A stretch of 64,000 nucleotides of DNA, from assembly GCA_013151645.1 (NCBI GenBank), contig JAADHU010000019.1, positions 1 to 64,000 of the forward strand. Reading direction: 5' to 3'. The first letter of the stretch is position 1. The number at the start of each line of letters is the position of its first letter. Below the pieces are notes generated by a model. That model saw only the letters and a list, made by a program, of their open reading frames with translations. It had not been told where the DNA came from and searched no databases. Below are positions 1 through 64,000 of the stretch, one piece after another. Made by a program: the position numbers and the translations under genes. This DNA is from Gammaproteobacteria bacterium (lineage in GTDB: Bacteria; Pseudomonadota; Gammaproteobacteria; Steroidobacterales; Woeseiaceae).

Positions 1-1
1 A

Positions 2-433
2 TACCTGCTGGTCAATGAACTGGGACACTATCGCGTCTTGCGTTATTGGTTTCAGGGCCCCGCCGCCGGTACTCAGGAAATCGTCCTGGAGAATATCCCC
101 GGGTTCCCCGACAACATCAACACCGGGCTCGATGGTCGCTTCTGGATTGGTCTCGTCGCGCCGAGAAACGAATTAATCGACGCATTATCCGGCCGTCCGC
201 TGCTACGAAAAATCATTCAAAGACTGCCGGCATTCATCCGGCCTGCGGCCGTGCCATCGTCGCATATCATTGCGATCAACGGAGACGGCGAAATCCTGAT
301 GAACCTGCAGGATACAGAGACCCACTTTCCGGCCATCACCGGCGCCTACGAGACCCGTGATCGATTGTATTTATCGAGCCTTTTCGGTAACAAACTCGCG
401 ATCTTCGACAAGAAAAATCTTGTCCGTCGTTGA
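2..433 (+). CDS. Strictosidine-synthase/SMP-30-like beta-propeller protein, C-terminal part
   Basis: The reading frame is open from the left edge to the stop at 433, so only the last 143 residues are present. The visible part carries RYWFQGPAAGT followed by PGFPDNI and GRFWIGL. These match the strictosidine synthase/adipocyte-membrane-associated-protein type of six-bladed beta-propeller, in which an RYW..G..AG stretch is followed by an LPG.PDNI stretch. Bacterial members are mostly uncharacterised lactonase-like or esterase-like proteins, so the substrate cannot be named. The in-frame TTG at 38 is not a credible start because the conserved block begins upstream. The gene converges on the M49-like gene. 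The family is fairly sure, the function is not. Confidence 0.75.
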   Translation, partial: YLLVNELGHYRVLRYWFQGPAAGTQEIVLENIPGFPDNINTGLDGRFWIGLVAPRNELIDALSGRPLLRKIIQRLPAFIRPAAVPSSHIIAINGDGEILMNLQDTETHFPAITGAYETRDRLYLSSLFGNKLAIFDKKNLVRR

Positions 434-503
434 GGGGCCCGAGTGCCGCTGATCGATTCCGCACGAAGCAGTTCGTAAAATAATGGAGTTCCGCAACACG
501 CGG

Positions 504-2195
504 CTAGTTCAGATCGAGTTCTTCAACACCCTGGTTGAACACGATATCCACCGGAATATTCGCCTGTGTCAGGCGATTCAGGTCTTCCTGCAATTGCGCG
601 TTGATCGTGCCACCTTCGGTAAGCGCGCGCGCGCCTTCATAGTCGCCATCGCCCTGCAATGTCAGCAATAGTTCCGACAACGCGGACATGGCTTCCCGCA
701 TACGATCAAAATCGACGCTATACGTTCCCCTCTCCGGATCGCGCACGAAAGCGCCGTGCTCTTTGAAGAAATTGAATCGCACCATATTGGCCTTACCGTG
801 TGCGCTGCTTGCACCGAAACGAATTGAACGAAAAATGCCGGCCATGAAGGTAACGTAGTTATCCCGCAGGTCGGTCTCGCCCAACTCCCCGGCTTCCTGC
901 AGTTTGGTAATCATGTACAGGCCGAGAATGTCTGCTTTCCCCTCTTCCATGCTTGAGGCCACGTCGAGCAACGCGGCGCGCACCGTGCTACTTCCATCGA
1001 TGGTGTTCTTGATACCAAGGCCGTGGGCTACTTCATGAAACATTGTATTGGCGAAAAATGCGTCGAACGTTACATGCTCGCGCTGCCCGGTATCGATCAA
1101 TACGGCGGCGATCGGATCGAGAATTTTTTCAAATTTCGCCTGCATTGCATTTTTCAGCTGCAGACGCCGGGTACCTTTTTGCAACTGGACCGTTTCGTCG
1201 TTGGGCAGGTTGATGGCTATCGTCTTTGAACCTGCGTTGCTGTGCCCCGCGTAGTAAATGACGTCATAGGCATTCAGGTCGGAATCCGTACCGGGCGTCT
1301 CGGCTTTATAGGCATCGGCTACCGGCAAGCCGCGCTGCAATTCAGGCAGGAAGGCGGCAAAACGCGACAAACGTTCGCTCCATTCCTGATCCTTGATCAG
1401 CACATACGATTCATACGCTGCGCGATAGCCGAACAATCTGTCTTCGTAGGTTTCGATCGCGCCAATGACCAGTTCGATCGGATTGGTTTTCACGTCCATC
1501 CACGCAAAATCGCTTGGCTGGTATTCGTCCGTCTCCAGCGCCCTCGCGCGCAGCCGGAGATAATCGGCAAATCCTTCGTGCTCCGCAAGATCGGCGGCGC
1601 GCCTTAACAAAGCCGCCGCTTCGCGGAGCTCGGCCGCATAGGCGATGTGAAACGGAACCACCATCAGGGCACCGCTATCGTCCCGTCGTAGCAGCGAATA
1701 CAAACCGGTTTTACCTTCCAGGTCAGCCGCCTCGAACTCCGCTTTCGTCATGTCCTGTGGATAAAAGTTCGCTCCCAGCGGTTTCTCACCAACACCCTCC
1801 ATGAAGGGTGCTTCATCATCAAGCCGGTCCCACGGACCGTAGTTCAACTCTGCAAACCGACGCGTCGCATCAACGCCTATACCGGCCAGCCAGTCTTGAT
1901 AGTCGTCGCCGTACGCCTGACGCCAGAAAAGTTCGTCCATGATCTGCGACGCTTCGATCATCAGCCCGATCATTTGTCGCTGTCCATCGCTGAATGCGGA
2001 CAAGTCGGCCGTCAGGCGAAATTCCGCATAAATGTCCGGCCGCGGCGCAGCGACGGTTAGCGTGGGTTGCGCGGATTCCGTGTTTGCTGCCGACGTCGCG
2101 GCACTGGTATCGGCGCTATTGTCGCCGCCACTGGTGCAACCGGCCATCGCTGTCGCCAGGAAAAAAAACAGGCCCAACCGGTGCATTCGTATCAT
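504..2195 (-). CDS. M49-like (dipeptidyl-peptidase III family) zinc metallopeptidase lipoprotein
   Basis: A protein of 563 residues. The start chosen is the ATG at 2195, because AGGA lies 8 nt upstream and a short signal ending in the lipobox TAMAGC follows directly; the frame is open ten codons further. After a low-complexity Ser/Ala/Thr linker comes a globular domain with HEVAH near residues 387-391 and EEGKAD near 417-422. Together these form the zinc site of the bacterial M49-like peptidases. Classical DPP III has a six-residue HEXXXH motif; here the spacing is the ordinary HEXXH. The protein is expected to be anchored in an envelope membrane and to cleave short peptides, but its specificity is unknown. 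The family call is good; peptidase activity is inferred. Confidence 0.75.
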   Translation of the reverse strand: MIRMHRLGLFFFLATAMAGCTSGGDNSADTSAATSAANTESAQPTLTVAAPRPDIYAEFRLTADLSAFSDGQRQMIGLMIEASQIMDELFWRQAYGDDYQDWLAGIGVDATRRFAELNYGPWDRLDDEAPFMEGVGEKPLGANFYPQDMTKAEFEAADLEGKTGLYSLLRRDDSGALMVVPFHIAYAAELREAAALLRRAADLAEHEGFADYLRLRARALETDEYQPSDFAWMDVKTNPIELVIGAIETYEDRLFGYRAAYESYVLIKDQEWSERLSRFAAFLPELQRGLPVADAYKAETPGTDSDLNAYDVIYYAGHSNAGSKTIAINLPNDETVQLQKGTRRLQLKNAMQAKFEKILDPIAAVLIDTGQREHVTFDAFFANTMFHEVAHGLGIKNTIDGSSTVRAALLDVASSMEEGKADILGLYMITKLQEAGELGETDLRDNYVTFMAGIFRSIRFGASSAHGKANMVRFNFFKEHGAFVRDPERGTYSVDFDRMREAMSALSELLLTLQGDGDYEGARALTEGGTINAQLQEDLNRLTQANIPVDIVFNQGVEELDLN

Positions 2196-2242
2196 CGGGT
2201 TCATCCTATTGCGCGCCGTTTCCACGGCGCAATAGTGTCAAA

Positions 2243-2614
2243 TCAGACCGATTTGACCAGAAACGGCGGCACACCCTGTTGTTCGTCGGTATCGAGCGGC
2301 AACGATTCCTGCAGGTCTTCGCCGTAGCGAATCATGGCACTGCACAAATCCACCATCAATTGCGCACATTGATCCGCCTGTTCCATCGACATCTTGCGGA
2401 CCGAGGCACGAATCGGCCCTTCGCCGTTTAGCGGCGCGACCGCGGTCATTTTACGACGGAGGTCGGCGAAGGCCCGGCGCACAGGAATGGGTAAATCGCC
2501 TTCTTCGATTCCTGCCAGATTTTTCTCGTAGGCCTCGACAAGTCGTTGTTTTATGTGACTATGGCTCACTAGCGCCGACACAGCGGCACCAAAACTCTTG
2601 GCGTGGTGGTACAT
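2243..2614 (-). CDS. Conserved hypothetical protein, 123 aa
   Basis: I do not recognise a family. The protein is mostly helical, with no signal peptide or membrane segment, and has basic patches in the middle (RRAFADLRRK). The start ATG at 2614 has the ribosome binding site GGAG about 6 nt upstream, in the context CTGGAGTAAAC. It lies directly upstream of the M49-like gene on the same strand with a short gap, so the two may be co-transcribed. Codon use looks like that of the neighbours, which supports a real gene. Confidence 0.6.
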   Translation of the reverse strand: MYHHAKSFGAAVSALVSHSHIKQRLVEAYEKNLAGIEEGDLPIPVRRAFADLRRKMTAVAPLNGEGPIRASVRKMSMEQADQCAQLMVDLCSAMIRYGEDLQESLPLDTDEQQGVPPFLVKSV

Positions 2615-2679
2615 GTTTACTCCAGCGTTCTTATTTTAATGGCCGCATTTCTAACCTCTCAGCGGCTTAATTTACGCTT

Positions 2680-2730
2680 TTAAAGCTGACTACCTCCTGT
2701 AGTCCGTGGCATTGCCTCGTCAAACCTCCT
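2680..2730 (-). other. Possible ten-codon leader ORF with two AGGAGG motifs
   Basis: In the 190-bp gap between ileS and the 123-aa gene, the minus strand has a perfect AGGAGG (2725-2730), then ATG at 2712 and a ten-codon frame MPRTTGGSQL ending in TAA at 2680. A second AGGAGG lies inside it (2693-2698). A further mini-frame, MRPLK, follows about 35 nt downstream. The first spacing, 12 nt, is long. A -35/-10-like pair (TTGCGC, 18 nt, TATAAG) lies upstream. This could be a translated leader of the 123-aa gene or chance; the purine-rich motifs are the only direct evidence. Confidence 0.2.
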
Positions 2731-2804
2731 GTTGAGTACTCTTGGTCAATCAATTACCTGCGTCCTATTCTTATAGCAGATGAGTGGAAGTACGCGCAAG
2801 TCCG

Positions 2805-5800
2805 TCAACCTTTGGATATCTCGATTGACCATATTTCGTCATCCAGCGACCGTTCAGCACTGAAAAGTGGCTTCGTCTGCTTTGTCTTCCATTCCAGTGC
2901 CAGTGTTTCGGCCATCAGAAAGTCACGATAAATGGCCAACGATGCTTCCACGCCGGCCGACCCCGACACACCGAGAACAATTCGGTCAGAGACCTCGAGA
3001 CCGGCCTGTTTGCGTGCCTCCTGCACCGTTCGGACCAGCTCGCGCGCCAGCCCTTCAAGAATCAGATTGTCGTTGAGCGTCGTATCAAGCGCCGTCAGAT
3101 AGCCACCGTCCTCGCCGCACGCGAAACCTTCCGCCGAGCTGGTCTCGATCAGCACATCCTCGGCTTCAAGCGTGATGGTCTGCTCGGGCAGCTCGATTGA
3201 AAAGGCCTCGTTGCTGGCCACAGCCCCGGCGATCGCCGCCCCGTCCGCCTCATCGAGTGCCTTGCGAATCACCGGTATCAGCTTGCCGTATCGCTTGCCG
3301 ATACGCGGCAAATTGGGTTTGATGCGATAGTTCACCAGACCGGCGTCGCGCGCAATAAACTCGATCGACTTGACGTTGAGTTCCTCCAGAATTTGCGCCT
3401 GGTGTCGCGCCAGCGCCTTGGCCGCTCGATCCTCTGGCGCCCTGATCAGTAGCCGTGACAACGGTTGACGAGTGCGCACACCCGATTGACCGCGTGCAGC
3501 GCGAGCCAGTCCGACGACCTTTTGAACCACACCGATCTCGTACAACAGCGCCTCGTCTTCATAATCGGGATTTGTCTCCGGCCAGTCCGACATGTGCACG
3601 CTGACCGGTGCCGTTGCATCGATACCGCGCACAAGGTTCTGGTACATGTTTTCCGCCAGGAACGGCACGAAGGGCGCCATCAGGCGGTGTACCGTACTCA
3701 GGCACTCGTACAGCGTCAGATAAGCAGACTGTTTGTCCTCGGGATCAGTCGATTTCCAGAAGCGGCGCCGGTTTCGCCGTACGTACCAGTTACTCAACTG
3801 ATCGACGAACGATTCAATCGCTTCGCCCGCCGACCTGGCGTCGAAGTTATCCATGGCCACGGTGCACTGACTGATCGTCTGGTTCAACAGGGCGAGCGCC
3901 CAGCGATCCATTTCAGGTCGCTCGGCAACCGGCAGTGCCGCGTTGAAATCGATATCGTCCAGTCGCGCATAGAGCACGAAAAACCCGTAGGTGTTCCACA
4001 ACGTGTTGATAAACGAACTTGCGACATCTGCGACGATCTCGACTGAAACACGTTTCTGCACTTCCGGGGACAAACGCGCCAGGAAATACCAGCGCAGCGC
4101 ATCCGCGCCCACAGTGTCGAAGACGTCATAGGGATCGACGATATTGCCCACCGACTTCGACATCTTCTTGCCGTCTTTGTCGACGATATGACTCAGGCAA
4201 ATGCAGTTCCGGTATGCAACGCTGTCAGACACGAGCGTTGAAATCGCATGCAGTGTATAAAACCAGCCGCGCGTCTGATCGATTGCCTCACAAATATAGT
4301 CCACCGGAAAACGCTCACTGAACGTATCCGCATTTTCGAACGGATAGTGCCACTGAGCATAGGACATAGCGCCGGAATCGAACCAGCAATCGATCACTTC
4401 GGGAACACGCTTCCAGGTCTTGCCGTCCTTCTCGAACGTGATGTCGTCAACGGCGGGCCGGTGCAGATCGAGATCCGTCAGACTCTGGCCCGTTAGCTCC
4501 TCGAGTTCTGCCAGAGAACCCACACAAATGTAATTTTCATCTCCATCGGTCCAAACCGGCAGCGGCGTACCCCAAAAGCGTTCGCGAGACAGCGCCCAGT
4601 CAACATTATTTTCCAGCCACTTGCCGAAACGACCGTCGCGAATGTGCGCGGGAACCCAGTTAATGGTCTTGTTCAGTTCCACCATCCGCTCGCGGAAGTC
4701 GGATGTGCGGATATACCAGGCATTTTTGGCGTAATAGATGATGGGGTCGCCCGTCCGCCAGCCGAACGGATAGCTATGCCGGTAGCGTTCGGAGCGGAAC
4801 ATCAATCCGCGTTCCTTCAGGATGCGAATTAACGGTTTGTCCGCATCCTTGAAGAACATGCCGGCGACCGGCTCGACTTCGGCCAGGAAATTTCCGTCCT
4901 GCCCAACGCCGTGCACAATCGGCAGACCGTGTTTCAGGCCGAGGGCAAGATCGTCGACACCGTACGCCGGTGCGCAATGCACGATTCCCGTCCCGCCTTG
5001 GGTATTGACGAACTCCGCTGACAGCACGACGAAAGCCTCGGCGTCCACCTTGAGGTAGTCGAACAGTCGCTCATAGCGCATGCCGACGAGCTCTGAACCC
5101 TTGAGCGTCCGCACCACTTTGTGCGGCAAGTCGCCGAGGACGGATTCGCGTAACGCCTCCGCCACGATAAACGTCTCCTCGTCGGTCTCGGCGTAGACAT
5201 AGTCGATGTCATCGTTCACGGCGAGCATCAGGTTCGACGGCAGCGTCCATGGCGTCGTTGTCCACACAAGAAATGAGGTATTTGCTTCGCCCTGCACGCG
5301 AAAGCGCACGTACACCGACGGATCTTCAACGTCACGATACCCTTGCGCCAGTTCATGGGAAGACAATGTCGCGCCAATACGGGGATCGTAGGGCACGACT
5401 TTGTAACCCCGGTAGATCAGGTCTTTGTCCCAGATTTTCTGCAGCAGATTCCAGACGCTTTCGATGTAGTGGTTGTCCAGCGTGTAGTAAGCCTCGTCCA
5501 TGTTGACCCAGAAGCCCATGCGGTCGGTCATCTTTTCCCAGTCTTCAATGTAGCGCATGACCGACTCGCGGCAACGCCGCGTGAATTCAGCGATACCGAC
5601 TTTCTCTTCGATTTCCTGCTTGTCGAAAATTCCGAGTTCTTTCTCGATCTCGTGTTCAACCGGCAGGCCGTGAGTATCCCAACCGGCTTTACGCGGCACG
5701 TGATAGCCGCGCATCGTTTTGTAGCGGGGGAATGCATCCTTGAACGCACGCGCGAGAACGTGGTGAATGCCGGGTTTACCGTTGGCCGTCGGCGGACCAT

Positions 5801-5936
5801 CGTTGAAGGTAAAAAGCGGTCGCCCCTGCGACTGCTTGAGCGATTCTTCGAATACGTTTTTCTCACGCCAAAACTCGAGAACCTCGGTTTCCAGCGCAGG
5901 ACCGTTGTAGCGGCCAGTGACTTCCTTAAAACTCAT
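2805..5936 (-). CDS. ileS: Isoleucyl-tRNA synthetase, type 2 (IleRS2) with GIHH signature
   Basis: Charges tRNA-Ile with isoleucine in the cytoplasm. The protein is 1043 residues, longer than type 1 bacterial enzymes (about 930-940) and in the range of the eukaryote-like type 2. The Rossmann fold begins at DGPPTANG. The first class I signature, normally HIGH, reads G56-I57-H58-H59. The second, KMSKS, is at residues 591-595. The GWDTHGLPVE block and the editing-domain sequences (VWTTTPWTLPSN) fit type 2. Type 2 enzymes are naturally insensitive to mupirocin, and the swapped GXHH signature has been associated with still stronger resistance. The gene is not in the usual ribF-ileS-lspA setting and has a T-box leader upstream, both consistent with acquisition from outside. 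It is a single gene unit. Confidence 0.97.
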   Translation of the reverse strand: MSFKEVTGRYNGPALETEVLEFWREKNVFEESLKQSQGRPLFTFNDGPPTANGKPGIHHVLARAFKDAFPRYKTMRGYHVPRKAGWDTHGLPVEHEIEKELGIFDKQEIEEKVGIAEFTRRCRESVMRYIEDWEKMTDRMGFWVNMDEAYYTLDNHYIESVWNLLQKIWDKDLIYRGYKVVPYDPRIGATLSSHELAQGYRDVEDPSVYVRFRVQGEANTSFLVWTTTPWTLPSNLMLAVNDDIDYVYAETDEETFIVAEALRESVLGDLPHKVVRTLKGSELVGMRYERLFDYLKVDAEAFVVLSAEFVNTQGGTGIVHCAPAYGVDDLALGLKHGLPIVHGVGQDGNFLAEVEPVAGMFFKDADKPLIRILKERGLMFRSERYRHSYPFGWRTGDPIIYYAKNAWYIRTSDFRERMVELNKTINWVPAHIRDGRFGKWLENNVDWALSRERFWGTPLPVWTDGDENYICVGSLAELEELTGQSLTDLDLHRPAVDDITFEKDGKTWKRVPEVIDCWFDSGAMSYAQWHYPFENADTFSERFPVDYICEAIDQTRGWFYTLHAISTLVSDSVAYRNCICLSHIVDKDGKKMSKSVGNIVDPYDVFDTVGADALRWYFLARLSPEVQKRVSVEIVADVASSFINTLWNTYGFFVLYARLDDIDFNAALPVAERPEMDRWALALLNQTISQCTVAMDNFDARSAGEAIESFVDQLSNWYVRRNRRRFWKSTDPEDKQSAYLTLYECLSTVHRLMAPFVPFLAENMYQNLVRGIDATAPVSVHMSDWPETNPDYEDEALLYEIGVVQKVVGLARAARGQSGVRTRQPLSRLLIRAPEDRAAKALARHQAQILEELNVKSIEFIARDAGLVNYRIKPNLPRIGKRYGKLIPVIRKALDEADGAAIAGAVASNEAFSIELPEQTITLEAEDVLIETSSAEGFACGEDGGYLTALDTTLNDNLILEGLARELVRTVQEARKQAGLEVSDRIVLGVSGSAGVEASLAIYRDFLMAETLALEWKTKQTKPLFSAERSLDDEIWSIEISKG

Positions 5937-5970
5937 TTCTTAGAGATCCGATTTATAAAACTATAAGCCC

Positions 5971-6009
5971 AAAATACAACGCCCCGAACGCATCACTGCG
6001 TCCGGGGCG
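5971..6009 (-). terminator. T-box-associated intrinsic terminator
   Basis: A 13-bp stem with a GTGA loop: arm CGCCCCGGACGCA pairs fully (including G-U) with TGCGTTCGGGGCG. It is followed by TTGTATTTT. It lies right after the T-box sequence and about 35 nt before the ileS start, where the mutually exclusive terminator of a transcriptional T-box belongs. Confidence 0.85.
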
Positions 6010-6240
6010 ATGGTCATTCTCAATCGCGGTACCACCCGGTTTCACGAAAGCCTGCGCTTTCGCCTCGTTGTGCCCGATATCGGCGGCCAGCCGATTGCGC
6101 CTAATCAGCCAGGTCGGCCTTTCGGGCAATAACTCCGGGGTGATATTCAGCAGCGACCGATGTGGGGCTCGCACCATTCCCCATTCGCTTTGATCGGATG
6201 TGACCGCCTACTTGTCCCCTTCCACGTCTTGAAGCGGAAA
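5971..6240 (-). promoter_or_regulatory. Isoleucine-specific T-box riboswitch leader of ileS
   Basis: Read on the minus strand, the leader begins with a stem I region (GGGGACAAGTAGGCGG near 6200-6217) and an apical-loop motif, GGTGCGAGCC. A specifier loop, GAATATCACC, follows, whose AUC isoleucine codon is at 6142-6144. The invariant T-box GGGTGGTACCGCG is at 6025-6037, and an intrinsic terminator closes the element. In this class, uncharged tRNA-Ile pairs with the specifier and with the T-box bulge, stabilising an antiterminator, so ileS is read when charged tRNA-Ile is scarce. All core parts are present in the right order and spacing. Stem boundaries are by eye. Such leaders belong mainly to Gram-positive phyla. 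Confidence 0.92.
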
Positions 6241-6269
6241 CTAGCGCCGGTATGAGGAAAATACAAGGC

Positions 6270-6298
6270 TTTGTAGAAAATTAGCGTGCGCAGATCAA
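6270..6298 (-). promoter_or_regulatory. Probable sigma-70 promoter of the ileS leader
   Basis: TTGATC (6293-6298), a 17-nt spacer and TACAAA (6270-6275) on the minus strand would start transcription near 6263, just upstream of stem I of the T-box. Position and spacing support it; no other good pair was seen between the upstream gene and the leader. Confidence 0.4.
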
Positions 6299-6309
6299 CC
6301 AAGCAGCGA

Positions 6310-7032
6310 TCAGTTAATGGTCGGGGACACCGGTTGATCGCTTTCTTCACCGAACATCGCCCGATCGAAAACGTCGATCAGGACCTCGGTCTTCTGTGCT
6401 CCCATGATGAACAGTCGCCGGTTGACCAGAAAATCCGGCACGCCGGTCACGCCCCCTTTGCGAACCTGCGCTTCCAGCAGCAGCACCTGCTGTCGCATCA
6501 GGTCGTCGTCGAGTGCTTTCTTGACGGCGTCCGCGGACAATCCATGTTGATCGCCAATCATGATCAGGGCGTCACGATCCGATATATCCAGACCTTCCTC
6601 AAAGAACCCTTTGAGAATTCGATCGGCCAGCGCCGAGGCATCAACACCCTCCTGGTCCGCCAGCAGCATGAGCTGGTGCGCTTCGAGTGTTTGCGGTACC
6701 CGCTTTATTCGATCGAAGCGAAAGTGAATCCCCTCCGCCTTGCCCGCCCCCGTGAGGTAGTCGAGGCCCGGCTGAATGGTTTCACGACGACCGAACTTGG
6801 AGAACAGGTAGTCGTCGAAAGCCATGCCGTCGACGGGCATGTCGGGGTTGAGTTGGAAGCCGACCCAATTCACCACCGAAGGTCCGCGTACCGCGAGCAA
6901 TGCGTCATCGAGGCGACGTTTGCCGAGATAGGACCACGGGCAAATGAAATCGCCAATAAAATCGACACGCAATGTCGCAACCGGCAAGCTGTCGTCGCTG
7001 CGTGCAATGTTGGTAATGCCAGGATCAATCAT
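6310..7032 (-). CDS. DsbA/FrnE-family thioredoxin-fold oxidoreductase
   Basis: A protein of 240 residues. The start at 7032 is chosen because GGAGGA lies 7 nt upstream; the open frame runs 24 codons further without a better site. The thioredoxin-like fold opens with VDFIGDFICPWSYLGKRRL, and the C-terminal part (GVTGVPDFLVNRR) carries the cis-proline loop. This is the FrnE/2-hydroxychromene-2-carboxylate isomerase-like branch. The active-site motif is C31-P-W-S34, so only one of the two cysteines is present and simple disulfide exchange is unlikely. No signal peptide is visible, so it is cytoplasmic. The substrate is unknown. It stands alone, with the ileS leader downstream. Confidence 0.8.
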   Translation of the reverse strand: MIDPGITNIARSDDSLPVATLRVDFIGDFICPWSYLGKRRLDDALLAVRGPSVVNWVGFQLNPDMPVDGMAFDDYLFSKFGRRETIQPGLDYLTGAGKAEGIHFRFDRIKRVPQTLEAHQLMLLADQEGVDASALADRILKGFFEEGLDISDRDALIMIGDQHGLSADAVKKALDDDLMRQQVLLLEAQVRKGGVTGVPDFLVNRRLFIMGAQKTEVLIDVFDRAMFGEESDQPVSPTIN

Positions 7033-7392
7033 CGAAATCCTCCAGTGTCGTGCAGAAATGCGGCCGCGAGACTGCAATTCAAGCCAGGTGCCGACGCTGC
7101 GCATCGACCCTGTTTATTAGAGGCGGAATCGATGAAGAAGTTTAATTCGCCGGTGTTGTTGCGCTGCCAGCAAACACATCATTTTCTGCTATTTTATCGA
7201 AATTCGGCGATTTTAGTGGTTTTTTTCTGATTATCGGTCCGGCTTCGATAACTTGACGAGCATCGGCGGCCTGAAATCAGCGCCTGACAGTACCCATCAA
7301 ATCGATTTATCACACGATGTGACAATTAATCGCAGGAAATAAATTACCATTCGACACGGTCTAAGCAGGTGTATCTTTTCAGGAGAATGTGA
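7033..7392. other. Divergent intergenic region between dsbA-like gene and msrP
   Basis: This 360-bp stretch separates two divergent genes and should hold both promoters. A small palindrome, TCACA-CGA-TGTGA (7310-7322), lies about 70 nt before msrP. It is oriented the wrong way for CRP and I cannot assign it. AGGAGA at 7381-7386 is the msrP ribosome binding site. No open frame with coding character was seen. Confidence 0.4.
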
Positions 7393-8352
7393 GTGCTGAT
7401 CCGCAAACCGTCCGACATACGCTCGTCCGAGATAACCAGTGAAACGAACTACCTCAATCGTCGCCAGTTCCTTCAATCGAGCGCGCTCGCGGGCGGCTCT
7501 CTGCTGGCCGGCTCAGCGCTCGGTGCCATTGTGCCGAGTAGCCCAATGGCCGAATTGCCCGGGGTCATTCCAGGCGACTACAGCACGACTGAAACACCCA
7601 ACAGCGTTGAAGACATCGTTACCTACAACAACTACTACGAATTTGGTACGGACAAGAGCGACCCCGTTAACAACTCGCAGGATTTCAAGCCGCGACCCTG
7701 GACCATCGAAGTCGATGGCCATGCGGAGATAACGGGCACTTTCGATATCGAGGATTTCATCAAACCGCACGTACTTGAGGAACGTATTTATCGCATGCGC
7801 TGCGTTGAGGCCTGGTCCATGGTGATTCCCTGGGTCGGCATTCCGCTGGTCGACATCGTCAAGCACTTCAAGCCGACATCGGACGCAAAATTCGTGCGCT
7901 TCGAGACACTGCACGATCCCGACAGAATGCCTGGCCAGCGACGGGGCAGTCTGCGCTGGCCGTATCGTGAAGGTTTGACGATCGCCGAAGCGACCAATCC
8001 ACTGCCGCTGCTTGCCGTCGGCCTTTACGGCCACGCGCTGCCCAATCAGAACGGCGCGCCGATACGACTGGTCGTTCCGTGGAAGTACGGCTTTAAGGGT
8101 ATCAAGGGCATTGTGAAGATGAGCTTCGAGTCTCGCCAACCCGTCAATAGCTGGCAGATGGCAGCATCTAACGAGTACGGCTTCTATGCGAACGTCAATC
8201 CGAACGTCGCCCATCCGCGCTGGAGCCAGGCCAGGGAACGGCGCATCGGAGCGGGATTCTTCGCCGAGAAACAACCCACGCTGATGTTTAACGGTTACGG
8301 CGAACAGGTCGCACATTTATATGACGGCCTCAATCTGCGGCGAAACTTCTAG
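7393..8352 (+). CDS. msrP: MsrP, periplasmic protein-methionine-sulfoxide reductase catalytic subunit
   Basis: Molybdopterin-dependent enzyme that reduces methionine sulfoxide in periplasmic proteins, taking electrons from the membrane partner MsrQ. It has 319 residues, a usual length. The start is GTG, 6 nt after AGGAGA. The Tat signal carries NRRQFLQ near residues 22-28 and a hydrophobic stretch to about residue 48. The cofactor-binding core is the SUOX/YedY fold, with the molybdenum-ligand cysteine C137 in RMRCVEAW and later KYGFKGIKGI. The msrQ gene follows 20 bp downstream. Export by Tat after cofactor insertion is expected; moeA at about 29 kb in this window could supply the cofactor. 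Confidence 0.96.
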   Translation: MLIRKPSDIRSSEITSETNYLNRRQFLQSSALAGGSLLAGSALGAIVPSSPMAELPGVIPGDYSTTETPNSVEDIVTYNNYYEFGTDKSDPVNNSQDFKPRPWTIEVDGHAEITGTFDIEDFIKPHVLEERIYRMRCVEAWSMVIPWVGIPLVDIVKHFKPTSDAKFVRFETLHDPDRMPGQRRGSLRWPYREGLTIAEATNPLPLLAVGLYGHALPNQNGAPIRLVVPWKYGFKGIKGIVKMSFESRQPVNSWQMAASNEYGFYANVNPNVAHPRWSQARERRIGAGFFAEKQPTLMFNGYGEQVAHLYDGLNLRRNF

Positions 8353-8372
8353 AAACGGCAGTCCTTTCTACC

Positions 8373-8975
8373 GTGAACACGTTGACCCAAATCCGGTTTG
8401 TCTGGAAACCGCTGGTATTCCTGGCCTGCCTCATTCCTGCCGTCCTGGTGGTGACCGATGCCTTTGAAATCACCGGGCGTCTTGGCGCGAATCCTATCGA
8501 GGCGATTCAGGACCGATTCGGATACTGGGGCTTGCGTTTCATACTGATCGCGCTGGCGGTCACACCACTGCGCCAATTGACTGGCTGGAACTGGCTCACA
8601 CGCTTTCGCCGCATGCTTGGGTTGTTCGCGTTCTTCTATGTTTTCATGCACTTTCTGGTATGGCTGATCCTCGACCAACGACTTCTAATGTCTGCGATTC
8701 TGGAGGATATCGTTGAGCGGCCGTTCATTACGTTCGGCTTCGCTGCGTTGCTATTGCTGCTGACAATGACGCTCACCTCAACGCTCGCGATGAGGCGACG
8801 ACTCGGTCGCCGCTGGCAGCAATTGCACAACGGTATTTATGTTGTCGGCATTCTCGGCGTCTGGCATTACTGGTGGCAGGTAAAACTGGATGTTCGTGAA
8901 CCGCTGATTTACGCATCCATCCTGGCCGCATTGCTAAGCTACCGTTTGTGGCGCCGATTCAGAATAAGCCGATAG
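8373..8975 (+). CDS. msrQ: MsrQ, heme-binding membrane subunit of the MsrPQ system
   Basis: Inner-membrane b-type cytochrome that passes electrons from the respiratory chain to MsrP. It has 200 residues, a GTG start and about six hydrophobic segments. Conserved histidines are visible in YVFMHFLVW and in the RRWQQLHNGIYVVGILGVWHYWW region, as expected for heme ligands of the ferric-reductase-like domain. It is directly downstream of msrP and surely in the same operon. Length and motifs match the YedZ family. Confidence 0.95.
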   Translation: MNTLTQIRFVWKPLVFLACLIPAVLVVTDAFEITGRLGANPIEAIQDRFGYWGLRFILIALAVTPLRQLTGWNWLTRFRRMLGLFAFFYVFMHFLVWLILDQRLLMSAILEDIVERPFITFGFAALLLLLTMTLTSTLAMRRRLGRRWQQLHNGIYVVGILGVWHYWWQVKLDVREPLIYASILAALLSYRLWRRFRISR

Positions 8976-8992
8976 CGACATGCATCGCTGCT

Positions 8993-11179
8993 TTACGATG
9001 TCGCCTGAAAGGCTATGCCCTGACGCTGTCCACTCTGTGCAGCAAACATTTGATCTTTGTCCAGTTCATGGAGCGTACCCGACTGCACCAGAATTACGCG
9101 GTCCGATGCCATGATCATCGCTTCACGATGCGCGACGCAAATTCGCGTTGTACCAAGCTGCTCGAGCATTCGTACGACGTTGGCTTCCGTCGTCGAATCC
9201 AGGTTCGCGGTTCCCTCGTCGAGAACAAGAATCTCGGGATCACGGTACAACGCTCTGGCCAGCAGCACGCGCTGTCGCTGACCGGAACTCAGAACGCTAC
9301 CCATTTCGCCCACCAGGCTGTTATAGCCCATGGGCATCGCCAGAATATCGGCATGTATCACGGCATCTTCCGCGCAACGCCTGACTTTTTCAAAATCCGG
9401 TTGTGCTTCGAAGAACGAAATATTGTCGGCGATCGAACCGGCCAGCAAGGCGTCATCCTGCATAACCGTGCCGATTTTTCGCCGATACTCCGAGAGGCCG
9501 TACCGACCCAGCGGTAACCCTCCGTAGCGAATCCCGCCTGTCTCTGGTTCGAAAAGTCCAAGCAGCAATTTCAGCAGCGTCGTTTTGCCGCCGCCGGATG
9601 TGCCGACCAGCGAGATCATCTCGCCTGGCTTGATCGTTAGCGAAACCTCATTGAGGATCAACGACTCCCCTTCGCCGTATCGAAACGATACGTTGTCGAT
9701 ATCGATTGCCGAATCCTTACTGTCGTTGATTCCTATAACCTCGACCGATTCACTTCCGCCAGTGCCTTTCTCGGGAACGGCCAGCCCGATATCGGCAATT
9801 CGTTCCAAATGAAGACCCAGGAGACGAAATTCGATCAGGCGTTCAATCAGCATGGATATTTTGCTGACGAACTGGCGCTTGTACGCCATAAATGCGAACA
9901 GCATTCCGATCGTCAATGAACCGTCCACAACCAACAGGGCACCCAGATAGACGACCACTGTGTTCTCGAGACCGAACAGCAAACCGTTGGCGGCGTTAAA
10001 ACCGATTTCGAGCTTACCGACTTTTACGCTGCTGTTGATGACGTCGGCGTATTTGTTTTGCCATCGCGATTGTCGTTCGGCTTCATGTCCGAACACCTTG
10101 ATCGACTGAATTCCGCGTATAGATTCGATAAACATGGACTGTTCCTGCGCGGCCGCGACCATCTTGTCTTCGTTCCCGGCACGCAACGGTTGATAGAAAA
10201 TCATCCGAAGTACGAGATAGAGTACCGACACAACAAGTACTACCAGCCCCAATACGCGGCTGTATACGAAAATCAGAATCAGCGTGCTCACGGCCATCAA
10301 GCCGTCGATGAACGCCGCAACCAGTCCTTGCGCAAAGAGTTCGTGAATAGGACCCGTAGACGAAAAACGGGACAGAATGTCGCCAACATGCCGCTTCTCA
10401 TACCACTGCAGCGGCAATCGAATGAGGTGTCCGAATAAGTTGGCAACGACCTGGTAACTCAGCGAACTACTGATATGCAAGATCACGTACGAGCGAAGCA
10501 ACGTTGCCGCTTCATTGATCAGCATTAGCATTCCGAACCCCAAAGCAAGTACCAGCAGAAGGTCCGTATCCGATTTGGCCAGCACTTCATCAACGACCAG
10601 TTGCATATAGAATGGTGCGGCAAGCACGAATAACTGAATAATGAAAGACAACAGCAGAGTTTGTATCAGAATGCCGTTCAGGCCTGCGATTCTACCCACC
10701 ACATCGGTAAGTCGCATTTTTCGCTGTTCTTTGCGCTGCTTGAAATTCGCACTCGGGCTCAGCTCGAGAGCGATCCCGGTAAATTTCTCCGACACCTGCG
10801 CGCGCGTATATTGTCGTTTGCCGAGCGCGGGATCGTAAACGGTAATCTGATCCCCTTTGACGGACTTCAGGACCACGAAGTGGCTCATGTTCCAATGCAA
10901 TACGCACGGTAACTGTAGTTTCTTCAGGGACTTGATATCCAGGCGAAGCGGGCGCGAGCTCATGTTCATGCGTCTCGCGGTGACTATAAGTCCTTGTAAC
11001 GTTGATCCCTTTAGCGATACGGAATGACGCAGTCTGAGGTTATTGAGGTTTGTTTCGTAACCGAAATAAGAAGCAATCATTGCGAGGCAGGCGAGTCCGC
11101 ACTCAGCCTCTTCCGCCTGACGGATCATCGTCAGTCGACGAGCCCCTGAGAAATTCAGGAGCCTCGCTGCGTCAATCAC
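8993..11179 (-). CDS. C39-peptidase-containing ABC exporter (bacteriocin/microcin type)
   Basis: A protein of 728 residues in the order C39 peptidase, ABC transmembrane domain, nucleotide-binding domain. The peptidase shows Q21 and the catalytic C27 in QAEEAECGLAC, then a histidine in SHFVVL and an aspartate in YDPALG, so it should be active. The ATPase carries Walker A GTSGGGKTT near residue 525, the signature LSSGQRQR and Walker B LVLDEGTAN. Proteins of this type remove double-glycine-type leaders while exporting the peptide. It overlaps the HlyD-like gene by 4 nt, and the precursor gene is about 2 kb upstream on the same strand. An outer-membrane TolC is not in the window. Confidence 0.95.
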   Translation of the reverse strand: MIDAARLLNFSGARRLTMIRQAEEAECGLACLAMIASYFGYETNLNNLRLRHSVSLKGSTLQGLIVTARRMNMSSRPLRLDIKSLKKLQLPCVLHWNMSHFVVLKSVKGDQITVYDPALGKRQYTRAQVSEKFTGIALELSPSANFKQRKEQRKMRLTDVVGRIAGLNGILIQTLLLSFIIQLFVLAAPFYMQLVVDEVLAKSDTDLLLVLALGFGMLMLINEAATLLRSYVILHISSSLSYQVVANLFGHLIRLPLQWYEKRHVGDILSRFSSTGPIHELFAQGLVAAFIDGLMAVSTLILIFVYSRVLGLVVLVVSVLYLVLRMIFYQPLRAGNEDKMVAAAQEQSMFIESIRGIQSIKVFGHEAERQSRWQNKYADVINSSVKVGKLEIGFNAANGLLFGLENTVVVYLGALLVVDGSLTIGMLFAFMAYKRQFVSKISMLIERLIEFRLLGLHLERIADIGLAVPEKGTGGSESVEVIGINDSKDSAIDIDNVSFRYGEGESLILNEVSLTIKPGEMISLVGTSGGGKTTLLKLLLGLFEPETGGIRYGGLPLGRYGLSEYRRKIGTVMQDDALLAGSIADNISFFEAQPDFEKVRRCAEDAVIHADILAMPMGYNSLVGEMGSVLSSGQRQRVLLARALYRDPEILVLDEGTANLDSTTEANVVRMLEQLGTTRICVAHREAMIMASDRVILVQSGTLHELDKDQMFAAQSGQRQGIAFQATS

Positions 11180-12420
11180 GTTCGCCCTCGAAGACTTAAG
11201 AGGGGCTCCAGAATCCAGTCGAGCAAAGAACGTTTCTCGAGCACGATATCCGCCGCCAGAAGCATCCCTGCCTGCAGCGGAAATTCCTGACCGAAAGCAT
11301 TGACCGTCTCGCTTTCTATAGTCACCGTAACGCGATAAGTCGGCTCCGACACCCGTACGTTTGTTCCAGTCTCAAGCGGTGACAAGACCGTAGACGAAAT
11401 TGCGGATATTGTGCCCTTTTGGACGCCGAATTGACGAAAGTCGAAAGCGTCGTACAACAATCGTACCTCCTGACCTCTTGCTACGAATCCGACCGCTCGC
11501 GTCGGTACGAATAGCTGCGCTTCGAGCCTTCCTCCAGCCGGCAGAATCGTGAGTAGCGAATAGTCGCTCGACACCGTCGAGCCGACAATTGCCTGGATAG
11601 CCGCCACCTTTCCGGACAATGGAGCAGAAATCGTAATGGACCGCTTGCTCGAAAAATCGATCTTGCGAAGCTCAAGATCGGCTCGGCTCGATGCCAATCT
11701 CGACAGGCGTTCGTCGCTTTCCAGCGGAACACGCGCGAGTTCCAGGTGTTTCTGCTCCACACTCGCGGTGATCGCAGCGTGTTTTTGCAATAAGTTTGCA
11801 AGCAATTGTCGATTGCCGATCAGGCCGGCTTCTCGCTCGAGATATTCTGCGGTACTGATGAAACCCTTTTTGACGACGCCCCCCAGCCGGTCATAGTTTT
11901 TTTGCAGATTCGACAACAGTTGGCGCTGCGTCGACACTTGTTCCAGTACCGAGCGTATTTCCACTGTCAGCCCGCGAATTTCAGCCGCCAGTCGTTCGGC
12001 GTCAGCCTCACGGCGACGTACCTCCAGGTCCTGTCGTGTTTGAATCTCGGCCAGCTGAAAATCGATGACTCGCTGCATTTCTCCGTCAACGCTCTGACCG
12101 CTACCGGTCATCGTGTCGCCGAGCAAGGTGAGCAGAGGATCGCCCGCCTTTACACTTTGCGATTCCACCACGAGCAACTGGCCAATAACGCCTGGTCTTG
12201 GCGTATGTACCTTGACTATTCCTTTGTCCGGCGAAAGAAAACCCTGCACGGTTTCTTTTCTGGCATAGGTACCAACGGACAAAAACAGGATGGCCGTGGT
12301 CACGATTGCGACGAGAAAACCTGTGATCAACAACTGTGACAATGGCTGAGACAAGATTACATCGCCGAGTCCCTGGTCTCGTTTGGCTTCCAGCGCTTCC
12401 TTTCTGAAAAGGTCGGACAT
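11176..12420 (-). CDS. HlyD/CvaA-like periplasmic adaptor of the peptide exporter
   Basis: A membrane-fusion protein of 414 residues that would link the C39 exporter to TolC. The ATG at 12420 is preferred over a TTG four codons earlier because GGAA lies 6 nt upstream. A short cytoplasmic tail is followed by one membrane helix (about residues 25-50), a lipoyl half (TPRPGVIGQLLVVESQSVKAGDPL), a long coiled-coil hairpin, the second lipoyl half (ISAPLSGKVAAIQAIVGSTV) and a beta-barrel end. The ATGA overlap with the exporter indicates coupled translation. This matches the CvaA/RaxA group. Confidence 0.92.
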   Translation of the reverse strand: MSDLFRKEALEAKRDQGLGDVILSQPLSQLLITGFLVAIVTTAILFLSVGTYARKETVQGFLSPDKGIVKVHTPRPGVIGQLLVVESQSVKAGDPLLTLLGDTMTGSGQSVDGEMQRVIDFQLAEIQTRQDLEVRRREADAERLAAEIRGLTVEIRSVLEQVSTQRQLLSNLQKNYDRLGGVVKKGFISTAEYLEREAGLIGNRQLLANLLQKHAAITASVEQKHLELARVPLESDERLSRLASSRADLELRKIDFSSKRSITISAPLSGKVAAIQAIVGSTVSSDYSLLTILPAGGRLEAQLFVPTRAVGFVARGQEVRLLYDAFDFRQFGVQKGTISAISSTVLSPLETGTNVRVSEPTYRVTVTIESETVNAFGQEFPLQAGMLLAADIVLEKRSLLDWILEPLLSLRGRT

Positions 12421-12470
12421 GCACAATTCCAATGTGGTAACGCTAAGGGAAATTCAACCACGACCGTCCG

Positions 12471-12492
12471 TAACGATGACCAATGATCGTTA
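12471..12492. repeat. Short hairpin between small membrane gene and HlyD-like gene
   Basis: TAACGAT (12471-12477) and ATCGTTA (12486-12492) form a 7-bp stem with an 8-nt loop in the 197-bp gap before the adaptor gene. No T-run follows on the minus strand, so it is more likely an operator or RNA hairpin than a terminator. Confidence 0.3.
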
Positions 12493-12617
12493 GCGTTGCG
12501 TGGCACGTGCCGGTGGTATCGTCCGCAGCGCGGTCGGTTTTTCACCAACGTCAATTCGAATCGGTTGCCAGGAGGTGCTGGCGAAACTCCACTACCGAAG
12601 GGTGACGACGGTCCGCC

Positions 12618-12824
12618 TTATTCGAATTTATCCGGATGAGATGCGACATACTTGTAGAGAAAAACGGCGATGATGCCGAAAGCAATCACGAGAATTGCAG
12701 AGCCTCCACCACTCAAGGTCTGGAGAACGCCCTGGTAGTACAAATAAGAAAGTGCGACCACGGTAAAAACCAGCATCGCGATCCAGAATCCGATTATTCT
12801 GCCTTTTGTCATAGTTGTATCCAC
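12618..12824 (-). CDS. Small two-helix membrane protein, candidate immunity protein
   Basis: A protein of 68 residues starting at GTG (GGAGG 9 nt upstream); an ATG four codons in is less well placed. It has two hydrophobic segments, about residues 10-30 and 40-59, with a short Gly/Ser-rich loop (TLSGGGS) between them and a charged tail, SHPDKFE. It has no recognised family. Its place between the precursor and the exporter genes, all on the minus strand, together with its size and topology, fits the immunity proteins of class II microcins, which are small membrane proteins encoded beside the toxin. That role is inferred from position only. Confidence 0.7.
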   Translation of the reverse strand: MDTTMTKGRIIGFWIAMLVFTVVALSYLYYQGVLQTLSGGGSAILVIAFGIIAVFLYKYVASHPDKFE

Positions 12825-12904
12825 TGTTTGCGGCCTCCGTCCATTCTATTCGATGGAAAAGACGTTTGGCCCGACTAATACCATTGATTGCCAGCGAACG
12901 GGAC

Positions 12905-12936
12905 TGGTCCTGACTGCAGAGCCGCGATCAGGACCA
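12905..12936. repeat. Perfect 9-bp hairpin between microcin precursor and small membrane gene
   Basis: TGGTCCTGA (12905-12913) and TCAGGACCA (12928-12936) are perfect inverted arms with a 14-nt loop, 20 bp after the precursor stop codon. No U-run follows. A hairpin here could stabilise or attenuate the transcript so that the precursor is made in excess over downstream products. Confidence 0.45.
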
Positions 12937-12956
12937 GCCACTGTTACGTCGACGAC

Positions 12957-13175
12957 CTATGGAGAAATGGCGTCGTAAATAGCGGTCCCTATCGCATACC
13001 CAACACCCCAGGAAAACCCAAGTGCCACGCCGACGACTCCGAATGCAGATGCCCCGACAAGCGAGCCTGTCACACCTGCGCCAATAGCGGTCCCGATAAC
13101 CCCGCCGGTTGTGGCCGAATCTACCACCCCAGCCCCGCTGACTGCACTTACTTCATTCATCGTTAATACTCTCAT
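12957..13175 (-). CDS. Class II microcin/bacteriocin precursor with Gly-Ala leader
   Basis: A peptide of 72 residues. The start at 13175 has GGAGG 8 nt upstream; the nine further codons upstream have no such site. The leader MRVLTMNEVSAVSGA follows the colicin-V-type pattern (MR.LT..E...VSGG) but ends in Gly-Ala, an accepted variant for C39 peptidases. The predicted mature peptide is 57 residues, starting GVVDS. It is very rich in Gly, Ala, Val and Ile with GxxxG-like spacing and ends AIYDAISP. It has no cysteine, so disulfides or lanthionines are excluded. Such peptides usually insert into the target inner membrane. The nearby exporter and adaptor make secretion likely; toxicity is inferred. 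Confidence 0.8.
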   Translation of the reverse strand: MRVLTMNEVSAVSGAGVVDSATTGGVIGTAIGAGVTGSLVGASAFGVVGVALGFSWGVGYAIGTAIYDAISP

Positions 13176-13435
13176 TGGAATGTCCTCCGTGATTATTTCC
13201 AAATTGAGGGCAAAGAATACGCCAACTTCCGGCCAGTATTCCTTCTCTAAAACTGGTCAAAACGATGATAAACAGCCCGAGAAATGGTGGCTTGAACTAG
13301 CAGTATGATGTGCCATGGCTCGGTGTCGTCATTGAGGAAGCCAGGTCTTTACTGGTGATGACACTGGCCAGTCACTGTGCCGAGATCCGCAGGGCTTCCG
13401 CAGCACCGTCGTCTTCCGTGAATGATGTGTGGCAG
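13176..13435. other. Intergenic region upstream of the microcin gene
   Basis: The stretch between the groEL terminator and the microcin gene should carry the microcin promoter on the minus strand. TTGACC at 13255-13260 followed after 16 nt by TACTGG is the best pair and is weak at -10. No second precursor with a GG-type leader was found here on either strand. Confidence 0.3.
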
Positions 13436-13437
13436 GC

Positions 13438-13467
13438 AAAAAAAAGCCCCGAAAATTCGGGGCTTTT
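13438..13467 (-). terminator. Intrinsic terminator of groESL
   Basis: A 10-bp stem, AAAAGCCCCG with CGGGGCTTTT and a 6-nt loop, followed on the minus strand by eight T residues. It lies about 30 bp after the groEL stop, and it insulates the microcin locus downstream. Confidence 0.9.
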
Positions 13468-13495
13468 CTGGTACTGCTTCGCGGGAGCGAATGGC

Positions 13496-15166
<1,671 letters not shown>

Positions 15167-15198
15167 TTAAATTCTTCAAAATCGGGTGGATTAGACGC

Positions 15199-15489
15199 TT
15201 AGCCTTCGATAACGGCCATAATGTCGTCTTCCTTCATAACAAGAAGCTCTTCACCGTCTACTTTGACTTCGGTGCCGCTGTACTTGCCAAACAGCACTTT
15301 GTCGCCGGCCTTGACATCCAGAGCCCGCAATTCACCGGATTCCAGGATTTTGCCATTACCCACGGCAATGACTTCACCCTTGATGGGCTTTTCAGCAGCC
15401 GCATCCGGAATCACGATTCCGCCGGGGGATGTGCGCTCTTCTTCCATGCGCTTTACGATGACTCGATCATGAAGCGGACGAATCTTCAT
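15199..15489 (-). CDS. groES: Co-chaperonin GroES (Hsp10)
   Basis: A protein of 96 residues forming the heptameric lid of GroEL. It has the usual start [14 protein letters not shown], the mobile loop around [13 protein letters not shown] and the end [15 protein letters not shown] lies upstream of the ATG. First gene of the groESL operon. Confidence 0.99.
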
Positions 15490-15554
15490 CGGTTAGATCT
15501 CCTATAAATGATTGTTTGATAACAAATTATTGAGTTTATCTGTGTCGAGAATTA

Positions 15555-15581
15555 TTAGCACTCGACCACAAGGAGTGCCAA
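15555..15581. promoter_or_regulatory. CIRCE operator (HrcA binding site)
   Basis: TTAGCACTC, 9 nt, GAGTGCCAA. The consensus is TTAGCACTC-N9-GAGTGCTAA, so there is a single mismatch in the second arm. It lies just after the sigma-32-type promoter, around the expected transcription start of groESL, where bound HrcA would block transcription until heat shock. Confidence 0.93.
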
Positions 15582-15583
15582 TG

Positions 15584-15609
15584 ATAGGGGCGGTGAGATA
15601 AATTTCAAG
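15584..15609 (-). promoter_or_regulatory. Sigma-32-type heat-shock promoter of groESL
   Basis: On the minus strand CTTGAA (15604-15609), 13 nt, then CCCCTAT (15584-15590). This agrees well with the RpoH consensus CTTGAA-N13-15-CCCCAT. It abuts the CIRCE element, so groESL appears to be under RpoH activation and HrcA repression together. Confidence 0.8.
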
Positions 15610-15853
15610 GGCCGCGGCCCGCGGATCACCGGATAGCACGACGCAGGCGCGTGTTGTGACGCAAAAATGGGCCCTGGTTCAATGACAGGAGACGCGTCGG
15701 TCGGTATCCTTCAGCCGCACGTTGAAGGCCTTTTCGGGCATAGTGCCCCGCAGAGGCTTTTGTTCACATGAGCGGTAACAAATGGCCTGGAAAACAGGTC
15801 TGACTGATACCCCTTCCTGAAAAACCACCTGACTCCGGGAAAAACGCAAGACG
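15610..15853. other. Divergent gap between groES control region and dsbD
   Basis: About 240 bp with no coding frame of substance. It should hold the dsbD promoter. TTGAAG near 15722 followed by a TAGTGC-like hexamer is only a weak candidate. No terminator or repeat was recognised. Confidence 0.3.
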
Positions 15854-18112
15854 ATGCTGACGTTTACCAACACTAAAAGACTTCTGGCGATCGCCGCCGT
15901 CGCGCTGCTGAGCCTGTCGGTCGCCGCACAGGATGATGACATCCTGCACCCGGAGGAAGCCTACCGTTATGCTGTCAGCGACACCGGCTCCGCACTCGAG
16001 ATCGACTGGGCCATCGAAGAGGGCTACTACCTGTACCGGCAGAAGCTCTCCTTTAAAAGCAATACCGCGTCCGTGCAATTCGGCAATTTCGAACTGCCAC
16101 AGGGTTTGCCGCACGAAGACGAGTTTTTTGGTGCGCAACAGGTTTATCGCGATCGTTTCTTCGTCACCATTCCCTACACAATCATCGGCGAGCGACCGGC
16201 GTCGATGCAAGTCGAAGTCAAGTCACAGGGTTGCGCCGACATCGGCATTTGTTACCCGCCACAGACCTGGACCAGTGACGTACGCCTCATTTCCGCCAGT
16301 ACAACGCCCGCGACAAAACTGACGCTCGGCAACTCGATCGGCAGCTCTGAATTCCTGCCGGTCGATGAGGCTTTCAAACCGGTCCTGATTGTGCGAGACG
16401 GCAATACGATCGATGTTGCGTTTCAAGTCACACCCGGTTACTACCTGTATAAAGACAAGCTCTCGGTAAGCAGCGAATCAACCCAGGCGCAGCTCGGCCA
16501 ACTGGAATTGCCGGCCGGCGAGAAAAAAGTGGATGAGTGGTTCGGGGAGATGGAGGTCTACCACGACGACGTTTTCGCGTTGCTGCCCATTGCGCGCGCC
16601 GCACCTGACGCAATGGACCTGACAGTGGCGGTGGCCTACCAGGGCTGCGCCGATGGCGGCCTTTGTTATCCACCGCAAGTTCGCGACCTCACGGTAGCTT
16701 TGCCCGCGGTCGCGACGGTGACGTCATTCCCCGCAGCCACCACAGCCGCCGCAGCGGCACCGGTATCCGAACAGGCGAAACTGGCTCAGCTGATTTCGGG
16801 ATCGAGTATCTACCTGGTCATCGCAACCTTTTTCGGGGCCGGCCTGTTGCTCGCCTTCACCCCCTGCGTGCTGCCAATGGTGCCGATCCTGTCGGGCATC
16901 ATTGCCGGTGAGGGCGACGACGTCAGTTCAGCGAGAGGCTTCAGCCTGGCGCTGAGCTACGTCATGGGCATGGCGCTCATCTATACCGGTGCCGGTATCG
17001 TGGCGGCCGCAATCGGCGTGCAGCTACAAGCCGTATTCAATGCGCCGTGGGTGCTGATTTTGTTCTCGGGACTGTTTGTAGTGCTCGCGATGGGTATGTT
17101 TGGCCTGTTCGAATTACAAATGCCATCGTCGCTACAAAGCCGTCTTGCCACGATCAGCGGCAACCAGAAGACCGGCACCGTCGTCGGTGCCTTTGTCATG
17201 GGCGCCCTGTCCTCACTGATTGTTACAGCCTGTGTTGCACCACCGCTGGTTGCCACCCTGACTGTCATCGGCCAATCGGGCGACATGTTGCGCGGCGGCA
17301 CGGCACTGTTCGCCCTCAGCCTCGGCATGGGCGCTCCGTTGCTCATCGTTGGCGCGTCGGCCGGGAAGCTGCTGCCGAAGGTAGGTCCGTGGATGGTTGC
17401 CGTCAAGAATGCGTTTGGCTTCATGATGCTGGGCCTTGCAATCTGGATGTTGTCACGAATTCTGGCCGACGAAATCACGCTGGCACTTTGGGGTGTCCTG
17501 ACACTCATGGCGGGCGTGTTCCTCGGCGGCCTGACAACAATTACGGTCGAATCGGGCGGCAGTGCGAAGCTGGGCAAAGGATTCGGATTGATCGCCGTCA
17601 TTTATGGCGCGGTCATGCTGCTTGGTTCACTGTCCGGTGGTCACAACCCGTTGCAGCCACTGGCTGGCATCAGTCTCGGTAACGGCGCGACCGTAGCAAC
17701 CACACACGAACTCGAGTTCAGGCGTATCAAAACGGTTGCAGACCTTGACCGGGCACTGCTGGATGCCTCACGCCAGGGCAAAACAACGATGCTGGACTTC
17801 TATGCGGACTGGTGTGTGTCATGCAAGGAAATGGAAGCGTACACTTTTACGGATGCCGACGTTCAACAGACGCTGTCAAACACGGTACTATTGCAGGCAG
17901 ACGTCACGGCGAACGACGATCAGGATCAGGAGCTGCTGCAGCATTTCGGTGTTTTCGGTCCACCGACGATTATCTTGTTCGGCGCTGACGGACAGCAAAG
18001 AAACGGCTATGAGGTTGTCGGCTACATGAAAGCGGAGGCTTTCTCGGCACATTTAAAACAGGCTTTTAGCGCAAACGCAACAACAACGGCTAACGCAGAT
18101 ACCACAATATGA
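15854..18112 (+). CDS. dsbD: DsbD, thiol:disulfide interchange protein with two N-terminal alpha domains
   Basis: Moves electrons from cytoplasmic thioredoxin across the inner membrane to periplasmic thiol proteins. It has 752 residues against about 565 for the E. coli protein. The extra length is a second copy of the periplasmic alpha domain: GCADIGICYPP ends the first (about residues 125-145) and GCADGGLCYPP the second (about 260-280). A signal peptide covers about residues 1-24. The membrane domain holds the redox cysteines in FTPCVLPM (C338) and VTACVAPP, and the C-terminal thioredoxin-like domain has C654-V-S-C657. The tlpA-like gene overlaps by 4 nt, suggesting it is a direct client. 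Confidence 0.96.
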   Translation: MLTFTNTKRLLAIAAVALLSLSVAAQDDDILHPEEAYRYAVSDTGSALEIDWAIEEGYYLYRQKLSFKSNTASVQFGNFELPQGLPHEDEFFGAQQVYRDRFFVTIPYTIIGERPASMQVEVKSQGCADIGICYPPQTWTSDVRLISASTTPATKLTLGNSIGSSEFLPVDEAFKPVLIVRDGNTIDVAFQVTPGYYLYKDKLSVSSESTQAQLGQLELPAGEKKVDEWFGEMEVYHDDVFALLPIARAAPDAMDLTVAVAYQGCADGGLCYPPQVRDLTVALPAVATVTSFPAATTAAAAAPVSEQAKLAQLISGSSIYLVIATFFGAGLLLAFTPCVLPMVPILSGIIAGEGDDVSSARGFSLALSYVMGMALIYTGAGIVAAAIGVQLQAVFNAPWVLILFSGLFVVLAMGMFGLFELQMPSSLQSRLATISGNQKTGTVVGAFVMGALSSLIVTACVAPPLVATLTVIGQSGDMLRGGTALFALSLGMGAPLLIVGASAGKLLPKVGPWMVAVKNAFGFMMLGLAIWMLSRILADEITLALWGVLTLMAGVFLGGLTTITVESGGSAKLGKGFGLIAVIYGAVMLLGSLSGGHNPLQPLAGISLGNGATVATTHELEFRRIKTVADLDRALLDASRQGKTTMLDFYADWCVSCKEMEAYTFTDADVQQTLSNTVLLQADVTANDDQDQELLQHFGVFGPPTIILFGADGQQRNGYEVVGYMKAEAFSAHLKQAFSANATTTANADTTI

Positions 18113-18711
18113 AAAATAAAATAGTAATCATGTCTGTCGCGTTGATCGCGATCGCGGCCGGCGGCTTCATACTGCAGAACAATCTCGCGACAAAATCAAA
18201 CCCGGCTATTGAAAGTGCGAACGCTACTGTCGCGACCGGGGATGACAAAATTCACTTTCAACTCAAGGACGTCACTGGAGAATTGCGCCAGTCGTCCGAG
18301 TGGGATGGCAAGGCCAGGCTCATCAATTTCTGGGCGACCTGGTGTGCGCCATGCCGACGTGAAATTCCGTTGCTAATAGCAACCCAGGAGAAGTACGCCG
18401 CCAACAATGTTCAAATTATCGGCATCGCAGTCGATTTCCCGGATGAGGTTGCCGCGTATGCGGAAGAAGCCGAATTCAACTACCCGATCCTGGTCGGACA
18501 GGAAGATGCAATGGCTGTCGCCGAATCGTCCGGTGTCGACTTTATCGGTCTGCCCTTTACGATGGTGATATCGCCAGACGGCGATCTGATTAAAACCCAC
18601 ATCGGCGAGATCGTCGAAGCGCACATCGAAAAAATCACCACGGTGCTCGCACAGATGGAGCGCGGCGATCTGAATCTCGAGGGCGCCCGCGAGGCCTTGA
18701 AGACCTTATAG
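18109..18711 (+). CDS. TlpA/ResA-like membrane-anchored thioredoxin
   Basis: A protein of 200 residues with one N-terminal membrane anchor or signal (residues 4-22) and a periplasmic thioredoxin fold. The active site is WC79-A-P-C82, followed by a cis-proline in GLPFTMV. TlpA/ResA proteins reduce specific periplasmic disulfides, for example in apocytochromes c. The ATGA overlap with dsbD points to coupled synthesis and to DsbD as the electron donor. The exact client is unknown. Confidence 0.9.
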
Positions 18712-18850
18712 GCGATCCGCAGGCGCTGCTCGGCGGTGCAATTCACGTTTTGGTCAAAAACTTTCACCTTTTTACGTTAAATTTGGCGTAAATACCGTGA
18801 AAAGAGGTAGTATTGCGGCCATCTTCGGTAAAAGAGCTGAAAACGAACGT

Positions 18851-19303
18851 ATGGCCAGGCTGCTTCTCATCAACGGTCCTAACCTGAATCTGCTGGGAAC
18901 GCGTGAACCCGGCGTTTACGGCAAGACCGGCCTGGCCGATATAGAAACCACATTGTGCAGGATCGCCGCCGAACTCGGCCACGCGCTGCACTGTTTTCAG
19001 AGCAATGCGGAACATGAATTAGTGGACCGAATTCAGCAGGCCGACGTCGATAGTGTCGGCAGCATTCTTATCAATCCGGGGGCTTTCACCCACACCAGTA
19101 TCGCGATGCGGGACGCGCTCCTCGCCGTCGATATTCCGTTTATCGAAATTCATCTGAGTAATACATTTGCTCGCGAAGAGTTTCGCCACAAGAGTTTTTT
19201 TAGTGATATCGCGGCGGGCTGTATTGTTGGTCTCGGCGATTACGGCTATGAACTTGCTCTTCGGGCCGCTGTCCAGCGGCTCGATCATGCCAAGGAAAAA
19301 TAA
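18851..19303 (+). CDS. aroQ: 3-dehydroquinate dehydratase, type II
   Basis: Third step of the shikimate pathway: 3-dehydroquinate to 3-dehydroshikimate. The start at 18851 gives 150 residues, the family length; the frame is open 18 codons upstream but that part has no homology. The opening [14 protein letters not shown] with Y23 (lid tyrosine) and the later NPGAFTHTS and IEIHLSN are hallmarks of the dodecameric type II enzyme. The gene overlaps accB by one base, an arrangement common in gammaproteobacteria. Confidence 0.97.
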
Positions 19304-19776
19304 TGGACATACGAAAAGTAAAAAAACTCATCGAACTCCTGGACGAATCCGGCATTGCAGAGATCGAAATTTGCGAGGGAGAGGACTCCGTCCGTATCTC
19401 GCGATACGCGACCGGAGTGCCGCAAGCGGCGCCGCTCGCTGCGCCGCTTCCGCTGGCGGCACCGGTTGCGCCCGCGGCTGCAGCCCCGCAAGTCGAAGTC
19501 GCCCCGGCACCGGAAGTGGAGGACGATGGCTACGCGGTGACCGCACCGATGGTCGGAACTTTTTATTCAGCGACCTCGCCCGGTACCGCCCCCTTTGTCC
19601 AGGTCGGCGACCCGGTAAACGAAGGCGACACGCTGTGTATTGTCGAGGCCATGAAGATGATGAATCAAATCGAGGCCGAAATTTCCGGAACGATAAAAGC
19701 GATCAAAGTGCAAAACGGCGAACCTGTCGAATACGGGCAAACGTTATTTGTCATTGATCAGCGCACGTCCAGCTGA
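19303..19776 (+). CDS. accB: Biotin carboxyl carrier protein of acetyl-CoA carboxylase
   Basis: A protein of 157 residues that carries the biotin arm for malonyl-CoA synthesis. It has an N-terminal helix hairpin, an Ala/Pro-rich linker (about residues 38-70) and the C-terminal biotinyl domain with EAMKM, where K118 is the biotinylation site. The TAATG junction with aroQ and the 15-bp gap to accC indicate one operon. Confidence 0.98.
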
Positions 19777-19791
19777 ACGGGCCCGCCAGTC

Positions 19792-21132
19792 ATGCTCGAT
19801 AAAGTCATCATTGCCAATCGCGGCGAAATTGCGCTCAGGGTGCTGCGTGCCTGCCGTGAACTCGGCATAAAAACGGTCGCCGTTCATTCAACGGCTGACG
19901 ATAATCTGAAACACGTGTTGCTGGCCGACGAAACAGTATGCATCGGTCCGCCGGCCTCGGCGGACAGTTATCTCAATATGCCCGCCATCATCAGCGCCGC
20001 GGAAGTCACGGACTCAGTCGCTATTCACCCTGGTTACGGCTTTCTGTCAGAGAACGCCGACTTCGCGGAACGCGTCGAATCATCGGGTTTCGTTTTTGTC
20101 GGGCCGCCGGCGCAATGTATTCGTCTGATGGGCGATAAGGTTTCCGCTATCAGGGCCATGCGAGATGCTGGCGTTCCAACCGTGCCGGGTTCAGACGGAC
20201 CACTTGGCGACGACGCCGAAGAAAATATGCGTATCGCCCGGGAAATAGGCTACCCGATTATTATCAAGGCTTCGGCCGGAGGCGGTGGACGCGGCATGCG
20301 TGTTGTGCATTCTGAACCCTCGCTGGCGAGCGCAATCACCGTCACGGCCGCCGAGGCACGTGCGGCATTTGGCAATGACACGCTGTACATGGAGAAGTTT
20401 CTCGAACAACCGCGACATATCGAGGTTCAGGTACTTGCGGACAACCACGGCAACGTCATACACCTCGGTGAACGCGATTGTTCGATGCAGCGACGCCACC
20501 AGAAAGTCATTGAGGAAGCTCCGGCGCCGGGTATTACTGCGGAGCAACGGGAAACGATTGGCGCAGTTTGTGTGAAGGCTTGCAAAGACATGGGCTACCG
20601 CAGCGCCGGCACGTTCGAATTCTTGTATCAGGACGATGAATTCTATTTCATCGAAATGAATACACGTCTGCAGGTTGAGCACCCTGTCACCGAAATGATT
20701 ACGGGCGTCGATATTGTCAAAGAACAATTGCGAATCGCGGCAGGAGAAGAGCTCGGTTTCACCCAGGATGACATCCGAATTCAGGGACACGCGATCGAAT
20801 GCCGCATCAATGCGGAAGATCCCAAGACCTTCATGCCCTCGCCCGGACTGATTCAGCTTTGGCATGCACCGGGCGGACCGGGCATCCGCGTCGAGAGCCA
20901 TATTTACAGCGGCTATCGGGTGCCGCCTTTCTATGACTCAATGATTGGCAAAGTGATTGCGCACGGCAACGACAGGCCCACAGCGATCGCACGCATGCGC
21001 AGCGCGCTATCGGAGATGGTCATTGAAGGGATAAAGACCAACATTCCACTGCATCAGGAAATCTTTCAACACGCTGCGTTCCAGGCGGGAGGTACCGATA
21101 TTCACTACCTGGAAAAACGACTTGGCTTGTAA
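19792..21132 (+). CDS. accC: Biotin carboxylase subunit of acetyl-CoA carboxylase
   Basis: ATP-dependent carboxylation of biotin on AccB. The 446 residues match the family. It has the N-terminal [19 protein letters not shown], the ATP-grasp glycine loop [12 protein letters not shown], the EAPAPG segment and the catalytic stretch [14 protein letters not shown]. It lies between accB and prmA as in other gammaproteobacteria. Confidence 0.98.
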
Positions 21133-21170
21133 GGCTGACATAGGCCGTGCGTGCCGGCCGCCCTGGTAAA

Positions 21171-22049
21171 ATGGATTGGCGTCAATTTGTCATGAACCTC
21201 GATTCTCTGCAGCCCATCGATGTTGAGACAGTCCTCACGAGGCACGGTGCCGTCGCGGTTACCCTGAGCGACGCCGGAGACAACCCGGTGCTTGAACCGG
21301 CGCCGGGCGAAACGCCTTTGTGGATCGACACGCGCATAACAGGGCTCTTCCCGTATGAGGCCAATCTCGAACTGCTCCAGGAAGATCTTCTCCAGTCCTT
21401 CAATCTCGTGCAGTTACCAAAGCACCACATCGAAGCGCTTGAAGACCGTCTGTGGGAACGAGAGTGGCTGAAGAATTTTCGACCCATGAAATTCGGACGA
21501 CGACTGTGGGTTAGCCCGCATGACTTCGCCGGATCGTTCGCTAACGATGTCGTCATTCGACTCGACCCGGGCCTGGCATTCGGCACTGGAACTCACCCTA
21601 CTACGGCACTTTGCCTTCAATGGCTCGACTCACTCGACCTGCGCCAGCAAGAGGTCATGGACTTTGGCTGCGGTTCGGGAATTCTGGCCATCGGTAGCCT
21701 CTTGCTCGGCGCGAAAATGGCCACCGCTATCGATATTGACCCGCAGGCGATCACCGCGAGCCGCCGCAACGCGGTTGCAAATCATGTATCCGATCGTTTG
21801 TTCACGACGCTGGACACTATGGATTGCCAACAAACTTTCGATATTCTGGTCGCGAACATACTCGCCGGACCACTAATCGAACTGGCCCCCAGGCTATCGG
21901 CGAACGTTTGTAACAATGGCGTTATCGCTCTATCCGGAATTCTTGAAGAACAAGTTGATGCGGTTCGCAACGCGTACTCCCCGTGGATCCACTTCCAGGC
22001 GCCCGTCGCCAAAGACGGCTGGGTGATTCTAACGGGCACGAGACGGTGA
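21171..22049 (+). CDS. prmA: Ribosomal protein L11 methyltransferase
   Basis: Methylates lysines and the N terminus of ribosomal protein L11. The ATG at 21171 gives 292 residues and an N terminus aligned with family members; a GTG 24 nt upstream is possible. The SAM-binding motif MDFGCGSGILAIG and the methylated-substrate motif NILAGPL are present, with FGTGTHPTT before them. It follows accC by 38 bp. Confidence 0.95.
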   Translation: MDWRQFVMNLDSLQPIDVETVLTRHGAVAVTLSDAGDNPVLEPAPGETPLWIDTRITGLFPYEANLELLQEDLLQSFNLVQLPKHHIEALEDRLWEREWLKNFRPMKFGRRLWVSPHDFAGSFANDVVIRLDPGLAFGTGTHPTTALCLQWLDSLDLRQQEVMDFGCGSGILAIGSLLLGAKMATAIDIDPQAITASRRNAVANHVSDRLFTTLDTMDCQQTFDILVANILAGPLIELAPRLSANVCNNGVIALSGILEEQVDAVRNAYSPWIHFQAPVAKDGWVILTGTRR

Positions 22050-22058
22050 ACTAACGCC

Positions 22059-24509
22059 ATGTACACTCAATGCCCCGATTGCCATGTCGCATTTCGAGTC
22101 ACGGCGAAAGTTTTGCAGCAAGCCAGCGGCCGTGTCCAGTGCGGAGGCTGCAATCGCGCGTTTAACGCGGTGGATTACCTGTCCGAGAATCCACCTGCCG
22201 CCGGTACGCCGATGGATTCCGCTACGAATCAACCACTGACGGCTGTTTCGACCGCTGCCGACGAGGACGAGATTGCCTCCGGGGATGCTGATTTAACGAC
22301 TGGTGACGTCGAAAACGAACGCAGCTTTGAGGAGCGCAACAGCGAACTCCTGAAGGCACTCGATGATCTTGCGGGCCCCGAGGAAATTCGAATAGAAGAC
22401 ACGGGCGTCGAATGGCGAGTGCTGGAAAAAAATGAAGATGCCGATCTGGAAGATAAAGCGGAATCGAGCGGGACCTCGGACTGGTATTTCGACGACGAAG
22501 AGAAGGACCTGGCCGCAGCAGGCAACAATGCGGCGGACGATGTCGCTGCGCCAGCCGGAAGCCAGACCGCGCTCGAATTTGGCCATGTTGCAGCGGAAGA
22601 ACAGCGTTATGACGACAGCACGCCGCTGCCGGATGATTTTGAGGAAGAGGCCTTCGCTGACACGTCGTCCCCGGCCTTCCAGCCGCCACCGTCTTCGCAG
22701 GGCGATGCAGAGCCCGCTGACGAACTGCCCGTGCTTGAAGATGCCCAGGTAGACCTTGCTTTGGGCGATCCGGACGAATGGCTGGCACTGCTCGACGACG
22801 TACTCGAACAGCCGTCGGATAACCCGGACGTTAGCGATATTCCGGCCGAGTCGATGCAACGCAATCTGATCGATGACACCGGTAACGCGGCACTCCGGAT
22901 GGAGGCCGAGGAGGAACTCTCCGCGATCCATAGTGAATTGTCAGCCACGCTGGATCCTTTTGCCGACACGGCCGGTCGTGATACGAACGATGACGCACCC
23001 CGCCCCTTGGATGAGACGGCAAACCCGGACGACGGCACCGCGCTGCGCGACGAAGCAACTGACCGCGAGCCCGATATCACGGATGAAGATATGTCTGACC
23101 GCTGGGATAATATCGCCCACGAAAACGAGGCGTCTGAGACCGCAGTCGATCCTGAAATCAAAGGCGAGGAAGCCGAAACCGAGGACGATTCCGAAATCGA
23201 AGATGAGAAAGCCGAGACCGTAGATGACCCCGAACTCGAAGACGGAGAAGCCGAGACCGCAGATGACCCCGAACTCGAAGACGGAGAAGCCGAGACCGTA
23301 GACGACCCCGAACTCGAAGACGGAGAAGCCGAGACCGCAGACGACCCCGAAACCGAAGACGAAGAAGCCAAGACCGCAGACGACCCCGAAACCGAAGACG
23401 AAGAAGCCAAGACCGCAGACGACCCCGAAACCGAAGATGATCTGACCGGCGAAAATGAGGACGCTGAAGCCGAGACAGTCCTTGCAGACGATGAATACGG
23501 TTCGACGGACGAGGAAGCATCCGTAGACGCCGACGATTTCCGCAGCCAGATCGCACTCATCGAGGACTCGCTGAACGACGATCCGGATCGCGACGAGTCA
23601 GCGCAGGAGAACACCCCCGCAGACGAGGAGGTCTCGAACGAGTCCGGCGGCAAGATTGGCGAACTCGACATCGAAAAGGAGTTGGCCGCTTCTTCCGGGA
23701 GCGAGTCTGCAACGGCCGATGCCGTGCGGCTGGAACACACCGTTAATGTACAAATGCGCGAAGACATGCGGCGTGCGATGGAAGACAAGGATTTCGCGGC
23801 CGCGATGACCGGTGCAGACGGCTCGCCGCTTATCGAAACCATTATCATGGAAGGCGATTTCGTCCACGGCGCCATAAACATCGAAACCGACGAGGGTGAC
23901 AGCAAGATACCCGACGATCTGGACGAACCGAAGTCGTTAGCGGATACCTATGTACTCAGCCGTAGCCGTAAAAGCAGCTCGCGCTTATCTTCGGCATCCG
24001 GGCCTGCCGCAATCGCCGGCGTGATCATCCTGAGCTTGCTTCTGGCGGGCCAATACGTGCATAAATCGCGCGAATACCTGGCAACTTTCGGCCTGTTCGA
24101 GCAAACCATCGGACCTGTTTATCGGCTATTGGGCCGCCCCGTCACGCCCGCGTGGGACATCAAGGGCTGGCAGTTCGAAACGACCAACGGCAGCACCGAC
24201 GAGAAGGGACAGGTCCTGACCATTTATTCCACTATCGCGAACCGGTCGACGCAGGCGCTGCCCTACCCGTTGGTACACGTGTCGCTGAAGGACCGCTGGG
24301 AAGAAATTATTGGCAGCCGCGTGTTGGAACCCAACGAGTACCTTGCCGGTAACTCGGATCCGCGCAGGCCGGTCGCGGCCGGGGAGAAATTTACCGCCGT
24401 CATATCCATCGCTACCCCGTCCGACGAAGTGACCGGATTTCTGCTGGAAGTGTGTTATCGCGTCGATCCGGCAATCCTGCGCTGCGCCAACGAAGACTTC
24501 AAAAACTGA
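22059..24509 (+). CDS. Zinc-ribbon (MJ0042) / DUF3426 membrane protein with acidic repeat region
   Basis: A protein of 816 residues. It opens with a zinc ribbon (C5-P-D-C8 and C29-G-G-C32 spacing) of the MJ0042 type, followed by about 600 residues of very acidic, low-complexity sequence. One membrane helix (GVIILSLLLAGQYV) near residue 655 and a C-terminal DUF3426 domain follow. Between prmA and dusB this family usually has a protein of a few hundred residues, so the acidic middle is greatly expanded. It includes seven units of a 13-residue repeat. The function is unknown; a cytoplasmic zinc ribbon joined to a periplasmic domain suggests an envelope-linked regulator or scaffold. Confidence 0.85.
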   Translation: MYTQCPDCHVAFRVTAKVLQQASGRVQCGGCNRAFNAVDYLSENPPAAGTPMDSATNQPLTAVSTAADEDEIASGDADLTTGDVENERSFEERNSELLKALDDLAGPEEIRIEDTGVEWRVLEKNEDADLEDKAESSGTSDWYFDDEEKDLAAAGNNAADDVAAPAGSQTALEFGHVAAEEQRYDDSTPLPDDFEEEAFADTSSPAFQPPPSSQGDAEPADELPVLEDAQVDLALGDPDEWLALLDDVLEQPSDNPDVSDIPAESMQRNLIDDTGNAALRMEAEEELSAIHSELSATLDPFADTAGRDTNDDAPRPLDETANPDDGTALRDEATDREPDITDEDMSDRWDNIAHENEASETAVDPEIKGEEAETEDDSEIEDEKAETVDDPELEDGEAETADDPELEDGEAETVDDPELEDGEAETADDPETEDEEAKTADDPETEDEEAKTADDPETEDDLTGENEDAEAETVLADDEYGSTDEEASVDADDFRSQIALIEDSLNDDPDRDESAQENTPADEEVSNESGGKIGELDIEKELAASSGSESATADAVRLEHTVNVQMREDMRRAMEDKDFAAAMTGADGSPLIETIIMEGDFVHGAINIETDEGDSKIPDDLDEPKSLADTYVLSRSRKSSSRLSSASGPAAIAGVIILSLLLAGQYVHKSREYLATFGLFEQTIGPVYRLLGRPVTPAWDIKGWQFETTNGSTDEKGQVLTIYSTIANRSTQALPYPLVHVSLKDRWEEIIGSRVLEPNEYLAGNSDPRRPVAAGEKFTAVISIATPSDEVTGFLLEVCYRVDPAILRCANEDFKN
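23172..23444 (+). repeat. 39-bp in-frame tandem repeat, seven units
   Basis: Units begin at 23172, 23211, 23250, 23289, 23328, 23367 and 23406. Each encodes 13 residues of the form AETxDDPELEDGE or AKTADDPETEDEE. The outer units are more diverged than the inner ones, the pattern expected from growth by slippage or unequal exchange. A more degenerate copy lies just upstream. The repeat keeps frame, so copy-number change would alter length only. Confidence 0.9.
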
Positions 24510-24573
24510 CCTGACAACCACCAGTGGTTTACAATCGCCGCACTCATTTACTCGACCACGAAGATGCGTCGGG

Positions 24574-25683
24574 ATGAATTCAGGTGCAAACTCTGACGTG
24601 AAAATCGGCCCCTACAAATTGACGAGCCCGTTCCTGCTGGCGCCCATGGCCGGCATTACGGATGCACCCTTTCGCAAATTGTGTCGACAGTTCGGTGCCG
24701 GCATGACCACGTCCGAGATGACGACAGCGGACATCGGCCTGTGGAACACAGCCAAGTCACGGCGCCGACTGGATCTAGACATGGATGCCGAACCTCGCAC
24801 CGTACAAATTGCCGGCGCGGAGCCACAGCAGCTCGCCCTGGCCGCCCGGCTCTGTGTGGAGCGGGGCGCACAAATCATCGACATCAACATGGGATGCCCG
24901 GCAAAAAAGGTGTGCCAAAAGGCCGCGGGCTCGGCACTGCTTAGAGATCCGGCACTGGTGCAACAAATTCTTGAGGCCGTGGTTGGCGCCGTCGATGTCC
25001 CGGTGACGCTGAAAATACGCACAGGCTGGGACACCACCAGCAGGAACGGTCCTGAAATAGCGCGAATCGCCGAACAAAGTGGCATTCAGGCATTGGCGGT
25101 CCACGGGCGAACGCGTGCCTGCCGATTCAAAGGCGCGGCAGAATATGAAACGATTGCGCGCATTAAGGACCTTGTGTCGATTCCCGTCATCGCTAACGGA
25201 GACGTTACTACGGCAGAGAAGTCGCTTGAAGTATTGCGTCTAAGTTACGCTGACGCATTAATGATTGGTCGGGGCGCACAGGGACGCCCCTGGATTTTTC
25301 GTGAACTCAGTCATTACCACAAGACGGGTGAAACAGTCGCGCCGCTAGAAATAAATAAAGTCCGTGATATTATGCTCGACCACCTTGACAGCCTGTACCG
25401 GTTTTACGGGGAGAAAACCGGCGTGAGGGTGGCTCGCAAACACCTGAAATGGTATTGCGTCAGCCTGGCAGGATCAGATGCATTCAAAGCGCAGGTATTA
25501 CGGGTCGACAGCGCATTCGACCAGCTTCGACTGACGCGGGAATATTTTCGCCATCAGGAAAAACAGGAACCGGTCGCCGCATTGAGCGGCAATCATCCTG
25601 CGGCAGCAATGCACAATAACAACGACTTGTCAGGAAATTTCACAACGTGGTCCAAAAAACAACAACGAGAAAACAGGATCTGA
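24574..25683 (+). CDS. dusB: tRNA-dihydrouridine synthase B
   Basis: FMN- and NADPH-dependent reduction of a uridine in the tRNA D-loop to dihydrouridine. It has 369 residues, about 45 more than E. coli DusB, the excess being a C-terminal tail. Motifs: [13 protein letters not shown], the active-site cysteine in [10 protein letters not shown], and the FMN-binding IANGDV and [10 protein letters not shown]. The 3' end overlaps fis by 37 bp, the classical gammaproteobacterial dusB-fis operon. Confidence 0.97.
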
Positions 25684-25925
25684 AAGCCTTAAGAAACAAG
25701 AAACCACTGCGCAAGCATACCGAGGAAGCGCTGAAACAGTATTTCGCCAGCCTGAATGGCGACCGCCCCGGTGATCTTTATCACCTGGTATTAGGCGAAG
25801 TCGAGGAACCGCTCTTCAAGGCCGTCATGGACTACACACAAGGCAACCAGAGTCAGGCCGCGGGTATCCTGGGACTGAATCGGGGCACCTTGCGCAAGAA
25901 ACTGAAAACCTATTCCATTTCCTAG
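25647..25925 (+). CDS. fis: Fis, nucleoid-associated DNA-bending protein
   Basis: A protein of 92 residues starting at GTG inside the end of dusB. The C-terminal helix-turn-helix, [26 protein letters not shown], is split here as [16 protein letters not shown] and [12 protein letters not shown]; both match Fis almost fully. It bends DNA and regulates growth-phase genes. The extended overlap with dusB suggests strongly coupled translation. Confidence 0.97.
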
Positions 25926-25937
25926 CCGAGGTCTCAC

Positions 25938-27488
25938 ATGTTCACGGTACGCCGGGCGCTCATCAGCGTATCTGACAAACGCGGTCTGATCCCGTTTGCC
26001 AGGGGTCTAAAAGAACTTGGCATCGAAATTTTGTCCACGGGGGGCACCTGCCGGCAACTTCTCGATGCAGGTATTCCGGCCATTGAGGTGGCGGAGAAGA
26101 CCGGTTTCCCGGAAATCATGGGCGGACGCGTCAAGACCTTGCACCCTGTCATTCACGGCGGCCTGCTCGGCCGTCGTGGCCAGGATGAGGCGGTCATGGC
26201 CGAACACGGTATCGAGCCGATCGATCTGCTTGCCGTTAATCTCTACCCCTTCGAAGAGACGATCAGTCGGCCCGACGTAACGCTGGACGACGCCATCGAA
26301 AATATTGATATTGGCGGACCGGCCATGATACGTGCCGCATCCAAGAACCACATAGGCGTCGCCGTCGTCGTCGATCCGGACGACTACGACAACGTTCTGG
26401 AGACGCTGCGCAAGCAAGAAATGTCGCCGGATTACCGTCGGCAAATGGCGGCCAAAGCGTATGCGCATACGGCAAGTTACGATACAGCAATCACCCGCTA
26501 CCTGGCCGATCCGGACGCAAACGAGACTCTCGGCGAGCGATTCCTGCACTCCGGCAGCCGCATTATGAAACTGCGTTACGGCGAGAACCCCCACCAGGAG
26601 GCTGCATTCTATCGCGATCAGACGCCAGTCATCGGTTCGCTGGCGACCGCGCGGCAATTGCAGGGCAAGGAACTGTCGTACAACAACATAGCCGACAGCG
26701 ATGCTGCACTCGAATGTATTCGCCAATTTGCCGAGCCGGCCTGTGTGATCGTAAAACACGCGAATCCGTGCGGTGTAGCCATCAACGACACGATCGGTGC
26801 GGCTTATAAACGCGCTTTCGCCACAGACCCGACCTCCGCCTTCGGCGGGATCATCGCGTTCAACCGTCCTGTGGACGAAGCAACGGCCCGAAGCATCATC
26901 GAGCAACAATTCGTCGAAGTCATTATCGCGCCGGAAATCGAGGAAGCAGCTTGCGCCGTCTTGTCCGAAAAAAAGAATGTGCGCGTCCTCAGGACAGGGA
27001 ACGGAAAGGTTGGTACCGGTCGCCGCTACGATTTCAAGAAAGTCTCCGGCGGCTTGCTGGTGCAAACGGCGGATGACGGTGAGATCGTGGCAGACGAACT
27101 CAGGGTCGTCACGGAAAAACGACCCGACGATCAACAATTGCGTGATTTGCAATTCGCCTGGCGCGTTGCCAAATTCGTCAAGTCCAACGCGATTGTCTTT
27201 TGCAAAGATAACATGACGATCGGTATCGGTGCCGGACAAATGAGCCGTGTTTACAGCACCCGGATTGCCGCCATCAAGGCACACGATGAAGGATTGTCTG
27301 TCACCGGCGCCGTGATGGCGTCAGACGCTTTTTTCCCGTTTCGCGATGGCATTGATGCGGCGGCCGAGCATAAAATCACTGCCATCATTCAGCCCGGCGG
27401 CTCGATGCGCGACGGCGAGGTGATCGCGGCGGCCAACGAACATGGCCTGGCCATGGTCTTTACCGGCATGCGGCATTTCCGGCACTAA
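25938..27488 (+). CDS. purH: Bifunctional AICAR transformylase / IMP cyclohydrolase
   Basis: Last two steps of IMP synthesis. It has 516 residues. The N-terminal MGS-like cyclohydrolase domain has [17 protein letters not shown] and GGRVKTLHP. The transformylase domain has the catalytic Lys-His in IVKHANPCG and the NPHQEAAFY block. It lies 12 bp after fis and is followed at once by purD. Confidence 0.98.
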
Positions 27489-27495
27489 CCTCACC

Positions 27496-28776
27496 GTGAA
27501 AATACTGATCGTTGGTGGTGGTGGCCGGGAACATGCCCTGGCATGGAAATGCGCGCAGTCTGACAAAGTCAGCCAGGTCATCGTTGCGCCCGGCAACGCC
27601 GGCACGGCACTCGAAAGAAAAGTACACAACGTGGCTGTCTCTGCGGAAGATATCGACGCGCTCCTGCAGCTTGCCGTCACGGAGGATATTGACCTCACTA
27701 TCGTCGGGCCTGAAACACCCCTGGTTAATGGCATTGTTGACCGTTTTGAACAGGCGGAATTACGTTGCTTCGGACCGAGCGCTGCCGCCGCGCAGTTGGA
27801 AGGTTCCAAATCGTTCAGCAAGGATTTCCTGCGAAGACATCGCATCCCGACCGCCGAGTATCAAAGTTTTACAGAACTCGAACCGGCGCTTGATTATATT
27901 CGTGCACAGGGTGCGCCCATCGTGGTCAAGGCAGACGGTCTCGCCGCCGGTAAAGGCGTCGTGGTTGCCACGACGGTCAGGCAGGCCATTGCGGCAGCCG
28001 AGGACATGCTCGGTGCGGGTCGTTTTGGCCAGGCGGGCAGCCGTATTGTGGTCGAAGAATTTCTATCCGGCGAAGAAGCCAGTTTTATCGTCATGACCGA
28101 TGGCTGCGATGTCCTGCCGCTCGCCACATCGCAGGATCACAAGGCCCGGGATGACGGCGATAGCGGCCCGAATACCGGCGGCATGGGTGCCTGCTCTCCG
28201 GCTGCCGTCGTCACGTCGGCGCTGCAGGAGCGCATTATGGACGATATCGTTTATCCGACGCTTCGTGGGCTTACCGCAGAGGATATTCCGTATCGCGGGT
28301 TTCTCTATGTGGGTCTTATGATTGCTGCTGACGGCACACCGAAAGTCCTGGAGTACAATTGCCGCTTCGGTGATCCGGAAACGCAACCCATTATGAGTCG
28401 TCTGAATTCCGATCTGGTTGAACTCTGCGAGGCGACGCTCGACGGAACGCTCGCAACTCAGATCGCCGCATGGGACCCCCGGGCCGCGCTCGGTGTCGTC
28501 ATGGCCGCAGGAGGCTACCCCGAGCAATACGCCACTGGCCACGTCATCTCCGGCCTGCCGGCGGGTATCGACGGCAGTTACAAAGTTTTTCACGCGGGTA
28601 CGCGTATCGATGACGGTGACGTTGTCACCGCTGGTGGACGCGTTCTGTGCGTGGTGGGCCTTGGTGAGACCGTGCGGGATGCCCAAAACAAGGCATACAA
28701 GATTGCCGATGAAATCACCTGGACGGACGAATTTCATCGCAACGATATCGGACACCGGGCTATCACACGTGAGTAA
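27496..28776 (+). CDS. purD: Phosphoribosylamine-glycine ligase (GARS)
   Basis: Second step of purine synthesis, joining phosphoribosylamine and glycine with ATP. The GTG at 27496 gives 426 residues beginning MKILIVGGGGREHALAWK. An open frame extends upstream into purH but lacks homology. The ATP-grasp motifs VVKADGLAAGKGVV and the DPETQ block are intact. It is 7 bp from purH. Confidence 0.97.
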   Translation: MKILIVGGGGREHALAWKCAQSDKVSQVIVAPGNAGTALERKVHNVAVSAEDIDALLQLAVTEDIDLTIVGPETPLVNGIVDRFEQAELRCFGPSAAAAQLEGSKSFSKDFLRRHRIPTAEYQSFTELEPALDYIRAQGAPIVVKADGLAAGKGVVVATTVRQAIAAAEDMLGAGRFGQAGSRIVVEEFLSGEEASFIVMTDGCDVLPLATSQDHKARDDGDSGPNTGGMGACSPAAVVTSALQERIMDDIVYPTLRGLTAEDIPYRGFLYVGLMIAADGTPKVLEYNCRFGDPETQPIMSRLNSDLVELCEATLDGTLATQIAAWDPRAALGVVMAAGGYPEQYATGHVISGLPAGIDGSYKVFHAGTRIDDGDVVTAGGRVLCVVGLGETVRDAQNKAYKIADEITWTDEFHRNDIGHRAITRE

Positions 28777-28782
28777 GCTTCG

Positions 28783-29991
28783 TTGTTGAATTCCAGTGAC
28801 GCGAGTGCGGCCATCGCTGAATCCATACCGCCGTTTGAGACGGAGGAAGTCGTCCTTGCCAATGCAGCCGGTCGGGTGCTGCGGCAAGCCGTCTGCGCCG
28901 AGCGTGACCAGCCGCCGTTCGATCGCGTGATGATGGACGGCATTGCAGTGAATTTTTCGACTCTCGATGGCGGACGGCGAAAGTTTCGTATCGCGGCTAC
29001 ACAGCACGCAGGCGATCCCGGGCAGACACTCGGCAATCCGGCTGACTGTATTGAAGTCATGACCGGTGCGGTACTGCCGCACGGCTGCGACTGCGTCATA
29101 CCGGTAGAACGACTCGCAGTGACCGCCGACTTCGCCGAAGTGGACGCGAATTACGAGACGCAGCAATACCGTTTCGTTCACAAACAGGGTACTGATTTTA
29201 GCGAGGGCCAGGAAGTGTTGGCACCGGGTCATACCATTACACCCATGGATATCGCCGTCATCGCGTCGTGCGGTCTCGGCAGTATTCAGGCGGGCCGTTT
29301 GCCGGTCGTACGGGTTATCTCAACCGGTAACGAACTGGTCGCGGCGGGCGATCCGATCGAACCCCATCAGATCCGGCTTTCGAACGGGCCATCGCTCGTC
29401 GCTATGCTGGTACGACAGGGCTTTACCGATTGCGCGCACGACCACCTGGTCGACGACAGGCAGTTACTCGCGGATAGAATCGCAGCACACCTGGCCGCCG
29501 CTGATGTCCTCATCCTGAGCGGTGGCGTATCAATGGGCAAAGCCGACTTTGTACCGCAGGTACTGGCCGATCTTGGCGTGAAGAAGGTATTCCACAAAAT
29601 CAGCCAGCGGCCCGGCAAACCCATGTGGTTCGGCCTGGGGCCGCGCAAACAGGCCGTATTCGCATTGCCAGGCAACCCCGTGTCGACGCTCGTTTGCTGC
29701 CGTCAGTACGTTCTCCCGGCCCTGCATCGGGCATCGGGGCGCCATACTCGCGCATCCGACCTTGCCGTGCTCGATGAAACGGTTGTTTTTGAACCCGCGC
29801 TAACGAATTTCCTGCCGGTCAGAGTGCATACCGACACTGACGGGGTACTCAGGGCGAGCCCCGTCAGAACCAATACGTCCGGTGATTTTGCAGCGCTAAG
29901 CGGAACTGACGGTTACGTCGAACTCGCGCGCAATACCAGCGAGTTCAAAGCGGGCTGTCTACTGCCCCTGCATCGCTGGGACACACCCTGA
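28783..29991 (+). CDS. moeA: Molybdopterin molybdenumtransferase
   Basis: Inserts molybdate into adenylylated molybdopterin. It has 402 residues, a typical length. Motifs: MMDGIAV in the N-terminal part, STGNEL, SGGVSMGKADF and ALPGNPVS of the MoeA core. The start is uncertain: TTG at 28783 or at 28786, with no clear ribosome binding site, 6 bp after purD. The MsrP enzyme in this window needs its product. Confidence 0.95.
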   Translation: MLNSSDASAAIAESIPPFETEEVVLANAAGRVLRQAVCAERDQPPFDRVMMDGIAVNFSTLDGGRRKFRIAATQHAGDPGQTLGNPADCIEVMTGAVLPHGCDCVIPVERLAVTADFAEVDANYETQQYRFVHKQGTDFSEGQEVLAPGHTITPMDIAVIASCGLGSIQAGRLPVVRVISTGNELVAAGDPIEPHQIRLSNGPSLVAMLVRQGFTDCAHDHLVDDRQLLADRIAAHLAAADVLILSGGVSMGKADFVPQVLADLGVKKVFHKISQRPGKPMWFGLGPRKQAVFALPGNPVSTLVCCRQYVLPALHRASGRHTRASDLAVLDETVVFEPALTNFLPVRVHTDTDGVLRASPVRTNTSGDFAALSGTDGYVELARNTSEFKAGCLLPLHRWDTP

Positions 29992-30023
29992 CCTTGACCG
30001 TCGGGCGCGCCGACGACCTGTGT

Positions 30024-31463
30024 TCAGCGTTTCATCGCCTCGAAGAACTTCGCGTTCGTCTTTGTATCCTGCATCTTGTTGAGCAGAAACTCGACGGCCG
30101 CAAGTTCATCCATGGGATGCAGCACTTTTCTTAAGACCCACAATTTCTGCAATTCGTCCGCATCCGTCAGCAGTTCTTCCTTGCGAGTACCTGAACGATT
30201 GATATTGATCGCCGGAAATACCCGTTTCTCGGAAATACGTCGATCCAGGTGAATTTCCCAGTTGCCGGTACCCTTGAATTCCTCGTAGATCACTTCGTCC
30301 ATCTTCGAGCCGGTATCCACCAGGGCGGTCGCGAGAATCGTCAGGCTGCCGCCTTCTTCGATATTGCGCGCCGCACCGAAGAAACGCTTAGGCCGATGCA
30401 GCGCATTCGCATCGACACCACCCGTTAACACCTTGCCGGACGATGGCACGACCGTGTTGTAAGCACGCGCGAGTCGCGTGATTGAATCGAGCAGAATGAC
30501 AACGTCTTTCTTGTGCTCAACCAGCCGCTTCGCTTTCTCTATGACCATTTCGGCCACTTGCACATGGCGACTCGCCGGTTCGTCGAACGTTGACGACACG
30601 ACTTCACCGCGTACGCTGCGCGACATCTCGGTGACTTCCTCGGGCCGTTCGTCGATCAACAGAACGATCAGGGATACGTCCGGATTATTTACCGAAATGG
30701 CGGAGGCTATATTCTGCAGCAACATCGTTTTACCCGCCTTGGGCGGCGAAACGATCAGTCCTCGCTGGCCTTTGCCGATCGGTGCAATCATGTCGATGAT
30801 ACGCGCCGTAAGGTCTTCCGTGCTGCCGTTCCCCTGCTCGAGCAGGAGCCGCTGATTGGGATGCAGTGGTGTCAGGTTCTCAAACAAAACCTTGCTGCGC
30901 GTACTCTCCGGTGCATCAAAGTTGATCTCGCCAACTTTCAGCAAGGCAAAATAGCGCTCACCGTCTTTCGGTGGCCGGATAAGCCCGGAAACGGTATCGC
31001 CAGTACGCAGATTAAAGCGCCGAATCTGGCTGGGTGATACGTAAATATCATCCGGACCCGCGAGATAGGAACTGTCCGCGGCACGCAGGAAACCGAAGCC
31101 ATCCTGCAAAATCTCCAGCACCCCGTCGCCGTAAATATCTTCACCGGCCTTGGCGTGTGCCTTGAGAATGGCAAAAATAATGTCCTGCTTGCGCGCGCGC
31201 GCCAGGTGCTCGATCTCAAGCTTTTCGCCCAGTTCCACAAGGTCTGACGGTGACCTGTTTTTCAGGTCCGTCAGATTCATGGCTTTCTTGCTGATCTCCA
31301 GCTGGTCCGGAGAAATTATCTCAAGACCGGTACCGTCATCAGGGAATTCGGCTGAATCACGTTTCGGACGGCGACGACGTCTGTTGCCCTGCCCACCGGA
31401 ATTTTTTGATCGTGACGACTGCTTTGGTCGACTTCTAGTTTGATTACCCAAGTACCCTCTCAC
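30024..31463 (-). CDS. rho: Transcription termination factor Rho with basic N-terminal extension
   Basis: Hexameric RNA helicase that ends transcription at C-rich sites. The frame is 479 residues from a GTG that overlaps the trxA stop by 2 nt (GTGA); the family is usually about 419. An internal ATG at 31280 ([10 protein letters not shown]) would give the normal length but has no good ribosome binding site. The extra 61 residues are rich in Ser, Arg and Lys ([11 protein letters not shown]) and could bind RNA. The core is standard: cold-shock-like RNA domain, Walker A PPKAGKT, and [11 protein letters not shown]. Convergent with moeA. Confidence 0.97.
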
Positions 31464-31786
31464 AGATTAGTGTCCAAGAACTCCAAAAGTTGCGACTTTG
31501 ACATCGCACCCAGTTTTTGCGCGTGCACCTCGCCATCTTTGAAAAGCATCAGCGTCGGAATGCTGCGGATGCCAAATTTTGGCGGTGTGTTCGGATTGTC
31601 ATCAATATTCAGTTTGCCAACAGTCATACGATCCGCATACTCGTCGGCAACTTCGTGAAGCATCGGCGCAATCATCTTGCAGGGTCCGCACCATTCCGCC
31701 CAGAAATCGAGTAGCACAGGTTTCTCCGACTGCAATACATCCGCCTCGAAATTATCATCGTTGATCTGCACAATATTGTCGCTCAC
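31460..31786 (-). CDS. trxA: Thioredoxin 1
   Basis: General cytoplasmic disulfide reductase of 108 residues with the active site WC33-G-P-C36 and the cis-proline loop RSIPTLMLF. It would supply electrons to DsbD. It stands upstream of rho and divergent from rhlB, the common gammaproteobacterial order. Confidence 0.98.
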
Positions 31787-31881
31787 CGGCTCTGTCCTCC
31801 GAAATGCTTGTGTTTGAAATCAGTGCTGACATCGCTCATCCCTGTCCCCCGACGGGCCGAACAACGCAAAATGGATGACGC

Positions 31882-31899
31882 TGCCTGATCAATCAGGCA
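31882..31899. promoter_or_regulatory. 18-bp operator-like palindrome between trxA and rhlB
   Basis: TGCCTGAT-CA-ATCAGGCA, perfect 8-bp arms around a 2-bp centre, about 95 bp before the trxA start. The symmetry suggests a dimeric regulator; I cannot name it. Confidence 0.4.
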
Positions 31900-31981
31900 A
31901 TATGTCGCAGCTTTGTCGCGGGTTCTCTTGGAATTCGTGGAGAGCGAAACTGGCAGGTGCGACGAAAGTCGCGTCGATATT

Positions 31982-31996
31982 GGGTCAATTTGACCC
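31982..31996. promoter_or_regulatory. 15-bp palindrome in the rhlB leader
   Basis: GGGTCAA-T-TTGACCC, followed at once by CCCC-TTC-GGGG, about 50 bp before the rhlB ATG. It could be an operator or part of a folded leader RNA. RhlB levels are not known to me to be controlled here, so this is a description only. Confidence 0.35.
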
Positions 31997-32047
31997 CTTC
32001 GGGGCACAATTTGCAAGCCCTTAACGCACAATTTTCCAAGTGAACTC

Positions 32048-33325
32048 ATGACAGATAACCATTTGAGCGACCTGAAGTTCGACTCTCTCGAGCTCCACGA
32101 TACCTTACGCGAAGGGATCCGCGACGCGGGTTTCGAATTCTGTACGCCCATCCAGGCGAACACCCTACCGATTGCGCTGGCGAACAACGATGTCGCCGGT
32201 CAGGCACAAACAGGAACCGGCAAGACGGCCGCTTTCCTGATTGCCGCCTTCAATCGCATCCTGACGACTAATATTGATACGACGCGAAACGGTCAGAGGC
32301 AACCGCGAATATTCATCCTCGCACCCACGCGCGAACTGGCGGTGCAAATCGGCAAAGATGCCGAAGCGCTGAGCAGTTTTACCGGTCTAAAGGTCGCGCT
32401 TGCGTTTGGCGGCACAGATTATGAAAAGCAGCGCCGAAATATAGAAAACGGTATCGATATGCTGGTCGGCACGCCGGGACGCATCATCGACTATTTCAAA
32501 CAGGGCGTGTTTAAACTCGATCAGATTGAAGTCGTCATTCTCGACGAAGCGGATCGCATGTTCGACCTCGGCTTCATCAAGGACATTCGTTACCTGCTAA
32601 GACGCCTGCCAGACCCGGAAAAGCGCCTGAACATGCTGTTTTCCGCCACACTGTCGCAACGCGTTCTGGAACTTGCCTACGAGCACATGAACGAGCCGGA
32701 GTTAATTCGCATCGAGCCGGAGAAAGTCACCGCTGACCGCGTGCGCCAGGCAATCTTTTTCCCCTCGAACGAAGAGAAGCTGCCATTGCTCGTTGGACTC
32801 ATGCGGGAAATGGGCGAAGGACGCATCATGGTCTTCGTCAACACCAAACGAGAGGCAGAAAAGATCGAGGCGTACCTGCAGGCCAACGAGATTAACGCCA
32901 GTGCGATCTCCGGCGATGTGCCGCAGAAGAAACGCATGAGGCTGCTGGAGCAGTTTCAGAAAGGGGAACTCGCCGTTCTGATAGGTACCGACGTCGCGTC
33001 GCGTGGCCTGCACATTCCCGATGTCCAGTGCGTGATCAATTATGACCTGCCAAACGACAAAGAGGATTATGTGCATCGCATTGGCCGTACGGCAAGAGCC
33101 GGCGCATCGGGGGATGCCATCAGCTTCGGTTGTGAAACTTATGTAATGTCATTGCCTGATATCGAGAGCTACATTGGTCACAAGATTCCGGTTGCAAACC
33201 ATGACCCGGCGCTGCTGCCAAGACTTATAAAACCGGCACGAAAACAACGATCGCACTCCGGCAAGCCGCGGCAGGGATCCGGTGGGCGTTCGTCCAGGTC
33301 CTCTGGCAGAAGGCCGCGCCGCTAA
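32048..33325 (+). CDS. rhlB: DEAD-box ATP-dependent RNA helicase RhlB
   Basis: Unwinds structured RNA for the degradosome. It has 425 residues. Motifs in order: a Q-motif near FEFCTPIQ, AQTGTGKT, LDEADRMFDLGF, SATLS, GTDVASRGLHIPDV and HRIGRTARAG. It has a basic Arg/Ser-rich tail. Position opposite trxA fits RhlB rather than another DEAD-box paralogue. Confidence 0.94.
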   Translation: MTDNHLSDLKFDSLELHDTLREGIRDAGFEFCTPIQANTLPIALANNDVAGQAQTGTGKTAAFLIAAFNRILTTNIDTTRNGQRQPRIFILAPTRELAVQIGKDAEALSSFTGLKVALAFGGTDYEKQRRNIENGIDMLVGTPGRIIDYFKQGVFKLDQIEVVILDEADRMFDLGFIKDIRYLLRRLPDPEKRLNMLFSATLSQRVLELAYEHMNEPELIRIEPEKVTADRVRQAIFFPSNEEKLPLLVGLMREMGEGRIMVFVNTKREAEKIEAYLQANEINASAISGDVPQKKRMRLLEQFQKGELAVLIGTDVASRGLHIPDVQCVINYDLPNDKEDYVHRIGRTARAGASGDAISFGCETYVMSLPDIESYIGHKIPVANHDPALLPRLIKPARKQRSHSGKPRQGSGGRSSRSSGRRPRR

Positions 33326-33389
33326 CGGCACCGCCGAAGTCACTTGCGCGCCGCAAACAAGCCGTCAACACACTGGTTCAAGGACAAAA

Positions 33390-34193
33390 ATGAATATTAC
33401 GCAATACACCGACCCGCTGGTCACACTGGCAGAGGAAGCTGGCCGGGCGATTCTTGAAATATACGAAACCGACTTCGATGTCGAGAAAAAAGACGATCAG
33501 TCACCGCTGACGAAAGCAGACCTGGCATCAAATGCGCGCATTGTCGCCGGCCTGGAAAAGTTGACGCCGGAGATACCGATCATTTCCGAGGAAGTGGGCT
33601 TAGCCGATTTTGAAGAGCGTCGTCAGTGGGACTGCTACTGGCTTATCGACCCACTGGATGGAACGAAGGAATTCGTCAAGCGAAACGGGGAATTCACCGT
33701 CAACATCGCACTGATTCGCGATCACGCTCCGGTCCTCGGCATCGTCCACGTGCCGGTGACAAAGACAACCTACATCGGTTGCGAAGGCCTGGGAGCCGAG
33801 CGGCGCGAAGCGGGTAAAGCGCCGTGCCGTATTGCTGTTGCCACCGAGAGTGATAGCCCGGTGCGAGTGGTTGGCAGTCGCTCGCATTTGGGGACAAGCC
33901 TGAATACGTTTCTGCAGATTCTCGGTGAATTTGAAATGCACCCGATGGGCAGCTCGCTCAAATTTTGCCTGATCGCAGAAGGTGGCGCCGACATCTACCC
34001 CCGCCTCGGCCTGACCTCGGAATGGGACACGGCCGCTGCCCAGGCCGTGGTCGAGCAGGCCGGCGGCCAGGTCCTCGAACTCGACGGCAATCGCCTGTCT
34101 TACAACCGGAAAGCGGATATCCTGAATCCGCATTTCCTGGTGATCGGTGCGCAAGATCACGATTGGCTGGGAATTGCACAACGCAGTACATAA
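33390..34193 (+). CDS. cysQ: 3'(2'),5'-bisphosphate nucleotidase
   Basis: Hydrolyses PAP formed during sulfate assimilation. The ATG at 33390 has AGGA upstream and gives 267 residues; the longer open frame overlaps rhlB and is not supported. The metal-binding inositol-monophosphatase motifs are SEE (about residue 70), DPLDGTKEF, and EWDTAAAQAV near the C terminus. It may be co-transcribed with rhlB. Confidence 0.94.
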   Translation: MNITQYTDPLVTLAEEAGRAILEIYETDFDVEKKDDQSPLTKADLASNARIVAGLEKLTPEIPIISEEVGLADFEERRQWDCYWLIDPLDGTKEFVKRNGEFTVNIALIRDHAPVLGIVHVPVTKTTYIGCEGLGAERREAGKAPCRIAVATESDSPVRVVGSRSHLGTSLNTFLQILGEFEMHPMGSSLKFCLIAEGGADIYPRLGLTSEWDTAAAQAVVEQAGGQVLELDGNRLSYNRKADILNPHFLVIGAQDHDWLGIAQRST

Positions 34194-34275
34194 CATCCGA
34201 GCGGATAGTGGGCTACTATCGTAGTTACGAATCGTCTGCGACCTTTTGCAGCGGTTTTCTCCAGAATCCGGACTC

Positions 34276-34491
34276 ATGAACGATAAAATCGATACCGAAT
34301 CCTTCAAAGACCTGAGTCTGCTCAGGCAAACGCGAATCAGTCACCGCAACCTGAACGATCTAATTGACCGGCTATCCCACGATCCACTCGCGGACCAGTT
34401 GCGGGTTCGCCGACTCAAGAAAAAAAGGCTGGTTCTCAAAGACATGATTGCGCGCCTCGAGAGCGAGTTGATTCCCGATCTGGATGCCTGA
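34276..34491 (+). CDS. YdcH/DUF465 family small helical protein
   Basis: A protein of 71 residues starting at ATG 34276; an earlier ATG (34246) adds ten residues without homology. It is a single helical hairpin with the typical pattern SHRNLNDLIDRL, then RLKKKRLVLKDMIARLE. DUF465 proteins are common in proteobacteria and have no settled function. It converges on feoB. Confidence 0.8.
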   Translation: MNDKIDTESFKDLSLLRQTRISHRNLNDLIDRLSHDPLADQLRVRRLKKKRLVLKDMIARLESELIPDLDA

Positions 34492-34500
34492 CAGCCCGGG

Positions 34501-36690
34501 CTAGGAGGCGAGTTGATAGACCAGCAGCGCCCCAACGTATCCCAGTAACGTCATGTACGCCCAGGCAAACAGCGGCCAGCGCAAGCTGCTCGTCTCCCTC
34601 CGGATGACCGCAATCGTTGCTGCGCACTGCAAACAGAACGCGTAGAAAATCAGCAGACCAAATACCATTGGCAACGTAAAAATCAATGAACCGTCAGGCC
34701 GGGTCGCGGATCGCAGGCGTTCGGACAGAGTTGCGTCATCGGCACTGTCACCGACCGCGTAGACGGTCCCCATCACGGCAATCACTACCTCACGCGCCGG
34801 AAAACCGGCAATGACGGCGGCCGCAACCTTCCAGTCCCAGCCTAGCGGAACGAAAACCGGCTCGATAAACTTGCCGGCACGACCGAGCAGGCTTTGCTCA
34901 AGTTGCGCAGCGGCCGCTTCGTTCTCCAGTTGCGCATACTTGTCTTCGAGCGGCTGCCCTGCCAGAGAAATCGCGGCAACCGCTTTATCCTCCACCAGAC
35001 GTGATGCCAGAACGTCGGACTGCGGGTAGTACGCGAGCGCCCACACGCATACCGCAACCGTAAAAATAATCGTGCCCGCACGGTGCAGAAATATCTTCAC
35101 CCGGCCCCGTAGCTGCATCAGGACGGTGCGCATGTTCGGCATCCGGAATTCCGGCAACATGAGCGCGAAAGCCGGTTTGGGACCGTGCAACGCCGTTTTC
35201 CGCAGCAAGAGCGTTGTCAGCAAACCCGCCGCGATACCGAGCATGTAAAGAGCGAATAAAACCAGTCCCTGTAAATTGGCAAAGCCAACATCGATTGGCG
35301 GTACAAAAGCCGCGATCAATAACGCATAGACGGGCAACCGCGCGGAACAGGTCATGAACGGTGCCGCCAGAATGGTGGCAATCCTGTCGCGCCGGTTGGG
35401 TATGACGCGCGTCGCCATGATCCCGGGCACGGCACAGGCGAAGCTCGAGACCATCGGGATAACCGATTGACCGGAGAGCCCCACGGAGCGCATGGCTCTG
35501 TCCATCAGGTAAGCGGCCCGCGCCAGGTATCCCGAATCTTCAAGGACGATGATGAACAGGAACAGGATCAAAATCTGCGGCAGGAAAATAATGACGCTGC
35601 CGACGCCGGCGACGATGCCGTCCGCGATCAGGCTGGCCACGGCCCCTTGCGGCAAGTTATCCAGCACGAACGTACCGAGAATCCCGGTGCCGACATCGAT
35701 CGCATCCATAAACGGTGTCGCCCAGGCGAACACTGCCTGAAACACGGTGGCCATCACTAAAAACAATCCGACCGTGCCGGGAACCGGCCTGTTGAGCCAG
35801 TTGATCAGACGCGTTTCCCACGTTATCAGGACGGGCGTGTGTCGCTGCACGTCTGCCAACACCTGGCGTACCCAGCCGTAGCGGTGCCGTGCCTCCACGG
35901 CAAGCGGCGGATCGTCGCCGAAGAGTCTTTGCCTGATTTCATTCAGCCGCTCAAGCCCACGATCACCCAGTTGATCCACTACGTACGCCTCGAGCGCTCC
36001 GGGCCCATCAATCAATGCCCGCTCTATTTCGGTGCGAGTCAGGGAGGCGGGCAAGTCTGCCGCCAGAAGCTGCGCCTCTGTAGCCAGCTTCGGCCAGAAC
36101 CCGGATACCTTTGGCGGTGCCTGTTGCGGCAAGCGCGTCAAAGCATCACGCAGTGCGCTCATGCCGTGCCCGGTGGTCGCAACGACCGGGCAAACCGTGA
36201 CCCCGCAAAGATGTTCCTGCAACGCTTCGATATCGATACTCAGCCCTGCTGCTTTTGCAGCATCTGTCATCGTCAGGGCAACCAGCACGGGCAGACCCAG
36301 TTCCAGTAACTGCTGCAGGAGATACAAGCCTTGATACAGGTGCGTGGCGTCGAGCACAGCGATAATTCCTACCGGTCTGTCGATACCCGGCATTCTGCCC
36401 AGCACGACATCGACTGCAATGCGTTCCTCCATTGAATGCGCACTGAGGGCGTGCATACCTGGCAGGTCCATCAGCTCCACGGCAACCTGACCACATTGGG
36501 CTATACCGCTGGTTCGTTCAACCGTCACGCCGGGATAGTTGGCCGTTTTCTGGCGCATGCCGGTTAAACGATTAAACAGCGTGCTTTTGCCGCTGTTCGG
36601 ATGCCCCACCACCGCCACGATACCCGTCGGGTGCTGACGAACGCCGATCCGATCCACGGCGATGCGCGTTACGGTACCGCTAGCCGTCAT
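34501..36690 (-). CDS. feoB: Ferrous iron transporter FeoB
   Basis: Inner-membrane Fe(II) uptake protein of 729 residues. The N-terminal G-protein domain has G1 GHPNSGKS (residues 29-36), a switch with NYPGVTVE and DLPGMHAL. The membrane part has two gate motifs, including a SFACAVPGIMATR segment, and FMTCSARLPVY. The start overlaps feoA by 11 nt. Expression should rise when Fur is iron-free. Confidence 0.97.
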   Translation of the reverse strand: MTASGTVTRIAVDRIGVRQHPTGIVAVVGHPNSGKSTLFNRLTGMRQKTANYPGVTVERTSGIAQCGQVAVELMDLPGMHALSAHSMEERIAVDVVLGRMPGIDRPVGIIAVLDATHLYQGLYLLQQLLELGLPVLVALTMTDAAKAAGLSIDIEALQEHLCGVTVCPVVATTGHGMSALRDALTRLPQQAPPKVSGFWPKLATEAQLLAADLPASLTRTEIERALIDGPGALEAYVVDQLGDRGLERLNEIRQRLFGDDPPLAVEARHRYGWVRQVLADVQRHTPVLITWETRLINWLNRPVPGTVGLFLVMATVFQAVFAWATPFMDAIDVGTGILGTFVLDNLPQGAVASLIADGIVAGVGSVIIFLPQILILFLFIIVLEDSGYLARAAYLMDRAMRSVGLSGQSVIPMVSSFACAVPGIMATRVIPNRRDRIATILAAPFMTCSARLPVYALLIAAFVPPIDVGFANLQGLVLFALYMLGIAAGLLTTLLLRKTALHGPKPAFALMLPEFRMPNMRTVLMQLRGRVKIFLHRAGTIIFTVAVCVWALAYYPQSDVLASRLVEDKAVAAISLAGQPLEDKYAQLENEAAAAQLEQSLLGRAGKFIEPVFVPLGWDWKVAAAVIAGFPAREVVIAVMGTVYAVGDSADDATLSERLRSATRPDGSLIFTLPMVFGLLIFYAFCLQCAATIAVIRRETSSLRWPLFAWAYMTLLGYVGALLVYQLAS

Positions 36691-36916
36691 GGTCGGTCGC
36701 AGCTACAGAGAAATAACGCGCGTGCTCACGGCGCAGGGAAATGGAGGTTCCGTAGAGGCGAAATTCCAGCGGATCGCCGCCGATGGCCGCGCTCACAAAC
36801 TCGATTTCGGCACCTTCGACGAGGCCAAGCACCATGAGGCGCTGGACGACGGGATCAGCGCATTGGACAGCATCAATTACATAGCGTGTGCCATGCTGCA
36901 ATGAATCTAGGGTCAT
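36680..36916 (-). CDS. feoA: FeoA, SH3-like cytoplasmic partner of FeoB
   Basis: A protein of 78 residues with the SH3-like fold of the family (LMVLGLVEGAEIEF, then GGDPLEFRLYGTSISLRREHA). It is required for FeoB-mediated iron uptake. First gene of the pair; a Fur box lies about 35-50 bp upstream of its ATG. No clear ribosome binding site was seen. Confidence 0.94.
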   Translation of the reverse strand: MTLDSLQHGTRYVIDAVQCADPVVQRLMVLGLVEGAEIEFVSAAIGGDPLEFRLYGTSISLRREHARYFSVAATDHDG

Positions 36917-36949
36917 GTGTTTATTCGGCGTGGTCTGGCGATTGCGGAT

Positions 36950-36968
36950 TCAAATGATAACCATTCTC
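36950..36968. promoter_or_regulatory. Fur box upstream of feoAB
   Basis: TCAAATGATAACCATTCTC agrees with the 19-bp Fur consensus at 14 positions, including ATGATAA and CATT. It lies in the gap between trhO and feoA, at the expected promoter position for iron-repressed feoAB. Confidence 0.85.
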
Positions 36969-37000
36969 ATCTTCACGCACAATGGGCAAGGGCAAAGATT

Positions 37001-37930
37001 TCAGGGCACACCATTTCCTGATGCTTGCGGGCCAATGTGCTCGCCGCCTCGCGCTCTCGCCAGCCGCACCTGGCGGCGGCGTTCTTCCAGCCCCAACGCA
37101 CGCTCTGTGCCGAGCTCGTCGATGCATTTCGGGCAGGAAACGCCTTCACGATAATCTGGCGATTCGAGATCTTCACCGCTGAGCGGCCGCCGACAGGCGT
37201 GGCATTGCACGTAACCACCCTCGGCAAGATCGCGGTTAATTGCCACTCGCGTGTCGAAAACGAAGCATTCACCTTGCCAGCGGTTTTCCTCAGCGTCGAT
37301 TTTATGCAGATAGTTGATGATGCCACCGTGCAGCTGGTTGACCTCGGTAAAGCCGAGTTCAAGCATCAGTGCCGTCGCTTTCTCGCAGCGAATACCGCCG
37401 GTACAGAACATCGCCAGCGGTCGTTTCTTATCGGCCATGGCCAGTTCCCTGGCGAACTGTGGAAACTCCCGAAAGCTCGTGTTGCCGGGGTCGACAGCGT
37501 TCGGGAACGTGCCAACTTCGATTTCATAGCGATTGCGCGTATCGATGATTAACGTTTCCGGATTGTCGATCAACGCGTTCCACTCCTCGGGCGACACATG
37601 CTTGCCGGTACGTTGCTGCGGCAGGATGTCCGGCCGTCCAAGCGTGACAATTTCCTTTTTCAGGCGCACGCGCATGCGTCGAAAAGGCGCGTTTTCAGCC
37701 TCGGTCCAGCGGGCATCGATTGGCGCCTGCAACGCCAGCTGCGTACACAAGCCGTCAAGAATTTTCTGTACGTGATCGCCGGCACCCGCCAGCGTGCCAT
37801 TGACCCCTTCCCCGGCGACGAGAATGGTGCCAAGCAAATCCAATTGCTCGCATCGCGACTGCAGACGATCACGCAGTGCAACAGGATCTGCAATATCCAC
37901 AAACTGGTAAAACGAAACAACGTTCGGCAT
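37001..37930 (-). CDS. trhO: tRNA uridine-34 hydroxylase (YceA/TrhO), rhodanese type
   Basis: Oxygen-dependent formation of 5-hydroxyuridine at position 34 of tRNA. It has 309 residues. An N-terminal acylphosphatase-like half (GTILVAGEGVNGTLAG) is followed by a rhodanese domain with the active cysteine in MFCTGGIRCEKA. A C-terminal zinc-like cluster has CHACRRPLS and CPKCID. It follows plsB by 11 bp and is probably in the same transcript. Confidence 0.94.
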   Translation of the reverse strand: MPNVVSFYQFVDIADPVALRDRLQSRCEQLDLLGTILVAGEGVNGTLAGAGDHVQKILDGLCTQLALQAPIDARWTEAENAPFRRMRVRLKKEIVTLGRPDILPQQRTGKHVSPEEWNALIDNPETLIIDTRNRYEIEVGTFPNAVDPGNTSFREFPQFARELAMADKKRPLAMFCTGGIRCEKATALMLELGFTEVNQLHGGIINYLHKIDAEENRWQGECFVFDTRVAINRDLAEGGYVQCHACRRPLSGEDLESPDYREGVSCPKCIDELGTERALGLEERRRQVRLARARGGEHIGPQASGNGVP

Positions 37931-37941
37931 CGAATCCGCCT

Positions 37942-40428
37942 TTATTCCTCAAAAGTCTCTGCCGCATCGGCAAAAGTCAGCGACAGGATACTATGCCGAA
38001 TTTCCTCGCCGAGTACGAGCCGCGCATCTTCGCCGATTTGTGTAATGTCGTCGTCGAACTCCAGCAGGCCCGCGGAATTGCGGCGCAAGACTTTCTGCTC
38101 GCGAAGCTCCGCAATGAAATTCTGAAACAGAGCCCGATCGAAAAAATCCGGCGAGTGCAGGCCATATATCATGGACAAGCGTTGCGCACTTTGCTGGCAA
38201 AGCTTCTCCAGCGTCGGGCGAGACAGGCTTCCTGAGCCGTTGTTAACCAACAGCGCTATCACCAGGTAGAAGCGTTGTAACATCGACACCATTGATTGCC
38301 CCAGCATGAGAAGCTGGTAGGCCTTCGCCGATCCTGCGGGCGGGCGGACGAGGATTTTTTTTCTGCGCACCCGCTGCAGAATATCGAGATCAATAAGCGA
38401 TTCGATCGCCTCAGTCGTCACGTCATCAATATCCGCGTAACTCCATTGCAGTCGGAGCTCGTTTTTCATGAATGGATAGATCAGGCGTACGAGCCGCTGT
38501 AACTCGCTGTGCTCGATTTCGCGCCCCTGAATAAAGCAACAGGCTATCGATGCCGGTATCGAGAAGAGATGCAGGACATTATTGCGGAAGTACGTCATCA
38601 GAACGGCATCGTGTTCCGACATATTGACGACGTCACCCAGCGGATGTTCGGCGATACTAATAACGCCAAGCTCAACGCCGTGTTTCACGATCTGATCCGG
38701 CGACCATTCAGGCAACGTGATAGACGGTGAATAACGAAAGCGCGCCAGGAGGTCCAGGTACATCTGCAATTGCCGGTGCAACTCCAGTACACCAATCGCC
38801 TGCTTCGGCGTCGACAATAACACCATGGCCAGCAAACTGATCGGTGTCACCGCCGCCGCGGAATTGATGCCACTCATGATGTGATCACCGAGTTTATCAA
38901 TGACTTCATTGACCCAGGGTGGGCGCTCGTCGCCATTTTCCGTTGCCTGGCGCCAGTTCGGTTTGACCTGTTCGATAACTGACTCGACTTCTATGGGCTC
39001 GCCGACGTTGACGTAGACCTTGCCGAAATTTTCACGCAGCGACTTGATTGAACGAATAAGGCCGAACAGCGACTCTGAACGTTTTTCCGATCCACCGAGT
39101 TCATTGATAAATGCGCCGCCTTCAATCAGTTTCTCGTAACCGAAATAAACCGGGATAAAGACAATCGGCCGTCGCGGATCCTGCAGATAGGAGTTAATCG
39201 TCATTGCCAGCATGCCGGCCTTCGGTGTCAACAGTCGGCCGGTCCGACTTCGTCCGCCTTCGACGAAATACTCGATCGAATGACCGTGAATCAATATTTC
39301 ATGCAAGTAGGCGTTAAACACGGTCGCGTACAAACGGTTACCACGAAAGCTCCGACGCAGGAAGAAAGCGCCGGCACGCCGTAACAATGGCCCGACAACG
39401 GGAATATTAAGATTTATTCCGGCGGCAACGTGCGGCAGGCTCAGTCCCTCCTGAATCAGGATGTAGCTCAGCAGCAGGTAGTCGAAATGGCTCCGGTGGC
39501 ACGGGACGTACACGATTTCACGGTCTTTCGCGACTTCGTGCAAACGCTCAACGTGATTCAGAATGATACCGTCGTAAATCCGGTTCCAGACCCAGCCGAG
39601 CACGCGCTCAAGAACCCGCACAGTCGGGTATGAGATATGCGCGGCGATCTCACGAGTGTACTTGCGGGCCTCACGGGTTTTCGCCTCGACTTTTTCGCCT
39701 TTTTCGCCGGCTTCCTGGGCGATGATTCGCTGCACGTTGCGGTTTTGCAGAATCGCGTTGGTTAACGTACGGCGATGCGACAGATCGGGACCAACGGTTG
39801 CGATGCGCCGTTGCCGAAAATGCACGCGCAGTATACGAGACACTTTGCGATAGCCTATTTCCGCCGGCAGGCCGCTGTGAATGACGGATTGCAACGGCAG
39901 CGGTTCGCTAAATCGCAACAAGGTATTACGCCCCTGTAACAGGGTGAGAAATAATTTTCGAGTCCGCCCGGCGACATCCCAGTTTTCGGCGAATAGCATC
40001 TTTAACCAGGAGCTCTCTTTGGAACGCGATCGTCCCCAGTAGATCGCCACGGGTATCAGCAGCAATTCGTTATTGTCCGCGCCGCTGGCAGCATTAACGA
40101 TACGCCTTAGTCGCCTCGATCCCTGACTTCGCGGTCGCCTGAATACAAAACCGCTCATACGGCGCAAAATAATCACCCGAGCGCCCTCGCGGATTCCCGA
40201 AAATGAGAGCGATTCCGTTGGCAACGGTAAACCATGGAGACGGCACACTCGCTCAAGCGCCAGCGTATCGGCAAGCCCGCCCGTCTCCAGAACATAGCAG
40301 ACGGGCACGCCGGGATCGGACAAGAGCTCCGCGGGCTTCTCAGGCTGTACGGCGGGACGAGCCCAGGTCGAGAATATCCTGCCGGCGAACCAGTACAGTG
40401 GCCGGAATAGTAGGCTGGCGATATTCAT
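37942..40428 (-). CDS. plsB: Glycerol-3-phosphate 1-O-acyltransferase PlsB
   Basis: First acylation in membrane phospholipid synthesis, at the inner membrane. It has 828 residues (E. coli about 807). The catalytic HX4D motif is H311-R-S-H-F-D316 within CHRSHFDYLLLSY. The glycerol-phosphate site has FVEGGRSRTGRLL, and PVYFGYEKL follows. The length and long C-terminal domain fit PlsB rather than PlsC. Confidence 0.97.
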   Translation of the reverse strand: MNIASLLFRPLYWFAGRIFSTWARPAVQPEKPAELLSDPGVPVCYVLETGGLADTLALERVCRLHGLPLPTESLSFSGIREGARVIILRRMSGFVFRRPRSQGSRRLRRIVNAASGADNNELLLIPVAIYWGRSRSKESSWLKMLFAENWDVAGRTRKLFLTLLQGRNTLLRFSEPLPLQSVIHSGLPAEIGYRKVSRILRVHFRQRRIATVGPDLSHRRTLTNAILQNRNVQRIIAQEAGEKGEKVEAKTREARKYTREIAAHISYPTVRVLERVLGWVWNRIYDGIILNHVERLHEVAKDREIVYVPCHRSHFDYLLLSYILIQEGLSLPHVAAGINLNIPVVGPLLRRAGAFFLRRSFRGNRLYATVFNAYLHEILIHGHSIEYFVEGGRSRTGRLLTPKAGMLAMTINSYLQDPRRPIVFIPVYFGYEKLIEGGAFINELGGSEKRSESLFGLIRSIKSLRENFGKVYVNVGEPIEVESVIEQVKPNWRQATENGDERPPWVNEVIDKLGDHIMSGINSAAAVTPISLLAMVLLSTPKQAIGVLELHRQLQMYLDLLARFRYSPSITLPEWSPDQIVKHGVELGVISIAEHPLGDVVNMSEHDAVLMTYFRNNVLHLFSIPASIACCFIQGREIEHSELQRLVRLIYPFMKNELRLQWSYADIDDVTTEAIESLIDLDILQRVRRKKILVRPPAGSAKAYQLLMLGQSMVSMLQRFYLVIALLVNNGSGSLSRPTLEKLCQQSAQRLSMIYGLHSPDFFDRALFQNFIAELREQKVLRRNSAGLLEFDDDITQIGEDARLVLGEEIRHSILSLTFADAAETFEE

Positions 40429-40553
40429 GGGGGGCCAATATTACAGAAAACCGGCCACAACCAAGCGTTGACTTTTGAAATAAGGAAGAAGTTGCGCCTG
40501 TATGTTTAAAGCAACGATTCGTCCACCAGACCACGTAAGCCTGGCATCACACC

Positions 40554-40802
40554 TTACGGCTTCGAATCGTCGGTCTCGCCTTCCATTTCCTTGAGTGCCT
40601 CATCCATCTGCAGCTTCTGCTGCATCACGATATCCTCAACCGCGTTGGCTTTATCGATGGACTGAACCAGCGGATCGAATACGCTCTCAACCTCTTCCGT
40701 CGCTTCGGCGTCCGTAACCTCAGTCTCGGATTTTTCGTCGGTATTCCGGGATGAACCGCACGCGACCATCACTAACAATAAGAGTATTGAAAATATTTTC
40801 AT
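40554..40802 (-). CDS. Small acidic lipoprotein, unknown function
   Basis: A protein of 82 residues. A short signal ends in the lipobox VMVAC (C15), and the mature part is acidic and predicted helical, rich in Glu and Asp. No family recognised. It lies 18 bp after the alpha/beta hydrolase gene and is likely the last gene of that operon. Confidence 0.6.
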   Translation of the reverse strand: MKIFSILLLLVMVACGSSRNTDEKSETEVTDAEATEEVESVFDPLVQSIDKANAVEDIVMQQKLQMDEALKEMEGETDDSKP

Positions 40803-40820
40803 GATTTTCTCCGGTGACTG

Positions 40821-41330
40821 CTAATTGTTTGTCAATCCGTTAATGAAGTACTGCAGGTAAACATTGATCTCATCGATATTTTCCGCCAGACGATGACCAT
40901 CATCCACAATGTGTAGCGTGGCACCGGCCTCGCGGGCAAAACGAATGCTGTTCTCAACCGGCACGATGTCGTCATGCCAGCCGTGTACGATCACTGTCGG
41001 GATGTTCGGCGACGGCGGTGTCAGTGCGGAAAAACCTTCCATGTAGTAAGCCGGTGCGAGGACGAAAAGGCCAATCGCATTGATCGCAGATGCCGCTGCC
41101 GTCGCCACATAGCCGCCCATACTCGAACCGACAAGAACGATCGGCGCATCGAATTCCCGGCACGCGGCGATCAGCTTTGTGACTCTGTCAGCGGGGTCAG
41201 CAATTCCCTGGTAATCAATACTCTCTGCGCCGCATCCCATATCACGAACCTGATCGGACATCGCCCTGATTTTGGTGCCCCAGGGGCCACTTTCCTGACC
41301 GTGCGAAAAAACCACTAGCGACTTTTTCAT
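40821..41330 (-). CDS. Alpha/beta hydrolase (YqiA-like serine esterase)
   Basis: A protein of 169 residues. The ATG at 41330 overlaps the upstream stop (ATGA); the longer open frame is rejected. The nucleophile elbow is GSSMGGY, with an acid in HGWHDD and the histidine in DDGHRL, so the catalytic triad is complete. It is a small cytoplasmic esterase with no signal peptide. The substrate is unknown. Fourth gene of an operon with two GTPases, an alkyltransferase-like protein and a DsbA-fold protein. Confidence 0.8.
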   Translation of the reverse strand: MKKSLVVFSHGQESGPWGTKIRAMSDQVRDMGCGAESIDYQGIADPADRVTKLIAACREFDAPIVLVGSSMGGYVATAAASAINAIGLFVLAPAYYMEGFSALTPPSPNIPTVIVHGWHDDIVPVENSIRFAREAGATLHIVDDGHRLAENIDEINVYLQYFINGLTNN

Positions 41331-42664
41331 TCGAGTATCCCTTGTCCATCCTGACACAGATCTTCGATCTGGCGCGCGAGCAACCAGACGCGATCCTGCC
41401 CCCACAGCGCCAGATCGCCAAGCTTGAATACAGGCACGCCCCACAATCCGATGTCGGTCATCGCATTTCGATTCTGTTCCGCCTTGTCACGCCAGCCCTC
41501 GTCACTCATCGCTGCAGCCGCTTCCGGCCAAAACAGGCCAGCCTGTTCGGCAACCCGACGCATCCCTTTGTCGGTAGCCACATCGATGGCCTCGTTCCAG
41601 ATCGCATTGCCCGCCGCCCGCACGAATTCCGTCCCCCGACCCTCTTCCTCCGCGTAGGCGAATACCGCCATGCAGCGTTCGGCACCGGCACCCACAGGAT
41701 CGCAGAAGCTGGCAAACGGTATTTGCAATCGCTCGGCTTCACGTTTCGCATCGGCTGCAATGTACAGCAGTTTGGCCCTGGGCACTTTCAGACCACGCAT
41801 GACCATCGGCAGCACGGGACGGATATCGAGGCGCAGTCCGAACGCGTCCGCGATCGCGGCGAGCCGACCGAGTGCCAGGTACGAATAGGGGCTTCTGAAT
41901 GAATAAAACAATTCCAGCGGCGGCAGCGATTCAGCCCGGGCCGGTACGGTCGCGGGCAGATTGAGCTGTACCGCCTGTTGTATCGCCAACAGCGCTTGCG
42001 GTGGCTTTCCGCCCACGCGAAGACCCAGACCTTCCAGACGGGAAACCAGGTAGTGGAGACGGTCGATACCCCAGTACCATTCGCCGCCGTAGTGCAGCGT
42101 CGCAGTACTGTAGTGGCCAAGCTTGCGCAGCGTGGTATTGCTGGCCTCAATAACGCTGTGCGCGCGGCCGTCCGATACGAATCCGCCGACCAGCCGCGCA
42201 ACGCCCTCTGCATCGCCTCGCCAGTACGCGGACAGCGCCGCGGCAAACAATTCGGGAAACGCTTCGTTCCCGTGCTCGCCAGCGAGTACATCCAGCAGTG
42301 TGCGGCGATGCTCAACGACCGGCGTGTCACCTTTGTCGAGAAACGGCACCCCCAGCTCAAGCGCAAGCAATCGACAATCGGCTACCGCGTACTCTGCCAG
42401 CATCGCAGGCATGGGCATGAACTCGTCGCCCAATGCCTGCGTCAGATTCACCGTAAGCCGGATATCGTACCCTTCGACGAGACAAGGAAGATACGTGCTC
42501 AGCAAATAGGAATACGGATCGTCGAGTTGCAGGAATGCGGATACCTCGTGCGACTTACCGCTGACCCGCCGTCGCATTTCGCTGCCGAAACGTTTCGCGG
42601 AACTAACGCGCTCGTCGAGCAATACATTCAACGCCTTCGATCGAATTCTGGATTTAAGACTCAT
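41327..42664 (-). CDS. Tandem DsbA-fold protein (2-hydroxychromene-2-carboxylate isomerase-like)
   Basis: A protein of 445 residues from the ATG at 42664, which overlaps the upstream stop by 4 nt. Two related thioredoxin-like halves are visible: VSAFLQLDDPYSYLLSTYL near residue 42 and LELFYSFRSPYSYLALGRL near residue 250. Both have a PYSYL stretch where DsbA would have its CXXC, so neither half has a redox motif. This fits the glutathione-dependent isomerase/GST-kappa branch. The second half ends GLWGVPVFKLGD, the cis-Pro loop. A fused double domain of this kind is unusual; the substrate is unknown. Confidence 0.75.
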   Translation of the reverse strand: MSLKSRIRSKALNVLLDERVSSAKRFGSEMRRRVSGKSHEVSAFLQLDDPYSYLLSTYLPCLVEGYDIRLTVNLTQALGDEFMPMPAMLAEYAVADCRLLALELGVPFLDKGDTPVVEHRRTLLDVLAGEHGNEAFPELFAAALSAYWRGDAEGVARLVGGFVSDGRAHSVIEASNTTLRKLGHYSTATLHYGGEWYWGIDRLHYLVSRLEGLGLRVGGKPPQALLAIQQAVQLNLPATVPARAESLPPLELFYSFRSPYSYLALGRLAAIADAFGLRLDIRPVLPMVMRGLKVPRAKLLYIAADAKREAERLQIPFASFCDPVGAGAERCMAVFAYAEEEGRGTEFVRAAGNAIWNEAIDVATDKGMRRVAEQAGLFWPEAAAAMSDEGWRDKAEQNRNAMTDIGLWGVPVFKLGDLALWGQDRVWLLARQIEDLCQDGQGILE

Positions 42665-43026
42665 TCTTCGTCCCACGCACCACGCGGTTTCCACAGGAAT
42701 TCATCAAGATCCGGTTGCCAGCGATATATACGCATGTCGACCTTGCCAGCGACAATGGCGACGCCCTCCTGCAGCAGGCGATTGCTCTGCTCATCGAATT
42801 TATCGCTGTCTTTTCCGAAGGCAATTTTTCCACTCACTTGCAGCACACGATACCAGGGTACGTTATGACCCGGCGGCAGGTGTCGCAAGGCAGAACCCAC
42901 CTGACGGGCGCCGCGCGGTACACCGGCGATTTCTGCGATCTGCCCGTAGCTGGCGACGAGGCCTTCCGGGATTTCACGAATCGTCGCCCAGATTTTTTCA
43001 AATCGCTGTGCCTGGGCCTCGTTCAC
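42661..43026 (-). CDS. Alkyltransferase-like (ATL) protein, MGMT family
   Basis: A protein of 121 residues starting at GTG. It has the O6-alkylguanine-DNA alkyltransferase C-domain fold with the helix-turn-helix VASYGQIAEIAGVPRGARQVG. The active-site PCHR is PWYR here, so the acceptor cysteine is replaced by tryptophan. ATL proteins bind alkylated guanine without repairing it and flag it for nucleotide excision repair. It overlaps the next gene by 4 nt and follows the GTPase by 12 bp. Confidence 0.88.
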   Translation of the reverse strand: MNEAQAQRFEKIWATIREIPEGLVASYGQIAEIAGVPRGARQVGSALRHLPPGHNVPWYRVLQVSGKIAFGKDSDKFDEQSNRLLQEGVAIVAGKVDMRIYRWQPDLDEFLWKPRGAWDEE

Positions 43027-43038
43027 ATCATCGCCACC

Positions 43039-44403
43039 CTATGCGAGACCCAGCCGCGCACGAATTTCGCGACGTGCCTCCAGCAACACGGTTTCCTTGT
43101 CGAGGCTGTCGAGAATTTCGGCCACCACCTGTTTCGGACCGCCAGGACCCCAGGATTTTCCTTTCGATAAATACTCGTCCGCAATTCGACCCACGACATA
43201 GGTGCTGAAATAAGCAACCGCCCCCTGTGCGCCGGCCGTCAGAATCGTCGACAATCCCAGCGTACCCACCTTGAGTGCACTGGAAACGAAATGCAACGCC
43301 CACACCGTGCCCATCAGCGCGGCCGCCTCGGCCGCAATGACGCTGACCAACGAGCCTGCTTCTTTGCGGCTGAGCGGCAAATCGTAGACACGCGACAAAT
43401 GTACCACCATGCCGACATCGATAAAGGCAGCCGCGAACAAGTCGGCGATCGGTACTGGGTTAAACGCCACCGCGATTCCCTTGGCTACGCAGTAAGTACG
43501 CACCAGTTTGTCACCGAGTTCTCGTCGGGCATGGAGTATGCGGCTGCCGACCTGGTCGCTCAAATCGGCCGCAAACAGGCTTGCATTCAGTGCAGCAAGC
43601 GTTTTCCCCTCCGCTTCGAAAATTTCCCACAGCCGCAATCTCAGGCTGGCGACATCCGCACTGCGCACACGCGCTGATGTCTGCTCCTCACCATCGCCAT
43701 CGATCTCAATGATGGTCGCGGGTCTTGGCTCCGCGGCTACTGCAAGAACATCGCGTGGCTGAACCATACCCTCGGTCTTGCAGCGAATTGAAGCCAGCAG
43801 TCCGTCCACATCATCGTCTGTATAGAGATCACTTTTGTTCAGGGCAATAACGACCGGGCGACCTTTCGCGAGCAAAATTTCGAGAGCGTTACGCTCCGTT
43901 TCGGTGATATCGCTGTCCAACACGAAAATCACGAGGTCAGCCCGATTGGCGACTTCCCGGGCAAGCGATTCCCGATCCTCGCCACCGGCTTCGTCCAGGC
44001 CGGGAGTATCGATGAGAAAAACGCCGCCCGCTTCAATTTCCGACCACCGCTCCATGGATGATCTTCGCGTCTCACCGTGCAACGGACTCACGGAAAATCG
44101 GCACTCCCCAATGAGTGCGTTCAGCAAGGATGATTTTCCGGTACTGACCCGTCCAAGGACGGCGATATGTAAATGGCCGTGCTCGAGTCGATCGAGCATC
44201 GCCTCAACGGCATCGTAGTCGTGCACCAGCGATTCGCGAACGCCTTTGGGCAGTCGGGCATCCTCGATCAGTTCACGCAGGCTCTCGCGCGCCAGCTCCA
44301 GGTGCGCGGAGCCCCCGTCTTCGGGTGTTTCAGTCTTTGGCGGGCGACTGATCCAGGGCCAGTTTGGCAACCTGTTCAACGCCCGTTTCAATATACTCAC
44401 CAA
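43039..44403 (-). CDS. Membrane-associated GTPase, Era-like domain plus DUF697-like C-terminal
   Basis: A protein of up to 454 residues. GTPase motifs: G1 GRVSTGKSS near residue 85, G3 DTPGLDE and G4 NKSD. The C-terminal third has hydrophobic stretches (GIAVAFNPVPIADLFAAAF; LGLSTILTAGAQGAVAYFS) like the DUF697/YcjF group. The start is uncertain: TTG at 44403 or the adjoining GTG, both inside the upstream GTPase gene, giving an overlap of about 74 nt. No later start precedes the conserved part, so a real overlap is likely. Confidence 0.8.
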   Translation of the reverse strand: MVSILKRALNRLPNWPWISRPPKTETPEDGGSAHLELARESLRELIEDARLPKGVRESLVHDYDAVEAMLDRLEHGHLHIAVLGRVSTGKSSLLNALIGECRFSVSPLHGETRRSSMERWSEIEAGGVFLIDTPGLDEAGGEDRESLAREVANRADLVIFVLDSDITETERNALEILLAKGRPVVIALNKSDLYTDDDVDGLLASIRCKTEGMVQPRDVLAVAAEPRPATIIEIDGDGEEQTSARVRSADVASLRLRLWEIFEAEGKTLAALNASLFAADLSDQVGSRILHARRELGDKLVRTYCVAKGIAVAFNPVPIADLFAAAFIDVGMVVHLSRVYDLPLSRKEAGSLVSVIAAEAAALMGTVWALHFVSSALKVGTLGLSTILTAGAQGAVAYFSTYVVGRIADEYLSKGKSWGPGGPKQVVAEILDSLDKETVLLEARREIRARLGLA

Positions 44404-45823
44404 TCGTATCCTCGAATTCCTGTGCCGCGACAGCGGGCATCAGCTCGCCGCGTTTCTTGAGCGTTTGCACCAGGCTTCGGCCCAGCGCATCGAAAATCAG
44501 ACCGTATGCGACCGCATGGACCAGCCCGCCTGCCACCGTACCAATGCCGGGAAAAGCCTTCAGGCCATTACCCGCGACCGCAAGGGTCAGCGGCACGGCT
44601 CTGCCCGCACGACTCTGGCTCAAGGTGAGAAATTCCTCGATATCGAGATCGCGTGGCGCTGCATCGTAAAGCTTGCAAAGCTCGCGGGTCATGGTCGTGC
44701 CGATGTAGCCTTGAATAATGATGTCCGTTCCGGGGCTCACGGCCGCCATCGCGCCGATGACGGCCTTACGAGTCGCATTGCGCACGATCTGTTGCGAACG
44801 CTGTTCGCGAAACTGGATTTCGGCCTCGGCCAGTTTCTCCGCTGCCAGTTCAAATACCGCTCGATCCCGTTTGGTATCCAGCGAAGCCCTCTCGCCGTCG
44901 AGCAACTTGTTGAGCGCTACCACCAGGACACCGATATCGGCCGGGCGTGAACGACGAGCCGCCTGCTCGGAGCCATCGCTGCGTCGCTCAATCACATCCG
45001 ACTGTCCTCCCGCGGATACGGCGACCACACGATCCTGGCGTATTTCACCGCCCAGGTCGCTCAAGTGGTCGAACAGGCGTTGCATCAGTACCGACTGTTC
45101 CTGCGGACTGTAACGATCCGACTTATTCAACACGAGTACCAGCGGTTTACCGAGTGCCAGCAACCATTCCATCGATTTTTTCTCGGCCCGGGTCAGATCG
45201 CCATCGCAAACAAAAAGAACGACGTGCGAACGGCGCGCTTCCTCTTCGGCCATCGCATCCAGTTCTGCATCGACACCCGCTGTTCCTGGAACATCGGTCA
45301 GGAGAATCTGGGTCCCTTCCCCGCTTCGCCATCGATAGTGGCGAATATCGACCGTCGAACCACCGACTGCATCGATGCTCACGCTGGCCGTCGGCACAAG
45401 CGCCTTGATCAGCGAACTCTTGCCGGCGCTGATTTCCCCAAAAAAGCACAGATGTACCGATCCGGCCTCTTGCCTTTCCGCCAATTGCCGCAGTTCCGCC
45501 TGTGCCCGCTGTGTATCGACACCGTCTCGATCGGCATCGTGCAGACGACGCGCGATCTCTTCACTGGACAATGGCGCAGAGGGTTTCATCGAAGGGCCCG
45601 GCTTGCGCCGGATGACGAGGCGGAATACCAGCCAGGTGGCCGCGACCACCAAGCCGACCATGACCGCCACGTAGGCATAGAGCAGCAGCCGCGGCCCGGT
45701 GACCAGCCTGTCCCAGACATTCAATGCCGACTCGGTGACAAAAAGCAACGTGGCAATCGCGATGATGAACACGAGTACCACGACGAGACCGATGGCTATT
45801 CTGACGAAGCGATCCAGTTTCAT
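44330..45823 (-). CDS. Membrane-anchored GTPase with two N-terminal helices and DUF697-like domain
   Basis: A protein of 497 residues from the ATG at 45823; a TTG three codons earlier is possible. Two membrane helices (about residues 7-29 and 46-68) precede a GTPase domain with G1 GEISAGKSS, G3 TDVPGTAG and G4 NKSD. The C-terminal part, AVSPGTDIIIQGYIGTTM with a later glycine-rich hydrophobic segment, is DUF697-like. It heads the operon. It is a paralogue of the next gene; the two proteins may work as a pair at the inner membrane. The biological role is unknown. Confidence 0.8.
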   Translation of the reverse strand: MKLDRFVRIAIGLVVVLVFIIAIATLLFVTESALNVWDRLVTGPRLLLYAYVAVMVGLVVAATWLVFRLVIRRKPGPSMKPSAPLSSEEIARRLHDADRDGVDTQRAQAELRQLAERQEAGSVHLCFFGEISAGKSSLIKALVPTASVSIDAVGGSTVDIRHYRWRSGEGTQILLTDVPGTAGVDAELDAMAEEEARRSHVVLFVCDGDLTRAEKKSMEWLLALGKPLVLVLNKSDRYSPQEQSVLMQRLFDHLSDLGGEIRQDRVVAVSAGGQSDVIERRSDGSEQAARRSRPADIGVLVVALNKLLDGERASLDTKRDRAVFELAAEKLAEAEIQFREQRSQQIVRNATRKAVIGAMAAVSPGTDIIIQGYIGTTMTRELCKLYDAAPRDLDIEEFLTLSQSRAGRAVPLTLAVAGNGLKAFPGIGTVAGGLVHAVAYGLIFDALGRSLVQTLKKRGELMPAVAAQEFEDTIGEYIETGVEQVAKLALDQSPAKD

Positions 45824-45921
45824 AACGGCCAAGACTGCCCGAAATCGAGGTCGATAGAAAGCAGACAGAACATGCTGTAAATTTCACGAAAATCACTGCT
45901 GCAATTGCGAGAGGATCTGCC

Positions 45922-47607
45922 ATGCCTGCCCTCGAAACACGATGCCGAAAGTTGCGCCTGATTCCGACCCTGCTAGCCGCAATACTGTTCGCGGCCTGCG
46001 GTGCGCGGGAATCCACGGAATACGCGTCCCTTGTCATCACGGATGCACGCATCTGGACAGGCGACCCAACGATGCCGTGGGCCGAGGCTGTCGCAAGCCA
46101 GGGAGAAACAATTCTGGCCGTGGGCAGCAGCGACGATATCGCACGGCATATCGGAGAGGACACCGAGGTTATATCGATACCAGGCAGCATGCTGGTACCG
46201 GGCTTCATCGATACGCATGTTCATTTCATTGCCGGCGGAAGCGGGCTCGCCTCCGTGCAGTTGCGAGACGCTTCGACACCGGAAGAATTTGTACAACGCA
46301 TTGCTGATTTCGCCGCTGACCTCCAAGCGGGCGAATGGATTCTCAACGGCACCTGGGATCATGAGAACTGGGGCGGCGAGTTGCCACGACGCGACTGGAT
46401 TGATGCGGTTACGCCGGACAATCCGGTTTGGATCTACCGCCTCGATGGCCACATGGCGGTTGCCAATTCACTGGCGCTCAAACTCGCGGGCGTCGACGCG
46501 GACACCGCCGACATCGAAGGCGGTGAGGTCGTGCGTGACAGCGACGGCAAACCAACCGGGGTGTTGAAAGACAATGCCATGATGCTGGTGAATAACGTGA
46601 TTCCGCCTGCGAGTGCGGCACAGCTCGATCGCGAAGTCCTGGCTGCGATGGAGCATGTCGCGGGCAATGGCGTGACCTCGGTACACGACATGGCCGACCG
46701 GACCAGCCTGGCCGCTTACCGTCGCGCCCGCGGCAGGCACGAATTGATCACGCGCATCTATTCGGTCATGCCGCTGTCCGCTTGGCAACAACTCAGTGAC
46801 GAGCTCGCTGCAAATGGTGCTGGTGATCAATGGCTGAAAATCGGCGGCGTCAAGGGTTTCATGGATGGTTCCCTTGGATCGCACACGGCCGCATTCCTCG
46901 AGCCGTTTACCGATGCGCCGGACGAACGCGGTTTTCTGATCAATCCATTGAGCGACATGCGCACGTGGATCAACGCGGCGGATGAGGCCGGATTACAGGT
47001 AATGGTGCATGCCATTGGCGACAGTGCGATTCGCGACCTGCTTGATATCTATCTCGACGTTGCACAGCAAAACGGGGAGCGTGATCGCCGTTTTCGCGTT
47101 GAGCACGCGCAACACATTGATCCACAGGACATCCCGCGCTTTGCGGTTCAGGGTGTCATCGCAAGCATGCAGCCGTATCACGCCATAGACGACGGGCGCT
47201 GGGCGGATAAAGTCATCGGACCGGAAAGAGCGAGAACGACTTACGCCTTTCGCGCGTTAATCGACGATGGGGCGCACGTCGCGTTCGGCAGCGACTGGTT
47301 CGTGGCGCCGGCAACGCCGCTCGAGGGCATTTATGCCGCCGTGACTCGGCGCACGCTCGACGATGCGAATCCGCATGGCTGGGTACCTGAACAGAAGGTG
47401 ACCGTTGAGCAGGCGTTGCGCGCCTATACTTACGAAGCGGCCTACGCTTCGTTTGAAGAAGAGATCAAAGGAACGTTGAGAAACGGCATGCTAGCCGATT
47501 TCGTGTTGCTGGACAGGGTCCTTACCGATATTCCGCCGGAGGAAATTCGCGAGACACGGGTATTGCGGACGATTGTGGGTGGCCGGGTGGTCTATTCGCT
47601 GGACTGA
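45922..47607 (+). CDS. YtcJ-like amidohydrolase, predicted lipoprotein
   Basis: A protein of 561 residues. A signal ends at the lipobox FAAC26, so it is probably an envelope lipoprotein. The metal-dependent hydrolase barrel starts at GFIDTHVHF (H99, H101) and continues with later metal ligands in MVHAIGD and EHAQHI, and GSDWFV near the end. The YtcJ group hydrolyses amide or ester bonds of unsettled substrates. It is divergent from the GTPase operon and convergent with the DUF1501 gene. Confidence 0.88.
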   Translation: MPALETRCRKLRLIPTLLAAILFAACGARESTEYASLVITDARIWTGDPTMPWAEAVASQGETILAVGSSDDIARHIGEDTEVISIPGSMLVPGFIDTHVHFIAGGSGLASVQLRDASTPEEFVQRIADFAADLQAGEWILNGTWDHENWGGELPRRDWIDAVTPDNPVWIYRLDGHMAVANSLALKLAGVDADTADIEGGEVVRDSDGKPTGVLKDNAMMLVNNVIPPASAAQLDREVLAAMEHVAGNGVTSVHDMADRTSLAAYRRARGRHELITRIYSVMPLSAWQQLSDELAANGAGDQWLKIGGVKGFMDGSLGSHTAAFLEPFTDAPDERGFLINPLSDMRTWINAADEAGLQVMVHAIGDSAIRDLLDIYLDVAQQNGERDRRFRVEHAQHIDPQDIPRFAVQGVIASMQPYHAIDDGRWADKVIGPERARTTYAFRALIDDGAHVAFGSDWFVAPATPLEGIYAAVTRRTLDDANPHGWVPEQKVTVEQALRAYTYEAAYASFEEEIKGTLRNGMLADFVLLDRVLTDIPPEEIRETRVLRTIVGGRVVYSLD

Positions 47608-47631
47608 AATCCTGCGGCCAACCGCAGTATT

Positions 47632-47661
47632 CTCGGTCGCGCCTCAGCTGACGCTCCTACA
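47632..47661. repeat. REP-like palindromic element (GTAGGAGC type)
   Basis: On the minus strand the stretch reads TGTAGGAGCGTCAGCTGAGG then CGCGACCGAG. The TGTAGGAGCG start, the central palindrome TCAGCTGA and the GCGACCG end match the common REP sequences of Pseudomonas and Xanthomonas relatives. It sits between two convergent genes, the usual place. Only one copy is in the window. Confidence 0.6.
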
Positions 47662-47708
47662 GTTCATTTCTGCACTTCCGCAAGAGCCTCGCCTGAAGTA
47701 CGACCGAC

Positions 47709-49061
47709 TTACAACATAAACCCAAGATCGCGCTGCACAAAATTATCGAGATTCGGCGCCACCGAAGACATATCGGCGTCGTCTATACCAAACCATTTGG
47801 CGAGCGTCGCCGCGTACTGATCCGCCGAGGTGGTTGGAATCAACCGACCACCACCCACATCGTTGCTGCCACCAATCTGCAGCGACGGATAGGTGCCGTA
47901 CATATCACCGTTGACTGCATCGCCAACCGCCAGCTGTATACCACCCCAGGCATGATCCGTACCGTCACCGTTTGAAGTCAGCGTACGTGCGAAGTCAGAC
48001 TGCGTGAATGAGGTCACTGAATCTGCCATGCCTATTTCGACGGTCGCGTTGTAGAAAGCCGTAAGCGCCTCACTTACGCCACCGAGAAGGCCGGGCTGGT
48101 TGATGTTCTGATCGTCATGGGAGTCGAATCCGCCGGTACCGACAAAAAATATTTGTCGTTGCATTTGCAGGTCATCGCGAACATCAATGAGTTGTGCGAT
48201 CGTTTGCAACTGGCGTCCGAGCACCGATTGCGGGAATACCGTGTTACGAACCGGTGCATTAGCAATGGCATTGCTCACGAGATCAGCAGATGCAACGGCA
48301 CGTCGCTGAATTTCCGCGTAACCGCGCTCGTATATCGAATCGTAGTCAGCCCCAATGATATTGGCGAACGCCTGCCGCTGTTCCAGGAATGGTGTCGTAT
48401 CTCCGAAACCATCGAATGGAATCGGTCCACCGGGACCCATGACATAGGCGATCGTATCGTTTGCCGATTGAAATAATGAACTGCCGAATAACGACGCATT
48501 GGTCGCCATCTGTTGCCCGGCGACATTCAACTGAATAAGGTCGGCAACCCGCCCCGCCCAACCGGTCTTGCTCACGTTCGCACCTTTGAGCGTGTGCCAC
48601 TGATCCATTTGATCGTTATGCGAAAACAATTGCGGTGGCAAAGTCGCGGCGCCGCTCAGGTACTGGTCCCGGGTAGTGGGCTCAACGAGCGGTCCCATGT
48701 TGCTGACCAGCGCAACACGATTGCTGTTAAAAAGTCCTTGCAGTCCGCCCATCGAAGGATGCAAACCATAAGCGGCACCATCGGGCGTTTGCGGCGTAAT
48801 CGGCAACAGATCTGTCTGCGAAATCGCGAGGTTCTGACGCGACGCTGCGTAGACACCGTATTCGGCGTTGCTCCTCGGCACTAACATGTTGTAGGAATCA
48901 TTGCCGCCAAACAGAAACACACAGACCAGCGCTTTGTAGTCGTTAAACGGCGCGGTCATGCCAACGCCTTGTGCAAACGCGCCACCAGGATAGCTGGCAA
49001 ACGCCGCCGCGGCTCCTGCGCCCGTTGCTTTGAGAAATTGTCGCCGGTTAAATGCTGCCAT
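47709..49061 (-). CDS. DUF1501 secreted protein with Tat-type signal
   Basis: A protein of 450 residues with the N-terminal FNRRQFLKATGAGAAAAFA, a Tat signal, then the DUF1501 domain, a sulfatase/phosphatase-like fold of unknown function. LVCVFLFGGNDSYNMLVP and FDSHDDQN are typical. It is 9 bp after the DUF1800 gene; the two families occur together in many bacteria. Probably exported folded. Confidence 0.9.
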   Translation of the reverse strand: MAAFNRRQFLKATGAGAAAAFASYPGGAFAQGVGMTAPFNDYKALVCVFLFGGNDSYNMLVPRSNAEYGVYAASRQNLAISQTDLLPITPQTPDGAAYGLHPSMGGLQGLFNSNRVALVSNMGPLVEPTTRDQYLSGAATLPPQLFSHNDQMDQWHTLKGANVSKTGWAGRVADLIQLNVAGQQMATNASLFGSSLFQSANDTIAYVMGPGGPIPFDGFGDTTPFLEQRQAFANIIGADYDSIYERGYAEIQRRAVASADLVSNAIANAPVRNTVFPQSVLGRQLQTIAQLIDVRDDLQMQRQIFFVGTGGFDSHDDQNINQPGLLGGVSEALTAFYNATVEIGMADSVTSFTQSDFARTLTSNGDGTDHAWGGIQLAVGDAVNGDMYGTYPSLQIGGSNDVGGGRLIPTTSADQYAATLAKWFGIDDADMSSVAPNLDNFVQRDLGFML

Positions 49062-49070
49062 GCTGTTCTC

Positions 49071-50741
49071 CTAGCGCTGAAACGCGTATTCAGGTGACGT
49101 TACAACGAGATAGATCGTCTCTGCGACGCGCAAGGCATCGTCATCAGGATCGGCAATCAATGCAAGCATGCCGCTGATCTCGTCGCGCAAGACCTGCGAA
49201 ATCTGCCCCGCCATCAGTTTATCCACCACCGCATTGATCAACGCGTCGGTGTCGTCCGCAAGCGCCATTTCTTCCGATATATCGAGCAGTACATCGTCGT
49301 CTGTCAGCTCCGGGCTCGCGGCATTGACCGAGTTAGCGAAGAACGTCTGGTAAAACATGTAGTTGGTTATCAGCGTGTTTTGGTATTCGGTCGCGATCTC
49401 AAGTTCCGGTGCGACGAAATCGTTATCCCGGAACTCACCGGGCGGTGCGTAAAAGGGACTGAAAAAATTGAATACCGAGGGCGTCTGTAACGGCCCCTGA
49501 CCGAGAAATATGACGGGAGGAATCTGTGACAGAAGCTGGTATCTGCCACTCACTGAGGTCGCGTTATAGGCGCGCCAAAGCTGCGTTAGTCGTAGCAACG
49601 GCTCCTTGATTTTGCCGTCAGGATCCATCGGCAGTGCAGGCCGCGCCTCTTCATCCATGAGAATCGCTTTGACGACCGCCGCAAGGTCTCCGCGGACACC
49701 CTGACCATTGTCGTTAAAAGTCGCGGCGACGCGCCCCACGTAGGATGGCGACGGATTGCTCGTCACCAGACGCTGGATCAGCCGAATCGAAATAAACGGC
49801 GCAACATTGGGATGGTTAAAGATGGTATCGAGTGCCGCGGCCAGATCCTGGTCGCCGGTTTGTCCCGCTGGCAACGTCACCCCACTTAGCAGACTCTTTT
49901 CGCCCGTGTCGTGAAACGAGGGATAGAGCTGCATCGGTGCCGTCTGATTGAAGGCATTGGGTTGTGCGAACTCAAAACTTGGCGCACCGGAAAAATTCCA
50001 GCCGGTGTAAACATGAGCAAAACCCTCGATGATTTGTTGGTTATAGGTCGGTATCGGCTGGTTTTGGGCATCCCGCACAAGCGTACCGTCCTGATTCAAT
50101 TCCACCAGCCCAATAGAGAATAACTGCATCAGCTCGCGCGCATAATTTTCGTCCGGCCTGATGTTAAGCAATGGATCGGGTTTCTCGTTGCCGAGCATGC
50201 TTAGATAAACACCCATGGCGGGGTGCAAGGTCACGGCTTGCATCAAATCCCGGTAGTTTCCAAAAGCGTTTGTCGCCAGCATGTCATAGTAGTCGGCAAG
50301 GGAAAATGGCAGTCGGCTGAGCGCACCGATCTGTGATACCACCATGATTTCGGACAACGCGAAAGCTACGCGTTGTCGTAGCTGATCGTCGCCGTTCACC
50401 GCATTTCGAAACCAGACATCAACGCGATCGGGTTGCAGTTGAAAGGGGAATTGCGGCGGTGGTACAGCGCGCAAGTGCGGCAATTGCAACGATGCTTCGA
50501 CTTGCAGTTGCTGATCGATCCACGCCTCAATGCCAGATGCTATAACAGCCTGTGCTTCTTCAGCGGTCGCGCCAAAACTGGCCTGATTGAGAAACTGAAA
50601 CGCTTCCGCCGTTGTCACTGGTGGTGGGGACGGAGGAGGCGGCGGTGGCGGCGGTGAACTGCCATTACCCGAGGAGCCACCGCAACCGGCAAGGGTCAGC
50701 AGCAGCGACAAAGCAATCGATGCAGGTTTAATTCGTGCCAT
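49071..50741 (-). CDS. DUF1800 lipoprotein
   Basis: A protein of 556 residues. The ATG at 50741 is chosen because GGAGA lies 9 nt upstream and a lipoprotein signal (LLLTLAGC) follows. A run of prolines (about residues 32-42) links the anchor to the domain. The domain starts AFQFLNQASFGATAEEA and has NYARELMQLFSIG and FAHVYTGWNF, as in DUF1800. It forms an operon with the DUF1501 gene. The pair has no known biochemical function; both are envelope proteins. Confidence 0.88.
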   Translation of the reverse strand: MARIKPASIALSLLLTLAGCGGSSGNGSSPPPPPPPPSPPPVTTAEAFQFLNQASFGATAEEAQAVIASGIEAWIDQQLQVEASLQLPHLRAVPPPQFPFQLQPDRVDVWFRNAVNGDDQLRQRVAFALSEIMVVSQIGALSRLPFSLADYYDMLATNAFGNYRDLMQAVTLHPAMGVYLSMLGNEKPDPLLNIRPDENYARELMQLFSIGLVELNQDGTLVRDAQNQPIPTYNQQIIEGFAHVYTGWNFSGAPSFEFAQPNAFNQTAPMQLYPSFHDTGEKSLLSGVTLPAGQTGDQDLAAALDTIFNHPNVAPFISIRLIQRLVTSNPSPSYVGRVAATFNDNGQGVRGDLAAVVKAILMDEEARPALPMDPDGKIKEPLLRLTQLWRAYNATSVSGRYQLLSQIPPVIFLGQGPLQTPSVFNFFSPFYAPPGEFRDNDFVAPELEIATEYQNTLITNYMFYQTFFANSVNAASPELTDDDVLLDISEEMALADDTDALINAVVDKLMAGQISQVLRDEISGMLALIADPDDDALRVAETIYLVVTSPEYAFQR

Positions 50742-50825
50742 CGTATACTTCTCCCCTTCTAACACAGTGTAACTATAGTCCTTTCGGACCCTGCAGCGCC
50801 GCGAACTGCGGCTCAGTCCTGCCAA

Positions 50826-51260
50826 TCAATAGCCGTTCACTTCCCGCAAATAGTCCATTTGTTCGTTCGTTAGCAGGTTCCTGAGCTCAATAAGCATGGC
50901 AACCTGCAATTTTTTGACCTTGTTTTCAGCCTCAAGTGCCGTATCGACCAGTTCCAGCACCCGTCCGCTGTCCACCGGAGAACGGTCGAGTTCGCGCAAT
51001 ACATCCCTGTACGCCATCCGCAAATCCCATTCGTGCTCAGCGACGTTCGACTGAACCTTAACGACCGCAGCCCGAATTGCCGTGAACTGCGCTTTGGTCA
51101 GACCGAGTGCATCCTGATGCTCAAGAACGATATCGGGTGCAAATAACTTGCCCTTGAAAACGTCTTTGCTGATTCCCGACTGTTGTGCGTAAGCGCTGGC
51201 ACCGCCCACGACGAACATCAACGCAATGATCCACCCTACTCGCCTGAAGCCTGTATTCAT
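50826..51260 (-). CDS. Spy/CpxP-like periplasmic protein
   Basis: A protein of 144 residues with a signal peptide cleaved near AYAQ. The helical remainder has DALGLTKAQFTAIR, an LTXXQ-like start, and ends LLTNEQMDYL, a second one. This is the periplasmic metal-sensor/chaperone fold of Spy, CpxP and CnrX. It overlaps the putative anti-sigma gene by 4 nt, so it probably modulates that system. Confidence 0.75.
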   Translation of the reverse strand: MNTGFRRVGWIIALMFVVGGASAYAQQSGISKDVFKGKLFAPDIVLEHQDALGLTKAQFTAIRAAVVKVQSNVAEHEWDLRMAYRDVLRELDRSPVDSGRVLELVDTALEAENKVKKLQVAMLIELRNLLTNEQMDYLREVNGY

Positions 51261-51619
51261 AACAACGTTCCTTTCTCTGCATCGGTTGACCTCATGAAAA
51301 CAGGCATATCCCGATATATGTCAAATTGATGTTGCGGTAACAACACGTCGCTCGGAGCAACCCACTGTGTCGTTTCGAGTAATGAGGACGCAATCAGAAA
51401 TTCGTCCTCGACCGCCTCCTCACGGTTCGGCCACTGGACCAGTGTCACCGCGGCCACCGAGGCAATGACCGCGACAGCCGCAACGAGTCTGTAGTGTCTC
51501 GCGCCCCTGGCATGACGCTGCTCCGCCCGCTGAAGAACTGACGCAAATTCAGGCACTCGCCGGTCCGGGATATGCCGAAGCGTCTTGCTCAACTCCTCCT
51601 CGATCCAGTCATCACGCAT
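51257..51619 (-). CDS. Putative anti-sigma factor, single-pass membrane protein
   Basis: A protein of 120 residues; an alternative GTG start adds three. The cytoplasmic N-terminal part is helical and basic-acidic mixed, with one membrane helix at about residues 44-60 (LVAAVAVIASVAAVTLV) and a short periplasmic tail. No family is recognised with certainty. It overlaps the sigma factor gene by 8 nt and the Spy-like gene by 4 nt, the layout of ECF sigma/anti-sigma modules. The role is inferred from this. Confidence 0.6.
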   Translation of the reverse strand: MRDDWIEEELSKTLRHIPDRRVPEFASVLQRAEQRHARGARHYRLVAAVAVIASVAAVTLVQWPNREEAVEDEFLIASSLLETTQWVAPSDVLLPQHQFDIYRDMPVFMRSTDAEKGTLL

Positions 51620-52166
51620 ATTGATCACCCATCGTATTCAATTCTGCTTGCAGGCCGGACAACGTCCTGGCCAGTGATTTCTTGGCACGGTCGTAGTGCA
51701 CGCGACCGGTGCCCGTTGAAATTCCCATCACGCTCGACGCGTCTTCAATCGTCATCTCACGACAAAACACCAACTCGGTAATGTCTCTTTGCCGTGCCGG
51801 CAAAGCGCGTACGGCGCGCCAGACGACGCGTGACCGATCATCCTCCACGGATAATGATGCCGTCACGGCCTGCTGCGAATTCGCCGTCACCGCATCCACG
51901 AGACGCAGCATTGATTTCAGTTTTCGAAAATGCGTCCTCGCGAGCATCTGGACGACGCCGAACATGAAGGTCTTTAGCGATGACTTATTGTCGAATCGCG
52001 CCCGGCCACTGATTATTTCGACATAGGCCTGCTGCATTAGATCTTCCGCCGCCGTCCGCTCATAGCCGCAACGGGACAGACTCCAGCCATAGAGCTCAAC
52101 ATGCAGTGCTTCCAGTGCCTGCGTCGAGACGAGCGGATTGTTATCGAGTCCATCACGTTCCCTCAT
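51612..52166 (-). CDS. ECF-type RNA polymerase sigma factor
   Basis: A protein of 184 residues from ATG 52166, which has AGGAGG 4 nt upstream; the longer open frame is not needed. Region 2 has AAEDLMQQAYVEIISGRARF and SLKTFMFGVVQMLARTHFR. Region 4 has ALPARQRDITELVFCREMTIEDA and the DNA-reading helix. It is the first gene of a three-gene overlapping set. Target promoters are unknown; control of the neighbouring DUF1800/DUF1501 genes is possible. Confidence 0.88.
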   Translation of the reverse strand: MRERDGLDNNPLVSTQALEALHVELYGWSLSRCGYERTAAEDLMQQAYVEIISGRARFDNKSSLKTFMFGVVQMLARTHFRKLKSMLRLVDAVTANSQQAVTASLSVEDDRSRVVWRAVRALPARQRDITELVFCREMTIEDASSVMGISTGTGRVHYDRAKKSLARTLSGLQAELNTMGDQYA

Positions 52167-52229
52167 ACGACCTCCTGCAATATTGGTGGCGTGCAAGACA
52201 GATGCATATGACAGCCCCGGCAAATATTT

Positions 52230-53636
52230 TCAGCGTGGCTCCCGAGCCGCCATGGCCAGGCCCAGTGCCAGCAGGAACGGCAGCACGCGTTCGGCAACAT
52301 CGCCCGGCGTATCGGGTAACAGGGACACCATCACTGTCAGACCAAAACCACTCAGCATGGAGGCGAGCGTACCCCGTGCGCTAACCTCCCAGCCACATAA
52401 CCTGACGATCAGTAACGGTCCGAAGGCCGAGCCCAATGCGGCCCAGGCAAACAACACGCGCGAAAAAATATCGGCTTGCCACACAAGCGCCAGAACGGTC
52501 GCCAGTATCAACACGACGACAACCGTGGTACGAGCATTTTTCAGGCTATCCGACGATTCGTTCCCACCCAGATTCCAGTCGTGAGATATCGCAGAAGATG
52601 CGACCAGAAGCTGGCTGTCTGCCGTCGACATGATTGCCGAAAGCACCGCCGCCAGGATAATTCCGGCGACCACGGCGGGCAGCAGCGACTGCGCCGTATG
52701 AAAGAGAACCTGTTCGGAATCGCCAAGGTCGCCGAACAACACACGCGCACACAGACCGAGGGTGAGCATGCCGGCATACACCACGATGGCCCAGCCCAGC
52801 GCAATGATGCGACCCCGCTGCAGATTCTTCCGGTCCTTGAGCGCCATGAAACGATTGACGACATGCGGCTGGCCTGGATAGCCCGCACCGATGCCGAGCG
52901 TGCCGAGGACGAAAAACAATGCAATGAAACCGGACATCGGGCCCGTCGGCAGCGGTGACCCCGCGCGGCCCACTCTTGCCAGTCCGTCCAGCAAGTTGTC
53001 CACACCACCGACCGCCAGCAAAGCAACGGCGGGCAGCAATAAAGCCGCCGCAAACATCAGCAGGCCCTGTATCGTATCGGTCACACTGACCGCCCAAAAA
53101 CCGCCCAGCATAGTGTAAGCAAGGACGATGCCGGCCCCAATCAGGATACTCACGTTTTTCGACAGGGAAAACGTTGCCTCGAACGCCTTTCCCGCCGCCT
53201 CGAACTGCGATGCGATATAAAAGACGAAACAGAACACGACGATGGCCGCGGCGAACCGCAATACTAGTTGCCGCTGTCCACCAAGTCTGGCCGGTGCGAT
53301 CACCGAACTCAGGGTGACGGCCTCTTCATTTAGCGATAATTTCTGCAGACGCGGTGCAACCCAGATCCAGTTGAACAGAAACCCGCCGACGGTCGCCGGA
53401 AAAATCCACAGCGCCGGCATTCCCCAGGCATACGCTGCGCCACTGACGCCCAACAACGTCCACGCCGACGACGAACTTGCCGAGGCACTGAGCGCCGCGG
53501 TCCAGGCACCGAGCCCTCGTCCCGCCAGGTAAAAGTCGGTTACACCCTGATTGCGACCCTTTGTCCACAAACCGACGCTGATCAGTATCGCGTTGTATAC
53601 CAGCAAGGTAAGCAGGACCGCCGTCGTATTTTCCAT
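52230..53636 (-). CDS. Sodium:solute symporter (SSS family)
   Basis: An inner-membrane protein of 468 residues with about thirteen hydrophobic segments. The opening VTDFYLAGRGLGAWTAALSASASSSSAWTLLG (given here as VTDFYLAGRGLG and ALSASASSSSAWTLLG) is the family signature, as is GYPGQPHVVNRFMA. This last stretch resembles PutP-type proline carriers. The substrate cannot be fixed from sequence. It is separated by 63 bp from the sigma gene. Confidence 0.93.
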   Translation of the reverse strand: MENTTAVLLTLLVYNAILISVGLWTKGRNQGVTDFYLAGRGLGAWTAALSASASSSSAWTLLGVSGAAYAWGMPALWIFPATVGGFLFNWIWVAPRLQKLSLNEEAVTLSSVIAPARLGGQRQLVLRFAAAIVVFCFVFYIASQFEAAGKAFEATFSLSKNVSILIGAGIVLAYTMLGGFWAVSVTDTIQGLLMFAAALLLPAVALLAVGGVDNLLDGLARVGRAGSPLPTGPMSGFIALFFVLGTLGIGAGYPGQPHVVNRFMALKDRKNLQRGRIIALGWAIVVYAGMLTLGLCARVLFGDLGDSEQVLFHTAQSLLPAVVAGIILAAVLSAIMSTADSQLLVASSAISHDWNLGGNESSDSLKNARTTVVVVLILATVLALVWQADIFSRVLFAWAALGSAFGPLLIVRLCGWEVSARGTLASMLSGFGLTVMVSLLPDTPGDVAERVLPFLLALGLAMAAREPR

Positions 53637-53687
53637 TTCACCAATCTAGCTACCTCGACAAACCCAACCATAACAATCGAACCGAAC

Positions 53688-53899
53688 GGGGTCGAACTGA
53701 CGACAATGCATAAGACCTGCGTGCCACGATCAAGGACGCGTGTGGTGAGGTTGGTCTCTGAGACCGTGCCCCGCAGGGATGCGGGGCCCGAGCTTACAGG
53801 GACGTACTCGCAGCGGGTCTCAGAGACCAACCTCACCACGCGCGTCCGTAGCGCCGCTATCCCGGACATGCAGATTTCGAGTGTCGTCAGTTCGACCCC
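53688..53899. repeat. 212-bp nested inverted-repeat element (MITE/REPIN-like)
   Basis: Outer arms GGGGTCGAACTGACGACA (53688-53705) and its exact complement (53882-53899) enclose inner 32-bp arms (53734-53765 and 53816-53847) that match at 31 of 32 positions. The centre has GCCCCGCA-GGGA-TGCGGGGC (53768-53787). It fills most of the gap between the symporter and the 5-oxoprolinase gene. No transposase is encoded. Size, symmetry and position suggest a small non-autonomous mobile repeat. It could fold into a long cruciform or, if transcribed, a stable RNA hairpin. Confidence 0.75.
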
Positions 53900-53926
53900 G
53901 TGCGGATTTTTGGTTACGGTTTACCC

Positions 53927-56900
53927 ATGAGTGCAAAACGCCAATGGCAGTTCTGGATCGATCGGGGGGGCACGTTTACGGATATCGTTACGCGCTATCC
54001 TGACGGCAGGCTTGGCACGCGAAAACTGCTTTCTGAAAACCCTGAGCATTACGTCGATGCGGCGGCCGAAGGTATTCGACGTACGTTATGTGAATGGGCC
54101 GATCACGGACAGGCCGCGGCGCCGATTGAAGCCATCAAGATGGGCACAACGGTTGCGACGAATGCGCTTCTCGAACGCAAGGGCACACCGACAGCGCTCA
54201 TTGTTACCGCCGGTTTTGCCGATGCCCTGGAGATTGGCTATCAGAACAGGCCGGACATATTCGCCTTGAACATCCGCAAACCGGCGCCGCTTTACGATCG
54301 GGTTATTGAAGTCAGCGGACGATTGGGTGCCGATGGAACCGTGCTGCAGCCGTTGCTGCCCGCGGAAGTACTCGCGTCACTACGTGCATGCAGGAAAGAC
54401 GGCATTGATTCTGTAGCAATATGTTTGCTGCACGGTTATCGGTATCCGGAGCACGAAGCGGAAATCGCCACGCTGGCGCGCACGGTTGGTTTCGAACAGA
54501 TTTCCGTGTCACATGAAGTTGAGGCGCTCATCAAGTTCGTCAGCCGCGCCGAAACGACGCTCGCCGATGCTTATCTGACGCCGGTGCTCAGTCGTTATAT
54601 CGATCAGTTGCAAGAAGCTTTGTGCGAAGTCAGTGAACCGCGTCGACTGATGTTCATGCAAAGTAACGGCGGCTTGATCGATGCTACCCGCTTTCGCGGC
54701 AAGGACAGTGTTCTGTCCGGGCCCGCGGGCGGCGTCGTCGGCATGGTGGAGGCCGCGACGGCCGAGGGTTTTGACACGCTCGTCGGCTTCGACATGGGTG
54801 GTACGTCGACCGACGTTTCCGCTTACAGCGGTGAGTATGAGCGCAGCACCGACTCGCAGATTGCCGGAGTTCGCTTGCGCGCGCCGATGATGCGTATCCA
54901 TACCATTGCGGCCGGCGGCGGTTCGATATTGCGCTATGCCGACGGCCGCTACCAGGTTGGCCCGTCCTCGGCGGGCGCGGATCCGGGGCCTGCCTGTTAC
55001 CGTCGCGGTGGCCCGTTGACTGTCACGGACGCTAATCTGCTCCTGGGCCGATTGTCGCCATTGTACTTCCCGCCGGTTTTCGGTTTGAACGCCGATGAAG
55101 CAATCGATGCCGATGTTGTCCGTTTGAAATTCGAGGCCCTCGCGGACGACGTAGCGGGAAGCACGGCAGCAACCGTGCAGTGCGAACAGATCGCCGCCGG
55201 TTTCCTGACTGTAGCGGTCGAGGGCATGGCCAATGCCATCCGTAAGATTACTATCGAACGCGGCGATGACGTACGCGATTTCACGTTATGTTGTTTTGGC
55301 GGTGCCGGTGGCCAGCACGCATGCAAGGTTGCCGAAGTCCTGGGCATTCAACGGATTTGGCTGCACCCGTTAGCGGGCGTCCTGTCTGCCTACGGGATGG
55401 GCTTAGCCAACCTGCGCGTCGAGCGCCAGCGATCCGTTGATGTGCCACTCGACGATGGTGAGATCCGCAAGCTCGGCGATGCTATTGACGCTCTGCGGCA
55501 GAGCTGCGACGAGGCCCTGGCTGCGCAAAATGTGCCGCCGGAAAGTCGGCATTTCGATATCCGGCTTGGTGTGCGGGTAAGCGGATCAGATACGATTCTC
55601 GCCGTCGATGCCGGAACCGCAACGGACGTTGAGCGCGATTTCTCAGATGCGTACAAGCGTCGATTCGGCGCCGCGCACGGCAACGAGAAACTGCTGATCG
55701 CGACCATCCGGATTGCAGCAACCGGCGCCGAGCAATCGTTTACTGAACCGAAAATAGCGGACACCGCGGCGACGGGCGATGTCGCCGATACACGAATGTG
55801 GGTCGACGGAGCATGGCAAGACGTACCGGTATACGTTCGTGAGCAACTGGGAGCCGGCGCGCAATTACACGGACCTGCGTTGCTGATCGAGCAGAACGCG
55901 ACCACTGTGATCGATTCCGGGTGGCGAGGAGTCGTCGGCAAGACGGGCCACTTGCTTCTCAAAAGGGAGGCTGTTGCCGCCCAGGATGTAGCTAGTGCGT
56001 CAACGGGTTCGCAACCGGATCCGGTACAACTTGAAGTGTTCAATCGCCTGTTCATGCACATCGCAGAACAAATGGGCACGGTCCTGCAAAACACGGCGTT
56101 GTCCATCAATATCCGTGAACGCCTCGATTTTTCCTGTGCATTGTTCGACGCGAAAGGACGGCTCATTTCGAACGCACCACACATGCCCGTGCACCTGGGT
56201 TCAATGGGAGAAAGCGTGCGCAGCGTCATAGCTGCAAGGGGCCCGGATTTACAGCGGGGCGATGTCGTCATGTTAAATTCGCCGTACAACGGCGGCACGC
56301 ATCTGCCCGATATCACCGTCGTCACGCCATGGTTTGCAGAGCCCGCTCAACCGCTCTTTTACCTGGCCTCCCGCGCACACCATGCCGACATCGGCGGTAT
56401 TTCGCCCGGCTCCATGCCCTCCAATAGCGCACATATTGATGACGAAGGCGTATTAATCGATAACTTTTTTTTGGTAAGGAATGGCGAACTGCAACTGGAC
56501 GCCGTTCGCCAGTTGCTTGCCAGCGCAAAGTTTCCGGCACGCAATCCCGAACAGAATATTGCCGATCTCAAAGCCCAGCTTGCGGCTAATCAGCAGGGCA
56601 TCCGGCAACTGGAAAAGGCCATCGAACGTTATGGCCTGGCGCTGGTACAGGAATATCTTGGCTTCGTTCGCGAAAATGCAGCAGCCAGCGTGCGCCGTCT
56701 GCTCGGCACGCTACGGGATGGAACATTCGAGTACGAACTCGATTCGGGCGAAAAAATACGAGTACGTGTTTCACTCGACTCAACAAAGCGGCGGGCACAT
56801 ATCGATTTCAGCGGCACATCGCCGCAGTCGCCGAGCAACTTCAACGCGCCCGAAGCCGTCACCCGGGCGGCCGTCCTGTATGTGTTTCGTAGTCTGATCG

Positions 56901-57544
56901 AGGACGACATTCCCATGAATGAAGGCTGCCTCGACCCCTTGGAAATTACAATTCCCGAAGCGAGCCTTTTGAGTCCCGCCTATCCGGCGGCGGTTGTCGC
57001 CGGCAATGTTGAGACATCGCAATGCGTAACAGACACCTTGTTCGCTGCCCTGGGTGCATTGGCCGCATCGCAGGGAACCATGAATAACCTGAGTTTCGGC
57101 AACAACCGATACCAGTATTACGAAACGATCGCCGGCGGTGCAGGCGCGGGACCCGATTGGCACGGCGCCAGTGCGGTGCAAACCCACATGACCAATTCAC
57201 GTATGACCGATCCGGAGGTGCTCGAAGCGACCTACCCGGTGCGCGTCGAATCATTCACGGTCCGGAAAGAATCGGGTGGTACCGGCCTTTGGCACGGCGG
57301 CGACGGAACGGTCCGCAAGATCCGTTTCCTGGAGTCGGCCGAAGCATCCCTGCTCTCGAATCACCGTCGCATCGCACCCTTTGGCCTGTGTGGAGGTTCC
57401 CCCGGAGAAACGGGGAAAAATTGGCTGCAACGTGCATCGGGCGAGACAGAGAACCTGGCGGCAACCGCGAGCGTGCATCTCGAAACGGGCGATTGTCTGA
57501 TCGTAGAAACGCCCGGCGGCGGTGGTTTTGGAGCGCCGCGCTGA
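53927..57544 (+). CDS. Fused hydantoinase A/B protein, 5-oxoprolinase type
   Basis: A protein of 1205 residues from the ATG at 53927; an open frame nine codons longer enters the palindromic repeat. The first half is HyuA-like ([12 protein letters not shown] at the N terminus, [10 protein letters not shown] near residue 290). The second half is HyuB-like from about residue 695 ([16 protein letters not shown], then [15 protein letters not shown]). Such a full fusion is the usual form of ATP-dependent 5-oxoprolinase, which opens 5-oxoproline to glutamate; hydantoinases are the main alternative. Convergent with the sheath-like gene. Confidence 0.9.
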
Positions 57545-57554
57545 CAACCTGCCC

Positions 57555-59102
57555 TCAGGCACACTCCGCTGGCGCAAACGCCGTTGTCGCCACGCGGCAT
57601 CCTGCCGCCGACTGATGCAGCGTTAGCGACACCAGTTCCACGGATCCAACGGGTCGAAAGGTCAACAAGACGGTAATACCGCGTTGCTGATCGACCAGGC
57701 CAGCATGCAGCGTCGCGTCACATTGCACCGCGTAACTCTCGGTCTCGAAAGCGCCCTGATCGGCGAGCCCGGTCATGAAGGCATGCACCTGGGCCTGAAT
57801 GCGATCGGCCACGCGTGGTGCGTCAGCTTCGAAAAGCGCCCATCGTGTCGCACGGTCAATGGTGTTGGTAATGCTCAGGCAAAGTCGTCGCAACGTCAGG
57901 CTGGCAAACTTTTTCTCCAGCTGATTGCTGCAACCCAGCGTGACCGAACCGCAAAAAGCGGCTTTTCCTGCGGTCCGACCGGCAATGGCGTTCAAACCCT
58001 CACGCACCAGCATTGATCCTTCTTCCAGCGAGAACTGAACGGCTGGCGTCAACTTGCGATTGAAGCCGAAACCCGGTTGATCGAGATCGTGCCACGGCCC
58101 CCACTGCTCATCGAGCTTGCTGAGCAAACCGGCCAGCGCCCCGCCCACCACGCGTGGCAGCCGGTCCTCATCGTCCCGTGAAATCATCCGTGGAAAATAG
58201 GACGCTATGCTCGAGCTCGAATATCCTGCATCGCGAACGCCAGCCAGCGCATCACTGACCGTGCGCCACTCTGTCGGCGGGTCGAGTATCAACATCGCGC
58301 CGCGCCGGCGGCAATAGCGCTCGGCGGCGAGTACCACGGTTGGCCCCAGATCGTGCTCTTTGCCCGGTGGCGGCAGGTAGAGCAAGTCGAATTGCTCCAC
58401 CTCATCCAGCGCAAAAAGTCCGCTACTGGCCGTCGCCGATCCGATCAAATCGTAGTCCGTCAACTCCGCACCGTCGTTGCCGCGCTGCGCGTGACCGACG
58501 TATTCCGACGTCTGGTTGGTTCCCGGTCCGATGGTGGCCATTGGTCGGCCGGGAGGCGGTGGAAGCTGCACCTTCACCAGGGTCGAATCGAGCAATACGT
58601 CCGCGATGAACCGTCCATCCTCTGCTCGACAACTCAGCCGACGATAAATTTCCTGGTCAACAACAAGTCCGTTGCCCGGCGCAATACGCTGAATCGTGAG
58701 GTTGAATGAATGGCTGTCCTGGGCGTCAATGCGATCGTAGTCAACGGCCGCACGAATCGATTCAGTGGCACCGGGTTCGCGCGCATGCAGAGTCAGTACA
58801 CCGTGATCGGCCGGCAGGCAAATCATCGCGCCGCGAGCATTGTTGGTAACGCGTACCACGTAGAGCTGTTTGCCGCCGTGTTCGAAGAATTGTTGCACGG
58901 CAGGTCCCAGGCTGCTTTGCCGCCAAATGCCGCCGAATCGTCGCCGAAAATCCGCGAAGTTCTGCAGGAGTAGCGGAGAATTCAGGGGGCCACGAAGCGC
59001 ACGGCCGATGAATGCGGTCGTGGTAAGGCGGGAAACATCGATGGGTTGATCCATCGACGAAATTTCTGTGACCGTTATGCCCTGGTCTAAACCATCTGAC
59101 AA
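57555..59102 (-). CDS. Orphan contractile-tail sheath-like protein
   Basis: A protein of 515 residues. The N-terminal TAFIGRALRGPLNSPLLLQNF (split here as TAFIGRALRGP and NSPLLLQNFADF), then QFFEHGGKQLYVVRV, and a C-terminal part with RRLCLSITNTIDRATRWALFEAD and QGAFETESYAVQCDATL match phage and contractile injection system sheath proteins. No tube, baseplate, spike, ATPase or other tail gene is present nearby on either side. It may be a remnant, a domesticated protein or part of a dispersed system. Confidence 0.8.
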   Translation of the reverse strand: MSDGLDQGITVTEISSMDQPIDVSRLTTTAFIGRALRGPLNSPLLLQNFADFRRRFGGIWRQSSLGPAVQQFFEHGGKQLYVVRVTNNARGAMICLPADHGVLTLHAREPGATESIRAAVDYDRIDAQDSHSFNLTIQRIAPGNGLVVDQEIYRRLSCRAEDGRFIADVLLDSTLVKVQLPPPPGRPMATIGPGTNQTSEYVGHAQRGNDGAELTDYDLIGSATASSGLFALDEVEQFDLLYLPPPGKEHDLGPTVVLAAERYCRRRGAMLILDPPTEWRTVSDALAGVRDAGYSSSSIASYFPRMISRDDEDRLPRVVGGALAGLLSKLDEQWGPWHDLDQPGFGFNRKLTPAVQFSLEEGSMLVREGLNAIAGRTAGKAAFCGSVTLGCSNQLEKKFASLTLRRLCLSITNTIDRATRWALFEADAPRVADRIQAQVHAFMTGLADQGAFETESYAVQCDATLHAGLVDQQRGITVLLTFRPVGSVELVSLTLHQSAAGCRVATTAFAPAECA

Positions 59103-59207
59103 ACCTATCTCCGCGATTACGAGTCAGATATCCGTGGGTGAATTCTAATTATAGTGCGCGCCAGATGCTATTGTTCCGGGCAAGTATTCCAGCTGAATTG
59201 TGGCGCA

Positions 59208-60272
59208 ATGGCGAATTCAGAGCATTTACTGTCCCGATTTCCGACACTGGGTCGGAAACTGAAGAAAATACCGCTTGCGAACCTGCCCACTCCGGTACGT
59301 GAAGTGCGGTATTGCAAGCGGACAGCATCGCATAATGTCTGGATCAAGGACGACAGCCTGACGGGCGAACCTTACGGCGGCAACAAGATCCGCAAGCTCG
59401 AGTATTTATTGCAACCTGTGCTGGACAAGCACCGAGGTCGCGTCGCAACGTTCGGCGCCGTCGGGTCGCATCACGCCCTCGCCACCGCTTTGTATGCACG
59501 AAAACTGGGGCTTGATTGCACGGCGTTTCTGTCCCATCAAACCAGGGTTCCGTCGATCCCGGCAACGCTGAATACGCATCTTCGAATTGGCACCGAGATT
59601 GTGCGCTACGGTGGCACATACCGCGACCGCGTCGGCACGCTCAGAAGACACCTGTGGGGTCGAAACGCCTGGGTCGTACCGGCGGGCGGCTCTTCCTGGC
59701 TCGGTACACTGGGCTTTATCGATGCCGGGCTCGAACTCGCTCATCAAATTTCGAGCAAACAACTGTCGATGCCTGATCGGATTTACGTTGCCACTGGCAC
59801 CATGAGCACAGCCGCCGGCCTGGCACTCGGACTGGCGCTTGCGGAACTGCCGATTGCCGTCCACGCGGTGCGGGTTTCGCGCACATCGATCGCGAATCCG
59901 GCGGTGCTGGCACGACTGATCAGGAAAACGGTGGCAATGCTGAAAAGTCTGGATGCCTCGTTCCCTGACGAAATTGTCACAAACACGCGTGTTTTCTTGC
60001 GCCACGAATATTTCGGCGCCGGCTACGCCCACAGCAACGCCGTCATCGACGCCGCGATTGAAACTTCTGCCGATCAATTCGCCATTGCTCTCGAATCGAC
60101 GTACACCGGTAAGGCGATGGCCGCCATGCTGCATGATCTGGATTCAGCGGATGGCAAGTCCGCCCGGTTCCTGTTCTGGAATACGTGCCACTCTCTACCA
60201 CTCACGGAATCGGCGGATCGTCCACTGAACGGCTCGAAACTGCCGAAGGAATTCTTGCATTACTTCACCTGA
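59208..60272 (+). CDS. PLP-dependent enzyme, D-cysteine desulfhydrase/ACC deaminase-like
   Basis: A protein of 354 residues from the ATG at 59208. The cofactor lysine is K60 in YGGNKIRKLEYLL, followed by VGSHHALATALYARKLG and a later ATGTMSTAAGLALGLAL phosphate loop. This is the fold type II group that includes D-cysteine desulfhydrase and 1-aminocyclopropane-1-carboxylate deaminase. The exact reaction is not settled by sequence. The sheath gene is divergent; the acylase gene follows on the same strand. Confidence 0.85.
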   Translation: MANSEHLLSRFPTLGRKLKKIPLANLPTPVREVRYCKRTASHNVWIKDDSLTGEPYGGNKIRKLEYLLQPVLDKHRGRVATFGAVGSHHALATALYARKLGLDCTAFLSHQTRVPSIPATLNTHLRIGTEIVRYGGTYRDRVGTLRRHLWGRNAWVVPAGGSSWLGTLGFIDAGLELAHQISSKQLSMPDRIYVATGTMSTAAGLALGLALAELPIAVHAVRVSRTSIANPAVLARLIRKTVAMLKSLDASFPDEIVTNTRVFLRHEYFGAGYAHSNAVIDAAIETSADQFAIALESTYTGKAMAAMLHDLDSADGKSARFLFWNTCHSLPLTESADRPLNGSKLPKEFLHYFT

Positions 60273-60443
60273 CCGTACCGGGGAAAGATCATGTCGCAGC
60301 CCGTCGTTCGTCTTGGTGAGCTCGAATACGGCCATGGTTTATTGGCACCGAGAGGCAGAATAGGCTGGCGACTGCGTCGCCACACTGGACAGTCCCGTCC
60401 GGGAAACGATAGATTGCCACGATACTTCAATAAGGATTCACCC

Positions 60444-62717
60444 ATGCCTCGAATCATTCGAATTGCCCTGTCCCTCTTTGTGATCGTAACGATGAGCGCG
60501 TGCTCCCCACGGCAGGACGCGCCAGCAACGCCGTCCAATGCCAAATACAACACGGAAATTCGCTGGACGAGTTACGGCATTCCACACGTGAAGGCCAATG
60601 ATTGGGGCAGTCTTGGCTACGGCTTCGCGTACGCCGCCGCAACTGACGCAGTTTGCGTTATCGCCAAAGATGTTGCCGTCGCGAACGGTGAGTTGTCCGC
60701 ACATCTCGGCAGCGAAAGCGGCAATATCGAAAGCGACGTTTTTCACCGTGCGATTATCACCGACGAGCGACTAAAACACTTCGGCAACGGACAATCGGCC
60801 GACATGCGCGAGTACGCCGCAGGTTATGCCGCGGGTTACAATCGCTATTTGCAGGATCATGCGGACACTCTTCCCGCGTCCTGCCGCGGCGAGTCCTGGA
60901 TTCGACCTATAGCAACTGAAGACGTCGCCCGCCTGACGGTCAGCCTGGGCATTCGCTACGGCCTCGGTCAGTTCAAAAACGACATGACTCGTGCCACGCC
61001 TCCCGGAACACCGGTTGCTCACGGTGAAACCGTGTTCGAGCTACCACCGGGCCTGGGCAGCAATGCCGTCGCGCTGGGCAAGGACGTGACGGAATCAGGA
61101 CGCGGCATGCTGCTGGGAAATCCGCACTATCCCTGGCGAGGCGGCTCACGGTTTCACATCGTTCATACCACAATCCCTGGCAAACTTGACCTGATGGGTG
61201 CCAGCCTCTATTCGAGCAATTTTATCGTCATCGGATTCAACAAGGACGTTGCCTGGACGCATACCGTATCCACAGCGCTCCGCTTCACGCTCTACGAGTT
61301 GTCGCTGAACCCGGATGACCCGATGGAATACCGTTACGGCAATGATTACCGCCCGATCGAAGCGCGTACAGTCTCGGTCGACGTGCGTGACACGGAGGGG
61401 CAGATACACGCGGAAGAACATACGGTTTACATGACGCACTACGGGCCCCTGATCGCGAGCGACAGCCTGCCGTGGACAGCTGAGAAAGCGTACGCTATTC
61501 GTGACGCGGTCCTCGACAACAATGCCAGCACCGCGACCTACGCTGCACTTGGCGTCGCAGAATCAATCGACGATGTTGAAGCCGCCATCAGTCAGCAAGG
61601 CGTCTATTGGACAAACACCATCGCCGCGGATCGGAACGGTGACGCTTTTTACGCGGACATTTCCGCAACGCCGAATGTCGACGCCGAACTGATTGACGAG
61701 TGCCGTAGAACGGTGGCGGGTCTGCCGGCTTTCGTCGTCGTACTCGATGGTTCGACAGCCGCCTGCGAATGGAAGAGCGATTCGCGCAGCAAGATCGCCG
61801 GCACGCTGCCCGCTGAAGAAATGCCGCGGTTGAGACGCAGCGACTATGTCACAAACTCCAACGACAGTTTCTGGCTGGCAAATCCATCAGCACCGCTGGA
61901 AGGCTACTCACCGATCATCGGTCCCGAGAGAACGGCACGCTCATTGCGAACCCGTGCGGGACTGACATTTGTCGGCGAACAACTGGCGAAAGGCAGCAAA
62001 ATCAGGCCTGCCGATTTGAAGGGCGTGCTATACAGTCATCGGAACTACGCTGCAGAATTGTTGCTGGACGACGTCCTGAAGCTTTGTGATAACGAGCCTC
62101 TGGATGTCGTGCTTGGTGATGACAAAGTCGATCTCACGCCATCATGCGATGCGCTACGCGCCTGGGATCGCACCGCGAATATTGATAGCCATGGCGGGCA
62201 GGTCTGGACCGAATTCTGGCGCAATGCCCGCAAAATCAAGAATCTGTATTCAGTACCGTTCGACGCGAATGACCCTGTGAACACGCCTCGCGGCATCAAC
62301 ATTCAGGACACCGCTGTTGCGACCGCCGTTAAGGAATCATTGGCGACTGGCCAAATCGCTTTGAGTACTGCCCACGTAGCACTCGACGCCGCCTGGGGTG
62401 ATATTCAGTATGCTGAACGCAATGGCAAAAAGATCCCCATCCCCGGCGGGCAGGGTTGGGCCGGCATGTTCAGCATGATCGTTGCGGGCCTGAGCAAGGA
62501 GAAAGGCTACAACCCGATCGTGCATGGCAACAGTTATATCCAGGTCATTTCCTGGGACACCGACGGAAAATTGCGACCCGGCGGCGTACTCACGTATTCG
62601 CAATCGCAGGAAGCAGACTCACCACACTATTCCGACCTGACTGAGTTGTATTCACAAAAACAATGGATCGACTTTCCGTTCACCGAGGAAGAGATTCTCT
62701 CACGGATCCAAATTTGA
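60444..62717 (+). CDS. Penicillin/acyl-homoserine-lactone acylase family lipoprotein
   Basis: A protein of 757 residues; the ATG at 60444 has AAGGA 7 nt upstream. A signal ends in the lipobox MSAC20. Ntn hydrolases of this group cut themselves into two chains at a Gly-Ser bond; here G205-S206-N207 (GLGSNAVALG) is the predicted site, S206 becoming the nucleophile. Later NPHYPW and WTHTVS fit. Substrates in the family include penicillins, aculeacin and N-acyl-homoserine lactones. A periplasmic or outer-membrane location is expected. Confidence 0.88.
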   Translation: MPRIIRIALSLFVIVTMSACSPRQDAPATPSNAKYNTEIRWTSYGIPHVKANDWGSLGYGFAYAAATDAVCVIAKDVAVANGELSAHLGSESGNIESDVFHRAIITDERLKHFGNGQSADMREYAAGYAAGYNRYLQDHADTLPASCRGESWIRPIATEDVARLTVSLGIRYGLGQFKNDMTRATPPGTPVAHGETVFELPPGLGSNAVALGKDVTESGRGMLLGNPHYPWRGGSRFHIVHTTIPGKLDLMGASLYSSNFIVIGFNKDVAWTHTVSTALRFTLYELSLNPDDPMEYRYGNDYRPIEARTVSVDVRDTEGQIHAEEHTVYMTHYGPLIASDSLPWTAEKAYAIRDAVLDNNASTATYAALGVAESIDDVEAAISQQGVYWTNTIAADRNGDAFYADISATPNVDAELIDECRRTVAGLPAFVVVLDGSTAACEWKSDSRSKIAGTLPAEEMPRLRRSDYVTNSNDSFWLANPSAPLEGYSPIIGPERTARSLRTRAGLTFVGEQLAKGSKIRPADLKGVLYSHRNYAAELLLDDVLKLCDNEPLDVVLGDDKVDLTPSCDALRAWDRTANIDSHGGQVWTEFWRNARKIKNLYSVPFDANDPVNTPRGINIQDTAVATAVKESLATGQIALSTAHVALDAAWGDIQYAERNGKKIPIPGGQGWAGMFSMIVAGLSKEKGYNPIVHGNSYIQVISWDTDGKLRPGGVLTYSQSQEADSPHYSDLTELYSQKQWIDFPFTEEEILSRIQI

Positions 62718-62988
62718 TGTCGATTACTTTGCAGGGGAACTAGACGCGTTTTGTTTCGACATTCACTGCTATTGGGTTTGGTGGTGACAAGAATAATCGG
62801 CGCGCAGTGTTCCCTTGGCGGGTGCTACGCCACGCAATATGACCATTGTTAGGCGTAGCGGATACTTGGTCGAGTCTTTGTGTCCGCCACACTTGCGAAA
62901 GCAAACATTACGATGGCAGTGGCGAAAAACTTTGCCACGGAAACGAAGCTGGCATGTTGTGGAGCCCTCAAGATGGCACGAGATCAAA
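62718..62988. other. Intergenic region after the acylase gene
   Basis: About 270 bp without a convincing gene. GCTACGCC (62824-62831) and GGCGTAGC (62852-62859) form a perfect 8-bp stem with a 20-nt loop; no U-run follows, so it is not a typical terminator. Confidence 0.3.
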
Positions 62989-63323
62989 GTGAAGTTATGG
63001 CGTTATTCCAGCGTTTCAACTCGCCTGGTAGCGTCGATCGCTATATTGATGAGTATTTCTGCTTGTTCAGTTTCCCAAAATTACGTGGGACGGTGACTGA
63101 TTGCCAAGACAGTCCCATCTCAAACTCTAAAGTCACTGCATGGAAGAGCGGGTGGGTGCCTATTACGCTGCCGCCGCAACTCGGAACAACTTACACAGGT
63201 GACAACGATGGGTTCAGCTTTACTACCTACAAGAAGGCGAGTTTCTTCACGTACGATGGAGGAAAACTCACGTTTAGTAGCCATCCGGATATATCAGAAA
63301 GTAATTGTGATGGAGATTCTTAG
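62989..63323 (+). pseudogene. Probable frameshifted lipoprotein with carboxypeptidase-regulatory-like domain
   Basis: From GTG 62989 a lipoprotein signal is read (MKLWRYSSVSTRLVAS, then ISAC), but this frame stops 15 codons later. The next frame continues with GTVTDCQDSPISNSKVTAW and about 60 further residues to the stop at 63323. Adding one G in the GGG at 63087-63089 would join both parts as NYVGTVTDCQD. The start G.V.D....PI..A.V-like is typical of small beta-sandwich domains. It could be a decayed gene, an assembly error or a real slippage site. Confidence 0.45.
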
Positions 63324-63653
63324 CGACTCATTCTGGCCGAGACTGAGTCAAAGAACACGTCGGCTTACACGCACGGTGCAGCCTACAACACGCTGCACTT
63401 GCCGCCGGGCAGTATCTGACACGAAAACTGCAGGTCATTGCCTTGCAATGGCCGGCTCCCCGCCAGATACTTGGTGCGAGCTTGCCAATACCTTAGGCTC
63501 TGGGGGGTTCTTCAGGCCATAAGATCCGCAGCGACCGGCTACACCATTCGTCTACTAGCTGTCCTATCACCGGACGAATTTTGATCGATGATCGAAGTTG
63601 CTTCGCGCTTGAATTGACGCAAGAAATAGCAGAGATTACCGAGAGGAGATAGC
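63324..63653. other. Intergenic region before the TerB-like gene
   Basis: About 330 bp. Short open frames here have no coding character. The last bases hold GAGAGGAGA, the ribosome binding site of the next gene. Nothing else was recognised. Confidence 0.3.
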
Positions 63654-64000
63654 ATGCACATTGTTCTCGGACTGATTGGCTCGATAGTTTCTGTCCTGTA
63701 TTTGCTTGACCGCCTCGGCGTCGACATCGGTTGGCTCAATCCACGCTATTGGCGCCATCGCCGAGCCTGGAGGAAAAAATACGAGGGCGACCCGATCTAT
63801 TCGATTGAGGACCCGATTCAAATTGCTGCGGTCCTGATCGTCGGCATTGCAAAGCTTGAAGGGGATCTAAGTGCGGAACAAAAATCAGCGATTTTGGGAC
63901 AGTTCGAAGAAAAGTTCTCCCTAGACACGCGTGGTGCGTCCGAGTTATTTGGGTCAGCCGCACATTTGCTTGGCGCGCCACAAATCATCGGCGCCCAGCT
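63654..64000 (+). CDS. TerB-like protein, N-terminal part (cut by window end)
   Basis: The frame starts at ATG 63654, with AGGAGA 5 nt upstream, and runs open to the right edge (115 residues seen). One membrane helix (about residues 2-18) is followed by a basic linker, RYWRHRRAWRKKYEG, and a helical domain (IEDPIQIAAVLIVGIAKLEG, split as IEDPIQIAAVL and IVGIAKLEG) ending with LSAEQKSAIL. This resembles the tellurite-resistance TerB family attached to a membrane anchor. Tellurite resistance itself is not implied. Confidence 0.7.
   Translation, partial: MHIVLGLIGSIVSVLYLLDRLGVDIGWLNPRYWRHRRAWRKKYEGDPIYSIEDPIQIAAVLIVGIAKLEGDLSAEQKSAILGQFEEKFSLDTRGASELFGSAAHLLGAPQIIGAQ

Follow-up and report, generated by a model that had tools for sequence, protein, structure and literature searches.

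The 64,000-nt stretch of DNA analysed here, called the window at its full length, carries on its minus strand the gene ileS2 (2805..5936), which encodes a type 2 isoleucyl-tRNA synthetase (IleRS2) of 1043 amino acids with GIHH and KKMSKS motifs (TIGR00392, 955.8 bits against a cut-off of 621.4). The start codon, at 5936, lies on the same strand as a T-box leader RNA (6000..6233) and about 60 nt downstream of it, and the next gene upstream on that strand, which encodes a DsbA-like protein, ends at 6310. The contig as a whole spans 147 kb, with chaperonin, DsbD and biotin carboxylase genes near ileS2. Assignment of the enzyme to type 2 follows from its sequence identities together with the presence of GIHH in place of HIGH: it is 68–81% identical to the full-length IleRS2 of its own family and 92% identical to that of the nearest record, from an unplaced proteobacterium (L057), as opposed to only about 30–34% identical to IleRS1 of the same order. 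Other TIGR00392 matches in the genome are weaker and fall on contigs C24, in a frame that is ValRS-like by sequence, and C47. The available text of PMC10485003 places the GXHH form in some IleRS2 and in no IleRS1 and ties it to mupirocin hyper-resistance; by analogy, the GIHH enzyme of the window may be mupirocin-resistant as well. Comparison with the acquired mupirocin-resistance synthetases MupA and MupB gave 847.3 and 804.1 bits, below the curated cut-off of 1900.

Anatomy of the leader

The Rfam T-box model RF00230 aligns with the leader over its entire length (6233-6000 on the minus strand, model 1-219 of 219) at 94.9 bits, exceeding the gathering cut-off of 93, with an E-value of 1.6e-19. 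This was the sole Rfam match at gathering thresholds in a search of the whole 64-kb window, and the ileS leader was likewise the sole RF00230 match in the 3.96-Mb draft genome of 83 contigs. The first-pass annotation had described a complete isoleucine T-box at this position, with stem I, an AUC specifier, the T-box sequence and a 13-bp terminator, upstream of ileS on the same strand, and had proposed the Rfam model as a check; the full-length match bears out that description.

Stem I, stem II, a IIA/B pseudoknot, stem III and an antiterminator can be delineated from RF00230 and from covariation over 60 leaders. Stem I has the architecture of a T-box both in the Rfam alignment and in its conserved columns AGCGA and GGUG-n-GAG, and its parts we take to be the kink-turn, the AG bulge and the distal loop. 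Read directly from the sequence, the specifier loop is GAA-U-AUC-A, in which the isoleucine codon AUC (6142..6144, read 6144-6142 on the minus strand) matches the amino acid of the regulated gene, ileS, and the T-box core GGGUGGUACCGCG occupies 6025..6037 of the same strand. The antiterminator (6002..6039, minus strand) is formed by CCGGG/CCCGG and GCGAU/AUCGC, as judged from the sequence and from pairing over the 60 leaders, and between these two helices sits a UGGUACC bulge, whose UGGN is complementary to the NCCA end of tRNA; presumably, its UGGU can pair with the ACCA of an uncharged tRNA. Fold and covariation place an intrinsic terminator at 5971..6009 (minus strand), consisting of a 13-bp hairpin (6009-5980) and a U-rich tail (5979-5971), the sequence immediately after the hairpin being UUGUAUUUU. 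Folding had also been suggested as a check, and it upheld the terminator, which reaches -27.3 kcal/mol (z -4.93) with no equally stable fold among 200 shuffles, and not the antiterminator in isolation, which is as stable as its shuffles (z 0.07). The eight nucleotides 6009-6002 pair in both states, so that the terminator and the antiterminator, both of them conserved, are mutually exclusive. As a predicted structure, such sharing of 8 nt by both hairpins is the hallmark of a T-box switch.

Upstream of the leader, TTGTAT (6266-6261) and GCTAGT (6245-6240), separated by 15 nt, make up a promoter-like block (6240..6266, minus strand) that agrees with the sigma-70 consensus at only 6 of 12 letters. 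A loose form of this pattern, picked after the alignment had been seen, occurs in 66 of 82 leaders from the family and its near relatives, as opposed to 10% of shuffled letter sequences; its distance from the G-run of stem I is exactly 44 nt in 57 of the 82. No tRNA-Ile (GAU anticodon, A73) turned up in the host genome, whether with ARAGORN, with a 16S-end pattern or with either of two anticodon-arm patterns.

We consider it very probable that the leader is a T-box riboswitch specific for isoleucine, which acts by transcription attenuation and governs the one isoleucyl-tRNA synthetase found in the genome. Transcription would start at about nt 6233, and the nascent leader would read tRNA-Ile(GAU) through pairing of the AUC specifier with the anticodon and docking of the tRNA elbow on the tip of stem I. 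With charged tRNA, the 13-bp terminator would form and transcription would stop before ileS; with uncharged tRNA, the ACCA end would pair with the UGGU bulge, the antiterminator would be held and the polymerase would read into ileS. Binding of tRNA, sensing of its charge and read-through are all predictions made from the leader sequence.

Conservation and covariation among related leaders

Using the core with up to two mismatches, we collected 88 leaders, namely 75 of the 77 family matches (those of G210 and G280 being the exceptions), two degraded family leaders, that of G064 and ten loci from named records, including six identical to family leaders. Removal of 11 leaders with long inserted hairpins, three others from outside the family and the two degraded ones left 72, and removal of 12 near-duplicates left 60 for alignment. 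The core GGGUGGUACCGCG is exact in 84 of the 88, a set itself collected by that core, and the AUC specifier is invariant in all 60 aligned leaders, the base just before it being variable (GAA-N-AUC-A). Because the leaders were collected by the core, the invariance of AUC is the more telling of the two. The segment CGGGUGGUACCGCG is invariant in the 60 leaders as well, except for one nearly invariant position.

The predicted pairing is equally well retained. In the paired state, 92.5% of cells over the 60 leaders were paired compared with at most 55.2% when slid, double changes occurred in 31 of 43 pairs (shuffled mean 18.8, with 31 reached in none of 500 shuffles), and covariation was 0.291, compared with 0.153 after shuffling and no more than 0.095 after sliding. 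Both the Rfam structure and a single member (L169) served to choose the 43 pairs, so that the slid controls are biased in favour of these. Compensatory changes are found in stem I, stem III, the pseudoknot and the terminator. Both antiterminator helices are paired in 100% of cells, of which five of the nine counted pairs never vary and are therefore uninformative. For the terminator, 94.1% of cells are paired, and 48 double-change cells are spread over five of its 13 pairs; among 500 shuffles, five double-change pairs were reached by 15 and 48 such cells by none. Stem II is the weakest element (70.6% of cells paired), perhaps due to the alignment and the choice of pairs. To the extent that function can be judged from aligned leaders, this pattern of conservation and covariation is the appearance of a working switch.

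Two other views of the leader have to be set against this pattern. The T-box could be a relic that arrived as a passenger of ileS2 and has become unresponsive to tRNA in this lineage; consistent with such a fate, the leader has been lost or broken in six of the 82 judged family cases, with ileS2 retained. Decay across many genera would then be expected, whereas 76 of the 82 match the full model, the AUC is invariant and the changes within four structural elements are compensatory, all of which makes a mere relic very unlikely. Some actinobacterial ileS T-boxes regulate translation, and the leader might similarly act at that level, or be a constitutive attenuator, instead of carrying out tRNA-dependent transcription antitermination. 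Between its antiterminator and ileS, however, lies a strong, covarying intrinsic terminator with a U-tail, and its alternative arms have 8 nt in common, so that we regard translational or constitutive control as quite improbable. A tRNA-responsive transcriptional T-box is thus the reading that we retain, and the earlier proposal that the leader still works gains indirect support from its covariation and its retention across the family.

Long palindromes lie inside the terminator stem of nine of the 75 fetched family leaders (L020, L027, L032, L155, L157, L172, L174, L178 and L184), several of them with cores such as GGTGACAGTGACC or GGTACCGGACACC. These terminators have 18–35 paired positions and keep the 5' arm CGCCC(C/T)GG as well as the T-rich tail. 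By their sequence, the palindromes look like mobile palindromic repeats that may have been recruited into the switch.

Distribution of the leader and apparent replacement of the native synthetase

Among 296 genomes sampled from the order, a T-box match was obtained in 78, comprising 77 of the 90 in the Woeseia-like family of the window and one of the 206 elsewhere (G064, of family f6); a look for the same leader in relatives had been suggested as a check, and it is indeed widespread within the family. Only 14 of the 296, i.e., 14 of the 78 with a match, pass the Rfam cut-off, and the T-box may therefore escape routine annotation. In a sample of 369 genomes from the class, the two matches were both from family members and the other 367 genomes gave none, and in a sample of 398 genomes from the phylum, the window's own genome was accompanied by a single weak RF00230 match (G852, 26.1 bits), which is probably due to chance. 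These genome sets are samples of larger groups, and since filtering was stricter in the order, class and phylum scans, with no more than 7, 6 and 5 candidates scored per genome, respectively, weak T-boxes may be missed.

The 13 family genomes lacking a match are of two kinds. Eight could not be judged, as the start of the gene is absent or incomplete or coincides with the end of a contig: in G216 the sequence stops 17 nt short of ileS, in G228 and G292 the C-terminal part is at a contig start, and G189, G220, G236, G256 and G276 showed no full ileS2 in the search. The other five have a full-length ileS2 with no RF00230 match even at an E-value of 1; of these, G145 and G258 keep a degraded T-box core, and no core was seen before ileS2 in G232, G250 and G278. 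To them may be added G210, one of the 77 matches, in which only stem I and the specifier are left. Its leader (L051) has a palindromic sequence between the AUC-bearing stem I and a T-run, the core and the antiterminator are gone, and a terminator-like hairpin is still present. With six of 82 judged leaders lost or broken before ileS2, the switch is dispensable for some members of the family.

The gammaproteobacterial context claimed by the first-pass annotation is confirmed by three family genomes whose leaders are identical, over the 200 nt compared, to those of records named Woeseiaceae bacterium (L186 and L059, L172 and L068, L176 and L083, the latter of each being the named record). The IleRS2 of L059, L068 and L083 are 75–80% identical to that of the window, and other close IleRS2 records are labelled Chromatiales, Gammaproteobacteria or Proteobacteria.

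The same annotation had supposed that the lineage has synthetase genes of its own that are not under T-box control. A search with the IleRS1 of the same order (from G048) found none in any of the 20 family genomes tested (of 90), while the two controls, both from outside the family, scored 2194 bits (G048, the query's own genome) and 1058 bits (G005). The T-box therefore controls the only IleRS seen, rather than one that exists beside a native enzyme. According to the part of PMC4861432 that was available, proteobacteria in general have IleRS1, and ileS2 has undergone transfers. Outside the family, the three genomes G048, G005 and G215 all have ileS1 within the cluster murJ-ribF-ileS1-lspA. 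The corresponding cluster in both the window's genome (G000) and G065 is murJ-ribF-lspA, with ileS absent between ribF and lspA; the cluster genes were named by Pfam, and murJ of G000 by similarity. Genomes from family f6 of the same order have ileS2 at this very site, as murJ-ribF-ileS2-lspA without a T-box in G083, as ribF-ileS2 without a recognisable T-box in G108, and as murJ-ribF-T-box-ileS2, up to the contig end, in G064. The simplest story would be that ileS1 was replaced in place by T-box-ileS2 and that the pair then moved elsewhere in the Woeseia-like family.

Origin of ileS2 and its leader

Two IleRS2 trees were built, a quick tree of 94 rows and a careful one of 38 rows, both without IleRS1 and rooted at their midpoints. 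In both, the gammaproteobacterial IleRS2 of the window's kind form one clade (support 100 and 100/100), which sides with Chloroflexota, Armatimonadota and Actinomycetota and has Bacillota apart from it (99 in the quick tree, 97/96 in the careful tree). The branch that joins this clade to Chloroflexota and Armatimonadota has a support of 89/81 with its inner order open, which makes the donor phylum likely, yet not fixed. Counted by eye, GXHH is present in 22 of 22 Chloroflexota rows and in all 25 rows of the gammaproteobacterial clade that hold the N-terminus, as opposed to HIGH or HVGH in 25 of 25 Bacillota rows; GXHH also occurs in rows from Ignavibacteriota, Rhodothermota, Bacteroidota and Actinomycetota, which argues against the motif as a sole guide. 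A Firmicutes donor is disfavoured both by the branch that parts the Bacillota and by the motif, and the source looks like the Chloroflexota/Armatimonadota/Actinomycetota side, insofar as trees and motifs can indicate.

From 80 ileS2 loci, four with a leader of less than 300 nt were dropped, and a core with at most one mismatch was sought within 300 nt in the remaining 76 (background of 2 matches in 1520 letter shuffles). It was found in 17 of 21 loci from Chloroflexota, 15 of 23 from Bacillota, 3 of 5 from Actinomycetota, 9 of 13 from Pseudomonadota (several from genomes already included in the family count) and in all three others, from Armatimonadota, Cyanobacteriota and one unnamed source. 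None was found in the 11 loci from Ignavibacteriota (5), Bacteroidota (2), Rhodothermota (2), Poribacteria (1) and Riflebacteria (1). RF00230 matches were confirmed in L061, L062 and L067 as well as in four Anaerolineae loci (L069, L071, L073 and L090), and the specifier is AUC in all six aligned T-boxes from outside the family. The idea of a leader that arrived along with its synthetase gene is accordingly supported, though short of proof: the foreign-type IleRS2 groups with Chloroflexota and their neighbours, whose ileS2 carry T-boxes, with AUC in the four Anaerolineae loci aligned. No recognisable T-box precedes the IleRS2 genes of similar identity in G083, G108, L063 and L065, and given this patchiness among gammaproteobacterial IleRS2, joint transfer is the simplest reading rather than a proven one.

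Those same loci could instead point to separate origins, with ileS2 acquired leaderless and the T-box added later, especially since G083, L063 and L065 fall within the same IleRS2 clade (G108 being too short for the tree). Against this, a T-box precedes ileS2 in G064 of family f6, in L061, L062 and L067 and, as a core match, in most Chloroflexota loci, the specifier is shared throughout the aligned ones, and a single gain with losses is simpler; we therefore hold separate origins to be unlikely. As the genome is a draft in 83 contigs, contamination of the assembly from a Gram-positive or Chloroflexota genome could also be imagined. The chaperonin, DsbD and biotin carboxylase genes on the contig of ileS2, the T-box and ileS2 standing together in the one-contig family member G065 and the matches throughout the family reduce its probability to almost nil. 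Returning to joint transfer, we infer that a Chloroflexota-like lineage supplied both leader and gene, at a time preceding the diversification of the Woeseia-like family; the leader belongs to a known RNA class and probably travelled with its gene. A broader account, which we favour with some reserve, is that the only, and essential, IleRS of a whole gammaproteobacterial family is an imported GXHH-type enzyme linked to mupirocin hyper-resistance, that its switch was imported too, by in-place replacement in murJ-ribF-ileS-lspA followed by relocation, and that this switch is still evolving, palindromes having been repeatedly built into its terminator stem with the 8-nt arm CGCCC(C/T)GG kept.

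Woeseiaceae are common in marine sediments. T-boxes are treated as mainly Gram-positive, and yet a gammaproteobacterial family has one ahead of the sole IleRS gene found in it. The surveys PMC2494555 and PMC3766115, in their available portions, place T-boxes in Firmicutes, Actinobacteria, Chloroflexi and Deinococcus-Thermus, with Geobacter-type exceptions, in agreement with the rarity in proteobacteria asserted at the outset. The proteobacterial cases reported are T-boxes before leuA in Geobacter and Pelobacter (PMC2494555) and a T-box-like hisS attenuator in isolated Gammaproteobacteria (PMC2965389), again as far as the accessible text of these papers goes. They resemble the present leader in being T-box RNAs within a phylum where these are rare and differ in gene and amino acid, whereas the present ileS T-box has been retained by most members of a family, before the only IleRS found. 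Compared with the ileS T-boxes of Firmicutes such as Staphylococcus aureus, which PMC2494555 cites, the leader agrees in general anatomy, as also given by the Rfam model: upstream of ileS there are an isoleucine specifier, a stem I, a T-box bulge and an intrinsic terminator. It differs in that it has a gammaproteobacterial host, a GIHH IleRS2 and GC-rich stems, and most family members are below the Rfam cut-off. The four Anaerolineae ileS2 T-boxes resemble it in position, in AUC, in a core with at most one mismatch and in a GXHH-type enzyme, and their proteins are 47–50% identical to the window's IleRS2. In anatomy and predicted mechanism, the leader is a standard transcriptional T-box, in an unexpected host and with a clear history of replacement. 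In the open-licence literature searched, no paper joined Woeseia with T-box, nor did any join T-box riboswitch, Gammaproteobacteria and ileS. The family offers a natural test of whether T-box antitermination can operate with the RNA polymerase, NusA and RNA decay of a gammaproteobacterium. It also allows one to ask how the replacement of an essential synthetase carries a regulatory RNA along with the gene.

More distant IleRS2 also occur in the class. Those of 14 other Gammaproteobacteria (36–48% identity) had no T-box match in the class scan, and G022 and G008 of family f8 have a distant IleRS2 without a T-box match; all of these are apparently separate acquisitions. In the quick tree, the IleRS2 of L120 groups with Rhodothermota and that of L047 (family f8) sits on a long, unsure branch. 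Two further loci have features of their own. In L067 (3055-3984), an Arenicellales MAG, a strong isoleucine T-box of 115.8 bits is followed by a reading frame with a GST domain, and ileS2 comes directly after that frame. Downstream of ileS2 in L062, a SAH riboswitch match of 54.7 bits (8565-8645) lies between reading frames for S-adenosylmethionine synthetase and S-adenosylhomocysteine hydrolase.
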